DNA of 64,000 nt. It comes from Apostichopus japonicus. Its lineage: Eukaryota; Echinodermata; Holothuroidea; Aspidochirotida; Stichopodidae. The stretch lies in the NCBI RefSeq assembly GCF_037975245.1, contig NC_092566.1, forward strand, positions 5,146,001 through 5,210,000. Direction: 5' to 3'. Shown here one piece after another: positions 1-64,000 of this stretch. Both the position numbers and the translations under genes were made by a program. The notes under the pieces were generated by a model. That model saw only the letters and a program-made list of their open reading frames with translations, was not told the origin of the DNA and ran no database searches. The first letter of the stretch is position 1. Each line of letters begins with the position of its first letter.

Positions 1-952
1 AGAAATGTTAACTCTGATACTTAAGACAATTTGGAAAGTGTGGTTATAGTTGACAGTACAAAATAACTTGCACCTGAGAGCTTAGTTATGAGTGCAGAAT
101 GAAATGAAAAGATGGGCCTCTTAATTGCTTTAGAGCAGAATTTTGATTTGAATCTGAAGACAGTCCTGCCATGCCAAATAATTCCACCACAAAATACATC
201 TCACACACTCTTAAAGGTTCATTTTTCATTCCAAATCACGCAGTCGAAAAAATTGTCGAATTTGTGAGAATACATAATTAATACTACCTACACTAATTAA
301 GAAATCTGAAATCAGAATCAGAATGGAATCAATTCGCTTACTATTAGAGCAAATGTTTAGCAAACTACTGCGTAGCTTAACACTGACACAAATTGTTAAA
401 GATGAGGAATCTGCAATGCATATTGCTGAATCGGCAGTACATATAAGCAAAAAACGATGATGCCAGACACCATATTTTCCATTTATGTTGTTTCCGTAAC
501 TAGCTAGTTCTCATGGTTACCGTGCTGCTTTTCCATTTATACTATCCATATTTTAACTACTATTGGCTCTCGATCGAACTTCAGAAGAGGGAAATATGTG
601 ATGTCACGCAACATCAGGCATACAATATTTATTGGATTCCACTGAGACGACATAACATCTTTCAGTGGCAAAGACAAGTTTAACATTTTTTTGTTATTTA
701 CATGTTCTTAGGTCTTTAGAGGATATGTCAACAAACGAACTCCAGTAGTTTATATTGCAATGCTCTAGCTTTGATTGAAAGAGAACAAAAATCATTAGTT
801 CAATCCTTTGTCCATTAACTTAACTAAATAATGCAAACATGCAAACAAAAAAAACAAAAGAATGCTGTAAATTTATCACTCCTTATAATGATACAACTGA
901 CTTGTAGCCATGGTAACAGAAAGCAGAAAAAGGAAAAAGTGGTGTAACTAAC
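1..952. other. Partial intron 12 of the VFT receptor
   Basis: No continuation of VFT4 is readable on the minus strand, so this is taken as intron. Apart from a dispersed repeat at 397-472 nothing is recognised. Confidence 0.5.
397..472. repeat. Dispersed repeat, copy 1 of 2
   Basis: The segment starting AAAGATGAGGAATC and containing TATTGCTGAATCGGCAGTAC, then GATGCCAGA, recurs in the same orientation at 63931-63999. Family unknown. Confidence 0.6.
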
Positions 953-1465
953 CTGTACATATTGAAACTGTTCCGATAAATCTGATATATATCTTGTAAC
1001 CATTTGGTCCTCTGCCGCCACAATGCCTGCGATATGTCGCCAGGTGTTGTCGTCGCTGAATTCGCCCGTTCTCGACAAGTAAGATGAAAGGGACCTTATG
1101 CCTTGTCCAGTGCTGAGGCAGCTGTCAAATACAGTAGTTCCGAGCTGAACGCCTTTCAGAATCGTGTCGTCACTATTTATAGCCTTCACTGCATACAATA
1201 TGGCCTCCACATTGACGACCCCAGCTTCTCGTAGACTTCCGCATGTCTGCGATGAACGGGGAGTGGATTCGTGTACCCCCACGACGGCTGGAATCTGGAG
1301 CTCTCCGGGCAGACTGGCCACCAACCGCGCTGATTCCGGCAAAGGGAGACATTCGTCACATCTCCCGACGCAACTCGTTGACGACTCGGGCAACGTAATT
1401 TTTTCCCCACCGCGATACAAGTCGGGTGTCGTAACAGTGAGGATGCCATCTATCCACGTGCCGAT
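953..1465 (-). CDS. VFT receptor exon 12: linker 3 and start of VFT4
   Basis: A phase 0 exon of 171 codons. It begins IGTWIDGILTVTTPDLY, the VG-x-W-x-G-x-L strand closing VFT3. Next comes the cysteine stub TSCVGRCDEC, then GELQIPAVVGVHES, QTCGSLREAG, VNVEAILYAVKAINSD, TTVFDSC and HIAGIVAAEDQMV. Module end, linker and next module start lie in one uninterrupted frame, the strongest evidence for a multi-VFT protein. The donor is CAG|GTTAGT. The next exon must lie left of the window, since nothing matching VFT4 is found in 1-952. Confidence 0.87.
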
Positions 1466-4400
1466 CTAAAAATAAGAAAGACAAATATCAGTAGCTGAGT
1501 AGTACTATTCGATGTCCTGTATTGAGTTATCAAGTATCCATCGCTACCTGCTATATGTTCTTGACGAGTCGATGGTTAACCTTTTAGGACAACAATCGAT
1601 TACCATCAACTTTATTGTAGACGATCTGAAAGGATTTTTTGTTTGGCAGAATTTTATTCTTAACATGTCATAGTCCACATGAAGAAAGGAAACTTTCGAG
1701 TGGGGTAGTTCAATATTTTCTATAGTGATTCTGGCATTCATGATATTTAACTTTCAATAATCTGTGAAATGCTCCTTTAAAGGGAGCGACGGCTCGCACA
1801 AAGAAACGTCTCATGCCGGTAATCTGACCTAGATTCGAATGAGGTGTAACAGAAGTGTAAGACACCACCATCGATCCCAGAAAATACACACACAGCTTGC
1901 TACCGTCGGTAATTAGACACTAGTGTACAGTCAATACGTACAGCTACGGTCAATACCCACAACACAGTGTATATAGCAGTGATGGATATCTCAGGTCTAG
2001 ATAAAAGATAACAAGGTATCACGTTTCATTACTGTCTGCATTTTGTAGCAAGAAGAAGAAAACTTCACTAACGGAAAGTTAACTTTTTCAGAGTGCGGCA
2101 CGCGGTTTGCGGCGAGTCTTCAATGCCTTTAAAGGGTAAATTGATGATGCCATCAGCTCTTCAGTGAAGAATATTAATGCTGATCCATTGGTTCTATAAA
2201 TTCTTATAACTCAACCCCCAATGCTTTTTTTTTTAAACTACATATGAGCAACAGAGCACCTTTGGGTGTTTGTCCTAAACAAATTTTTTCTAATTCACTA
2301 TAAACATGTTATTGAAAGATGATAATATTTGCTTTTAAAATAGCGCTTTATACCAGCGATAGGTCTCAAAGCTCTTTACAGACGTTATATTATCCCTGGT
2401 CAATTATATCCTGTCCCAGAGACAATCCCTCCAGTCGGCAGCAGTTATATACTACGCCGCACAGGTACCCATTTAACCCCTGGGTGGAGAGAGGCAAGTG
2501 AGATAAAGCATCTTGCCCAAGGGCACAACATAATGAACTAGGCAGGAATCGAACCAGCAATCCTTGGCTCACGAGTCCGACGCCTTAGCCAATTGGCCAC
2601 CACGCTCTCGTTATTTGAGGTCATCGTAAATGTTTTGTTTTTCCTATTCAGTGTTGTATATGAAGAATTGACCTAACTGCAGTCTGTGTATTTCATGATA
2701 TTGAGGAGCCTTTAACATTTAAATGGTCCTTACTCAACTGTTCAGTGTGATACACAGCAGAACAACCTAAACTGATAACAGTTTTCTCAACAGTCTATTA
2801 ACCTATCAAAATGAACCCTCTGTGATTTATAACCTAAAAATTGTCATTGCATACATACACAGAAACACATCTATATTCAAAACTAAATTAAATATTTTGA
2901 ACTAATATCAAGATACTGATTTTACAAAGTTTCAGATATAAATCTCAGAAAGGGAATGAAACTTGGACATAACAACCTGGAAGAGCTTACCGTCGCATGT
3001 GCCAATCTTCCATCCTCCGTTGGACGGAAATTTAAAATGTCGTACTCTGCAGGGCCATCACCTTTGGAGTCAAACTGAAAGTTGACGCCATCTGCACCGG
3101 TGAAGGAGACCGTTCTGACGATGTCGTAAAAACTGTCCGGATTGTTTTTGAAGTTAGAGCAGAGATGGTTTGTAACACCAGGACACAGTTCTGTTATAGC
3201 ATTATGAAGACCAGTGGCTAAAGCCTTGACCGCATTGACCACATAGGTGACCTCTGGAGCCTGCATAAATTCTTCCGCCAGACTGGGAGAGTTGAAGGGG
3301 CAGCTAATATCATAGTTGTCCCGGCCGGAGATCACATTGCATTGGAAGTTATCGCTCCAAAAGTTCCTCCACCAGGGGTTCCTTTGGTTACTGTATGGAA
3401 GCAAGCTAGTATAGTAATCCCTGAACCCTGTGGTTTCACTCTCCTTAAACTGTATGGTGATAGCACCCAGTGAGGTCCTCTCTGCCCCCTGCGAAACGTA
3501 ATCCCTGGATCCCCACGTGTCTCCCCCGACCCACTGTATGTCGGTCACTTCCTTACGCTCTGCTGCTTGCAGGACGGACCTAGTGTGTAGGTCAGAGGTC
3601 AAGAGCAAAACCACCCTGGCATGCGGATTAGTCTGTAGACTGTCGATCAGACCGTCGATCGCGCTAGGGGACGACATCATCTTGCTGACGGCTAAAGTCA
3701 TCGCCACGCAGATGTTCGACGTTTCGGACGCTTTCCTAAACTGTTCGAGGATGTCGTTACCGTAGGAGTCATCGGAGTAAACAATGGATATGTAATTCCA
3801 CTGAAGTTCCATCAAAACGTTGACCATTGCAGCAGCTTGCTTTTCATCGGACGGCACCGTGCGGAGTACGTGAGGATATGCCTTGATGCTGCTGAATATG
3901 GTCGACGTGGCCCCATAGCTTATTGTCGCGAGGTCCAGGTTTACCAGAGTGTTGGATATCGCCTGGGTGGTGTCGCTCGTGGATCCCCCTATCATCCCAG
4001 CGATGCTTATCCGGTTTGGATTGTAACCCGGTCGATAATCGACCGTGCCAGAATAAAAATTGCCGACTTCTTTACCGACTCGCTTCTTGCTGGAACACGA
4101 GTCGAAACCTAATCCGGCGAGTTTTAGGTCCGGGAGGACGTCGACATCCCTGTTCACTTCATCGATTGCAAAGAGAAATGCCTCCAGCAGTTGCATGTTA
4201 TACAGTACCAGACGATCGGAGCACTCGATTTGTGTCGGTTCTGGTTCACTTATATCAAAGAAACCTGAAAATGGGAAATATAGAATGCTTAACTCTCTAT
4301 ACCCTCCATAAAGGGTTGTGAAATATTTTCAACAGATGTGTACAACGTAGAAGGACACATTTCCCATTGGTCGATAAATGAGAATTTTTGTGCATATTTT

Positions 4401-7400
4401 GTATACACTCAGTTTATGGAGGATCAATATTGCTCCTTATTAATCAAGCAAAGACCAAGAATTGTCAAATTCACCCTTGGGAGCATTCACTTGACAAGTC
4501 CAAAAAAAGACAGGTTTTCATAGTTACGAACCACAATGCTCACTTGCCTCCTTCACAATTGCACTACAATCTACCTCTCTCACAACAATTGGTTACATTT
4601 TTGGGGGCATTAAACCTCCTTTGACCCCTTTAAGGTTGTTGCCTTTCTTCCTTACAGAAAGTTAATATTGTTTAATACTCAACCTTTCTCAATGACTCCC
4701 AAATTTTAAGAAATTTTAAATTTTGATGACTTTAGATATGGGCTAAAAACCATCACAATTGGTTGCTTCAATACAAAGAGAAACAATATATGGATAAATG
4801 GGCCTCTCAGCATGGCATGAGTGAACTTGGGTCTGAATTATAAAGAAACCCTGAAACTATTTTTAACATGCACTTCCTTGCTTCCTGATAAGACAACAAT
4901 GAACAGAAACCAAATTTAATAGCTAGGTAATTAAGCACTGCCTAAACAAACACATAGTTGGACCCTAAATATCGTACCATGATACACAATGCAAGGCCCT
5001 ATCAGCTTATTATGATAAATGCTATATCAGGTGTATTGAAAGATACATGAAGGTCAACAAATCAATCGTGTTTGAAAATTTTCTTCGTGCATTAATCAAA
5101 GGTTGCAAGGACTTGATTGCATTAACTCCCAGGATTTGTTTGTTTTTGCGAAGCAACCTAAGTTGTTTTTTTTTAAAACAGTGACTCTCACCTCCAATCC
5201 AAATGTCTCCACTAGAACTACTGGTAGCCACAGAATCTCGTCCGTTCTCTTTGCATTCCAGACATTGGGTCTCGTTGCAGACTGAATAGATTCCAGTATT
5301 TCTGATGAAGCCATCGCTGGTATAGAAAACAGCTGCCTGGGTTTTGAGAAACTGGAACCTTGCGAACATTCCCACCTGTAAAATGTTTAAAAAAATATGG
5401 CAAAGATTGATACGCAACAATTGACACTAAAACAATAGCATCACGATTGAGACAGACAATGACAGGGATGTAAAAGGTCTTGCTGTAAAGAAGAAACCGG
5501 TTTGTCAAATATAATTTACGTTGGTTTAATATGACAGCTAGGTTCTTTTTGTTGATATTATATTATATTATATTGTATTATATTATATTATATTATATTA
5601 TATTGCGTTGTGTTATATTGTGCGGTATGGTATGGTTTGGTATGGTATGATATGGTATAGATGATACGATCTGGTATGGTATGATATGATATGATATAGA
5701 TGATATGATATGATATGGTATGATATGATATGATATGATATGATATGATATGATATGGTATGGTATGGTATGGTATGGTATGGTATGGTATGGTATGGTA
5801 TGGTATGGTATGGTATGGTATGGTATGGTATGGTATGGTATGGTATGGTATGGTATGGTATGGTATGGTATGATATGATATGATATGATATGATATGATA
5901 TGATATGATATGATATGATATGATATGATATGATATGATATGATATGATATGATATGATATGATATGATTGTAAAACAGAATTGGTTATGACCTAATTTA
6001 TATAATTTATATTTTGATGAATAAAATGTAGAGTTTTTTTATCAATATGAAATCAACTCTAGTAGTTGAATACATTTTATTGGTTTGATCAAAAATTATT
6101 ACAATGATTAATATCCAGGGAATTATTAAGTGTTCATATCTTGTGTAGCACTGTCAATGGCTCTGACTTCTTTTCTAGTATAGTTTCTGTGTACAATTGT
6201 ATTTATACATCTTTAATAAAACTTGTTCATTTTGTATGGCGTTTTGTGTTTCGATACTGAATAAATCATTCCTTGATACATTACTAGACTGCAATGTTTG
6301 CTAACTTCTCGCATATAAAAGAATAAGGAATATAAGAGGGCAAAGTACCTGCATGGAAGGTTCAAGTTTTAAAAAAACAGGGCTTTGCTGAATGGTCAGT
6401 AAAATTATCTTAAAAATTGCCACTGTTTTTTATTGTTTTGTCTTGTAGCATTTGGGAAAAGATAAGACAATATAAGAGTACTACAGACCAAATTGGTCAC
6501 AACCTTTTTTTTGTTCCCCTGACATACCTCTACAGGTCCATTCTGTTGAATGTTGAAGATATGAAATGGGACTGTGCCCTCACCAGAAAAGCTAATATCA
6601 ATTGAAAGCCCATCTTCATTTTTGCTTTGGAATGTTTTGGATGCGACTTCTGAAAACACCTGGTCCCCTGACAAAATATCCATGGCCTCACAGACTCCTA
6701 CATACGACGATCCACATGTTTCGGAGTGGATACGATGAAGGGCTTCTGCCAGAGTATACACAGCATCGATAACATAGGCTAAGGTTTCATCATTGACATC
6801 TGTGTTAGGATCAAGTGCTTCGTTCCCTGTCAAATATGACAACATGTAGAAGAAACGAACATTATTAAGTGATATTTCCTTTAAGAAAACCAAAAGTTAA
6901 GGCCAACTTACTTTTACACATTCTCTTACACAGGCTCTCTAGTGGATAAGCAATTTGCTAACAGTTTTATTTTATTAATTTTGAAGAAAACCAAGGTTAG
7001 TTTAAAACGATTGATTTGTGTTTTTGTTTGTTTTAATCATTGAGGTTGTAATGACGATGATGAGGACAAACACAACAGGGGCAGAGGCAACAAGAACAAT
7101 ATTCCATATATATAGCGATATTTGACAACTTCAAAAAAGGAAGGATCCAAAGTATAACTTCCAAAAACATCCTAAAAGGCCTTAATAAAAAGAAAATGTC
7201 CTCAATTTTGGAGAAATCATCTCACAACTGCCGACAAATTTCTAGCAGACAGTGGCAGTGAATTCCAGTACTTGGCCAAATTTACTGGAAAAAAATAGAG
7301 ACCACTCAAAATTTCTGTACGGACCATGAACATTGATGATAATCTCTAGAATGTCATCATAATTCCTAAAATGTGGCAACATTGCATAATTGTCCAAATA

Positions 7401-10400
7401 TAATCCCCTCCACTCCCCCCTCCCCCAGCACCCACCCTCCATTCTCACTACTTAGCTTCAGATAAATACAGCTTTCCGTCTGTCAAGATATGCTTCCGGG
7501 AATAAAGAAATATAAGGAATGATGTACTATACGATAGTAGAATTGATGAAATGAAAATTACTTCCAAAGAAAAAAAAACCTAGCAATCATCATTGCTATG
7601 GTCATGTAGATAAATGTGAGAAGCACTTGCACCTACTATAAAATTTGATGAGTAAAATAACCCTTAAACTGAGCTTCTTTGTATATATCACAGAATGCAA
7701 TGTCACCTTAGGTCCAGTTTTAACCCCCCGATAAGTTCTTATTTTGCTATCCTACTTGAGCATTTGAATTTAAAAATTGCGAGAAAAGTATTCACGTAGT
7801 TCCTACAAACTCTTGACAAAGACAGTGGAAAAACCTTTCTCGACAGTGATTTGACAATGTACTCCAAATTTTAAGTACAGACAAATTTTTTGGCAGTAAC
7901 AATTATCAACAGTCCTCCATCCAATCTGATCTTTCGTTGAGAGATTGACTTTTCGAGCTTTAACATCTGGTAACATTTCTAATGTTTTCTTTGCTGACTA
8001 TGGCAATCAGTTCTGACATGCAGAAAAAAATTAAGTTGATCTCTCCTTTTTAAGTCAAGAATTATTTCTCAGACGAGAGACACAACTTGCTAAAATGTCT
8101 CACCTGAACAGGGAGTGGTAAATTCCGACGGTTCCCCAGGCAGATTGCACGAAAACTTCTGCATCCAAAATTTCCTGAACCAAGGATTCTGGGAGTTTGT
8201 TGCGGGGTCAAGGGCAGCCACGTATCTCTGGAAGGTATCGTACTGTCTTGGGCTAGTTTTCACAGCTAAAGTACCTATGATACGTACAACAACAAAAACG
8301 GGAAAATTATTGACATTTTTACGACGGGTATATCAAATTGGATTTTGACTTAAACGGTCGTCAAAATATTACAGAATAAGTCTTCCTCAAGTCCCAAATC
8401 TACAAATTTCCATAGGTTAACTGTACGGAAATTGTCATTGATCCAGAGACAAGATGAGAAATTACTCCAACTGGGCAAAATTGTATCGTCATTCTTGAAA
8501 GGTTCCGCAAAGCAGTATGAAGAATGTCATCTTAGAAGCAAGAAATTTAGTCAACTTAGTCTTAAGTAAAGAAACAAGGTTGAGCTATGAAACATAACTA
8601 GTGAATATAGTGTGTCGATGTCCTTATAGTAGCTCACCTCTAGCAACATCTTCATAGAGGGAGGTGAAATCATCGTCCAAGACCCAACTATCGTCCGCAA
8701 TCAGGAAATACTGGCCGGTCAAGTTGCGCATCTTTATCTGGCCCATGAACCTCTGAATTTCTTCCGGTCCGGCAGAGATGAAGATTGCTTTAGCTTCTGG
8801 CTTTGACGAAAGATCGTCAAAGATGGCATCCCAACCGCTGTCTTCTGATGGTATTTGAAGGCTTTGGGCGACGCAGACATCATACTGAAGAGAAGAAGAA
8901 TCGTTAGTAAGAAAATCAGAAATAAACTGGGAGGGGAATTTCAAAGCAAAAACCTAGCTTTGTCCCCTGTCAAGTTTACAACTTGAAATGATGCCATCTT
9001 GGTGTGAAATTACAAAACCCAAACCCACATGGAAATCTGTCAACCTTGAACTTTGGGATTTGAGTCGACAAAACGGGAAAAGGTCCAGTTTTCAGTACAG
9101 GTTTTGGTTTGTAAACTTCATTAGTATTGGCCCCAAGTTGTAGCAATGATAAAAACTGCTAGAATATTTTAAATGTACTTTCCTAGTGGCTGCAAACTAG
9201 TCCCATTTATTATTATTGGAATAGACAATTGGATATCTCAGAGAGGATAACTACATTTAGTGGTGAAGGAAAATTCTTGTTTAAACTTGAGCATGGTTGA
9301 CCATTATCTCACATTCTAACCTACTGGGGGGGGGGGGTGGGGGGCAATAATGATGACCTTTCAAGAAGACCAACTGATATCAGAGGCATCAATCAAAGTG
9401 GCTGGACAATCTAGGTTTGCACACACACACAGCACCATTATGTAGGCAATGCAGTAGTCAAAAAAAGGTTTACAGCCCGGACTCTTTCAACGTATAAATT
9501 TAAGACTGTCAATCTAGTTTACCGAGTGAGTAATATCAGCATTACTCCACTTTTTTTCATTTTTGTTGCATTTCAGTTTAATATTCTGTCTGAAAATAAA
9601 TCATTGAATGCCCAGGTACAAACTAACACAGTATTTCTGGATCTTTACTTATAATAAATATAGCTTACAGGATCAGAACAAACTTATAGAAGATGAAGCA
9701 AGAAAAAAAAGATATTCTATATATTATGATACACTTATGTTATACCACAACACCACAGCAACAGAATCAAAGTTATATTTACCTGTTCAAAGTATGATCG
9801 GATGACGGTGTTCAAGGGATAATTTTCAGGAGAAAGCAGTGTACTGACATAAAGGAAGTTCCACTCTGCTAAGGTTGCTGCAACTGGAAAAAAGGTGCTG
9901 ATGTAGGTAGGTACCACCCTCGCAAAGTTTGGCACGGACGAGCTGCTGCTGAGAAGGTGTGAATCCGCCTCGTAACTAACCACTGTAACACCGTAGGTCT
10001 TAACCACTGAGACCACCGCGGCGGTCTCCTCGTTGCCTCCGGGCCCGACTATACCGTACAGATGCTGCTTCTGGTTGCCATCGGCGACCCGAGATCCAGA
10101 CCCGCTCTGACCAAACTCAAACTCTGAGACCAATTTCAGTGCCTGATGGCTTGCTCTTTGGGAATCCCCGCAAGTATTGAGACCCTCGAGCCCTAATGTG
10201 ACTGTTGGCAGGATATTTGGATCTTGGTTGATTTGATTAATAGCGTACAACATAGCCTCAAGACGAAGCACGCCCTCGAATGACAGAGCACCGCAGGTCA
10301 TAGCATCTGCATCCCACTCATTGACAGAGAAGAAGCCAGCGAGTAACACATCGCCCTCAATTTGTACCTGTAGATCACGTAGAGAGTGGAAGACAAAGAC

Positions 10401-13400
10401 ACAGATACAAATTTACAAATTCTAACGAGACCATATCAAATTTGAGGATAATTCGTCACAACCCAAACCCGTTTGTTTATAGTCCAGCAAGTTCTAGTCT
10501 GTGTAGTTATTGTGTTATTTTGTGTAGTAGTACTAATACAGCTTAAAAAATTAAAAAAAAAGTTACTTGGGAGAGTAATTAATAGAATGCATATATATGG
10601 GATCTCATCTAAACTGATTAGTTTTATTGTAAATTAAGGCATCGCAACACTAAAAACTGAATCATAATTTTCCAAGTCAGATTAAAAACACTTAGACTAT
10701 CATCTCAGCATTATTCCTCTCACAGGTTGTTGTTTCTACTTTGTGGGCTCTGAGGGGTAATCAATAATAATAATGAACAGTTCTTATATAGCGCAACTTA
10801 CAATAAAGTCTCGCCCGCTGTACAAAAGAAAGTGAAAGATATGTACACAATATACAATAAGAGTAAACATAACAATTATAACAATGAAAACAGGTGTGTC
10901 TTCAAAACAGTTTTGAAGATCCCCCACAGACACGACCACCCAATGTTTGTGGTAGTTCATGATCAAAGACCCTCCCATCCACAAATCATGCTGCCAGTAT
11001 ATCTGATATCATGAAGAAGCGTGAGCTTCTCATCCTTATATCAAACAATGGTATTATTAGACCATTTATGAATATATCCCTAGACATGATTCGAACTTCT
11101 GTCAGCTGTGTACTCTTAAAGTTTGTTCACTTCCCTTCTCACCCAGCATGACTGTGACCTGTAGCATACAAAGTCAATTGCTACACTGGTCAGTGTGACT
11201 TTTGCTTCAGCTTTTCCAGTTTATATAACGTTTTCTATCAGTCAAACCTCTGAACTAATCTCTGATCTAAATCTCCCAACTAACCGTGAGTTCATCATCA
11301 TCTTCCTCCAAGGCTAGACAGACTGGGTCCATGCATGGATTTCCGCAAGACGACGTAATGGAATCCAGAACGTTGTCTGCAACGAATGAAGTTTGACCAC
11401 TAAGAGATTGCCCCAGCTGTCATTGAAGAGAGAGAAAATTTGTAGATTCAAAAGAGTATTTTTCAAGATGGTAAATTCACACACACACACATTGTCGGCA
11501 AAGACATACAATCCACATTTGTGATCCAGTAACTTGAAAATTGTTGACACTGCTTTATTTTCTCTCTCTTTTTATTGTCTCATATATTAGATGTATTTGT
11601 ATTTTTAAAAGGGGTGTGTTCATGTTTGTAAGCCACTTCAAGCTTCTTGGTGGGCACTTCTCAGTCTCTTTCTCTTTAAAATTATCAGGTTCTGTGTATT
11701 ATTATTATGTTGTTTATTTCAAAAGCGACTGAAATAGAGTTCTATGAGTGAATGAAATGAATTATAATTTTCTTTGGATTTGGAATATCGCAGCCAGTTA
11801 AGGGTGTTACAGTCGCCATCCCTAACATTGTTAGTTGAGCAATGTGCTAGTTTCTGCCCTATCAGCGTTCCACTCTCTCCTAAACATAGATGAAATTTGT
11901 TGTAAGGGTTACATTTATGATTTCTTTTGTAATCTTTATATTTGAACTTATAAATATAAACTAATATAAACTAATGTAAATTTAAAAACAAACACTTTGA
12001 AGAATAGTTTTTCTCACATACACAGTTTCAAACTGCTGATTGAATCCTCATCATTAACTGGAAATAATTTGTTATTGTCAGAATAGTTTTAGCAATTTGT
12101 TGAGTCACTTTCAGTCATTTTCATTAAATTTGAAACTCCTCGATGAATGTAACTAAAATTTGGACATTAAGAATAATAAAGAAATATTACTCTTGCAAAC
12201 GTCTTTCTAGAGTTAACTTTGTCTCTAAGTTTGTAAGTTATCTCTACGATTTGAGTGCTTTGAGCAGCTTTGCTGAGTATGAACTATATAAATATTACTT
12301 TTAATATTATTACATTTGTACCAAATTCAGATTAAGCCTAATCCTTACCTTGGTTTGAGCCCCATTCGTTGTCTCAATCCTCCAGATGAAGTAATCCTCG
12401 GATGCCGGGCTACCCATTCCATTAAAATTGCTCGATTGTGAGCCAGTGCTGAAACTGGTTTGTCTAATTTCATCTTGAATTTCCTTTGGCGTAGTTGTCA
12501 TGAAACTTTCACAAGGACCCGAAGAACCTAAGCACTTTGTGACTTGTAAATTTCTCAGAGCTTTCACGACAGTGTTGACTGATTCTATGACCGGCAAGAC
12601 GTACGGGTTTCTCCTGTAATTTTGTTGGTGTTGTAGCTCTTGGCCAGGGCCGCACGAAACTCCTAACAGACATTGATACGACTGTTCCCAAAATGATGTG
12701 AACCACAAATTAGCATCAGTATTGACATTATCTGGTGAGAGACCTTTGAAGTAGTCATCAAATGTGCTCACTATCGTAAGATCCAATGTGGAAGGAGATA
12801 CTGCCATTAGATTTAGGGAGAACGAGTTTGGTTTTATTAAATCAGGGAGCAATCTATGACCAACGATGAAATGGAACCTCGATGATTCTGAAATTCGTTG
12901 GCCAAATTCTGATAGAAATGACATCGAGGACAGGAAGGCGACGACTATGGTAGGACTCTGTTGCTGTTGTTCGAAATCAGACACAGCTTGGGAAGCATCT
13001 GAGCTGATGACCTTAGTATAAGAGATACATATCTTAGCATTTCTTGCTTCATCCTGGAAAGCTTTTGCCTCCGCTTGGTCTTCAGCTGTGTCAGAGTAAA
13101 CCAGTGAGATGTACTGCCATCCCTGAGAGACTAAAAGTCCAACGATAGCCTATGGAGAAAGGAATCAGTCTAGAAATGGTAATCATGCATTATAACAAAC
13201 AAGTACTTGTATAAAGATTCCATAGTTCCATCATTTATTAATCAAAGCAGAGAATATGCATATTCATCATGCTCTTAATTATCATGCCTTGTGGAGACGT
13301 CTTTCACTCGGTGGTCATTGCTCCATAATTATAGTTCGTTCCCGAGGAATGAGAGCGACAGGTACATTTCATTTCAGCTCTGTTGGATTAGATTAGTATT

Positions 13401-15389
13401 AGAAAACAAGGCACATCTGCACTGTAATTATTTTTCACCCTAACAGTTACTATAAACATACTGTATGTAGACAATTGTCATCTAGAATGAGACATATCTT
13501 TTGAACTAGCTCAATAGCAGTGTACAATTAAACATGTTCACATATTTACATAAGCGTCATGAGTAGATCGAACTTTATAAGTCAATTTTGACAATTAACA
13601 CTGTTTACTAATTTTAACTTGTTTTTTCCATCAAATTTTCTTGCCAATTAGAGGGGGGGGGGGGGGAACTGGGAGCAAAATACCATGTCTTGAAGGCAGA
13701 GGTTGAGGAAAATGTGAACACTTTTAACATGTTATGGATTTCGAGTTGGAACACTGACCTTTGCCTCTGCGCTGTCCGGTGGAACTACCCGTGATAAGAA
13801 GTCATAACCAGAAGACGGAGTGAGACTTGGAATGGTGGCAGCATAACTAATGACTGGAGACTTAGCATCAGAAAGAAGGGATGCAACTGCAGGTCCCCTT
13901 TCACCTCTAAGATCTGCGATCATCGCTATAGAAGCAGACAGTATAATATTGTTAGCTTAAAGAGGCATTACTTTACTTGCCTTTAGGAAACAAAAAGTAC
14001 AACTTAAGACTTTAACAAAGAGTCAAAGAAAAACAAAACAATATTTATAGCACTTTTGAAAAAAGCCTGAACTAGGTAGATCTTGTGGGAATCAGGAAAA
14101 AAAATCAATCTATTAGAGATAAATACAATATACAAAAAGGAAAAGAGTGAGGAAAAGTAGACCATACCACACCATGTATGAAGGATGCAAGATGGGTGGG
14201 GGAGGGGTTTTGTGAAGAGCAAGATAATAGCCAACATTGTATTTTAGGCTATTCATGCCAATTCATTAAAGGTGAATTGACAAAATAATTAGGACAAAGT
14301 AAAAGAAAAAGTAAACAAATCCTTAACTATATGAGTGCTGTTTTGTTCAACCAAGTCCTGCAGATTTGCATATACTGACATACCTGCTTTAAGCTGACTT
14401 CCACAGTTATCTCCAACATTTTGTTCATATGAGACCTTTCTGTCGCCAAGGAAACTGATGCTGCGATCTGTAGCAACAGTAGCAGAGTAACAAGAGTCCC
14501 ATGCTTCCAGCCCTATCAAAATAAAATTGAAGAATGATGAAAGGGACAATCCAGTATACTGCTCAGACAACAAAAAACAACTTATTTTGGACCCCCCCCC
14601 TCCCCATCCCCAACCATGGTGGAGCTGCAAGTTAGTGATATTCTCTAGGCTATGTCTGGGCCATGAACATTTATTTGCTGTCTCTAGTAGTCAGTGGGTG
14701 GGATAAGGTTGAGAGCCTAGGCTTGATGACATAATTTTACAAGTGAGACTCCATATTTTCTACGTTCTATAATCCCACAGCTAGCAATGTTCACATCCAC
14801 AGCCTGTAAGGAAAGTTATGTCCTTGACCATATATATCACATGTGAGATAAGTGCAGCTGGCTAACTGAATGGATGCGGTTTTATCCACCAAATTCCTGA
14901 TACACTCTGATCTTTACGCCATATCAGGGAGCAAATGGGAGCTCCGTCCCTGGTTATATTTTGTCATCTGAAAAGTTATGGAAGAACCTAACTAACCAGG
15001 GAGTTGTCATTTGCTCTAACTTCTAAGTCTAACTTAGGTTAGGCTAGGCGACCTCTTGACATTCTGAATGATAGCGTTCACCAACTTCACAGTACTAATA
15101 TAATGGACTACGAGCTACAGTAGGCTAACTTCTTACCAATAGTAACACCTGGAACGGAATTGTTCTCGTTCGCTATGTTGACCGCATGAATGGCTGCTTC
15201 GACCAGCTGGATAGCGGAATAGTCGGGAATAGTTTGGCTGCAAATGTCTCCGTGAAAATGTGGTGATAAATACGAGAACATAAATCCAAGGGTTACGTCG
15301 CCTGCTATTACACCGTAATCTCTGTATGGACATGTCTGGCACTTAACCCCCACTATCACAAATGTAAGGATGAGTAAACGCGACATCAT
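953..15389 (-). CDS. Tandem Venus-flytrap receptor, class C GPCR-like ectodomain (5' part of gene, 12 exons)
   Basis: Coding exons on the minus strand: 15389-15137, 14512-14384, 13925-13759, 13149-12349, 11416-11285, 10367-9783, 8884-8638, 8274-8104, 6826-6528, 5375-5192, 4264-2991 and 1465-953. All introns are GT-AG and phases agree at every joint, giving 1585 codons without a stop. Residues 1-17 are a signal peptide. Four VFT modules follow at about 20-450, 490-928, 980-1414 and 1455-1585 (cut by the window edge). Each opens with a GD/GE strand motif, then a cysteine and an LEA-like helix (VEAAIHA, LEAMLYA, LEAFLFA, VEAILYA), then an x-DSC/NTC motif. The linkers carry C-x3-C-x4-C, C-x4-C-x2-C and C-x3-C-x2-C. 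The closest known family is the metabotropic glutamate receptors (ANF_receptor fold), which carry one VFT per chain. A role in extracellular small-molecule or amino-acid sensing is inferred. Whether a 7TM, kinase or other membrane domain follows cannot be seen. Confidence 0.85.
2330..2612 (-). mobile_element. tRNA-derived SINE, full copy (family A)
   Basis: Read on the minus strand from about 2612, the element starts with a tRNA-like head. Its A-box-like sequence is TGGCCAATTGGCTAAGG and its B box is GGTTCGATTCC. The body includes CTTGGGCAAGATGCTTTATC and the CCACCCAGGGGTTAAATGGG segment. It ends in a 3' tail with a TATAAAGCGCTATTTTAAAA motif. It lies in intron 11 of the VFT receptor. Related pieces occur at 10767 and 31880. 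Confidence 0.75.
2991..4264 (-). CDS. VFT receptor exon 11: almost the whole of VFT3
   Basis: A single exon of about 425 codons, phase 1 in and phase 0 out. It carries LLEAFLFAIDEVNRD, LGFDSC, IAGMIGGSTSDTTQA, ATISYGATSTIFSS, VLRTVPSD, WNYISIVYSDDSYGND, IQWVGGDTWGSRDYV, NPWWRNFWSDNFQCN and YVVNAVKALATGLHNAI. The serine/threonine loop, the SYGATS loop and the GGDTW acid are all kept, so this is the module most like a functional amino-acid-binding VFT. VFT1 and VFT2 are each split over four exons, so VFT3 has either lost introns or never had them. Confidence 0.9.
5192..5375 (-). CDS. VFT receptor exon 10: linker 2 and first strand of VFT3
   Basis: Phase 0 in and phase 1 out. It starts VGMFARFQFLKTQAAVF, the VG-x-W-like strand that ends a class C VFT. 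A cysteine motif SVCNETQCLECKENG follows, and then GDIWIGG, the first strand of the next VFT, completed by FFDIS at the start of exon 11. This one exon therefore spans the VFT2-VFT3 junction. Confidence 0.82.
5543..5968. repeat. Pentanucleotide microsatellite blocks (TATTA, TATGA, TATGG)
   Basis: A TATTA-type stretch passes into mixed TATGG/TATGA and then to long pure blocks of TATGG (about 5755-5870) and TATGA (about 5870-5967). It lies in intron 9 of the VFT receptor. The sharp change of unit inside one array suggests expansion of separate point-mutated seeds. Confidence 0.95.
6528..6826 (-). CDS. VFT receptor exon 9 (C-terminal part of VFT2)
   Basis: Phase 1 in and phase 0 out. It contains ETLAYVIDAVYTLAEALHRI, matching the helix YVVDAVYAMAHALH of mGluRs. 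It then has CGSSYVGVC, a strand with ISFSGEGTVPFHIFNIQQ, and ends at GPVE before the conserved phase 0 intron. Confidence 0.83.
8104..8274 (-). CDS. VFT receptor exon 8 (VFT2)
   Basis: Phase 1 at both ends. It reads TLAVKTSPRQYDTFQRYVAA, then NPWFRKFWMQKFSCNLPG and TTPCSG. The N-P-W-F-x-x-F-W-x-x-x-F-x-C motif is diagnostic of class C receptor VFTs. The donor is G|GTGAGA. Confidence 0.83.
8638..8884 (-). CDS. VFT receptor exon 7: lobe 2 of VFT2
   Basis: Phase 0 in and phase 1 out. It starts YDVCVAQSLQIP (strand with cysteine) and carries AKAIFISAGPEEIQRFMGQI, NLTGQYFLIADDSWVLDDD and LYEDVARG. The DDSW turn keeps an aspartate at the position of the mGluR GSDGW ligand-contact acid. One N-linked glycosylation sequon (NLT) is visible. 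Confidence 0.83.
9783..10367 (-). CDS. VFT receptor exon 6: lobe 1 of VFT2
   Basis: A phase 0 exon of 195 codons after a CTACAG acceptor. It starts VQIEGDVLLAGFFSVNEWD, equivalent to the IDGDIVLGGLFPVH start of mGluRs. It continues with MTCG, the helix LEAMLYAINQINQD, LEGLNTC, IVGPGGNEETAAVV, VTVVSYEAD and FARVVPTYIS. There is no start codon context or signal peptide here, which argues against a separate gene. Confidence 0.85.
10767..10925. repeat. SINE family A tail-like fragment
   Basis: The sequence has a TAATAATAAT run, TATATAGCGCAACTTACAAT, then AAGTCTCGCCCGCTGTACA. This parallels the tail of the copy at 2330 (TAGCGCTTTATACC, then AGGTCTCAAAGCTCTTTACA). The tRNA head is not seen. It lies in intron 5 of the VFT receptor, between linker 1 and VFT2. 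Confidence 0.45.
11285..11416 (-). CDS. VFT receptor exon 5: linker 1
   Basis: A 44-codon exon, phase 0 at both ends. It has LGQSLSGQTSFVADNVLD, then TSSCGNPCMDPVC (C-x3-C-x4-C), then an acidic tail EEDDDELT. It sits where the cysteine-rich domain begins in mGluRs but is much shorter, and joins in phase to the next VFT. It is short, and supported mainly by splice-site and phase agreement and by analogy with linkers 2 and 3. Confidence 0.7.
12349..13149 (-). CDS. VFT receptor exon 4 (rest of VFT1)
   Basis: A phase 0 exon of 267 codons. It starts AIVGLLVSQGWQYISLVYSD, the mGluR-like helix and strand at the start of lobe 2. It includes a poly-Gln run (DFEQQQQS), the segment FHFIVGHRLLPDLI where mGluRs have a GSDGW-type turn, and a W-x-S-F-W-E-Q-S-Y-Q-C motif. 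It ends before the phase 0 donor AAG|GTAAGG. The acidic residue of the GSDGW turn is missing, suggesting altered ligand recognition. Confidence 0.85.
13759..13925 (-). CDS. VFT receptor exon 3 (VFT1 ligand-pocket segment)
   Basis: Phase 1 in and phase 0 out. It contains PVISYAATIPSLTPSSGYDF and FLSRVVPPDSAEAK, which closely resemble the mGluR segments ISYASTAPDLSD and FFSRVVPPDS. The segment corresponding to the GASGSSVS loop is shortened (MIADLRGERGPAVASLLSDA), so the serine that contacts the ligand alpha-amino/carboxyl group in mGluRs is not evident. Confidence 0.85.
14384..14512 (-). CDS. VFT receptor exon 2 (VFT1)
   Basis: A 129-nt exon, phase 1 in and phase 1 out. It reads LEAWDSCYSATVATDRSISF and then a cysteine-containing segment. 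The W-DSC motif matches the x-x-DSC of class C receptor VFTs. The acceptor is TTTTGATAG and the donor G|GTATGT. Confidence 0.8.
15137..15389 (-). CDS. VFT receptor exon 1: signal peptide and start of VFT1
   Basis: The ATG at 15389 opens a hydrophobic leader (MMSRLLILTFVIVGVKC), likely cleaved near residue 17. The next residues give the first VFT strand (GDVTLGFMF), a cysteine (DIC) and the first helix (LVEAAIHAVNIANEN). A second in-frame ATG follows directly; the first is chosen as the more upstream. The donor is G|GTAAGA, leaving phase 1. A TATA box lies 42 bp upstream of the ATG, implying a very short leader. Confidence 0.85.
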
Positions 15390-15430
15390 CTTTACTCTGG
15401 CTGAAGCAACAATAAAAAACGGAAAGTATC

Positions 15431-15438
15431 TTTATATA
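15431..15438 (-). promoter_or_regulatory. TATA box of the VFT receptor gene
   Basis: TATATAAA on the minus strand, 42 bp before the ATG at 15389. With usual spacing, transcription would start about 12-20 nt before the ATG, giving a very short 5' leader. Confidence 0.5.
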
Positions 15439-15578
15439 GCCACTGTGAAACGGTGGCAAGTTGTGCCTTATGCAACACACTGATATGTTACGTGAACTAA
15501 TACAATTGTTATGCGAACTCCGATCTCCTTTACCTGCCTCTTGATTCCAAGTTACAGAAACCCAAAAGAAACCACATT

Positions 15579-15859
<281 letters not shown>

Positions 15860-15988
15860 CATCATTTTCATCATACCCCCACCCCCCCCCCCCCACCAGT
15901 GTCACACAGCTATGACGTCGAAAAGTCTCGTTACGCGTTAGTCATGAAGTTTTTTTTTATACGAGTAAACATATTATGTAAAAGTAAG

Positions 15989-16033
15989 TTGGCCTGACGT
16001 TTCGATCCTAGCAGGATCTTCTTCAGAGACTAA
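15989..16033 (-). ncRNA. Hammerhead-ribozyme-like motif (Penelope-type)
   Basis: Read on the minus strand: CTGAAGA (matches the CUGANGA core), one extra A, a 6-bp hairpin GATCCT-GCT-AGGATC as helix II, then GAAAC and GTC (core GAAA and cleavage triplet GUC). The flanks pair as helix I: the four bases before CTGAAGA (GTCT) pair with AGGC after the GTC (one G-U), then one mismatch and two more A-U pairs. Helix III would be only ACGU, which is self-complementary, as in hammerheads that act as dimers. The extra A before helix II is a departure from the canonical core. Catalysis is not shown. Confidence 0.5.
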
Positions 16034-16035
16034 AT

Positions 16036-18650
16036 GACAAGTTACAGTAACAGAGGGGACAAAAACACGCACAGAATACAGACAGGTTACATTTTATTTT
16101 GAGTAAACATATTAAGAGTATTCTGTACTGTTGTGTATTGTGTGTACTGTGTATAAGAGTATTGTGTATTGTATACTGTTGTATATATGTCATTTGTGCC
16201 ATATAAAACCTTGTCAAAACAACAAAATAACTAAAGCACTAAAACGACTGAAATCTAACCAACGTTCACAATCACTGCCAATAGCATAAGCCAAAGTTAC
16301 CTTGGATTATGACAAAGATTTTTTATTTGTTAACAGCAAGCTAGATAGTGTGAAATATGCGTGGTGAGTCAGCAGCTCGGGTACCTAATGACAATGACTG
16401 CGTGACTTGTTCTTATAACAATACATCTATTCCCCCTGATTGATCAACCTATATACACAGGTGAATGGGAATGTATTGCACAAACCAAAAAGGCAAACTT
16501 CTCCAAAGGCCAGTTTGCTTTTAGTTTGACGAAGATTCTATTGTGATACTCGGAGACGTGAGGCCCTCTTACATACATATACCCATACAATAATCATTGA
16601 AAACAACTTAATGAAATACGACCAACGTATGATAATAAAAAGTTCATAGATTGGAACAGTATTCTATGTAGTATACAGGGTAAGATTATCTTAAATTAAG
16701 TCGAACTAGAACATGAATCCCATCACTCCCGTCTTACTCTGTAAGTGTAATGAATATATATTGGACAAGAACTCACTCATTGTCATGCATTACAGATATA
16801 TTCAAGGTCATTCCCCGTTTCAACGGCCCATATAGTTTCTTGAATAGAGAGTGGTTTTTCATATTGTGGGTCACTAAACAAATTGCATATTAAGCATAAC
16901 TTACAAAAAATGACTACTCCCAAGGAGGGCTGTTCAATAGAAAGGTCTAAATCTCCCCTAAACGAACAACATCATAGAAGATCCTGCGTACGGTCCTGAG
17001 TCCCATCCCCACCCCTTATTTAACACATTTCACCACATGGGGATTGAAAAACATAACCCAGCTCAGCTCACTTTCTATGTATGCACCATGCATGATAATG
17101 ACACGATTTACCTGTAATTCAATTACTTATGTCTGTAGTGGTTATTTACATTTACAGAAAAATGATTCTTATATATGGACAAATTCCTGAGAAGTAATGT
17201 GGGAGCTCATATGAGCCATTAAGGCTCCCTGCTCCGTCATCCTCCGCCTATTATCTGCTGAGAAGTGGAGGATACAGGTGTCACGGGTGTCTAATGAAAC
17301 ATTATAGAAAGCGATCAAAAGTACAGACATTTCAACGAAAAGAAAGAACTTACCTCCCAACGTCTTCGTAAGACCAAATCAAACGTCGGAAGAGGTATCG
17401 GTAGGTCCAGTACAGTCAAGAAAGGGGGAGGGGTTCGTCCTCCTTCCAAAGGTTTCTTCTCTAACGATATGGTAGAGACTTTGTTACCTTTATGTCGACT
17501 AAACTCTATTTAGACTGATCGCTCATTGACAGTGCAAGCAAAGTGAATTCAATAGGGTCGTTTGCCATCGTCTCTAGAACATCATGGTTCAGGGACGCCA
17601 GGGGTGTTGATCAAAGCGGTCACACTTCAGTGGATATGCACAATACACGTTGCCGTAACACTTTACGTGTATATTCTACACAAGTTATACGGCAATGCAG
17701 CCGTGACATGCAGATTGATCAACTTTGATATTTCTGAGTTTGACAAAGCTTTGGGTTGCTTGAGTCAGGTCTATTTGAGAAGAACCTATTCCTGATTCTT
17801 TGCTTGTATGGTTCATGGATGTTAGCAAGGACATACTTGATGGAATGTAATTTGCAATAGCAAGGCCGATGCCTTAGCTTCTTGTCTTTTATGGAAGATT
17901 GCCAAAGAGGATTCTTAACATAATCATTGTGTTCAGACTAAATATACCATACTCACAATGGTAGAAAAACTAGGTGTTTTGTCACTGTGACGTAAGGTCA
18001 AATTATTAGACGTGCTGAGTCGGTCAGTCATGTCATGGACACCTACAATGATGTTTCGATGTAAATGGTCAAACGTGAGAGAAATTAATGCCCCATACAT
18101 ACATAAAGCTATAATTTAAAATAGTACTGTTTAAGTCCGAAAGATTTAACAGTCGTTATGTCTTGAGGAAAATCACCCAATATTGAGTGACGTCACAGGT
18201 TGTGTAAAAGAACATTATAAACAATCACTTAGAATACCATGACTTTGCCGATCATTTTAGCTATAATTTCAAACGTATATATGCAAATTGCACGCTAACG
18301 GTTTGCCTGAGCAAACTTCTCTATGTATATAGCTGACGAATTAAACGAATTAATTTACGTGTTATTGCCATTGACGATTCTTGGACAGACACATCTAGAA
18401 AAGGAAACGGAAATACCTGGGAACTAAACCTAAAGACTACGACACCATTCGGTTTAAACATCAGCAACGACCTGCCATCTCATGCAGATAAGTCAAAAAC
18501 AATTCCTTTGAAGTTACGGCGGAATCGGATAAAAAAATCCTACACGGATTAAAAGTAATCCGATTTTCCATAAATTTTGCTAATCCAGCATACATCAGTA
18601 AGCCGCATTGACTTCACTGCCATGTCGACACTCTTCCCTATAACAAATAA
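16036..18650. other. Intergenic region, nothing recognised
   Basis: AT-rich sequence with TGTATTGTGTACTGT-type simple runs near 16130-16190. I see no convincing exon, RNA gene or terminal repeat. Confidence 0.4.
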
Positions 18651-18689
18651 AATTCAATTCCTGTTACTCTACTTAAGTAGAACAAAAGA

Positions 18690-19506
18690 CAAGTAGACAA
18701 GAGACAATTCAGAAAGAAGTCCTGCAAGTTTGTGTACAGGGCAATGATCCTGTAACTTCTGTTTTGTTTGCCTCTGATGAGGTGTCATCCTGGAAATATG
18801 CCCAAAACTAAGATGTCCGAACTAAAATGTATATAAAGTCTTGTAAATGAAATGTCAAGTGGTCCTGAGAAATCTGGTTGCAGACGTTCGGTGCTTTAAT
18901 GTATGTGAAAATTCTTATGAATGATATTTACCAGTGGTGGAAGACCTAGGTGAAATTCAGTGACCAGTGGTACCCTTTTGGAACTGCTCGGACGAGTTTT
19001 GGACGTCACTGTTTCAGTGCGGGGTTTGCTTTTGGCCATGTTGATGGCATTTTGAATAGAACCCCGAAAATACTGTCTGTTGAGATTTTACAGTACAGGT
19101 ATTGTGACAGTTCTTTGGTGCGAAAATGAAAATTGGCTTTCAGAGGAGCAAATGCGTCGAATGCGCAACGCTTGACTGTATGGAAAGTTTCTAACAAAAT
19201 GAAGTGAATGGCAACTGCTTGGTAAGAGGTAGTTGTGTTGGTTCGTCGGTTTATTGAAAAAGTCTGGTTTGAGTGAGCCATTTTGTAGGGTCACAGTGGT
19301 GTCCAGAAAGTGAACGTCATACCAAGAAAAACATTGCAGTTAATTTGTTTGTATGATGAAACGAGTTTATGTCGTCAGTGAATAGTTTTTAGATTTGCCT
19401 CACCATGAAGATATCGTCAATGAAACGTAACCACGTGTTTGATAGAATTTTTTCTCGAGGTTACCCATACAGGTGTTGGCAAAAGGAGGAGCCATTTTGG
19501 TACCCA
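18690..19506 (-). mobile_element. Decayed Penelope-like element, reverse transcriptase 3' half
   Basis: Minus-strand reading in several frames gives typical Penelope RT pieces in the right order: GTKMAPPFANTCMGNLE (at 19504), LRFIDDIFMVRQI (about 19425), then VTLQNGSLKPDFFNKPT, YLLPSSCHSLHFVRN and PYSQALRIRRICS. FIDD is the catalytic YxDD-like box of this family. The pieces further down (TEFHLGLPPLVNIIHKNFHI) fit the region after the RT. Frames shift and stops interrupt, so the copy is dead. No GIY-YIG endonuclease is recognisable. Confidence 0.78.
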
Positions 19507-20011
19507 TATATATAGGTCTTAATATATATAAAATTCCAATAGATTTTCTAATAAAGTATTACTTATTTGTCAATTATGAGTCATATCTTATTTCTCTTTT
19601 TTTGTCCGATCCTGACCCCCCTTCCCTTGCATGACAATGCGTTTAACACATTTCACAATATTTGACACAAAAGCGGTCTTATTACAATACGCGTGTATCC
19701 AGTGAACAAGCAAGCTGACACCTCTTTATCATTCATTCAGGTACCAGCCATTACCAGTGTATTGGTTATATTGTTTGTGCTCGATAATGACTGTACAAGA
19801 ATAGTAAGGTACTTCCAAACTAAATAGGAGAACATATAGCACCAATGGAAGCAAAGTTATTTTTGCACGTTCGACTATGCAACGAATATTTCCATACGGT
19901 TTAATATTAACACGTTTTCCCCGCTGGAATCGGGTATCCCGCACTATGCACCGGTGTGAGATTGCAACGGAATATCCAATAGACAGACGAAGCAAGTACA
20001 TATAGCGCCAT

Positions 20012-20624
20012 CAGTGGCGGCGCCAGGAATTTTTAGTTGGGGAGGCTAAGGGGGGGGGGCTGAGCCAATTTTTTGGGTGGCTTACAAGACTGAGTGATCG
20101 CCGTCCTGGGGAAGGGGTATAAAGGGAGGGGGTGCCCCCCTCCCCTTTTGAAATTTTTCCCAATCCTGGAAAGGCCTACATGCAAAATGGTGGTATTTAG
20201 CGAGGCTTTTGTCACCTGAAAATTTCTCCAAAAATATGCATTTTTTTGTGAGTAACTTTAGTCAAATTAGAATGGAAGATACCAATTCACAGTTTTCGTA
20301 TCACTAAAATATTACCTGCTGTGAAAGATCCAATTCCTTTGCTCAATTATTATATCGTGCTCTCTGACACAACTCCTGTTTTAGTCTGTATAAAACAAGG
20401 CTTCCTGCACCACAACTGAGTCACTGACTATTATCATGTGAACAATTCATCAAAATTTCCATTGACCATTGTAGCACTGCGTTATGGCTGACAAAATTTG
20501 GGTAGGCTATATTCTTTCAATGAGGTTTTTTGTTTTTGCCTATTTCAGTTGGGGGGCTAATGGGGGGCTGACTACTTCAGTGGGGGGCTAAAGCCCCCCC
20601 AAGCCCCCCTTGGCGCCGCCACTG
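20012..20624. mobile_element. Non-autonomous hAT-type DNA transposon (613 bp)
   Basis: The element begins CAGTGGCGGCGCCAGG and ends TTGGCGCCGCCACTG, a terminal inverted repeat of at least 14 bp. It is flanked by a perfect 8-bp direct duplication, agcgccat, at 20004-20011 and 20625-20632. CAGTGG ends with an 8-bp target duplication are characteristic of the hAT superfamily. There is no transposase frame inside. The internal subterminal sequence is rich in GGGGGGCTAA and its complement. The intact duplication suggests a fairly recent insertion. Confidence 0.85.
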
Positions 20625-20740
20625 AGCGCCATCCCTCCCCCCCCCCCCCCCACATACACATACCACTCCAATGTCAATGTGCCTCTGAAGTCGATGGGCT
20701 CTCCGTGAACACTTTAAGGCAAGACATAAAAGTAACTTGG

Positions 20741-21055
20741 ATTTCGACCAATAAAAAATACAATATCGTTCGATAAACTTATATTATCGGTGGAAATTCC
20801 AGGATTTTCGACCGATAAACCTGGATTTTCCCGCGATAAATGTAGGTTTTTTTTCAAACGATTATCCATGTTTTCCATCGATAATCCAAATATAAAGCCT
20901 GGTGAAAACCCTGGATTTTCCGTTGATAAATCTTTATTATCGGGCGATAAACCTGGATAATCGATCGATATTCCAGGATTATAGGTCGATATTCTAGGAT
21001 AATCGGTCGATGAAGACGATGATCCAGGTTTTTCGACCGAACAACCTAGAATAAC
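20741..21055. repeat. Degenerate tandem array, unit about 21 bp
   Basis: Around 14 imperfect units of the type AAACCTGGATTTTCGACCGAT, with variants in which TTTTCG becomes TTATCG and CGAT becomes CGATATT. Both CCAGG and CCTGG, and both CGATAA and TTATCG, occur, so many units can pair with their neighbours. There is no open frame and no known family. Confidence 0.7.
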
Positions 21056-21400
21056 TAATAATTGGGCCTTTAGCTAGTCATGAACATATGCTAGCTGCTG
21101 GTTTGAACTACTAACTTAGGTACTTGTATGTTAAAATAAACAAGGAGAAAATTAAGCTTTCATTTCCAGTCAAATATCTTCTCTCGTGGAGTTATCCCAA
21201 TATTCATAAGAGAGATTTATATTAGATTTAACTCTCTTTATACTAGCTAATCCTTAGACCATAAGTAGTTAAGGTGATGCTCTAAATTATGAAAGTAATG
21301 CTGTGTGAATGACAACTAGAATTTCAAACATGCTCACGCCAAAAAGTAAAACAAAGTCACTTGATTTGAATTTTTTCCCCAAGTATATATAGCTATATAT

Positions 21401-21626
21401 GAAATTGTATAATGAGCTGGAAAATCCAGAACAGTGAAAAAACTTCCATCCTACACTGGGATTTGAACCCACGCCTCACGCTTTATCTGCGGACACCTTA
21501 TAGCAAACTTGACCATGTACGCTAACTGTATGTCCAGATGTTCGAAACCAGTAAGGAAGGTCGTCAGTTCACTGTAGGATTTTGCCACGTGAACAATTTT
21601 GCTAGTTCTGTTTTGGTGACACATTT
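21401..21626 (-). mobile_element. tRNA-derived SINE, copy 1 (family B)
   Basis: Shares most of its length with 23404-23622: AGCTGGAAAATCCAGAACAG, the B-box-like GGGATTTGAACCC (complement), CCAGATGTTCGAAACCAG, TAAGGAAGGTCGT and GCTAGTTCTGTTTTGGTGAC. On the minus strand the element ends beside TATATA repeats. This copy is more diverged, and its tRNA-like core is degraded. Confidence 0.7.
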
Positions 21627-21681
21627 AGCTTTACTTTCCTTACATGAATGAGGCATATATCATTGCAATGACTTCCCAAGC

Positions 21682-21755
21682 GGACATTTTGGTCTACAGG
21701 CAAGATTCTCGCTTAACGTGCCAGAGGTTTCAGGTTCGATTCCCTGATAAGCCCC
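21682..21755 (+). pseudogene. Decayed tRNA-Pro-like sequence 1
   Basis: Aligns with the intact tRNA at 22239: TTTGGTCTACAGGCAAGATT for the D arm, TCTCGCTT for the anticodon stem, AGGTTTCAGGTTCGATTCC for the T arm, and TAAGCCCC at the end. The anticodon region reads CTTAACGTGCC, so the proline anticodon and stem pairing are lost. It lies about 55 bp after SINE B copy 1. Confidence 0.6.
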
Positions 21756-22238
21756 TGTTATTTTAACGAAAGTACTATTTTGCTCAATACTTATCGAGAT
21801 CTCCAACATATACCCACTCCAGCTTCACTGCCATCAACCTTTCCTTGCTATTTACTCAGTGGTAGATATTCCCCTATTGAATTTTGAATCTTGTCAAGAA
21901 GTTGTTGAAAAAAAGCACTGTTTCATGAAATTGACAATAAATAATGCTACGTAAAAAAAGTGACTAGGCCTGCATAGAAATTTGAGATTTACAACATAAT
22001 TCGTGCCCAGCTGTTTTGAACAGGTGGTAAGAGTGTAAATACCAAATAGGCCTAGCCGACGAAACCTGCAAACAGTGAAAACGAGCACAGTGTATTGCCA
22101 AACTCCAGCGCGGAAAGCAATCAATGCCTGCTTCTGTAGACTCAGTGACCTAACGACTTCCTCTCCTTCCAAACTGTTTGATTTGAAACCGACAGTGGTT
22201 TACATCTTAATAGTGTTAATTTATCATTTTATACAAGC

Positions 22239-22310
22239 GGCCTGTTGGTCTAGTGGCATGATTCTCGCTTTGGGTGCGAGAGGTCCCGGGTTCGATTCCC
22301 GGATAGGCCC
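22239..22310 (+). tRNA. tRNA-Pro (anticodon TGG)
   Basis: A 72-nt sequence that folds fully. The acceptor GGCCTGT pairs with ATAGGCC (one G-U), with discriminator C. The D arm is GGTCTAGTGGCATGATT, matching the A box. The anticodon stem CTCGC/GCGAG has loop TTTGGGT (TGG). The T stem is CCGGG/CCCGG with loop TTCGATT, which carries the B box. There is no intron. A TTTT run 7 bp downstream (after GTATCC) can serve as the RNA polymerase III terminator. Confidence 0.93.
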
Positions 22311-23173
22311 GTATCCTTTTGCTAACATTTTATTTCTGACGTGTAGTCGATTCAATCTAAGCACTTCCTACTTCCTACTAGCTGTGGCAATGCTTTAGTT
22401 GTGTATGCACTTTTGTGATGCATGAGATGTAAAACATGTTAAATTTTGCTTTTCCTACTTATTTCTAAAACTGTGTATAATTTCGTGATTCAGTGAAGTT
22501 GTCTAAACTTTTAGTTGCATGATTAGGAATGGCGACACAGTTTTTTCAAAAAATGGTTAATTTAAGTTACTAAGTTAACATAGTCAGTATATTGATGCAT
22601 TGAAACGTTTTTGTACATACATTGCGTATTCTGATTAATAATTCAGAATATAATGAATACATCACGGATGAAACTGGAACACACATTCTGAGCATCCTGG
22701 TGAAATTTGCAAGCAATTCCTGCATATAGTGCAATCGAGATTTTGATACTTGAAATTGTCACAAATTACCCCATAAGTCAACTTGAAGCAAACAGTCGTG
22801 ATGTCATAGTCGCACATTTTCTTGCATTTTTCTTCACTTTATTGTTTTGATATGGATTGACTATAGAGTTCCACATTTACCCAAAGGGAATGTGAAGTTA
22901 ACAGTATCCCAACGAATGGGGTGTAATTCATATTGAGATATATTCCATGTTTATATGAAATTGAATTTAACTAAAAGAAACAAATTGTGAATGTGATTTT
23001 ATGACATCATGCACACCTGTTCGCTTCAAGTTCACTTTGGGTACAAAACTACTCGACTTCAAATCTCGAAAAATGTCGGAATGTCGGAATCAAATGCAAA
23101 TTTCACCAACATGCTTAAACTGTGCTACCCTTCCATTATGGTCGACAGTAAATGTCCATCTGAAACATCATAC

Positions 23174-23243
23174 GGCTTTTGGTTGAGCGTCATGATTCTT
23201 GCTTGGGTGCGAGAGGTCCCCGGTTCGATTCCCGGGTAGGTTG
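23174..23243 (+). pseudogene. tRNA-Pro pseudogene 2
   Basis: Starts GGCTTTTGGTTGAGCG and keeps TTCTTGCTTGGGTGCGAGAGG and a good T arm (CCCCGGTTCGATTCCCGGG). The anticodon loop is one base short (TTGGGT), the D arm is altered, and the acceptor strands (GGCTTTT/GTAGGTT) pair poorly. Probably non-functional. Confidence 0.7.
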
Positions 23244-23303
23244 GTTTGTTCTTTATTGAAATTGTACATAAGCAAAAAGCATGCTTCTCTGTGTTGCACT
23301 CAG

Positions 23304-23622
<319 letters not shown>

Positions 23623-23672
23623 TACATATGTATATATTTGGATTCATTCAAGTGAATTTACTTATAATCATA

Positions 23673-23743
23673 GGCCGTTGGTCTAGAGGCATGATTCTCG
23701 CTTTGGGTGCGACAGGTCCCGGTTTCGATTCCCGGATATGCTC
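23673..23743 (+). pseudogene. tRNA-Pro pseudogene 3
   Basis: GGCCGTTGGTCTAGAGGCAT, then the anticodon loop TTTGGGT (TGG), then GGTTTCGATTCCCGGATATG. There is one mismatch in the anticodon stem (CTCGC/GCGAC), a broken T stem (CCGGT/CCCGG) and a mispaired acceptor. It lies 50 bp after SINE B copy 2, the same arrangement as pseudogene 1 after copy 1. Confidence 0.7.
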
Positions 23744-23745
23744 GT

Positions 23746-25125
23746 ATGTAATTTTAAAAAGCAATGCTGTTGGCTAAGCGCAACATTCTAATCGATCCTT
23801 GTGAAATTGTCAGTAATCTGAAAGAAATTAGGGAGTTGTTCTACAATGTTATTGTAGAAAGAAAAGAAAAAGAAGTTTCTGCTTGTTGCACTCACTTATG
23901 TTCAGTCGAACAATACTTAAAACGGACAAGAGCAAAGTTAATATTGAATTTTTTAAAGAATTTAGTGAAGTCGAAACTCGATAATATTGTGATGTGTATT
24001 AGTCATGTCCTACAAACATTGCGGAGTTCTATTGCGCAATACCATTTGCGACGTTTCCGGTGTGCCATACTGAGTTTAACGTGGCCGTGGATGCGTACGT
24101 AAAAGTTTTTAGGACCTCCCAAATTACACTTAAATTAGGATGGATTCTATACTGCATTGCAAACTGAATGTTTCTTAAACATCACACGACCCAGCTGATT
24201 ATTCTAGTCCTAAGAAGAAGAAAAAACTACTGTAGACCTATTTCCCTGATCGAATTCTCAAAAGTCAGAGAGATTCGTGGAATAGGTAACTATGCGTAGT
24301 ACTCGTAGGCAAAACCTATGTCAATATATGACCTAGGCTAGGCCTTTGAGAATTTTTTGCAGAACTTCGAAAGTGTACACTGCTTAACTATACCTACTGC
24401 TATATCATATGCCTGTAATTTACGTATAATTGTACTGCAATGTTGTTTTAAATTCCTCAAATTAATTAAATGGGTGTTCGTTCTAATGAGAACAGGCTCA
24501 GGAGTACTGTATTGTTGGATAGATTTACTATAGCCTAGACTAGCAGAATAATTACATGCCAGAACTCAAAGCCAACCAGAAATATTTCTGTGATATGCTG
24601 GAAATCCGACCGATGATTATATGATTATATTAAATGCTGTTGATAAATAAATCATTTAACAAAATGTTGATGCTTGGGAACCAGTAATACTTATGTAAAC
24701 ATCGCTGTTCTGCTGACGGTGACAGCTGGGGGTAATAGTGATACCTAGGGCCAAATCATACAACTACTTGTCTGGCAGGTACTTAACCAATAAGAGGGCA
24801 GAGTCTAAAATCTTTACTCTTGATGACAGAGGATGAAACGCACGTTGACCATGATCGGCATTTACTTTACACTTTGTTGGAAAACATGCTTTGAAGCTAG
24901 TTGAATGACAAGTTGTCCTTCAAATCCACAATATTCTCTCCAGTAAATCCCTAACAATGCTTTGACAGATTCAAGATTAACAATAATTCATGGTATCTAA
25001 TAGAATGGTACTGAGAATAGTCTCTTTCTCCTGCCATTTCTTTTTACCAATCTCCACATGCAGATCACAGGTTGACAATTGTATCGGTAAAATTTGTGTT
25101 TATCAGTACCAAGTTAACTTTTAAT
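23746..25125. other. Intergenic region, no recognised gene
   Basis: An open frame of 112 codons starts at an ATG at 23764, directly after a tRNA pseudogene, but it matches nothing I recognise. The rest is AT-rich DNA without visible signals. Confidence 0.35.
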
Positions 25126-25132
25126 AGTTTAT

Positions 25133-25297
25133 TATACAAATAATAAATGGTTATGAGTGCAATAGTGCAAATATTTCATGAGTTGAAAGATGGAATGTTC
25201 CATTCAACGAGGCGCAGCCGAGTTGAATGGAACAAATTACATCTTTCAACTCATGAAATATTTGCACTATTGCACGAATGGAAACCATTATTTGTTT
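25133..25297. mobile_element. Fold-back (hairpin) repeat, probably part of a MITE
   Basis: Arms at 25157-25208 and 25222-25275 are near-perfect inverted copies (GTGCAATAGTGCAAATATTT, continuing through CATGAGTTGAAAGATG to CCATTCAAC). They are separated by a 13-bp spacer GAGGCGCAGCCGA. Weaker inverted similarity extends outwards through AATGGTT and TTATACAA. A further GTGCAATAGAGCGG and a TTGTATAAAA end near 25517 suggest that the whole element runs to about 25520. Confidence 0.75.
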
Positions 25298-25822
25298 TAT
25301 ACAACACCATCAAATTTGGATATAATTGGATGTAAAATGCACTCATGCAACAGATTGTTTTGAACAGACAGGTTTCTCTGCTCTCTTACCATTGAAAAAA
25401 GTGCTATCAAAAAAGTATAACACATGGTTCTATTTCATAGAGTGCAATAGAGCGGATTTTGCATGCAATCGACAAGCAATTGACCAATCAAATGGCCGGA
25501 ATTAGGTGTTGTATAAAATTGAGATATTAAATGGTCTAGTTTTATAAAGTTTGTTTGATTCTGATTCAGAAAATTGGTCCACTCTCCCATTTCAATTTCA
25601 GACTGCCAAGTTATTGTATGTGTTGCAAGGTTTTTGAAAAATGTTGCAAATGTAATCCCAAGGAAAAGGAAAGAAAAAGAAAAGGCTCAGTTATTTTGTC
25701 CTTACTTGAGGGTTAATATGCATGTATTCTTGAAAACTTCTATAACATCTCTCAGAGTGACTTTACCCATAAGTAATGTTACCTCAAAAGTAAAACGTTT
25801 CAAAATGTTTTTGTCTCCACAG

Positions 25823-28404
25823 AAGTTTTACAACTTTGCTACAGGACAGGTGCTGGTAAATTGTGGCTAAAAATGAGTATCCCAGCTGCTGTCTTTTATG
25901 GGGTCTGCTCCGGCTCCCTAGCTTTCATTAACAAACTAGCTGTGACCACGTTTGACTTCAGATATCCAGCATTCATACTGTTTGCTCAAATGGTCTTTAC
26001 AGCAAGTATCCTGAAGATACTGAAAGTTGCGGGAAAGATTAACTTTGCCGGTATCTCTCTTGAAAGCAGTTGGAACTGTGCCATACCTTCCTTGTTTTAT
26101 GCCTTCCATGCCATGTTTGCCTTGACCGCACTCGGCGATCTCAACATCCCGATGTACAATGTGATTAAACGTTGTGTGCCACTCGTGAATATCTTCCTGG
26201 CATCCTGTCTCTTGAAGGAAGGGCGGCCATCTTGGAAGATAATATCAACCGTGGTGGTCATTACTTCCGGTTGCATAATAGCAGGTAAAAAGGAACTAAA
26301 TTAGGTTTCAGATGTTGAAGTTTTGTTCTAACTATTGAGTACGGTAGACAGGAGAACTTGCATAGAAACTAAACAAAATTGTACATTTTTATTGTTTACC
26401 AGACTTGATATGATTGGGTGAAAAGATAATATAAGATACCTGGTAGAGTTATACTTTAGAGAATTAACCACATTTGCAGTTATTTACTTTTGCCAAAAAA
26501 CCACACTCTCTTCCAACTAATCAATATTATTAGTCCTGTAGGTTAAAACAGTTGATTACATCACCTCTAGAAGCAATCAAATTTGTTTAGATGATTATTA
26601 AGAAAAATATTTTATGGCAAAAAATAAAATTTGCCTTGAACTGATTCTGGGCATTCAAAAACTGAAATACATAAAACTGTTCAAATTCAAAAAATGGAGT
26701 TCCTATAATCTGTTTATCTCATGAATCATGAAAAATGAGAACAGTTCACTAAGCTAATTTTGCCAAAAACATTTCGTTAATTAAGAAATTAATGATCAAA
26801 AGTATGAACACTTTATCGTCTGAAGACAGATCTCATTCATGTATTCTGAAGTGCCGTGACTCTTGATTTAAACAAACTAATTAGAGAACGCACTGGAATG
26901 CATATTCAGTACCAACGAAGCTCTCCTTTCTCAAAGAACAGCTGATCGCCAATGGGACTAGCCTACTAGTGACAACAGTATACTGTGTAAAACCTAGCCT
27001 ATGGTAACACATAGTACTACAGTTGGTATCACAGACCTTCAGACATCTTCACAATCTCTCTCTGACTAGGCCCAATTGCATACCTTTACTAGAACTAGGT
27101 CTCTGACTGGGCTACTAATATTATATGAAGACCTAGGCTACTACTGGTAATAGTAGTCCTGCTAACAGTTAGCTCAAGTTCAAACTGAGTTCGATGATGC
27201 TGATCGAAGGAACACTGACTCACCATCTTTGTTGTACATTCAATTCAGCAGTAATCTGGCTTTCAATCTCCTATGATATGAAAATAGTTGTCCAGTGATA
27301 AAACCTATAGAAGAGAAGGAATTAAGTCGAGAAGAAAACAACTATCTAACAGGATTATTATATATTGTATATGTACAGTATGCAATGCATTATCATGTTG
27401 ATCCTACCATGGAGCTAATTAAATAAATATAGGTCATGAGGCAGTTATTTTTACGACGCTAAACAACCACGAATGTGGGAGAAGCTCGCAAGGGTTTATG
27501 GATTACAATTTTCATGTCGGTGGCTTCCAATTCAACATTTTAGCTCAAATGTAGAATCTAAAACTAAAACTTTGGTAGTATGAATGTGTTACACTGATGA
27601 GTGATGATGCCATCACTGTTCAGTGTTGCATATTCATGACTAAACTCACATCTAGGCATGGTGTAGCTCTTATAATGAGAACCCGTTTTTTCAAAAATGT
27701 TTTCAAACTTGTTTACAGTTTTCAAGCTGTTCCGTTACTTTTAACAACTATCACTGTCACGTTCAGTCATTAAATGACATTTTTCGTTTATGAACAACAC
27801 CGGTGGTACATGGAAAAACAATTCCTTGTATCTTTAATATTCATTTATATCAATCTGTTATTATTAATTTTTTTCATTATTAATTTTTTTTGACATTTCA
27901 GGATTTGGTGATTTGGATTTCAGTCTGGCTGCATATCTATGTGGTTTGGTTAGTATCTTCTCGCAAGGTCTGTATTTGACTTATGTACAAAAACTCGGCA
28001 TCGAGAAGCAGCTGACAGCTCTGGAGCTCCTCTACGTTAACAGTATCAACTGCATCCCTCTCTTCCTGTTGTACATCCTCCTCTCCTGGGAGTTCGTCGA
28101 TGCGGTCAACTTCTTACGGGACTGTACATTTGAGTTCATCCTGGTATTTTTGCTAGTCATATCCATGGGCTGTGTCTTAAACTACTCTCTGTTCCTGTGT
28201 ACGACCTTGAACTCTGCCTTGACCACCAGTATCGTCGGCGTCATTAAGAGCGTGGTGACAACGGTCATAGGTATGTTCACCTTTGGCGGTATACAACCCA
28301 CCGTTCTCATCATCACGGGAATTTCTATAAACACCTTGGGTGGGATGGGGTATACCTACCTCAAGTATAAGGAGAAACAAGAAGCAACTGATTTACCAAA
28401 GTGA
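25823..28404 (+). CDS. SLC35D3-like nucleotide-sugar transporter (two coding exons)
   Basis: The CDS is 25873-26284 joined to 27902-28404, 304 residues; the G|GT donor and TTTCAG acceptor keep phase 1. A CCACAG acceptor at 25822 indicates a spliced 5' UTR. The start is ATG 25873 (MSIPAAVFYGVCSGSLAFIN), the first ATG in the exon. The protein is almost all hydrophobic segments, about ten, as expected for the SLC35/DMT fold. Motifs shared with SLC35D3 as I recall that protein are LNIPMYNVIKRCVPLV, LLKEGRPSWK, GCIIAGFGDL, LYLTYVQK, CTTLNSALTTSIVGVIKSVV and INTLGGMGYTYLKY. It would act in Golgi/ER or related vesicle membranes exchanging a nucleotide sugar. The substrate cannot be told. It lacks the long cytoplasmic C-terminal tail of the vertebrate protein. 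Confidence 0.85.
25873..26284 (+). CDS. SLC35D3-like transporter, coding exon 1
   Basis: Residues 1-137, covering about four to five membrane segments. It includes the PMYNVIKRCVPLV helix, which aligns with PMYVVFKRCLPLV in vertebrate SLC35D3. It ends at GCIIAG before the donor GTAAAA. Confidence 0.85.
26285..27901. other. Intron of the SLC35D3-like gene
   Basis: 1617 bp, GT-AG, ending in a T-rich tract and TTTCAG. No repeat family or hidden exon is recognised. Confidence 0.8.
27902..28404 (+). CDS. SLC35D3-like transporter, coding exon 2
   Basis: Residues 138-304 and a TGA stop. It carries the second half of the transporter fold, with the SALTTSIVGVIKSVVTTVIG signature shared with SLC35D1-D3. 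It ends in a short charged tail KYKEKQEATDLPK. Confidence 0.87.
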
Positions 28405-28739
28405 TTTTATTTTTTCAAGGGATTTTCTGGTGGCACAAGGTCATTGGTTAGTGAAATTGTTAGAAATTATCACATCATAAGTAAAACTTTGTATGGATAT
28501 ATAGTATGATTTTTTTTCAAATTAGTGAGAGTTTGAGCTGAAAATGTCTTTCTTTGCTTGACTTTATATTGATATTCAAATCATTTATGAGGATTATAAA
28601 AAACTTTTTAGAATTAAATTGTTTGTTGATGAACCTCCAAATTCATGGAACATTTATGACCAAGCATATATGCCAAATGTACTATCAGATTTCATTGATA
28701 AATCAACAGTAATATTATGTCAAGAAGTTAAAACTTTTG

Positions 28740-28745
28740 AATAAA
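28740..28745 (+). promoter_or_regulatory. Polyadenylation signal AATAAA of the SLC35D3-like gene
   Basis: First AATAAA after the stop codon, giving a 3' UTR of about 360 nt. Others occur downstream (for example near 31461), so longer 3' ends are possible. Confidence 0.4.
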
Positions 28746-28759
28746 GAAAAGCCCATATG

Positions 28760-30480
28760 CCATGAGTACCAACTACTATGATCCACTTCCTCAATATAAA
28801 AAGTGTATAAATTCTATTAACAATACCAAAAGTTTAGGAAAAATATATTGAAGACGTGGTTTTCAAATAACAGTGTTAAATATTCTCATCTTGCCATTGG
28901 AATTTCCCTTTAAAATCTGCTGATTGTTCAGATTTAACACTCAGAGGACTAAAATATGTCCTCACAGCGTCCATGCAATAATGTCTTTTGTAATACCAAA
29001 CTTTTCAATACAAGTGACAGTAGCAGAGGAGAGTTGGTCTCCAAAGGTGTGAATCTTTCTTTCAACCAAAAAATATTTTCGGAGCTCTGACTTTGAATTA
29101 ATTCATCTCAAATTTTTCTTGCTTGCACATTTTTATTTATTTTATGATTCAAATACTCTGCGTGTTTGAAATAGTTTTGTAATTTGCTACTTTTCTATGG
29201 AAGTTTTATATTTTTCTAATTTTTGTATGTGTTGGGTAACTTTCCTTTTTTGTACTTTTTACCATATTTATATGTAAATAGACATCTGTATGTGGATGGC
29301 TTACAATTCAAATGAAGTTTGTATTGCTTGAACACAGTGTAGCCTCAACCATGTCTATTTGACATGTGAAGTAGTTTTATTTAAATTTATGAAAGTAGCC
29401 TACAAGTCGTTAGTAAATTTGCTCTGTTCCCCAATCTCATCAGGCCTGATAATATGTAACCATCAAATCATACTATCACAATTCCACAACAAGGTACCTT
29501 TTTCCCCCAAAAATTTCACTGCATATTTAGCAAGAGAGAAACAAACAAATTCTAAACAAAGGTGAAGGCAATGTTCTTGAATGATTAGTATCTCAAATTT
29601 CCAGCCAATGCATTTGAATTATCCTCTTGGATTGAAAAATAAACAAAATTTGGAAAAGAAATACTGTCCGAGTGTACTTGATTGGTTGATTTCATTGCTG
29701 GAAGAGATGATTTGGGCCAATAATGTACGTTGTTTGTTTGTATGTATATATGTGTATATGTATGTGTGTATGGGTGTTTGTATGTGTGTTGTATGTATGT
29801 GTGTATGCGTGTTTGTATGTATGTATGTATGCTAGTGGTTGTTCCTTAGTATTGGCAGAGCATGTAAAATTGGGCTGGAAGGGCAAAAATGAAAGCCATC
29901 AAGTTAGTGTGCTAAAGCATTTGAACAGAACTTTCCTTGGGATGGTTGTAGTAAAAAAATGTGTTGAAGTTTTAATTATGTGTCACTGTTATTTGTATTT
30001 CAAGCACTGTTTAGAAGACAGTACTTTGAAAATGCACTGATGATGTATATTTTTATGTGTGTCATAAATGTCTCGGTAGAGTGTTTGCAACCTTCAGTGA
30101 GTATAATAGTTCAAAGCATATGTCATCACACCTTCCTATGACAATTACAATAGGTGCCCGGCAAGCTCGAGTCGTTCTGAGAAATATTCGACTGGTCTAA
30201 ACGTGGATGTACCAAATAAATATGGTGAATTAAGTAAGGTAGCTTTGAATTACCATATTTTTTACTGACTTCTTGTTTGTCCTATTTATTAACAGGTACT
30301 TGTCCACATAACCTTTTAATCCACTTCATGGAAAGTACCAAACCTACAGGCATTTATATCAAATTCCTTAGTTTACCTAAATTTGGTCTCGTTCACCGAG
30401 ATGATGATGGTAGATAACAAACAAACAAAAATCAAAATAAAACTGTTAGCAACTGCTTATCCACTATTAAAAAGGGCCTG
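28760..30480. other. Intergenic or extended 3' UTR region
   Basis: AT-rich, with a (TATG)n/(TGTA)n microsatellite at about 29734-29833. Otherwise nothing recognised. Confidence 0.4.
29734..29833. repeat. TATG/TGTA tetranucleotide microsatellite
   Basis: Imperfect GTATGTATGTGTGTATG-type repeat over about 100 bp. Confidence 0.9.
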
Positions 30481-30490
30481 TGTGAGAGAA

Positions 30491-30592
30491 TGTGTAGAAG
30501 TAAAAGGGACTAAAGTGTCGATCCTAGCAGGATCTTCCGGAAGAAGATCCTGCTAGGATCGGAAGGTCAGGCCCTTTTACTTTTACACACAC
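30491..30592. repeat. Palindrome of two inverted hammerhead-like modules
   Basis: The left arm GTGTAGAAGTAAAAGGG is followed by TCGATCCTAGCAGGATCTTCC. The right arm GGAAGAAGATCCTGCTAGGA is followed by CAGGCCCTTTTACTTTTACAC. Each arm contains the same GATCCT-GCT-AGGATC hairpin found in the motif at 15989-16033, with a related flank (CAGGCC and TTACTTTTAC). The core bases are mutated here (CGGAAGA, GGAAGGTC), so this copy is unlikely to be active. Confidence 0.75.
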
Positions 30593-30599
30593 AAGAAAA

Positions 30600-31880
30600 A
30601 CAGAAGGAAAAACAATGACTGGAGGTTTGCCTAGGCCTTCTTTTAAAGCCATAGGAATATATTTTCTACTACTCCAACTAACAAGTATTTTATGGAAACT
30701 TTTAGCATTAAAACCCATTGAGCTTTCATCCACTGTTTGCTTAGACTGTACCTTTACTGGTAAAGCTATTGCAGTAATAGAGCAAATAACTGTGTTAGTG
30801 ATATGTTTTGTTTCCATCTGATTCAGCTTGCTAAATATTACTGGATAACTTGAGACCCTGGCAACAGGTTAAACTGAAATACTACACTGTTTATATATTT
30901 ATTTTCTATATGGTTTGTGATAAGAATATCCAACAGATCGTTATTTATTATTTGATTAAAAACAATATTGAAGAGAGAATTCATCATGTTTGTCAATTCT
31001 TATTTCCATTATTTCAGACATATTAGAAACTGACTATTTCATAAATTGGTATCAATCTTAGTATACATACTATGAGTAGAATGTTACATACGATTGTATT
31101 GACCCTCTTTGATTGTTGATAAAAATTTCTTAGCTTATAGAATGTTATGTTAATGCTCTATTTTCAAAATGGAAATTTTTCAAATTGTATTTTTTTCAAC
31201 ACAAGTAAATCATGTTAATAGAAATAATTTGGTTTGGCATGTTCATATTTATTCTCCTTGTATTTAATGGGTAGAGTATAAAATATGAAATGTGATATTT
31301 ACTTGCTCATGTTAAATGCATGGTAACATGCTGAAAGTGACAAATATTCCTAAACGTATATTGCAAATACTCTGGCAATAGTCTGATGATGGAATTACTC
31401 ATGTAGGGCTCACTAAAATGGTCGAGTATAAAAAAAAAAAAGGTTTTCAAGAACTTTGTTCAATAAAGCTTTGCTACTCTGACGAAGAATTGAGTGTCTT
31501 TATCTCCTCTGGTATTTGAGAAAGGGGTCAGACATTTAGGCAAACTCTAGTGGCTAAGATACGGGGATGTTGATGTGATGTTTAGAGGAGCAGGAATCTG
31601 TCTGTTTACACATGCCTCATAATTCTCATCGAATAGTCTTGAGTTATGTTTGACATATGCTGGTGTTCATTCACTATCACCATAAGAAAAGGGAAACAAA
31701 ATGAGATTACGTAGGCTTTATAGCACTTAATAATTGGCATTCTATAAATAAAACGTATTCAAGAAAGCAGGATGACAATCCCTGATCAAAAATAAAACTA
31801 ATTTGTCGAAAATACTAAAATCATCATTCTTTAAATTTCAAGTTGAATAATTACCGTCTCGTCCAAGGCCAAGGCCATCT
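30600..31880. other. Intergenic region, nothing recognised
   Basis: AT-rich sequence with an A-run at 31431-31441 and an AATAAA at about 31461. No gene or element is identified. Confidence 0.4.
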
Positions 31881-32165
31881 CACACGATTTTACAACACTA
31901 ACCCCCGGATCATTGGTAACATGTCACAGCCACACACCAAAGTATGCACAATCACAACAACCCCTCCTGGGGATACTAACGTGTACCACATCTACGAGTC
32001 CCCTATCGGGTCTTCTCATAGGTTGTAGCCACAAACCGGGGCACGCAACTATATTTACAAGTTACCTCAGCAAGTCCCATTTATACACCTGGATGGAGAG
32101 AGGGAATGGAGATAAAGTGCCTTGCCCAAGACACAACGTGATGATCTGGCCAGGACTAGATTTTT
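31880..32165. mobile_element. SINE family A body fragment
   Basis: The segment CCCATTTATACACCTGGATG followed by GAGAGAGGGAATGGAGATAAAG and CTTGCCCAAG-ACACAAC matches the body of the copy at 2330-2612 (CCCATTTAACCCCTGGGTGG, GATAAAGCATCTTGCCC). The tRNA head is missing or too decayed to recognise beyond GGCCAGGACT. Confidence 0.6.
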
Positions 32166-32571
32166 AAAGGTACTCAAACGTAAAGTACTCGCCCTGAGCA
32201 AGAATCAAGTTCTTTAAATCGAATACTTAAACGCATCCGAGTACTTTTGATCGAGTGTGAGTACCGAGTGATTGCAAATCAGTACTCGAGAACTACAGCA
32301 CTATACACTGCAATAAATTAGCACAACACCCGGCAGGCATTTTCAAGTTACACGACTTTTGTCGTTGACCCTAAACTTGTTCGCAAGATACATCACTTCC
32401 GGGTATAAACCCTCCTTGATCATAACTGCCACAAATTGTGTAATGCTGGCAATTCATATAGTATATAGAGAATCAGTTTGCTGTTACGTGGTATTCAACC
32501 CATCGCCATGCTAACGTACACAATGCATTTTCTTGACGAGAACTCTATACTTTGATAAACACATTATTTAT

Positions 32572-32900
32572 TTAGTTCCTTGCAATAAAGGGTTTGATAC
32601 GTCTTAGTAATGACAGCCTATTTACCTCTTTACATATATGATCTACATGTGCTTGCCATGTTAGGTTGCTGTCAATTCTTAACCCTAATAACTTATCAAA
32701 TTGTACATTATTAAGAGCCGTGCCATCAATCTTTACGTGGAGTGTACCCAACATTTGAAAGTGTTGCTAGTCGCTAAATTAAGCATATTAAAACCGTTCT
32801 CGTTTTATCAGTATTCATCACCATTTTGTTGTATTTACACCCCTCTTTTATGTTTAAAACATCACGTGTTTCTTATTAAAACAGCTAAAGAAGTAAATAT
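32572..32900 (-). mobile_element. LINE reverse-transcriptase C-terminal relic
   Basis: The minus-strand frame from 32754 reads KIDGTALNNVQFDKLLGLRI, then DSNLTWQAHVDHICKEVNRL and LLRRIKPFI. This is the typical 'kLLGv-iD-nLtW-eHv--i-kk---l-LLrri' block after the RT core in CR1/Jockey-like LINEs. Upstream on the same strand NKMVMNTDKTRTVLIC matches the 'N--KT--m-i' block, broken by a stop. Dead copy. Confidence 0.7.
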
Positions 32901-33640
32901 GAATGCACAGAGAGATAGATACATGTGTATATAACATGTCTATATCATGTTAGATTTGTTTTAATTAACAAACCTAGAGCTATGCAATTGTAACAATATC
33001 TTTACCCCGTATTTACATAAGGTTCACTTGAACATCGTGAGTTCTTGACGTCACACATTCCATTCTAATCATAGAACCCCAGGCATACCGCCAAGTATAT
33101 GGAAACTGCATTCTTGGATGACAGACTCTGGGAACGCGAATCTACAGACATTACATTATCATAATTTATCATTTATGAGACACGTTAGCCGCAACAATGT
33201 TACGGTGTATGTGTGATGATGTACTAAAATCTTTGCTGGCGGTAAGGGGGGGGGGGGGGGTCAGTCTACACACTTTGAATGATGTTAGGCTTTGTGAATA
33301 CACGTTCGGTAATTATTGTAATTGTCCAGTCTAGCCTGAGTCTTATGCCAGTGGCGTGCGCTAAGAAGTAGAGGATGGCGCCCAACTTCCATCACCAGTC
33401 GGGCGACATTTTGCAGTCAAAGAAGAAGAAGAAAAAACAGTCCTCAATAGGTTCCTCGAAAGGCAAAGGCTTATGCCTCTGCCTAAATCAGTGAAGGAAT
33501 GTAGGACCGCCTCCTATGCCCTCCCCTTACCCACTCACACGTTCGAAATCATGCGAAAGTCACTGCTTTGTGCGGATATGTCCTTGGCACTAAAGAAAAA
33601 TTCATTTGAACGATATTAATCGTTTATGTAACGAGCTTGG
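32901..33640. other. Intergenic region upstream of VDAC
   Basis: Contains a 15-bp G tract at 33246-33260 and a CAGTGGCGTGCG stretch at 33352 like the end of a DNA transposon. No complete element is defined. Confidence 0.4.
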
Positions 33641-33699
33641 TAAATTAATCTGTCAAAATTCAGGTTCCTTCAACTGTCACCAACAAAATCTTCCATGTT

Positions 33700-33898
33700 A
33701 TGTGCGGTATATACGGCTCTGTAATGTATTTTTTAGCAGCGCCCTCTAAAGATCCGCAAACTTCGGGGACAAACAGTTGGAAACCCGTCACGCCTCCAGG
33801 TCAAGTTAGGTCACTGGGCATTACGTCAACGCAGCACGTACGAACGCAAGATCTCGTTCTGATTGCAAGAGTTCCACTCACAGAGTTACACTACACAG
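33700..33898 (+). other. Candidate 5' non-coding exon/promoter region of VDAC
   Basis: A locally CG-richer stretch (GCGCCCTCTAAAG, TTACGTCAACGCAGCACGTACG) ending at CTACACAG|GTAAAT, a good splice donor. The first VDAC coding exon has an acceptor at 35101-35102 before 40 nt of leader, so a non-coding first exon must lie upstream, and this is the best candidate I see. The 89-codon frame here is not supported as coding. Confidence 0.3.
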
Positions 33899-35142
33899 GT
33901 AAATTAAGCTTCCTTTTGTCATCTTTCTTTGCCCAAAAAGGTATCATTAAAATGAATAGGCTTCTTTGAGATTGATAGGGAGTAAATATTCCTTATTATC
34001 GAGTGATACAGCGAATCGTTTTGGTAACTGAGTTGCACAAAGGAATCATGGGTGTAGTGCAGTTTTGTTAACATTGCACTGTTTCAGACCATGTGTGTGC
34101 TGTGAATGTGATACTATAGGCTCGCCAGTGCTTACTCTGTGTAGCCTATCACTCACTAACGTTGGGCTAGACCTAGCCTAACTTAGTCTAACGCTATGCC
34201 TAAGTAGGTTATCCTATTCTTATGGATGGTTCCTGTTTCAAAATTACCCCTGCTGTGCCTAGCCACCGTGAGGCGAGATTGTTTAGTAGGTTAGGTGTAA
34301 CCAGGTGTTGGACCATGTACCTTTTGAAATTGGGCGACGGTGAAAGAGCATGACCCAGCCAAGTTGTAGCGTAGCCTCTATTTTCAGTAGCGTAGGCCTA
34401 CAGGCAACAGTAGCTTGACAGTTTTAGCGAACCAATAATAGGTAAAGCGAACCAAAAATTGACATCAGCATTGACGCTCTTTACCAATTGGAAATATTTC
34501 TGTGGTTGGGCAGAAATTTCACTTGGTATCACAGGGAGGTGCTCACGTCGGGAGTTTGCGCCCGGTAGTTCTGAATGCCGCCTGGCAGTAACAGCACATC
34601 CCTGGTATCAGTATTTACACTGTTTACTTTTGACAATGAAATAACATAGGTGTTTAATTTCTGTAGTTGTGAAGCCAGTGCATTTGATTGAAAGTGCATA
34701 GGCCTATACAAAAATGGCTGTAGTTAACCATGGAATCCATAAAGAGGTTACAGTATGGCCTACATTAATGTCTGACTTAATCACGTTATATCACTCTGAC
34801 AACTATTTTCAGTAAATTTTGTCAATTATGGATTAGGCTACTAGTGTTTGAAATTCCATACATCATACCGATTACCAGAAATGCTGTGTCAGTTTCTGGG
34901 TTTGCAAATACTTAATTATTTACATGTGAAAAATTAATGTTTTTTATCCAAGTTGACCCTTCATCTGTTTCCTTCAGTACCAAGTTGAAAAGGGATAGAT
35001 GGCAGGCATCTGAAAGTAGTTGGAATGACAACATTGGAGCTTCCCATTAGTTTTTTACTTTCATTAGTAAATCAATGTTTTTTACTCTCTTCATCTTTAT
35101 AGACTCATCCTAGTTCTATCAACTTACAATTAACATACAAAG

Positions 35143-35209
35143 ATGGCTATTCCACCAGGTTATTCAGATCTAGGAAAAGCTGCAAGGGACCTCTTCAGCA
35201 AAGGTTATG
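35143..35209 (+). CDS. VDAC2: VDAC coding exon 1
   Basis: ATG in the context AAAGATGGC. Residues 1-22 form the pore-lining N-terminal helix. The exon starts at 35103 with 40 nt of 5' UTR after a TTTATAG acceptor. Donor G|GTAAGT, phase 1. Confidence 0.93.
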
Positions 35210-38200
35210 GTAAGTGTAGTTGGGAATAAAAACTTCACAGTATTGAAACCCCTGGGAAGAAAAGCCTGTATTTATTTAAACATGCACCTACAGCACATCG
35301 CAGCGGCTATGTGGCACTAAGCCATGAAAGGAGTTCTGGTATCAAAGAAAAGAATTAAAAGTACCTTTATTCATACCAGAGTTTATTTTAAAGACTGAAG
35401 ATTATTTTAAACAGAAGAGGATCTCTCTATGGTGAAACATCCTGATACAATATTTAGAAATAATATGAAGCAATATTTAGAGTCAGTTTTCTGGTTCTGT
35501 AGTCCATAGTAAATCTAATTCTTGGACAAAAAATGTTGACGTTGGACCGTCTTGCAAATGCACTGTGGTCATGATCTGTTTTCCAATCAGTGAACCAATA
35601 TGCTTTTGTAGTTTACAGGAAATGGGTAATATCCTAACTTCCTACACAACCTGCAAAATGAATGTATATTAAGAGCCAAGATGGGCAGACCACTTGCCCC
35701 TGCTACAAGTTAGGGACTGTGACATTATTCATGAAAAATGCACAACTACATCACAAATTGTGCCAAAAGAAAAAGAAGAAATGATTTATTCATTAAAAAT
35801 AAAGACCCTGAATTTTTTGGTATCGAATAGGGACAGGTATTCTCTTTTTTTTTTTTTTTTCCTTTTTTTTTTTTTTCCTTTTCTTTTTCTTCAAACTTCA
35901 ATCAAATTCTAAATTTTCAAGTTTACCAACTGTCATTAACATCAAAATAATCTAGTTCTCTTCATTCCTTTTCATTACCACAGGTTTTGGATTTGCCAAA
36001 CTAGACATTTCAACGAAAACAAGTGCTGGAGTGGTGAGTAATGCAAAGTTGATGGTGTCTGAGACCATTTGTGCCACAGTGATTGTTGTGTGTATTGATG
36101 ATTCAACTTCAAATATATTCTTAGTTTTCATACAAAGAAACCCCAAATACGTCAAGTGTTGAAGTGATAAGATTCGTGATAGTATTAGCATCACTGGCTC
36201 ATAAGCCTCAGTGAACGTGATGAATTCTTCAGCGTCAGTCTTTTGTATTTCAAAGAGTAGACTGAGTGGCCGCTACTTGCTCCTGAGTCTACAGTATGCC
36301 ATTTGATATGGTGAATTTCTTCAGGGAGTCCTCCACACTGTTAAGCTTTTAAGCTTTATGGGAGTTTTCCCTCCACTTTGTACTTTTGTAGAAAAACAAC
36401 TGAATAAGTAAAAAACTTTGTCTGTATGCAGTGTTGCTGTATCTTTTTTAAGGTAGTAGCATCGATAATTTGCATTTTAGGGTTGTTTGGTTGTTTTGCA
36501 GTTTGAACTTGACATTTATGTACATGTAATGCGTGACAGTGTGGACAATTATGATGGCGTGTACAGGCAATATACCAATTGGCTGTTATATCCTACATGG
36601 TAATTTGAGAAGGTTGAGTTGACAAGGCTTGTACAAGAATTTACAAATTCTGATAAATTCTCTACCGGATTAAATGCCCAAAGCCTTCATTTTGGCCAGA
36701 TATCCAGCCTGTTATTTAGTACAAAGTTGAACTCTTAAAACTTTGATTTACCCAATGTATGACAATGTATGTCTTCACACTGTCACAGTTCAGTTCAATT
36801 TTGGGTAAATTTTGTAAACCTACTTAAGAAAATCAAGTATGGAAAGATTTGACACATGACTGTTTTTGTGAATTGGCAATATAATACTACCCTGTTGACC
36901 TTTGAATCTTTACCGTACCCTAGTAAGTTAGATTATTTCATAGTACAGTCAAGTTAGAAGCTTATGAAAGGCAGTGATGTGGCTCAGTGTAGCATGTAAC
37001 AGACCTAGTGAGTCTTAACAATTGTTGAAGTCATGTCAGTTGAACCTTGACTATAATGTCAGGTAGGGTATAAGTCTCTTAACCATTGGTGCTCTTATTT
37101 AAGTTCCTTCCAAAGTGTTGCCAGTTTCGCAAAAAAAACTTGCTCAATTTTTTTTCTTTACAGGAATTTACCATTGGCGGATCTTCAAATAATGATTCTG
37201 GAAAGGTAGATGGCAGCTTAGAAACAAAATATGCATGGAAAGATTATGGTACGTTTTATTTTGACGGTTTAATCAACTCTTGTGCCTTTAATGTGCTCTC
37301 TCTTGCCAAGGCAATACACGCTTGAGTACAAATATATTGTTTGTTGGTTGCAGAAAAACATTGCTAACAGAAGCACAGACAATGATGATGTACAGTACTG
37401 TACAGAAACAACACTAAGTCTAGCTTTCACATCAGATTTGACAAAATATTGATAAATTTCTATCACCCATCAAAGCTGGTGTTCTGTTCACCAACCTATC
37501 CATCTTCTGCATCTTAGTGACATACTGGTCATTGTTATCTTTGGTACAATTTTTCCGAAACCTAGTTTTCTGTGTGGACAACCAAAATTTAAGGCGTGGT
37601 TTTCTGAGGGACAACCAGAAAAAAAAACTTAAAAGTCCACCCTGCATTTTTTGGCCTGCCCAGATTTTTATGTTGTGCCATTATGTGTTTTTTTCTTGTA
37701 TTCTTTCCACAGGTCTCTCATTCAAAGAAAAATGGAATACAGACAACACCCTCTGTGCTGAAGTGAGCATAGAAGATCAAATTGCTAGTGGACTGAAACT
37801 GACCTTTGACACGAGCTTTGCCCCAAACACAGGGTAAGTTCCAGCCACCTTAGACCCAATACTAAAATGTCAAAATTTAATAATATCGACTGTTCAGTTT
37901 GTTTTGAGTAAACGCCTCTTGGGTTTCAGACCATGTAGACTGCTCCCATCCAGAAGCTCCATGTGTGTGTAAATTTAGTCAATGTGGGTATATAGTTTGA
38001 GTTATGCATGGAAAATGACTACCAGCCAAAAAAATTGTGTAGCCACTGTTAGTGGTGAGGCCATATGGGTAGAATTCATACACAGTTTATGGCTGTCTTA
38101 CTACAGAACGTTAGGATTTAAATGACGAGGGAAGCTCATTTTCCACAAGCCTCCCAATGGAGGCAAAGTTATGCAGCCCAAAATGAGATGACTACTTTCT

Positions 38201-41200
38201 GAGAATTTTTTTTGTACTAGCTTGCTCTCTACAGTAGCATGTTGCTTCAACTTTTCTTAGGTAACATAAACACATTCATTCAAACCTCCTTTTTATCAGA
38301 TGATTTACCTTAAACCTTGTCTCGAAATTCAGGCTATTTACCGATTAAATTTAACTTGATTTTGTCATTTGCCAGTACGATGCAAAAGTTGTTAGCGTTT
38401 TACTGCCAGTGCAAAATTAAGGTTGTTTTTGTATTAATACCAAGGAAAATGCAAGTGTGGAATTGATTTTAGCCAGTAGCTTTCTTATGCACTGGCATTT
38501 CTTAAGCAAGTAGTTGAATTATTGAAATTTGTAGGCCTGTGAACATTTGCCAAACATCTAAGACAGAAGCGCTTGTTTATCAATTACTTATAAATTTGGA
38601 TTGCCCGGAAGCCTGATATAGAACTTTTCCCAGAATTTTAATAGAGATTTGATAGATTTTGGTGCTCTATGTCTCGTCATTGCTGAGGAAATGAATGTTA
38701 TTAAATTATAGAAATGAAGTTTCATTTGATCACAAACCACTTTTTGGATCCCATTTTATACAGGAAAAAGACCGGCCAGGTCAAAACTGTTTACAAGAGG
38801 GACTACATGAACGTGAACGCAGATGTGGACTTTGAATTTGCTGGACCAACAATCAATGGTGCAGCAGTCTTAGGGTGAGTGACCAAGGACAATAGTGTGC
38901 TTGATGTTTGGCTCTGTGTACTGCAAGAGGTTCTTTCTGCTCTCGTAGAGCGTTTATCTGAGGACAATAGTGTGCTTGATATTTGGCTCTGTGTACTGCA
39001 AGAGGTTCTTCTGCTCTCGTAGAGCGTTTATCTGAGGACAATAGTGTGCTTGATGTTTGGCTCTGTGTACTGCAAGAGGTTCTTTCTGCTCTCGTAGAGC
39101 GTTTATCTGAGGACAATAGTGTGCTTGATATTTGGCTCTGTGTACTGCAAGAGGTTCTTCTGCTCTCGTAGAGCGTTTATCTGAAGACAATAGTGTGTTT
39201 GATGTATGGTTCTGATTACTGCAAGAGTCTTTTCTGCTCTCGTAGGGCGATTATCTGTGGACAATAGTGTTTTTGATGTATGGTACGGTGCACTTAAAGA
39301 GGTAGTCCACCTTTTGTCGTAGGACATTGGTATTCTTGTTGTTTCTGGACTGTGTGTTAAAGAGTTATTTGCTGGTCAAGTGGGAGTGTATGCGGACAGT
39401 TTTATGCTTATGTTGTGGTGCAGTACTTAGAGGTATTCCACTGGTTTTGGGTGAACTGTTTCCAGATGGACGCCAGCTTAATGTACAGGTACTGTGCACT
39501 TCTAGTTGACAGTTAAGAATCCTCTGAGTGTTCTTTGTGAGTCTGTAACCTTCAATTTATCTTGGGTGACTTTATTTCATATGTCTGTTTGACACAAGGG
39601 GCAGTATGGACAGTACACTCTGTGAGGATTTTTTCAAAATGTCAGTTTTCTAATTTACGTAGAAGAGACCAGTTTTTCCTTAGAGTCTGCTACGAGTTGC
39701 ACATTAGACCGTCGCTCTGTGTGTGTAACATGCTGAGCCTAGTTTTAAATTATTCTTTCTGCCAATGACCTTTTCTACTGTAAGTTGAAATAAGTGCATC
39801 GTTGTTTACATAAGTTGATCTTATCATAACCTACTGAGATAAGGAAAACGAAACTGATAGTTGGTATGTACGTATAATTACATTTATATCTGTATGTATG
39901 CAATAAGTCGTGTTGCGTAAAGTGATAATTAAAGTATGTCTGTTCTGATTCGATATCATTATTTCAAGCCTTTTCTTGTTTTAGTAAAGGGTAATGCTCA
40001 GTGTTTGTTAACATTGTGTAGGTTGTTATCAGTAAGAGATAGACAGAAATCACTAAAAACCTGTTACATTGTCATGTTGCTTTCTCCTCTCTCAGTTACG
40101 AAGGTTGGCTAGCCGGATACCAGTTTGCTTTTGACTCGTCCAAGTCCAAACTTACCAAAAACAACTTTGCCCTCGGCTACAAAACCGATGACTTCCAGCT
40201 GCATGCCTCAGTGTAAGTAGTAATAGCAGTATCCTGTCATGAACCTTACCCTTGTTTACTGTAGTACTTGTAATGCCTCTAGCTGGTGGACAGGAGAGTA
40301 AGGGAGAAGCGTAGAGAGGATATTGGGAACCAAGGAGAGTGAAGTCACTGATTCTGTTTTGTTGTTGTACTGTGTAAGGCCAGCACATGCAGTAGGAAAC
40401 ATCCTGTTAGCAAGTCATCTCCATTTGCCATTCTTCAGTAAATTTGTCTCAGTGTATTCAATTTCTATGTGGTAAGGCCCTTTTGCAGAAGAACAGACAG
40501 GGGGGGGGGGGGGGGTTGTGGGAGAGGTGTAGAGAGAGTAGGTTTAGGAACTAGAGGACGAGTGCAGTCACATAGCAGTTGTCTTTGTATATTTCATCCG
40601 GCAGGAACATAGAAGTCGTTAAAAGTCTGTTTTCAGAACTTGCCTGATAGAGATGTTTAAGTTATTTTAACATCAAGTCCACGGTCCTACCTAGCTGTCA
40701 TGCATTCTGAGCATGGACTTTGAGGGTTAGAGTCGTAGCTCAGCCCCTCAAGGAAGGTCCTGGGATGTGGGCCTGTTAGTTTTCGGACCACTGATTTACA
40801 GTAATAGACAGTAGATCTGTTTCCAGCTTTTTGGGTTTGTTGAATAATTGATATCATTCACTTTAAAAATTCCAAAACAAAGCATCCCATTAGCCTGACG
40901 GTTCAAATTTCATCGAAATAATGAAGACAATTTTTTCTCATTTTGTTCATTTTTGAAAAAATAATTCATAGTCTTGTGAAAAAGAGTCTTGGAGATGATT
41001 TTTTAATGACAGATAAAAGGTCATGTTCTTTACCTCAACCTAAACCAACTTATTCTGAAATAATTTGATCTGATCTCGTCGTATCTCTATTCTTACAAGT
41101 TATTGGTCACTTGTCTCTCTCACAGGAACGATGGAAGCGACTTCTGTGGCTCAGTCTACCAGAAGGTCAACGACAATCTGGAAACTGCCTTCAACCTAGG

Positions 41201-42836
41201 CTGGACCTCTGGATCAAACGCTACCCGCTTTGCAGTCGGTGCTAAATACACAGTAGACAAAGACTCCTCTTTCAGTGCTAAAATCAGTAACACCAGCCAA
41301 TTGGGACTCGGCTACAGCCATTCTCTCAGAGACGGTGAGTAACTCGATGGGTTTGTTCTCCTCACCAACATGAATCAGCTATTTGACAGGTGGATTTACT
41401 TGCACGGCAACTTAGTGGTGGCTATCCAATATTTAATTCGCTCCCCATTTACCTGTCTCCTCATTATCCGCACTCTCGCACTACCGTGTCTAGAGTGAAT
41501 TGGTTATCTTTTTAGGGTTATATCCTAAGCTTGCATGGTTCCGTGAAAACTAAAAAAAAAAAAAAAAATTTGCTAGCAAAAAAATTGAATCTGGCTCAAA
41601 AACAGGCAGAAAAGCTTTTCTCTTGTTGCAATTTACTTTCATATTGCAAAAAGAACAGCAAATAGGAGAAACCAAAGTCAACAAATGATGGAAGCTTTAA
41701 GTTAGTTTTATCCAGTATTTGCAATTTCAATTTCAGGTTTTTCGGTTTCTTAAAATTAAATATAGTACCGAAATTCGGTCGGCATAAACCGGTTACGATA
41801 CTAAAACCGGCTTCACATGCAAGCTTATTATGTGCTCATAAGAAGGAAGGTCATTGAGGGGGTGCACAGTGCTTAATAGATTACCAGTTCACTCATAGGT
41901 ATGATAGAGGGAGGGTGCTGAGGTCGTGAGGAGACAGGTAAGCTTGTCACTCGTAACTATCCAAACCTGTCGAGTGTTGGAATTTACATGTTTAGCTCAT
42001 TTTGTCTACATCGATAAAAACAATGGAAAATTGGTCAGTATATGTCAATTCTCAGATCCAGTATGCAGGCTGTAGATTGTATGCTATGGGTTATGGGTTA
42101 CTTGATAGGCCAGGAAAGATGGCTCCCAAAAAGCCATCAATCACAATTAAATAATTGAATGAAAGCAATAAAAAATAAAAAAATCATTAATTCCAGCCAA
42201 AAGCTCGCTGAGATCAGTACCCATCTCTTGTACAAACATGCACAACCAGGGCCAGATTGATCTACCCATCTTACTGTGGAGACTGGGGCATCAGGTTGAG
42301 ATGCCAAAGGTAGCAAAAGTGCTAGTTTGGTCCATGGTCCCAATTGAGCTGTTTATTTGAAGGCCCTAGTGTGACCAGTTGGATCACTAAGCCAGTATCA
42401 ATTCTTGCACCTGTTCACCCTGTGCATTTCTAAGGTTCAAAGAAGTCTTGGTAGAAATAGTAGGAAATTGAGTTTTTGTTTCAGTAAATGTAATTTACAA
42501 ATCGGACATGTTTACCAAAAATGTTGTAGGTTTTTGTCAAATTTGGTCGAAATTTCTATGGTTGCCATTTTGCTGTGATCCGACTTGGTGGAATTTATTC
42601 ACATTAGGTGGTTTTCTTTAGGAGTGGTGACCCCTCACAAATATAAGTGATATAAGTGAAGCACCAATTTTTAATGTAATCAGTTTAGTTGACTTACAAC
42701 ATGGCTTAAGTTCTACTTTTGATCTTTTCCATCTTTTCGATCAGGTGTGAAACTAACTCTGTCATCTCTCATTGACGGCAAGAACCTGAACCAAGGTGGA
42801 CACAAACTGGGCCTCGGCCTGGACCTCAAGGCCTGA
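35143..42836 (+). CDS. VDAC2: Voltage-dependent anion channel (VDAC2-like mitochondrial porin), 8 coding exons
   Basis: Exons: 35143-35209, 35984-36033, 37164-37248, 37713-37833, 38764-38874, 40096-40212, 41126-41334 and 42745-42836. The CDS is 852 nt, 283 residues plus TGA, the usual VDAC length. The protein is the beta-barrel pore of the mitochondrial outer membrane, carrying ATP/ADP and other metabolites. The N-terminal helix [20 protein letters not shown] is nearly that of vertebrate VDAC2. Further matches are [38 protein letters not shown] and the C-terminal [13 protein letters not shown], the sorting strand. Glu73, buried in the membrane and tied to hexokinase binding and dimer formation in VDAC1, is present. 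Isoform naming (1, 2 or 3) is uncertain because invertebrate VDACs often predate the vertebrate split. Confidence 0.95.
35984..36033 (+). CDS. VDAC2: VDAC coding exon 2
   Basis: A 50-nt exon giving [16 protein letters not shown] (first beta strand), phase 1 in and phase 0 out. The conserved FGF and T-K-T-x-S-G-V match other VDACs. Confidence 0.92.
37164..37248 (+). CDS. VDAC2: VDAC coding exon 3
   Basis: [15 protein letters not shown], then [11 protein letters not shown]. Phase 0 in and phase 1 out, donor G|GTACGT. Confidence 0.93.
37713..37833 (+). CDS. VDAC2: VDAC coding exon 4
   Basis: [20 protein letters not shown], then [15 protein letters not shown]. It contains Glu73 in the FKEKW motif. 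Phase 1 in and phase 2 out. Confidence 0.94.
38764..38874 (+). CDS. VDAC2: VDAC coding exon 5
   Basis: [20 protein letters not shown], then [17 protein letters not shown]. Phase 2 at both ends. The minisatellite follows just 12 bp downstream. Confidence 0.94.
38887..39325. repeat. Six-copy 74/75-bp minisatellite in a VDAC intron
   Basis: Units start with GGACAATAGTGTGCTTGAT at 38887, 38962, 39036, 39111, 39185 and 39259. The first four alternate between two forms: TGTTTGG with TTCTTTCTGC (75 bp) and TATTTGG with TTCTTCTGC (74 bp). The last two are more diverged. Open frames on both strands here are produced by the repeat. Confidence 0.92.
40096..40212 (+). CDS. VDAC2: VDAC coding exon 6
   Basis: [20 protein letters not shown], then [18 protein letters not shown]. 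Phase 2 at both ends. The YEGWLAGYQ strand is among the most conserved in VDACs. Confidence 0.95.
41126..41334 (+). CDS. VDAC2: VDAC coding exon 7
   Basis: [20 protein letters not shown], then [20 protein letters not shown] and [12 protein letters not shown]. Phase 2 in and phase 1 out. Confidence 0.95.
42745..42836 (+). CDS. VDAC2: VDAC coding exon 8 and stop
   Basis: [20 protein letters not shown], then LGLGLDLKA and TGA. The last strand is the beta-signal for outer-membrane insertion. Confidence 0.95.
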
Positions 42837-44682
42837 TGGCTCGTCTAACAATTAAGGGAGCAAGGGGTGCAAACGTGACAGATATATTGCTGAAGAAGTA
42901 TCTATAACAACCAATCAACTTGATAAAACCCAATTCAATTTGGTGTTTTTGTGTGGCAGAGTTTTACTCGTTGTTTTCCTAGTCATTGCGTTGTGTGTTT
43001 GTTTTTTGTTTTATTGGGGGAGAGTTGGGAGGGGGAGCAATATACGGTCTTCCTATCCAGACTACTCCATGCCTCATCAAATATTCCCTCTATATAGTAT
43101 TGCTTACACTAATCCTGTATCAAACATAAAATGTTGTAATTTGTCATCCAAGTCCCCTTGATTTCTGAGATGCTGTATCAGTTTCTAAGGGCAATGAAGG
43201 ACTTGATGAAAAACATTGTTTGGTCTCTCTTCCATCCAACTCCCTCTCCCATATACCCACCCCCTTGCACACACACCTGCTGTAGGCTAGTTATATTTAT
43301 AGGAGGTGTGCTGATTTATTTTTCCATAAATGATGCATGATATTTTATCAAAAAAGTTGTTCATGCTATAATTAATACTGTTGAAAAGCAAGACAAATCA
43401 TTTGCCAGCAGAATAAATCTGTGCTACATAATAATTGCATACCCAGAATTTTCTCATCAGCAGCATGTTGCGATGGTTTATGCTAATTGCTGATAATCTG
43501 GTTGAGCGCCCTCTTTATGTGTACCTTACAGTTTCATAAATTTAAGAGGGGCTCTGTGAAGTTGATGTTGAATTGTTTGAATGTGAATAATGACAGTTAG
43601 AGGCCTCTCAGTGGAATGCTTTATTAGAAATGAATTCCTAAAGGATACTGGCTCATTTTCTTTTGGTTTTTTTGGTTTTTTGAACTAATTCTGGGGAATA
43701 TTGAAGACATTATTGAGGTATTCTTTGCAAGTACTGTGTATTCCCATTATAGTTAACCAAGGTGATTGTCAACTAATAAACAAGTATAACATGATTGAAG
43801 AAAAACTTTGATGAAGTGGGGAGGGGGGAGGAGGGGATCTTTTGATGAAGACAAAATGTAAACAAATTCACAATGCTTTCTTGCCTGCTGTAGTCTGTGC
43901 TGTGGGGGTATGAGTGGAAATGTTTGGTTGTATCTTGCAATGAGAGCTATATAGGAAGGGGTAAGCTATACACCAATAAGCAATTTGTCTTTTCTACAAA
44001 ATATGTTGAGATGGAATATGTATGTGAGATATTGACAAAGGATGACAGAGTTATTACACATCTGCCCACTAGAAAAAAAAAATCTCTTTTGTTTTGTTTG
44101 TTGTTTTTTCGTTTTGTTTTTGTCATCTCATTCATTTTGTAGTTTTATCTTTGGTCACGAAACCTAGAAACAAACATTTTTCGTAATTCCGCAAAAGTAG
44201 CCAATTGTCATTCATGGACACCATTTTCTTGCTTGACATTGTTACATTGTCTCCCAACAACTTGACACTCTGGAGAAATACCGACACTTGGCCAGCCAAG
44301 CTCTATGCACAGGATAACATAGGCCGGACGAGTTTATTGGACATATAGGAACCTAGACACACATTGACAGTAAAATAAATGCGAGGCAAACTTACCAGAA
44401 AGGGACACAAATTCAACTGCATCTTTGGTTGATATGACAAAACTAACTCCCCCTCCTCTCCACGACCCCCCCCCCCGACACAGCTAGTTTAGTTTGAAAG
44501 TTGTGTATGGGAGCTTGAATCTGATGTCACCGTGTCACTAGAATCCATGTCTTGTCGTTTTATATGTTCTGTGTGTAGAATGAATAGTGTTGATACTGAA
44601 ACACTTCATTGGGTCGTATTAAGAGGTGGTTCAATTGATATGTTAGATTCAGCATTTGCAAATACCCATCTCCATTACAGAA

Positions 44683-44701
44683 AATAAAATATTGTAATAA
44701 A
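44683..44701 (+). promoter_or_regulatory. Polyadenylation signals after VDAC
   Basis: Two AATAAA hexamers at 44683-44688 and 44696-44701. If used, the VDAC 3' UTR is about 1.85 kb. No gene is seen between the stop codon and here. Confidence 0.35.
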
Positions 44702-44709
44702 CAAAGAAA

Positions 44710-46660
44710 AACAAGAGTAATTGAAGCTCATGCGGCTCGATGATGTCATATTTAGACTTAACCAAGTCTTATGCCTTTGTGTTTGAAGGAAGATTACATC
44801 TATGAAATGTAAGAAGATTTGCCTTTAGCTACTTTGTGAAGTTGTTCATAAACTATCTCTATCACAAAGACCAACGAAGAGCTTGGCATTGTGCCTCCTT
44901 TAATGTAGTAATTCTAGAACAACCAACAGGTTTTAGCTCAGTCAGTTGATCTGACCCCCCCCCCAACCCTCTCCCTTTCTGTCTGCTATTTCGTACAAAA
45001 GTGTTGTAGCTTGGCAACGCTGGAACGTAACACAACGATAAACATTTGGTAAGTCTGGTGGAAAGTGAGACATGGTAGAGAATCGCAACCATTTTCCTAT
45101 GTCAGGGCATATTAACCACATGACAAAATTACCTAATACTCTGAAGTTGCCATCAACACAGGCTCGTAACCAGGGTATTATTAGACTATTTTGCTGCCCC
45201 ATGTGTGTCCCACCATGTAACAAGACATCGGGGACCCCACCTTTAACAGCTCTTAAATGTTTGCGTGTCTCCCACTACCAACCTCATTCCCCAACTCAAA
45301 ATTCATGGCCACGGGCCCGCATCAATCCCCCCACCCCAATTTTAGCAAGCCATGAGTTTGTTCAGTTGCGGTTTTAACCAGTGGCATTGCTGTAGGGTAG
45401 GGGCCCGTGTTCAACAGAGTGAACTGCCCCCCCCCCCTCATATACTTACTCCATCTTAGCAGCGCATGGCACAAATCCATCAAAGGTAAACGGCGAGCTT
45501 AAAAGTTACCTTACTTGACTAGCATTTGTGATCGTTTGGTTCAAAATTTCGGAACCAGCCCTTGGGTTAATTGGGATTGGTTGGGGGGGGGGGGCTGGAC
45601 ATTTGGGCCCCCGGTTTAGTGATCCGCCTATTGCTACACAACCGGTTCTAACCCTTCAAACTATTCTTAGATATTAGGAAGATGTGCCAAAGAGGGTAAC
45701 GAGGGCGTTTTGGATCCCCTGGGGTGAACATCCCTCCCCGCCATTTTAACTCCAAACAAAAACATAATAAAGTAGTTGTTAGCACAACCTTGTAAGTATA
45801 CCTCAGTGTGGACAAATCTCCAGTTCACGCCTACAAATATAAATACTTTTCTAAAGAAGACCCACCCCAGACTCCCCTGAATTGGAGTTGACTGTAACGA
45901 CTCCGGAACGCAACCCTTGCCTTCTATTCCACCGTTGGCACCGGGTATATGCAGTAGAGTGTGAATATGATATAAAAAGAGAGTAAACATTTGAATTTGC
46001 TCTTGTAGCAAAATTGATGTCCCTTTATCGAAACATCCGCCAATATACCCATACACAGCACAAACAAGTGTGGTTTCCCTATAAAAGTTATGGCATTAGG
46101 CCTATTCCTGATATTCAACACCAACTGGTAGAATCAACGAAAGTGCATTCAAGGGATGAATCATTTTAATACTTCCATTCATGAATCACCCTGAGGAAAA
46201 ACTTGATAACAAGAAAACTTGCTGGAGTTTCCTTTGTAGGCCGAAGAGGGTATATTTATAGCTGTAACTCGTTACCTGATGACTCTCTGGTGGAAAAACA
46301 CATCACTGTATTTATTCTGCCACGGACAATGACACTTTCTTATCAAAAAGCAACAACAAAGAAGGAAAGAAAAAAAAAAAGAAAATTTAGTCTCAAATTG
46401 ACATTATGTATGCAGTAGTTCAAAAGAGATCATTTAACATAACGGTTTGGGCAGTTTGTATTCAAATACATTGTTGTCTTTTGTTTGTTTGTTGTTCTTA
46501 TGATTTTATTGCTTGCATGACGTCACCGTGTAGTTGGTTAACTGAGTGACACCAGAGTGACTGAGTGACTGAGTAACTGAGTGACACCAGTCATTGTACA
46601 AAAAATTTAACTTTCTGGTTACTAATAACGCGTTATCGTAAATCACTTTAGGCAATTCAC
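44710..46660. other. Intergenic region, nothing recognised
   Basis: Contains C/G tracts near 44956, 45427 and 45585, and a short GTGACTGAGTGACTGAG direct repeat at about 46557-46585. No gene is supported. Confidence 0.4.
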
Positions 46661-46669
46661 AGTTAAGTA

Positions 46670-46670
<1 letters not shown>

Positions 46671-46733
<63 letters not shown>

Positions 46734-46841
46734 ACACCTATATATATACACCTATATATATATACACCTATATATATACACCTATATATATATATACCTA
46801 TATATACACCTATATATACACCTATATATATATATAAATAT

Positions 46842-46887
<46 letters not shown>

Positions 46888-46890
46888 GCG
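46671..46890. repeat. (TA)n microsatellite with CACCTATATATA higher-order units
   Basis: About 60 bp of pure TA, then several repeats of TATACACCTATATATA, then more TA. Confidence 0.95.
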
Positions 46891-48928
46891 TATATCAAAA
46901 TTTCTTCCTTTTAACTGGGTCGATCCCCGTGTTTCCTCAGGATAAATCAGAGGGTCAAGAAAGGTGACAAATTGCTGAAATTGTCCAATGTCTGTAAAAA
47001 TGACTCACTTGATAACTTCGTCTGGTCTTCAACATGTAAGAGGCTAATATGTTAATGACTTTAACAGATCATAAATAAGACACAGTTTGTTGGTACTGGG
47101 GTGAAGTTCTGGCCAGTGGAAAGGATAGAGAAAACTCCAAAATCTATCCCGAGGCTAAGAATTATCAATCTTCTGGCATGATGAAAATTTATGCAATTTA
47201 CAAAATGCAAACAGTATGTTGTTCACTGAGAGAAAACAACAATATATTATGATGTGTTTCTCTTATGTGATAAACGTGGTACGAAAAGAAGGCAGGTCAA
47301 GTAGGAATGGTTAATTGTACAACCATGGTGGCGGGGCCACGCGAGGGTGGGGAAGGGTGAGTAGGGTTTCGCTGCTGGTAATAGTCGATGAAACCATGGA
47401 AATACCTACATAAAATGTGTAACGTTCTTCCTACCATACGGAATGTTTAGCTCCTCTCCGTCAGCTAACTGTTTGTGTCTGTGTGGAAATGATTGGCGCA
47501 CGATATATCATGAATGTCTTTTCAGTGGGTATAGTTAACTCTCTTTGGGACGATAAATTGGTTCAACTCTCAAGCCACGCCTATAAAAAATAACATACGT
47601 TGAGCGGAGAAGGGAGTGTTGGAAGGGGGGGGGGGCGTTAAATACAAGACTTTTAAAGGAAAGTAACATTGTAAGGTTAATATTTCAAGTGATATACTGC
47701 AGCAGCTTAGAGAAACGGTGAGTTGATGTTGGTGGTGGTTTTGGGGGAGGGAGGTGAACGATGACGAGGAAGGGAGGGGTGTGGAATAGGGGCATAGGTG
47801 AGTAGAGTCGTGCATGACCACAACCAGTGTCCTCTATATGGAGGCCAAGAATGTAGAAGCCAACTGCGCATAGCCTCAAAAGAAGTAAAAGTAGCTACAG
47901 GATATAAAGCTGTCGCTGTTACGTTCCCCCTATCTTATACTATACAATCCCCCAACCCTAACCCACCGTAGCTATCAATTACCCAGTTCGCACTAACTAT
48001 TGGGTGGCACGTGACCAGTTAAATCGTTTGAGTACTCAGTGTTTACTAGCCTGTACAGATGCTTCGGTTATTTCCCAGTAACAGCCAGCCAATATTGAGA
48101 GCTCGGTTAGACTAAGAATAAAATACCACATGCCAACATGTTCACAGACCACATTTTTTTTCAATTGAGATATAATGTATGCTTGTGTCTCATTGATTAT
48201 TTGTTTAGATCCTTTTTCTAATTAATGTTTCCTTTATTATAAGAGACAGCAAAAGAGTAAATATATAAAGCTGTGGTGATGGTCAGTGTTTTCAAGTATA
48301 CTGCATGAATGCAGCAACAGAGGTGCTCAGGCCTGACGACGAAGGGGTTGGAGCGACCAAGAAGGTAGGGAGGTGGGGTGGGTACAACCTTGTCCAGGGC
48401 TCGATTTGGGGACCCGATGAAATATTAAGTATAGAAGGAAAGCAAAAAGTGGGAAATGAGTGGCATGACTGTCCCCGCGTCTGGTCTGGTTCCCGGCGCA
48501 TTCGGGGTGCTGTGAAACGGAAGAGGGTATTGGGGTAATTGCTTTTCCTCCTCCGCCCCTCACCCCTTGTAAATTACCAATGGACACATACTGTGCGCAA
48601 TTATGACAGATCATAAAAGCATACAAATGAGAAGGAAAAAAAACAAATCCGCAATGATCGAATATTCCATTTCGAGGCCCAGACAGAAGCCTGCTCCTTT
48701 TATTCGTATTAATGCCTAAATACTTATCGTGTGAATTTGAGACTACCATATTCCATAATAACTGACATAACATAGATAATGTTAAAGTAAATGTTTTGTT
48801 ACTTCCCGCTATCAAGACGACTCGTGTACATCCGACCTACTTAACATGACTGACGGAAGTGAAACGTATCGGTGGAGAACTTCACTCAATTATTTCCGTC
48901 TTTGATAAGATTGAATTCACATAGGATA

Positions 48929-48929
48929 T

Positions 48930-48989
<60 letters not shown>
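48929..48989. repeat. (TA)n microsatellite
   Basis: About 60 bp of TA/AT dinucleotide repeat. Confidence 0.95.
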
Positions 48990-48991
<2 letters not shown>

Positions 48992-49239
48992 CATGAATCT
49001 TATAACTTAGCGTAAGAATCATGAATATATTCGTCGTGTTCAGCCTTATATAGCCACGATATTCTCATAACTATAATGCATGATAACTTATGCATTCATA
49101 ACATTTGTCGTCTATAGGCGTATACGATTTCTGAAAGTTACCACAAAATAGAACTAACTGAATATATGCTTGGAAAAATACATGTAAGCCGTATTATATT
49201 CAGCCTTGTTAAATCCCCTATATACTATTTCTCTATAGA

Positions 49240-49399
<160 letters not shown>

Positions 49400-52300
49400 C
49401 TTACCCCGACTTCAACAGGAATCCCCACTCAATGTATATATTTGCCATGTAGGCATATGTACGTACAGGCGCTGATCAGGAGGGCATATACAACATACAC
49501 GTCAGTCAGGAGCGGATTCTGGATTTTATAATTAAAGGAAGGGTGGGTGTAGCCCTGGGATCGTCGAAGCCGATGTCTCATGAGTGTGTGTAGGGAGGGG
49601 GGGGGGGTCATTTGGAACCCCGATGTCTAAACGCAAGGTATACACTGGTAACAAAAACATCCCGTACATGGATGAACTCTGTAGTATCATATAGGCTCAC
49701 CAATACAGACTGCAGGCAGTACTGTGTGATAAAATATGAGTTTGCGATACTAAAACTCGCATTTTGTAGAGTTCCGTCATATGTCACGCCCAGTAATCCC
49801 TGCTTGTCCCATATATAACAATATATGATCAACGCAAAACTATATCTACCCGTCCTTGCATGTCATATATATCGTGTAAAATACCAATGGATATATCGTA
49901 TTTAAGAAAATGAGGTTAGTTATGTCCACAATGTTGAACCATCTTTAAGCCTTTGTGAATCCGTAACACAAAAAGATTAACCCACATAACACAAACTGTT
50001 AGACCATTCGGTTGCTACCTGAGTATATGCAACGGACACTTTCAGATGACCTTGATTTCCTAAAGGTATAGCGAAACCTCATACGTGCACGTTACACGTT
50101 ACAACAGTAATAATAGGATGCGAAAGCAAAGTCAGGATTACCTGTCACAGGTAACACCCTTCCTTGATGAAAGTCTCTTTATCTGTTAAGAGTAGATATC
50201 CATCAACCACAATCCCTTTTTTTCCCCCACTGCCCATAATATTTATTTATTTTGACTTATTTATTTATTTTTTATGAAGAATCAACTATCCGAATTATTG
50301 CTGTTATTTTCCTGTGATGTCAGCTTTGTTAGCGAAATACTGAATAGGTGCTGATGTATATGTCTGGATGTTAGGAGTGAGGACGAGGGGGGGGGGGGTG
50401 TAGAGGGAGGGGAAAGGGTTGTGGGAGAGGACCTGAGGTAGATGGTATATTAACCCCAAAATAACAGGACCGTTGACCAAAATTGAGGCGATAATTAAAT
50501 AACGTTAAAGGAACATTTTCGAACGTTCGAAGTGATTAATATTGTTGAAGAAGCGTATGTAGGATTCCTGATGATGGGTTAATATGGGGTTCAGTTAGGG
50601 GAATTGAATTGCTAGAAGAGGATGTTTAGAAAGATGCCTTATTGTTCTATATATTATTGTGCTTCATTCATTGTCACAGGCAGGCTACAGGATAACAGAA
50701 AACAAATGCATTGGATATTGAATAGCGTCATGCAGGTTGATTCGCCCTTGAATCACCATCTGGTCTCTCGCCACCGCCAACCGCCACAGAGAAATACCAA
50801 GTACCTATTCACATAAAATCATACAATAATATTTGTATCATAATAAAATAATATGAAAACATCCATAAATAGATTTAAAAAAAATAAAAGACTGGTAAAG
50901 AGCTTTCTCGGTGAAGGACAATAAACAACTTCCAAGAGAGTTTACAAGGGTGACGTTGCCATGGTTACTAGGTGTTGAATATTTCTTTAGAAATATAACA
51001 GATTTTCTCTATATAGACTTAAAGAGCTCAACAGTACTGGCCTGAAATGTGCTAGAAAGTCTAATAATGGTCACCCATGTTCAAGCTTCAAAACTCTTCA
51101 TAACTGCTACCCTTTAAGCATTTTCCCTGACTGAGACTTAGACAATCCATATTTGGAGATAATCTGTAGGCTCATGCAGTATCATATACTTGAGGGTACT
51201 TTTGAAAATAATTAGTAATTTTAGTGTGTAAAACTTGGTAGCCAACAGTCATGACCTTCTAAGGCATACGTATGTTGTGAGCAAACTTAACACAAAATTC
51301 ACTGAGCAAACTAAGAAGCATGTGTTATCCTGAAATGTATTTGCATCGCGGGGGCTCGTTACCTAGCCAACCCAACCAATATACAACTTTTAAGCTGGCT
51401 TTTATAGACACCAGTTGAATAGTCAAACCAAACGACTATGAGTATAGCGGATATGGTATACTACATTTCACTGACTTGAGGTTGGATAATTTTAGACCAA
51501 CGGCATTTTATAGGAACAAATCATTTTTCTATAAAGACACCACAAATGTGAACGTAACATAAACAACTATAGCATCAAACGTTAATTTTGTGTATAACTT
51601 ACACAGTAAATGATTCATGCGAAGATGTCTCTTTAGGAAGTACCTGGGCGAAATATTCTTAGTTAGGAAGGCCATTTAGGTTTTAAATGCACTTAAGATA
51701 GATTTAGTGTCTGGGAAGGCCCATTAAGAATTCGCTTTCAGGTAATTTCTTTTTGCAAAAATCACCAAGGCATAGATAGGTCAGAACAGAAAACCATCTC
51801 GTTCTACTTTGGCAAATATCTTATATAAAATCTTAAATATAAGGTGAACTTACAAACTAAATGGACATTCGACTCGACCCAGTGGAGTGTGTGTGGGTAT
51901 GTGGGTGGAGAGGGGAGGTGGGGGGGGGGGGGTGATATACACTATAAATATGATTGTGTTTGTTTAAGGGTAGGCAAACCCAACAATGTAATACGCTGCT
52001 AAAAAAACACTAAAAATCATGAAAAGAATATATCACTACGGCAGCTTATAAGTGCCATTAAGATAAAAAAAATATCTTGACCCGAAACGTGACATCTTTA
52101 CAGCAAACTGTTCAGATAGCAAAATAATATTTCACCCCCCCCAAAAAAAAATATGAATTGTTTACTTCTGGTATCTCGATAATTCAAAAATTTTCTGAAA
52201 AAGGTTTAAACGATGATATTATCTCGTCATTGCAACAATTTTCTGCCAAATATGAACTTGTTAGGGATAAAGTGATATTCTTATCTTGTTGGCACTTCTA

Positions 52301-55300
52301 ATCTGCCGTATATCACGCATGGTTTTAATGTCGAGAAGTGAGCCTTTGACTGAGTCTAATTATGACATCATATATTATAAACAATGGTACTTGAAGTTTC
52401 ATTGTTTTATTCTATTATCTCGACCTTCATTTTTTTATTATAGATAAAAGGTTTCGTCAACGTTCAAATTTAACATATTGAAGTTTTTAAAGATGACTAT
52501 ATACTGACGTTGGTTTAATTAATGAACCCGTGTACGTTCTCATTGAAAATGTCAGAGAATAGTACTGCATGATGATAGTATCAAAGGATGTATACCTCCT
52601 ATAGTTGTACTGCGATATTACACTGCATTGATACACTAGCTGGCCATTGGCACTTTTTGAAACCACGATATCTCGCAAACGGCGAAAAGTTAACAATTCT
52701 CAGCTCTCTGTTAAAGAGTTTGTTAATAATATCATTTGAAGTTGAGTTGTATTCAAAAAGAAGGGAAAAAAATCCCAAAGTAATAAAACAAAAATTTAAA
52801 AAAATTATGAAATTTTATGAAAGTGTTATTGTCTCCAGTATTTGTCAATCAAAACAATGATAAACTTGTGGAAGTTCCGCCAATGTTCCTGACAAGCTTG
52901 GAGTGAATTTTCAGGAAATTACAAAGTTAACTGTCAAGGAAGTTACAAAACATACAAAACAACCGTTGTAAAGCCTTTGTCACTAAAAACGGATGTAATA
53001 CTTTCAAAGAACAATGGTTTACACATTGAACTATGTATAATTCACAGAGCATCGGTAACACCATGCAATAATTGATCAAACTTCAAAAGATCCATCCATC
53101 TCCACTCCCCAAAAAAGAAAGTGTGTACCAGAGCGGATACTGAAAACCTACGGAAGCTTAAAGGGTCACTTTACTCGTGAGTTATGATAACTTCTTTGGC
53201 TGTTTGGAAAGTATATATGTTTAAGATTACTCTCTGACTCTCAAACAAGATCATTGCATTAAATGGCTGCACAATTAGAAACCATGTACACACATGTTTT
53301 CCAGCTATGTTTTCTTCATTACGAAAATTCTCAACAGAAGGCGACAAAAACAATGTAGGAGGTGACATCGAACATATATATAGTATATTACCATTTAAAA
53401 GCCAACTCAGACGTATCTACCGAAGGTATCGTTAAATGTTAGCGGTCGCCATAACTTCCGATGCGTTAATCAATTATTGTTCGGGTCTGGAGGGAGGATG
53501 GAGAACATTCCATTCCCCCACCCGACTAGCCATCCCCACCCCACCTCATTTCCCTCATCCGTATACGTCCTCTTACCACTCAGGAATCATGTTCGTCATA
53601 AAGGCTTGGATACATCAATAGCTCTGGATTAAACCTCGGTTATGTTCAACTGTTGTTCCTTCTTTGCCCAAGTGCGAGAACGTTCCTGATTCATGACGTT
53701 ATCTTTCGCATCCTGTGGAGTATTTTGATGATACAGCAGACCTCCTCCCCACCCCTATCCCACCCCAATGCACAATTATCCATATCCTCGGGGGTAGGGC
53801 CCGGCAAAGAAGAAGGTTTTTATCTTATAAAACCTAGTACCTTCAAACAGATATACTATCTATGGTGTTAAAACATATATTAAGATGTGAGTTTCAACTA
53901 GCAATATTGATCACTGATTTTTTTCCTACTGCACAATTGGCTGTGACCGGAATAACCCTTTAAGATCTAATTCATTGAAAACATAAAAATATATGTAAAT
54001 AATACAGAGCTTATGAAACGAAGCATATTGATCCAATTCCCAGCTTACATAGTGACTTGCTATGATTTTGAGATATATTCACCTTATATATTTGGATCGA
54101 TGTATTGCGCAATAATCTGTGACGTCATACAGCACACACACACCGATAATTTCGTCGACGCTGTTGGTGTCTTCAGTCATTCGTGGTCCAGTGGGTTTAT
54201 AGAAATGTATAATACGTTTTATGTTTATTTTTGTTAGACCTTCTACCGGTGTTATCAAATAAACAGTACAGAATTTAGGAAATAGCGTTCGATATCTGAG
54301 TTGGAAAGGAAAACAACAGCAGGAAGGCACCAACAGGGTGGGTGAAAATAAAACAACTGGTGGACGCTATGAGAAAGCATAATATTAAGCTATTCGTCTA
54401 TGTTCGGGATCAACCAAATAAACATTAATCATATGCAAGCATCCGTTGAAATTTGATTACAAGGCTTTTACCACCCTGTACATATCACATGGAAAGAGTA
54501 AAGCAAAATATGCTACAAAGTTGAACTTTTAACGGCCAATCATGCGGCTTCTTCGACCATGAAGCTTTTACCTCAGCACACCGCCCCCCCCCAATAAAAA
54601 CATCTTACGGGATTGATTTAATTAATTATCTTATGAGGCTTTTCTTATTATAATATTTCGGAGAATCCGAAACTCGACCATAACGTAAGTTTTAATACAT
54701 ATACATTATAGTAGACACATATTATTTGTTTCATTTTAAAATACTAACATGATAAGGATATGAGGATGTTCTTCGTAATGTAGAAAGTCTATATGCCTGT
54801 TCTGCGAAATGTGATGTTTGCATTTGTCACCTGACCGTGTTGAACAATACAGACAATGCGTCTCTGCTTTCCGTTATTTTTTTCTGTTTTCGTTTATCTA
54901 CCGAGGAAAACCATATTAGGCATACGGTTGATTCAAGGTGGAAACAGGATGCGGAAGTATACTCCCATGATGCACTGTGTCTCGGTCACGACCTTCAGTA
55001 ATTGTATCTTACGGTTGGTTGCACACTCAGACATTGATATAGGAAGCGGTTTTATACGAAACGAAGTTTAAAGTAATAGTATCTGCTATATTAAGGGAGA
55101 TATATCCCCGATTATCATCCTATAATTCATATGATAGAAATATGGTGGCAGAACAACATATCAAGCGAAAATGGCATAAAAATCTCGCACAGTTTGGAAC
55201 ATAGGCCTATCTGGTTGTTTGATATTCATATTGCCAAGTGATACTTGGATCAAGTATGAAACATTACATTACATTTAAGTTCTAGAACTCCTAACGAAAC

Positions 55301-57290
55301 AACATTTTCGTGATATTCGTCATATTATCATTTTTCGTGATAATCGTCACAGTATGACTGTTGGGGTTATATCCCCCTTTAAAAAAAAACCGAATGGTTT
55401 CGGATTGCCTCTACAGTAAACGGACACAGACTGGTATACCTGTCTATTTATACTGAATACCTAATCATGTGTCAAGTCAGGGAGTTGTTATGGAATCTCA
55501 GGCTTCCTGATCAAGTATCGTCCCATTCATGTTGCAACAACTGATGTCAAAATCATTATCAGCTTGGATGACTCCATCCACATGCAAGGTCAAATGAATA
55601 CTTCCGGGGTTGAACTATACCCGTTCTGCTACCAAACCATTCTATAGGACGCATACTACTAAAACGGCAAACAAGGACAATATTCAGTAACTAACTGCTG
55701 CTTTCAGATGCCACTGGTGATGATCGAGTGTACATCCCATAAATTAATACATTTCCGTGGTGTATATATGGAGCGTCAGGTTTATACCTCTGTCAAATTA
55801 TAGATATAGGTTTCTCCGCACTCATTTAGTCTTGGAGATATAAAATTAAAATAATATAGTTCAGCTTGACTATATGCATGTGTAATATCATGTTTCTTTT
55901 CACACAACTTTCGTCTTTCATTTGCTCTTTCCTATACATTGAGAAGAGTCTGAGCGACAAACTCGTAAAGTCTCATTATTGCCAATTTATTTGGCAGGGA
56001 GTTTTATGTTTAATAATCACAATGTCATTGCTGGTACACTTGATATGATGACCACCTGCAAATGCTACATAGGTTAACGGTCTATACAGTGGCGTGTGCA
56101 GGGGGTATAGGGAAGGGGAGGGGCCCATGACTGCACCTCGACCGCACCTCCAGGGGTAAACATTCAGTCGGAGAAGAATTAGAAATTTTCCCGGGCCCAG
56201 GACGCCCTTCCATACGCTTAATTAAATCAGCTTGGGCAGAGGGGACGGGGAAATGGGGGTGGGGGGGGGGGGGGTAGGGTGGAGGTTTTATGCTCCCCTG
56301 TTGTTACTTTTGCACGTTATCGAGTCGATATCGTATCAGAAAAACACACGCAAAGAAAATAAATATCATTTTCAAAGGGAGGACTCAATCTGGAAAACAG
56401 ATCATTTGAAATTCCGAAAATAAGAATAATTATCAAATAAAAACACAGCAATTTTTGGCAGCGTGTTTACTAATCTGTAATCCTTAGAATTGTAAAAGGA
56501 TTAGAAAGTCGCTGACTCGGAATATTTTAGTTATAACTCTCCTGTTATTTCCTATACCCTTCACATTGTGGTCAGATATTTAAAGCCGCGTTTCAGAGAA
56601 TTTGATAATTAATTTCTGTAAAAACAACAACAATGACTCAGCAGTTTATTTATAATCATTTTAGACCCTCATATACCATTTTAAAGTGTGATCCACTTAA
56701 CTTCATAATTGTACTTTTATAGAGATTTCGCTCATTTAACAAATGATGCATTTAGCCGAAGGGGAGAGAGGGCGAAGGGATGCAGAAATGGAGCAGAAGG
56801 GGAGGGGAGGTCCCGGGCAGGAACTGAAGGAAATTGTATCGTAGTCGTTTTCCCAATATATCGGAAAATTCTGGTTCTATATGTGCCTCATTTGCTTTGC
56901 CATCGTTAAACCTAAAACGGAACACGTTTGAAAAATAAAACTAATAATATGGTGGTGTAAAAACGCGGACTTTTTTACAAAATCTTTAAAAAAAACAATT
57001 TTGGATCAAACTCTCATGCCTATTCATGCATTGTTTTTTACATGAGAAAGTGACCACTGATATGGAAGATGCGGGGTGGTGGAGGGGGAGGCCAACTTGT
57101 GACATTCCCATCCCCACCCTCATCCCCACCCCCACCCTCATGGAAGTACGTGGATACGCATTTGAATCTACAATTGAATGAATGGCTATAACACAAAATC
57201 AAAACTATAGTATGAAAATGTTTCCTAGAAAAGATTGAGGGCGGTATTGAAGAACTTAGCATGTATAGCCTCCGGATGTGTGACCTGATT
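49400..57290. other. Intergenic region, no gene recognised
   Basis: AT-rich DNA with G tracts near 49599, 50388, 51917 and 56262. It has a CAGTGGCGTGTGCAGGGGG stretch at 56088, similar in type to hAT-like element ends. All open frames are under 80 codons and lack recognisable motifs or splice-linked partners. Confidence 0.35.
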
Positions 57291-58117
57291 AATTCACTTT
57301 GGCTTCGGCTTTGAGTACAACGTTTTTGTATACTGCCGTGTTGGACGAATCTAACCGTAATAGTAGTGACCGACTTTGCGATCCTCGTTGTAGTCCTTGC
57401 CGACTTTGCAATCTGTGGTCCTTCTCACAATTTTGAAAGGTCGGAAAGAGTGACTCCATAGTTTTCCCTTTCGGGAAACCAAAACAGGTTCCAATCCATT
57501 AAGTAACTTCGCTTCTATAGGACGGGCTATAGTTCCTGACTACATAGTTGCTGCTTAGGATTTTTTGTTTAAATTCTACTTCACTTTGATTATGGCACGT
57601 ATCGTGCTCGGTAATCAAGATCACACTTCTGGCTAAGCTATCTACAACAAACTCGACGCCGCAGAGTTGCCCCCGGAACTTTCAGCTTGTTGACTTTACT
57701 CGTGTGTCTTTGCTAATGTTTTCCGAAAGATATAATAAATCACAGGTAGTAGTTTACAGACCCGCCGCGGTTTGACATCGATAAGCAGAATTAAGTTACT
57801 CGTAACAAGTGGTACATCGACCGTGTAGCCAGTTTGAGAGAAAGATCAGATCGAGAGAGAAAGCAGGAAATCAAGATTGTTCTAATTAAGTTGTTCTTGC
57901 CATACTTGTGGCTAGAACAATTTGCAATGGATTATTAACCAGTGAATGTATACAGGGAATATTATAGACAGAAAGATTTCGTAACGTTTTTGGAACTAGG
58001 GTAGAACCGAGTTCGTTGGAGTACATTATTAGAAGAACGATAATATTGGAATTCTAAGACGTGCGTACAAAAACGCTTCGTGGATTTTTTTCGCTTTGAG
58101 AACTCATCGTTTACAAG

Positions 58118-58145
58118 ATGGGAAAGATATTACAGTTAACGCTTG
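58118..58145 (+). CDS. Candidate first coding exon of an unknown gene
   Basis: An ATG in the context ACAAGATGG opens MGKILQLTL and ends at a consensus donor CTTG|GTAAGT. The preceding 300 bp have few upstream ATGs and a GAGAGAAAG-rich stretch, as in some 5' UTRs. No continuation is found in the window and the product is unknown. This could be chance. Confidence 0.2.
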
Positions 58146-58149
58146 GTAA

Positions 58150-61100
58150 GTGAAACAAAAAAAAAAATAATTTGATTTTAGTCATCAACCGTTCCTCTCC
58201 TAGAAGGTTTATTCGCTTGTACATAACTGATTAATAACAATGTGAATTTTATACTAAATCTATATATGCCTTTTGCAGGCCCGTAGCAAATAATTTCGAG
58301 TTGAAGGGGGGGGGGGGGGGGGTGGGGTGCAGAAACAGTTTAAGGAGGGGCACCAGCAATTAAGAAGGGGTACGATAATCGTGCAATGTATTTTCAAAGT
58401 ACTACTATACTGTACTATCACCTGTTGCCCGGCCTGGCTATACGGGCCTGATCTTTCGTAACGATAAGATTTCGGGAAAAAAAAGAAATATATTGCCTCG
58501 TACATGAGGAACGGTTTTTGACGAGATAAAAGTTATCGTAACGTATATTTTACAATGTAATATTCAAGGTAGAATTTGTTCATTACTCTCAGGTGGGTTA
58601 CGCCTTCTTCAAAATATGCATTAAAATATACCCTCATTTTCTAGATGCTTTGCATATTGCAAGTTGCATGATTAACAACGTTTATAATGAACGTTTGAAA
58701 CATTTAACTTATTTCAAGTGTTATCGTTTTTGGTCTGGTTCAGTTTTCTACTTTAATCATATTTCGGAAGGCAATGAAGGCAGCAATAAACAAGTTCGTT
58801 TAATGTATTCTTTCACAAGTATCACTCCTCCATCCATCCACCTCCCCCCCCCCAAAAAAAAACCACCCCCTCAAAAAATTGTAATAAGTGAGACGTTTAT
58901 ATGAGTATTGACGTTAGTAATAGGTCTACTATTCATTGGTATCGAATTCAGCGTATATGTTGCTCCTTTTCAATCATTTTATAAGAAACAGTCGAAATAT
59001 AATTTATTTAATGCTCCCGTGATCACTACAGCGTCGCCAGCGCCAGTACAGAAATCTTGGAGAAGGCTGAATGAGGAAGGGATAGGGAGGGGAGGGACTT
59101 GTAAGATATCAAGGTCCAATTTGCAAACTGGGAAGTCCTTTCCATGTAGACCCTTTCATCAACTTGTTTTTATGAGAAGGTGTGATGCCAGAAGGGGTGT
59201 GGTAGAGGGAGGGGGGAGGGGGAGAAACCGTTTGACTAAATTTTCACGGGAAAATGCCCTCAGCAACCGTCTCTGAAGGAGACCAAATGTGAGTATCGGT
59301 ATGTTACATTCTTCATCCCGAGCCCATCCCATACACTTCCTCACCCCATTTGCCAACCACTCCCTGCCATATCCTCGGATTCAACTGAAAACTTGTGTCC
59401 TATGTACTATATTTTAGGAGGGAATTTAAAACGTGGATTTTGTATTTACATGTTTTTTTTTTGGCCTCAAAAAGTTATCATTTTGTGAAGTAATATACTT
59501 AAGTATACCAAAGAGAGAGATCAGAGCAACCATGTCATGCCCTCTGTGCTTTCTCCGTACTTTAATGGTATCTATTCGTCGACCTTCAACTTCAATTTGT
59601 TTTTTCTTACGGCGATGGAAGTTTAATCTTGACAAAAATTAATTCATCTTGAAATATTTTTTTATAACCTAATACTGCTTTATAGATTGAGTAGGATGTA
59701 AAATATTTCTGCCAACGGATGTACTCTAAGAGCGATATTTAAAAGTGAATCCTCTAAGCTAATGGTCTGTACATAAGCGTCGGTTGTAATTGATAAAATA
59801 AATAAAGTCCGGTGTGTGTAGATTTATTAATTAAGTATTATAGGGCGAGTAACTTTGTTTTGTGAATACCATTGTATTGTTCCAATCATTCGGGTAGAGA
59901 GTACTTTGACTTTGTCACTGCAGCGCCGTGACCGTAAACAATGCTGGGGCTCTGTGCTGTGCCGTTTGTGGGTTAATTTATTGTGTGTATAGCGGTATAT
60001 TATATAGTCGAAAATGGAAGTCTGAAACTAGCGTTTAAAATTTAGTGGGCCATAGGGATTTGACCTCAAGAAAGGACCGATTTTTTCTAGGCTGGGAAAG
60101 TCAGTTAGTCGAAATCATGATCCGATACGCATTACATTCTTTTCATGTTAGTTTTTTTTTTGCTGTGTGTGCATTTTATTTGTCAGCCTGAGGGAAGAGT
60201 AGGGGTGCGGGAGGGTGGGAAGGGAGGAACGAGGACTGATTACTTTAGTAAAGTATTAAGAGGAGAGACATATAGTTAAATTTAGAGGGCTTTTTACGAT
60301 AGAAATGTCAACTGACCTTTTTTATATCAAGTTTAATTGGTGTTATTAAAGATAGTGAATCAGTCGGCATGTTGGCCAAGTTTCCAAATCTTTACACTGC
60401 AGCCCATGTACGTACTATATGATACGTACTTCAAGGGTACGTCGTACATTTTTTTCTTCAATATTATTGAATTTAGTCTGCAAACACGAAATATTCTCTG
60501 AATTTAAACATCCTTATTTCATCATCCTATGGACCTTAACTTATGGTTTCTTAAAACCAATTGAGTACAGTTACGTATGGATTAAAGCACCGAGTTGAAC
60601 AACCGTGCGCGCGCAGCTGTACAGCCAGCGCATGGGGTCTGTGCTAAAAATATATGTTCTATTCAAAAACGCCAGGAAGGAGACTTTTGACTTTATACGT
60701 CCAATTGACGGACAGATGAAATCTTTACAGACTGTCGTTTTTCCACCTTTAAAACTTAAAACATCTGCCCCTTTCGAAACTTGATAACTACTGTATATTC
60801 CAGTCTTGCACAGAGACCGTTGTTATATTCTAGCATATATAATTAACTTGTACTCGAGTCCTCATGGGTTTCTACTCCTACCGGTACCCCGGATAGTTTG
60901 AATAGTAGGTACTCAGTGTGTAATAAGTTACCCCTTGTACGCATGCGCGCTTACACCATTTGCATTCGTGGTATTCATTCCCATCGTTCTGATTTCTCTG
61001 CAACCAGTCTGTCATTGAAGCTAGTTATGACTCATATAGACCGGTCATAAATTCAAATTAATGTCTAAACGTCCAGTCTTGTCGGTAATTCTGTCTGTTT

Positions 61101-61855
61101 CAGACAAGTTGTTTATCTTTATTATCTATAATTTTTAGGCTAATGTCCGTCGATAAGAGTATATTATTTCACTTCTTAGACACAACACTTCACGGATGCC
61201 AAATGGCATTGCCAGACAGTAAACTATTTATCCATAAACGTATCGAGTTTCGGCCTTGATATTGATAAGCATGTTTTCCTCTCTTTCTTCCAGTAAATAC
61301 AATGCAGACGTCGTCAGATAGTGACATATTTTACGTTATAAAACTCTATTTTGTCTGTTGAGGTGCAAATAGCTGTTAATTTTCTTGACCAAACATGGTG
61401 CGCCATTTTTTTAACACCAGGTTTAACGTTCCCACCAACGGACATTTGTCTTAAGGGAGCAGGGTTCTTTTGACTGTAATAGGGTCTCTTATACCTAACA
61501 CCCGGTATCTCGGTGGAAGCGTTAAACCTGGGCTTAAAGCTACTTCTTACCCGCAATTCGTAAGTCTCGGATCTGTCGCTGGGGTGGGGGACATACCCGC
61601 AATGATATTAAGAGAAATGATTTTTACGCTGTCGTGGCACCGCCATGTACAGTCTACAAAACTGAACATAAGTCTGGGTACCTACCTCCCCACGCCCCTC
61701 CCCCTCTCATCTCCACCCGATCCCAAATCTGTTTCCTTTCGGGGTTCCTGTATACATGACGGGTAGCCTGTTTCCATAGAAACGTTTTCCAAATTCTTAC
61801 ATAGAATTTTATTATCACTCATTGCAAACTCACTGATCATGAATAGTTCTATAGC
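58150..61855. other. Intergenic region, nothing recognised
   Basis: G tract at 58307-58322 followed by G-rich sequence, and several short C- and G-rich stretches near 58845 and 59205. No gene is supported. Confidence 0.35.
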
Positions 61856-61861
61856 TATTCA

Positions 61862-61968
<107 letters not shown>

Positions 61969-62570
61969 CGTGTTAGCATATCGGTGTTGTTGGAACTGTC
62001 AAACTATATATATACGTTCCCATGCAGTTGCTGCTTTGGCATGCAACAAACTCCCTTCATCATGTAACTAGCAAAGCAGCTATCATCCAGTTTTACCCGA
62101 GACACAACGGATTGTAAAACCGTGCCAGACATGGTTGTAATGAGGTTCGGAAGGAAACGGATCACTCAAATAGGATTATTCTGATCCAAAAACTATTCAT
62201 GAACTCTTTTAAAGCCACTCAAAACTACTTACTAAAACTTATATATTCACTTTGTTTTTAGGCCGTTTGTCGTTATATGTACAGCCGTAATGTATTATTC
62301 AATGACAAGATCAAATTACTCTCGAGTCAGTGGAAGCGAAGAATTTATGGCGAGAATGCTATGTCATGCATGGTGGCTATTTTATGCGAGTCTGGAAGAT
62401 GGCGTAGGGGGGGGGGGGGGGGTGGTATATATAGAGGTTTATAAAGCTCGGTATGAAATGATTTGAGTTTTATTAATTCGGTTTGCCTGGTTAAGTGGTA
62501 AGCCGTGGCCATGACGTGGTCTGTGTTTACAAATCGTCTGAAACAAAATACCCTGTCGATGGAGGAAAAC

Positions 62571-62690
62571 GTGAAAGGAGAAGGGTGAAGGAGAAGAGGG
62601 AAGGAGAAGGGGGAGAGAAGAACTGAAAGGGATAGGGGATATGGTACGGGAGAGGTAAAGGTGGAGAAGGGTAAGAGTGGGTAGCCTCTT
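62571..62690. repeat. Polypurine tract
   Basis: About 120 bp that are almost all A and G (GGAGAAGGGTGAAGGAGAAG and similar), able in principle to form triplex DNA. Confidence 0.8.
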
Positions 62691-63930
62691 GGTAAAAAAG
62701 ACCTGTCTGTACCGATCGTTTAAAATGACACGTTTGCGTTTTGTATCGTTAAGTTATTAGCATAAGCTTGACATACTATATACGAGAAGAACACAGACCT
62801 ATTCAGTGCTCGGCTCATTGTAACATGTTACAAGTTTGTTGTCTTAAGTTCCTTGAGTGGAGATCGTCTAAAAGGTGAATAAAAAAGTAACCTAGAAATT
62901 ATGTAGTATTACTAGCATGTATTACAAAAAATATGGCCGAATTAGTTTCAAAATAAACGTTAGAAGCTGATAATATCACCGGCATTTGGTTAAATTACAA
63001 ACTGTTAAATATAAGAATTTTTTAAACTTATTGCAGTTAGATCAAAGCGTGTAAATTTTGTTTCAAGTTAATATTGTTGTTATTAGTAGTAGTATTTGAT
63101 TTGAAGAAATGGTTTGGCAGCTGGAAAAATCATCTGATTTTTTTACAACTGTTTCCTTCATTTGACTTTATTGCCATTATTAGCTTTCGTTTGTCTTCGA
63201 CGCTTAAAAAACAACTTCCTTAAAGTGAAAATAGAACAACAAATTGGTTCTTTGGTTGGTCTTCGGAAATCTTAGATGAGAGGGTAAGCAAAACTGAACA
63301 TCTTTGTATCGTTATGCAGAGATTGGTTTATTGTTTTTCAATTATCAGCAATGAAGTACTAATAGACCAATAGCAGCGAACATGTCTGCAACAATGGCCC
63401 CGAATCACGAGAAACGTATGGAGTACTCGATAGAAATAATCAATAATTAATATATCGATAGAAATAAACAGTAATGAAATTTATCTATAGTCTTCTGTTG
63501 TTATGGAAGAGGGAGTCGGGCATATGCTTTTTGCTAGGTCGGGCAGGCAAGACCTATTTAAAAAAAAAAAAAACATTTTCTGCCAATTTTTGAAGAGCTT
63601 GGGGGTGGGGGTGGGGGTGTGGATAGCACCCATACGGCGTCGAGTGTATTTCCAAATGAGGTCTTTTAATGAATTAACACATTATTTTGTATTTATTTAA
63701 ATGGTGTCGTTGCTATTGTTTTCATGTCGACTATCATTCTAAAATAGTGTGAACGCAACAGACATCGTGAGACCGATGGGACGGTGAACTAGCAGTTTTA
63801 GTAAAAAAAAAAAAACATCTTTGACGCTGAAAGTTTTTTCCGGGTTTCGTTTCCCGTTCCATCTGTCAGTGTAGATTTAATAGCTGAGAGACATATATTT
63901 CAACGTATACAACACAAGGAACATATTTAA

Positions 63931-63999
63931 AGATGAGGAATCGGCAGTTTATATTGCTGAATCGGCAGTACTGTATATATTGACGATGCCAGATGCCAT
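63931..63999. repeat. Dispersed repeat, copy 2 of 2
   Basis: AAAGATGAGGAATCGGCAGT, then TATTGCTGAATCGGCAGTAC and GATGCCAGATGCC. Matches 397-472 in the same orientation; may continue past the window edge. Confidence 0.6.
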
Positions 64000-64000
64000 T

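Follow-up and report, generated by a model that had tools for sequence, protein, structure and literature searches.

Two Apostichopus japonicus genes with four tandem Venus-flytrap modules and a single class C seven-transmembrane domain

The 64,000-nucleotide stretch of Apostichopus japonicus DNA analysed here (the window) contains the first 12 exons of a gene, gene A, in which four Venus-flytrap (VFT) modules follow one another in a single reading frame and which ends, beyond the left edge of the window, in one seven-transmembrane (7TM) domain of the class C type. The whole gene has 16 exons and at least 2195 stop-free codons, all of its parts have recognizable homologues, and its layout is conserved in a second gene, gene B, situated 2.1 Mb away on the opposite strand of the same contig. 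We consider it probable that these genes encode four-VFT G-protein-coupled receptors derived from metabotropic glutamate receptors (mGluRs), with VFT3 as an amino-acid sensor, and that they arose by duplications of VFT and linker inside one gene followed by duplication of the entire gene. The known class C receptors carry a single VFT per chain and function as dimers; by what route a signal passes from two VFTs to two 7TMs is a key issue in this area of research. Four covalently ordered VFTs, conserved in two genes, would demonstrate that in-gene duplication can raise the VFT count of a chain and that the raised number can stay under selection.

The 12 exons of gene A in the window lie on the minus strand and join into 4755 nt, or 1585 stop-free codons, with consistent phases and AG/GT borders at every internal edge, just as an earlier note on this DNA had claimed for at least 1585 codons. 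Exon 1 (15137..15389) holds the start codon, a hydrophobic leader and the start of VFT1, whose lobe 1 continues in exon 2 (14384..14512, aligning with exon 2 of gene B) and exon 3 (13759..13925, placed by frame joining and comparison with gene B). The remainder of this module is in exon 4 (12349..13149), and its last strand is in exon 5 (11285..11416) together with linker 1-2, which has three cysteines (CGNPCMDPVC, with CEEVCLDPQC as the counterpart in exon 5 of gene B). VFT2 starts with lobe 1 in exon 6 (9783..10367), extends through exons 7 (8638..8884) and 8 (8104..8274), and nears its end in exon 9 (6528..6826). Exon 10 (5192..5375) then runs in one uninterrupted frame from the last strand of VFT2 through linker 2-3, with three cysteines (CNETQCLEC), to the start of VFT3 (...SGDIWIGG). 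Nearly the whole of VFT3 is encoded by exon 11 (2991..4264), and exon 12 (953..1465) again joins, in a single frame, the last strand of one module (VFT3), a linker with three cysteines (linker 3-4, CVGRCDEC) and the first part of the next (VFT4). The fusions that the note had placed inside exons 10 and 12 are therefore real features of single exons, and it is the VFT1-VFT2 join that is made by splicing (exons 5 and 6). The leader had been read as a signal peptide: its hydrophobicity is borne out by a best 11-residue mean of 3.15, against at most 2.15 elsewhere in the ectodomain, but a 19-residue scan at 1.6 leaves it unflagged.

The leftmost part of the window (1..952, minus strand) belongs to intron 12, and the gene continues to its left on contig C6, where the genome position is 5146000 plus the window position. 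The note had proposed reading left of position 1, and there, on the minus strand, exon 13 (C6:5144800-5144959) and exon 14 (C6:5143600-5144303) finish VFT4, and exons 15 and 16 encode a 7tm_3 domain. Exon 15 (C6:5141020-5141749) carries the last VFT4 strand, a short stalk and the first 7TM part, and exon 16 (C6:5140349-5140585) the last helices and the start of the C-tail; its 3' end is provisional, as it either ends in phase 1 or continues to a nearby stop. An exon-by-exon comparison restricted to the gene A and gene B loci revealed no homologous C-terminal exon 17.

Profile searches with PF01094, likewise suggested in the note, matched each gene A module along almost the entire profile, with 101.0 bits for VFT1, 139.7 for VFT2, 203.0 for VFT3 and 82.6 for VFT4 against a cut-off of 25.4; the modules were scanned as separate overlapping pieces, that of VFT4 including exons left of the window, and in gene B the matches were obtained exon by exon only. 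The 7tm_3 domain (PF00003) scores 55.9 bits in gene A (cut-off 33.5) and 94 bits for one exon of gene B. It shows seven hydrophobic groups in gene A, and six to eight in gene B depending on the grouping of overlapping windows. In gene A, Pfam gave no hit to NCD3G, the nine-cysteine domain, at E 0.01, and the segment from VFT4 to TM1 has one cysteine in each gene. Among NCBIfam models, the sole match of the VFT3 exon was a bacterial amino-acid binding protein, at 25.8 bits versus a cut-off of 477, and the 7TM exon had no match.

Gene B comprises 16 exons in the order of gene A and 2325 stop-free codons. The same 16 exons in a second gene rule out a chance origin of the layout. Intron phases agree at 15/15 introns and the intron falls in the same pairwise-alignment column at 14/15, although the equality of phases is partly built in because the edges of gene B were drawn with gene A in view. 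Between the two genes 764/2138 residues are identical, codon positions 1, 2 and 3 differ at 0.51, 0.40 and 0.67, and of the 243 fourfold sites at which both genes encode an identical residue, 170 differ. As judged from these positions, genes A and B carry the mark of purifying selection. The pattern extends to each of the four modules, in which codon position 3 changes more than positions 1 and 2; linker 2-3 shows no constraint (0.65/0.65/0.46, 26 aligned). A pseudogene is ruled out by the 2195 and 2325 stop-free codons together with the codon-position pattern.

Might the assembly, or exons linked too readily, have fused separate paralogous receptor genes? There is a single assembly, the exon edges were picked by hand, and splicing alone connects VFT1 to VFT2. 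Nevertheless, the exon order recurs at the second locus, two of the three fusions lie within single exons, and the two places (a lower bound) listed for 7tm_3 on this contig are the terminal parts of genes A and B. These observations, with the one-by-one pairing of modules described below, render an artefact highly improbable. The note's claim of four tandem VFTs in one gene is thus supported: the frame is continuous, two fusions fall inside single exons, each locus has one 7TM, and the exon order is repeated at a second locus.

Elsewhere in the genome, 18 other 7tm_3 loci are preceded on their own strand by VFT exons, and inspection by eye, looking for any large part of PF01094 matched twice, identified no further four-VFT gene among them; the match lists are lower bounds, and the negative does not extend to the crowded clusters on contig C8. 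This negative is weak because several of these loci show a single VFT exon. An array of VFT exons on contig C4, a cyclase array with a putative shared exon near C4:1645655, was at first a suspect but is probably not a many-VFT gene, each exon seemingly having its own leader.

In a tree of the modules, each module of gene A pairs with its counterpart in gene B (A1-B1 100/99, A2-B2 100/99, A3-B3 100/100, A4-B4 100/99), and therefore the four-module receptor is older than the duplication that separated the two genes. A phase-0 intron at alignment column 472 is common to all eight modules. In the one mGluR gene examined from this genome, on contig C20, the open frame runs through this site into a full cysteine-rich domain, so that a generic mGluR intron was not seen as a source; the presence of the intron in 8/8 modules and its absence from that gene favour duplication inside one gene. 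The tree itself does not recover a single clade of the four modules: A1 and B1 are weakly joined (59/53) by a further class C gene from the same genome, on C21, and the order of the modules relative to mGluR is poorly supported (59/53; long branches). A4 and B4 are flagged by the tree program as long branches with a join that may be false. The history we envisage would consist of repeated in-gene duplication of a unit made up of a VFT and the start of the cysteine-rich linker, and a later duplication of the whole four-VFT gene to yield genes A and B.

Among the matches listed to solved structures in the PDB, the best relatives of VFT1, VFT2, VFT3, VFT4 and the 7TM are all mGluRs, with VFT3 matching mGluR2 at E 4.5e-67 and the 7TM matching mGluR3 best at E 7.2e-07. 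Entries of mGluRs and the calcium-sensing receptor (CaSR) make up the best 60 of 101 PDB matches for VFT3, of 91 for VFT1, and of 90 each for VFT2 and VFT4; GABA-B entries are absent from the best 60 per VFT and from the 31 for the 7TM. The likeness to mGluR2, mGluR3 and mGluR7 comprises the VFT fold as judged by sequence, the 7tm_3 domain and, in VFT3, the residues that hold the alpha-amino acid. The opening of linker 1-2 (SSCGNPC) also resembles that of the cysteine-rich domain in the mGluR of this same genome (SKCSLPC). By contrast, mGluRs have one VFT where gene A has four, and the linkers of gene A have three cysteines each without a nine-cysteine Pfam match.

For S145, T168, D188, Y216 and D295, which hold the alpha-amino acid in mGluR2, we found in a single alignment of nine sequences that VFT3 (exon 11 in gene A) retains 5/5 in both genes, and that the remaining modules retain 2 (A1), 2 (A2), 1 (A4), 1 (B1), 0 (B2) and 0 (B4). 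The residues that hold the glutamate side chain in mGluRs, R57, R61 and K377, are replaced in VFT3 by Y, L and E in gene A and by E, L and Q in gene B. The residue test favours one amino-acid site, in VFT3, over four equal sites. Four working sites, with an own ligand for each VFT in a coincidence or multi-ligand sensor, akin to the multi-site sensor that the note had suggested, are a possible but rather unlikely alternative: all modules stay open in both genes with codon position 3 changing most in each, and pockets may have switched ligand instead of dying, as is generally known of VFT receptors, yet 6/8 modules retain at most two of the five residues, and VFT4, the membrane-adjacent and least conserved module, is only 26% identical between the genes. 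Under the favoured reading of a single amino-acid sensor, the four VFTs would stand outside the cell and VFT3 would close on an alpha-amino acid other than glutamate. VFT1, VFT2 and VFT4 would have drifted from amino-acid binding to serve as modules for dimerisation or relay, or to bind other ligands. The closure of VFT3 would be relayed by VFT4 and by a stalk that lacks a full cysteine-rich domain, so reaching the 7TM and finally a G protein.

A further arrangement, also raised in the note, is a concatenated receptor in which neighbouring VFTs pair within the chain, VFT3 binding and VFT4 being silent, after the manner of GABA-B1 and GABA-B2. The number of modules is even, the likely binder VFT3 would adjoin a likely non-binder beside the 7TM, and class C VFTs generally work in pairs. 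No module in the nine-sequence alignment has a residue aligned with C121, the inter-chain cysteine of mGluRs. However, VFT1 of both genes has, out of register within that loop region, a cysteine that could link chains, and with one 7TM per chain a 7TM dimer still requires two chains. We hold this arrangement to be unlikely, and at least as unlikely its strict form, an oligomer within one chain with two intramolecular VFT pairs, VFT3 as sole amino-acid binder and VFT4 as silent partner by the 7TM. If true, one polypeptide would do the job of an obligatory heterodimer and activation could be read from a single chain. As a natural concatemer, the receptor would allow the role of each VFT to be tested by mutating one chain, and it may add a candidate type of chemosensory receptor to the echinoderms. 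An echinoderm source of the DNA is supported by the mitochondrial contig, where the echinoderm genetic code (table 9) gives higher scores than table 5 for COX1 (504.2 versus 473.4 bits), cytochrome b (278.8 versus 265.5) and nad1 (361.6 versus 345.4); table 4 gives 482.7 bits for COX1.

VFT4 of gene A is without the cysteine that ties the VFT to the cysteine-rich domain in mGluRs, and the stalk of gene A gave just one chance match to solved structures (E 0.86). The stretch between VFT4 and TM1 of gene B is 169 residues long and rich in S, T, Q, A and D, which sits poorly with coupling as rigid as that of mGluRs. Moreover, the position of PKxY, the class C motif of helix 7, reads PIRI in gene A and PIIV in gene B, because of which G-protein coupling remains putative. 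The long S/T/Q-rich stalk, the loss of this motif and the modest 7tm_3 score of gene A would suit a non-signalling protein whose large ectodomain is shed or acts as a scavenger or adhesion stalk and whose 7TM is degenerate. Against this, the 7TM is constrained (92/267 identical; codon positions 0.53/0.35/0.68; 16/19 fourfold sites differing), and both genes retain two cysteines that align with mGluR3, one where TM3 begins and one in the second outer loop; a non-signalling protein is accordingly quite improbable.

GABA-B receptors have one VFT per chain and two chains, and genes A and B are nearer to mGluRs in sequence. They share with GABA-B the class C affiliation and a VFT that connects to the 7TM with no cysteine-rich domain in between (PMC12716839). 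The described VFT-bearing class C receptors have, according to the same paper, one VFT per chain, and genes A and B depart from this with four each. The note had known of no described receptor with this layout, and our search of open-licence PubMed Central papers (in part, of the best matches only) likewise found none, nor any animal receptor with four VFTs in one chain. Venus kinase receptors resemble genes A and B in having a VFT ectodomain in invertebrates including echinoderms (PMC3703292). They differ by their single VFT, single membrane helix and tyrosine kinase, and a Venus kinase or guanylyl cyclase end is ruled out for gene A, since 7tm_3 terminates the chain. The bacterial sensor kinases BvgS and EvgS are histidine kinases with two VFTs. 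By analogy only, they too place VFTs in tandem in one chain (PMC4352136).

The earlier note had described a minus-strand gene, here gene A, whose twelve exons run from 15389 to 953 in one frame and encode a putative signal peptide and four tandem Venus-flytrap modules (VFT1-VFT4), the fourth being cut by the window edge; the window covers G000:C6:5146001-5210000. The exon structure was borne out: the exon ends hold, each internal edge carries AG/GT, the phases agree, exons 1-12 sum to 4755 nt (1585 codons) with no stops, and exons 10 and 12 each carry a module end, a linker and the next module start within a single frame. The sequence left of position 1, where the rest of the gene had been expected, supplied four further exons, of which 13 and 14 finish VFT4, whereas 15 and 16 encode a class C seven-helix domain (7TM). 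Exon 13 was chosen by eye from the open frames by its VFT likeness, with its phase fitted afterwards, and the acceptor of exon 16 is weaker (AACAAG). The full model comprises 16 exons and 2195 stop-free codons and ends in phase 1, the very end of the tail being provisional. A Pfam scan of five overlapping pieces recovered PF01094 at near-full profile length in each of the four modules (101.0, 139.7, 203.0 and 82.6 bits for VFT1 to VFT4). The same pieces scored 55.9 bits against PF00003, and the only further matches with E up to 0.01 were sub-threshold ones to PF13458 (periplasmic-binding) on VFT2 and VFT3. Long simple repeats lie in intron 9 (window ~5590-5960, ATATC-type five-base units) and upstream of exon 1 (window ~15560-15850, an ATG/GAT run).

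Scanning the genome (671.6 Mb assembly, 35 contigs) with the PF01094 and PF00003 profiles led to 7.26-7.29 Mb of the same contig, where a second gene, gene B (plus strand, C6:7262774-7285365), repeats the 16-exon order of gene A over 2325 stop-free codons. Its exon edges were drawn by hand with the exons and phases of gene A in view. When candidates were screened by phase, splice sites and cysteines, a single exon 5 passed. No exon 10 passed these strict criteria, and under looser ones there were seven overlapping candidates, from which we took that with a full GTAAGT donor and the closest likeness to gene A. The two proteins are identical at 764 of 2138 aligned residues. Intron phases are equal at 15/15 introns, gene B having been drawn with gene A in view; 14 of the 15 share a column of the pairwise alignment, and the remaining one is at most 3 columns off there and coincides in the module alignment. 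The interior of VFT3 is intronless in both genes. Differences at codon positions 1, 2 and 3 stand at 0.51, 0.40 and 0.67. Among the 243 fourfold sites where both genes encode the same residue, 170 differ. This pattern, the mark of selection on the protein, holds separately for each VFT stretch and for the 7TM, and is also seen in linkers 1-2 (23 aligned) and 3-4 (20 aligned); linker 2-3 is without it (0.65/0.65/0.46, 26 aligned). Genes A and B form a conserved class C receptor gene pair, and we are highly confident of its four-VFT layout. Copies of a dispersed repeat, whose matches have 47 to 90% protein-level identity, occur at three places around the two genes: in an intron of gene A (window 1797-2130), beyond its 3' end (window ~-5800 to -6130) and upstream of gene B (G000:C6:7254829-7255183).

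Same-module identity between A and B is 31% for VFT1, 35% for VFT2, 51% for VFT3 and 25% for VFT4, and different modules share 17 to 26%. In a tree of eleven rows each module pairs with its counterpart (A1-B1, A2-B2 and A4-B4 at 100/99, A3-B3 at 100/100), and by this pairing four distinct modules were already present before the A/B duplication. The tree program flagged A4 and B4 as long branches whose join is possibly false; the gene position and introns of both modules agree with it. Deeper in the tree support is weak: a class C gene of the same genome (contig C21) joins A1 and B1 at 59/53, so the four modules do not come out as a single clade. All eight modules carry a phase-0 intron at one common position of the alignment, just ahead of the last strand. 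It is absent from the one ordinary mGluR gene examined (contig C20), in which a single open frame runs from the VFT end across the intron site and on through a complete cysteine-rich domain. The simplest account of the four VFTs is that one gene duplicated a module in tandem within itself. Since three cysteines follow the common intron point in 6/6 linkers, and SSCGNPC, the first cysteine pair of linker 1-2, resembles SKCSLPC, with which the C20 cysteine-rich domain begins, the linkers may be remnants of an mGluR-type cysteine-rich domain.

The best solved-structure matches are mGluR3 for VFT1 (E 4.4e-50), mGluR7 for VFT2 (E 1.4e-71), mGluR2 for VFT3 (E 4.5e-67) and mGluR3 for both VFT4 (E 5.6e-39) and the 7TM (E 7.2e-07), the queries being two-row A+B profiles for VFT1, VFT2 and VFT4 and single gene A sequences for VFT3 and the 7TM. 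CaSR entries rank next for the VFTs, among the best 60 of 91, 90, 101 and 90 matches for VFT1 to VFT4. Among the matches listed from the open-licence PubMed Central literature, by title and abstract start, no animal receptor had more than one VFT per chain, and the tandem-VFT matches were bacterial sensor proteins. Metazoan layouts given in PMC12716839 are ANF, ANF plus NCD3G, and Cache plus EGF; the mGluRs of one starfish have an ANF domain and NCD3G (PMC6267866). No multi-VFT receptor was seen in the portions consulted of PMC4302439, PMC6307864, PMC6267866, PMC7042368, PMC2670285 and PMC3703292. Predicted proteins of the four-VFT type may have gone unnoticed in sequence databases.

We take S145, T168, D188, Y216 and D295 of mGluR2 to be the residues holding the alpha-amino acid, and R57, R61 and K377 to be the glutamate side-chain contacts. 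Aligned with mGluR2, A3 and B3 each keep the former set 5/5, and the other modules keep 2/5 (A1, A2), 1/5 (A4, B1) or 0/5 (B2, B4); the side-chain contacts are replaced by Y, L, E in A3 and E, L, Q in B3. Given this combination, the expected ligand of VFT3 is an alpha-amino acid, but not glutamate, and VFT1, VFT2 and VFT4 are predicted to be silent or changed. We give actual amino-acid sensing by VFT3 an even chance. The equivalent of C234, which in mGluRs ties the VFT to the cysteine-rich domain, is present in seven of the eight modules, A4 being without it. Coupling of the VFTs to the membrane must differ from that in mGluRs: the last strand of VFT4 and TM1 lie 48 residues apart in gene A and 169 in gene B (S, T, Q, A and D make up 67% of the latter stretch), with one cysteine in each. 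Exon 15 of gene B (G000:C6:7283071-7283550) holds tandem S/T/Q/D-rich repeats forming a long stalk before TM1, with none in gene A. The 7TM cysteines at TM3 and the second outer loop align between A and B and with those of mGluR3, and the PKxY motif of helix 7 is not conserved in either gene. The receptor probably signals through G proteins.

Other VFT-bearing loci were noticed on contig C4. A tandem array of eleven exons occupies G000:C4:1574900-1679342 (loci L020-L030). Every one of them is an open frame that starts with what, judged by eye, resembles a leader and goes on into VFT lobe 1, and downstream lies apparently one exon set for VFT lobe 2 (22.1 bits, below cut-off), kinase homology and guanylyl cyclase (28.4 and 58.7 bits). 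A phase-1 GTAAG donor stands at the exon end in 7/11, only earlier and in phase 0 in 3/11, and is lacking in one. This looks like a predicted set of protocadherin-type alternative first exons of a receptor guanylyl cyclase, and the open-licence PubMed Central matches listed included no such array. VFT exons cluster once more on the minus strand of C4 (G000:C4:14195373-14326450 and 14048989-14053417), with guanylyl cyclase exons downstream, and this is perhaps a similar array. In the window, a neighbouring gene at 25777-28404 has two plus-strand open frames: the first scores 35.4 bits (cut-off 30) against PF03151, the triose-phosphate transporter family, and the second, though it reads like the remainder of that gene, has no Pfam match.

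On the mitochondrial contig C35, COX1 scores 504.2 bits in Pfam under translation table 9 against 473.4 under table 5 and 482.7 under table 4, cytochrome b 278.8 under table 9 vs 265.5 under table 5, and nad1 361.6 vs 345.4; this preference for table 9 fits an echinoderm. In starfish the nad1/nad2 block is inverted; here nad1 and nad2 share the strand of cox1. A second contig beside C35 carries five COX1 fragments (G000:C29:14745-31219), which would be either a copy in the nuclear genome or another piece of the mitochondrial one.
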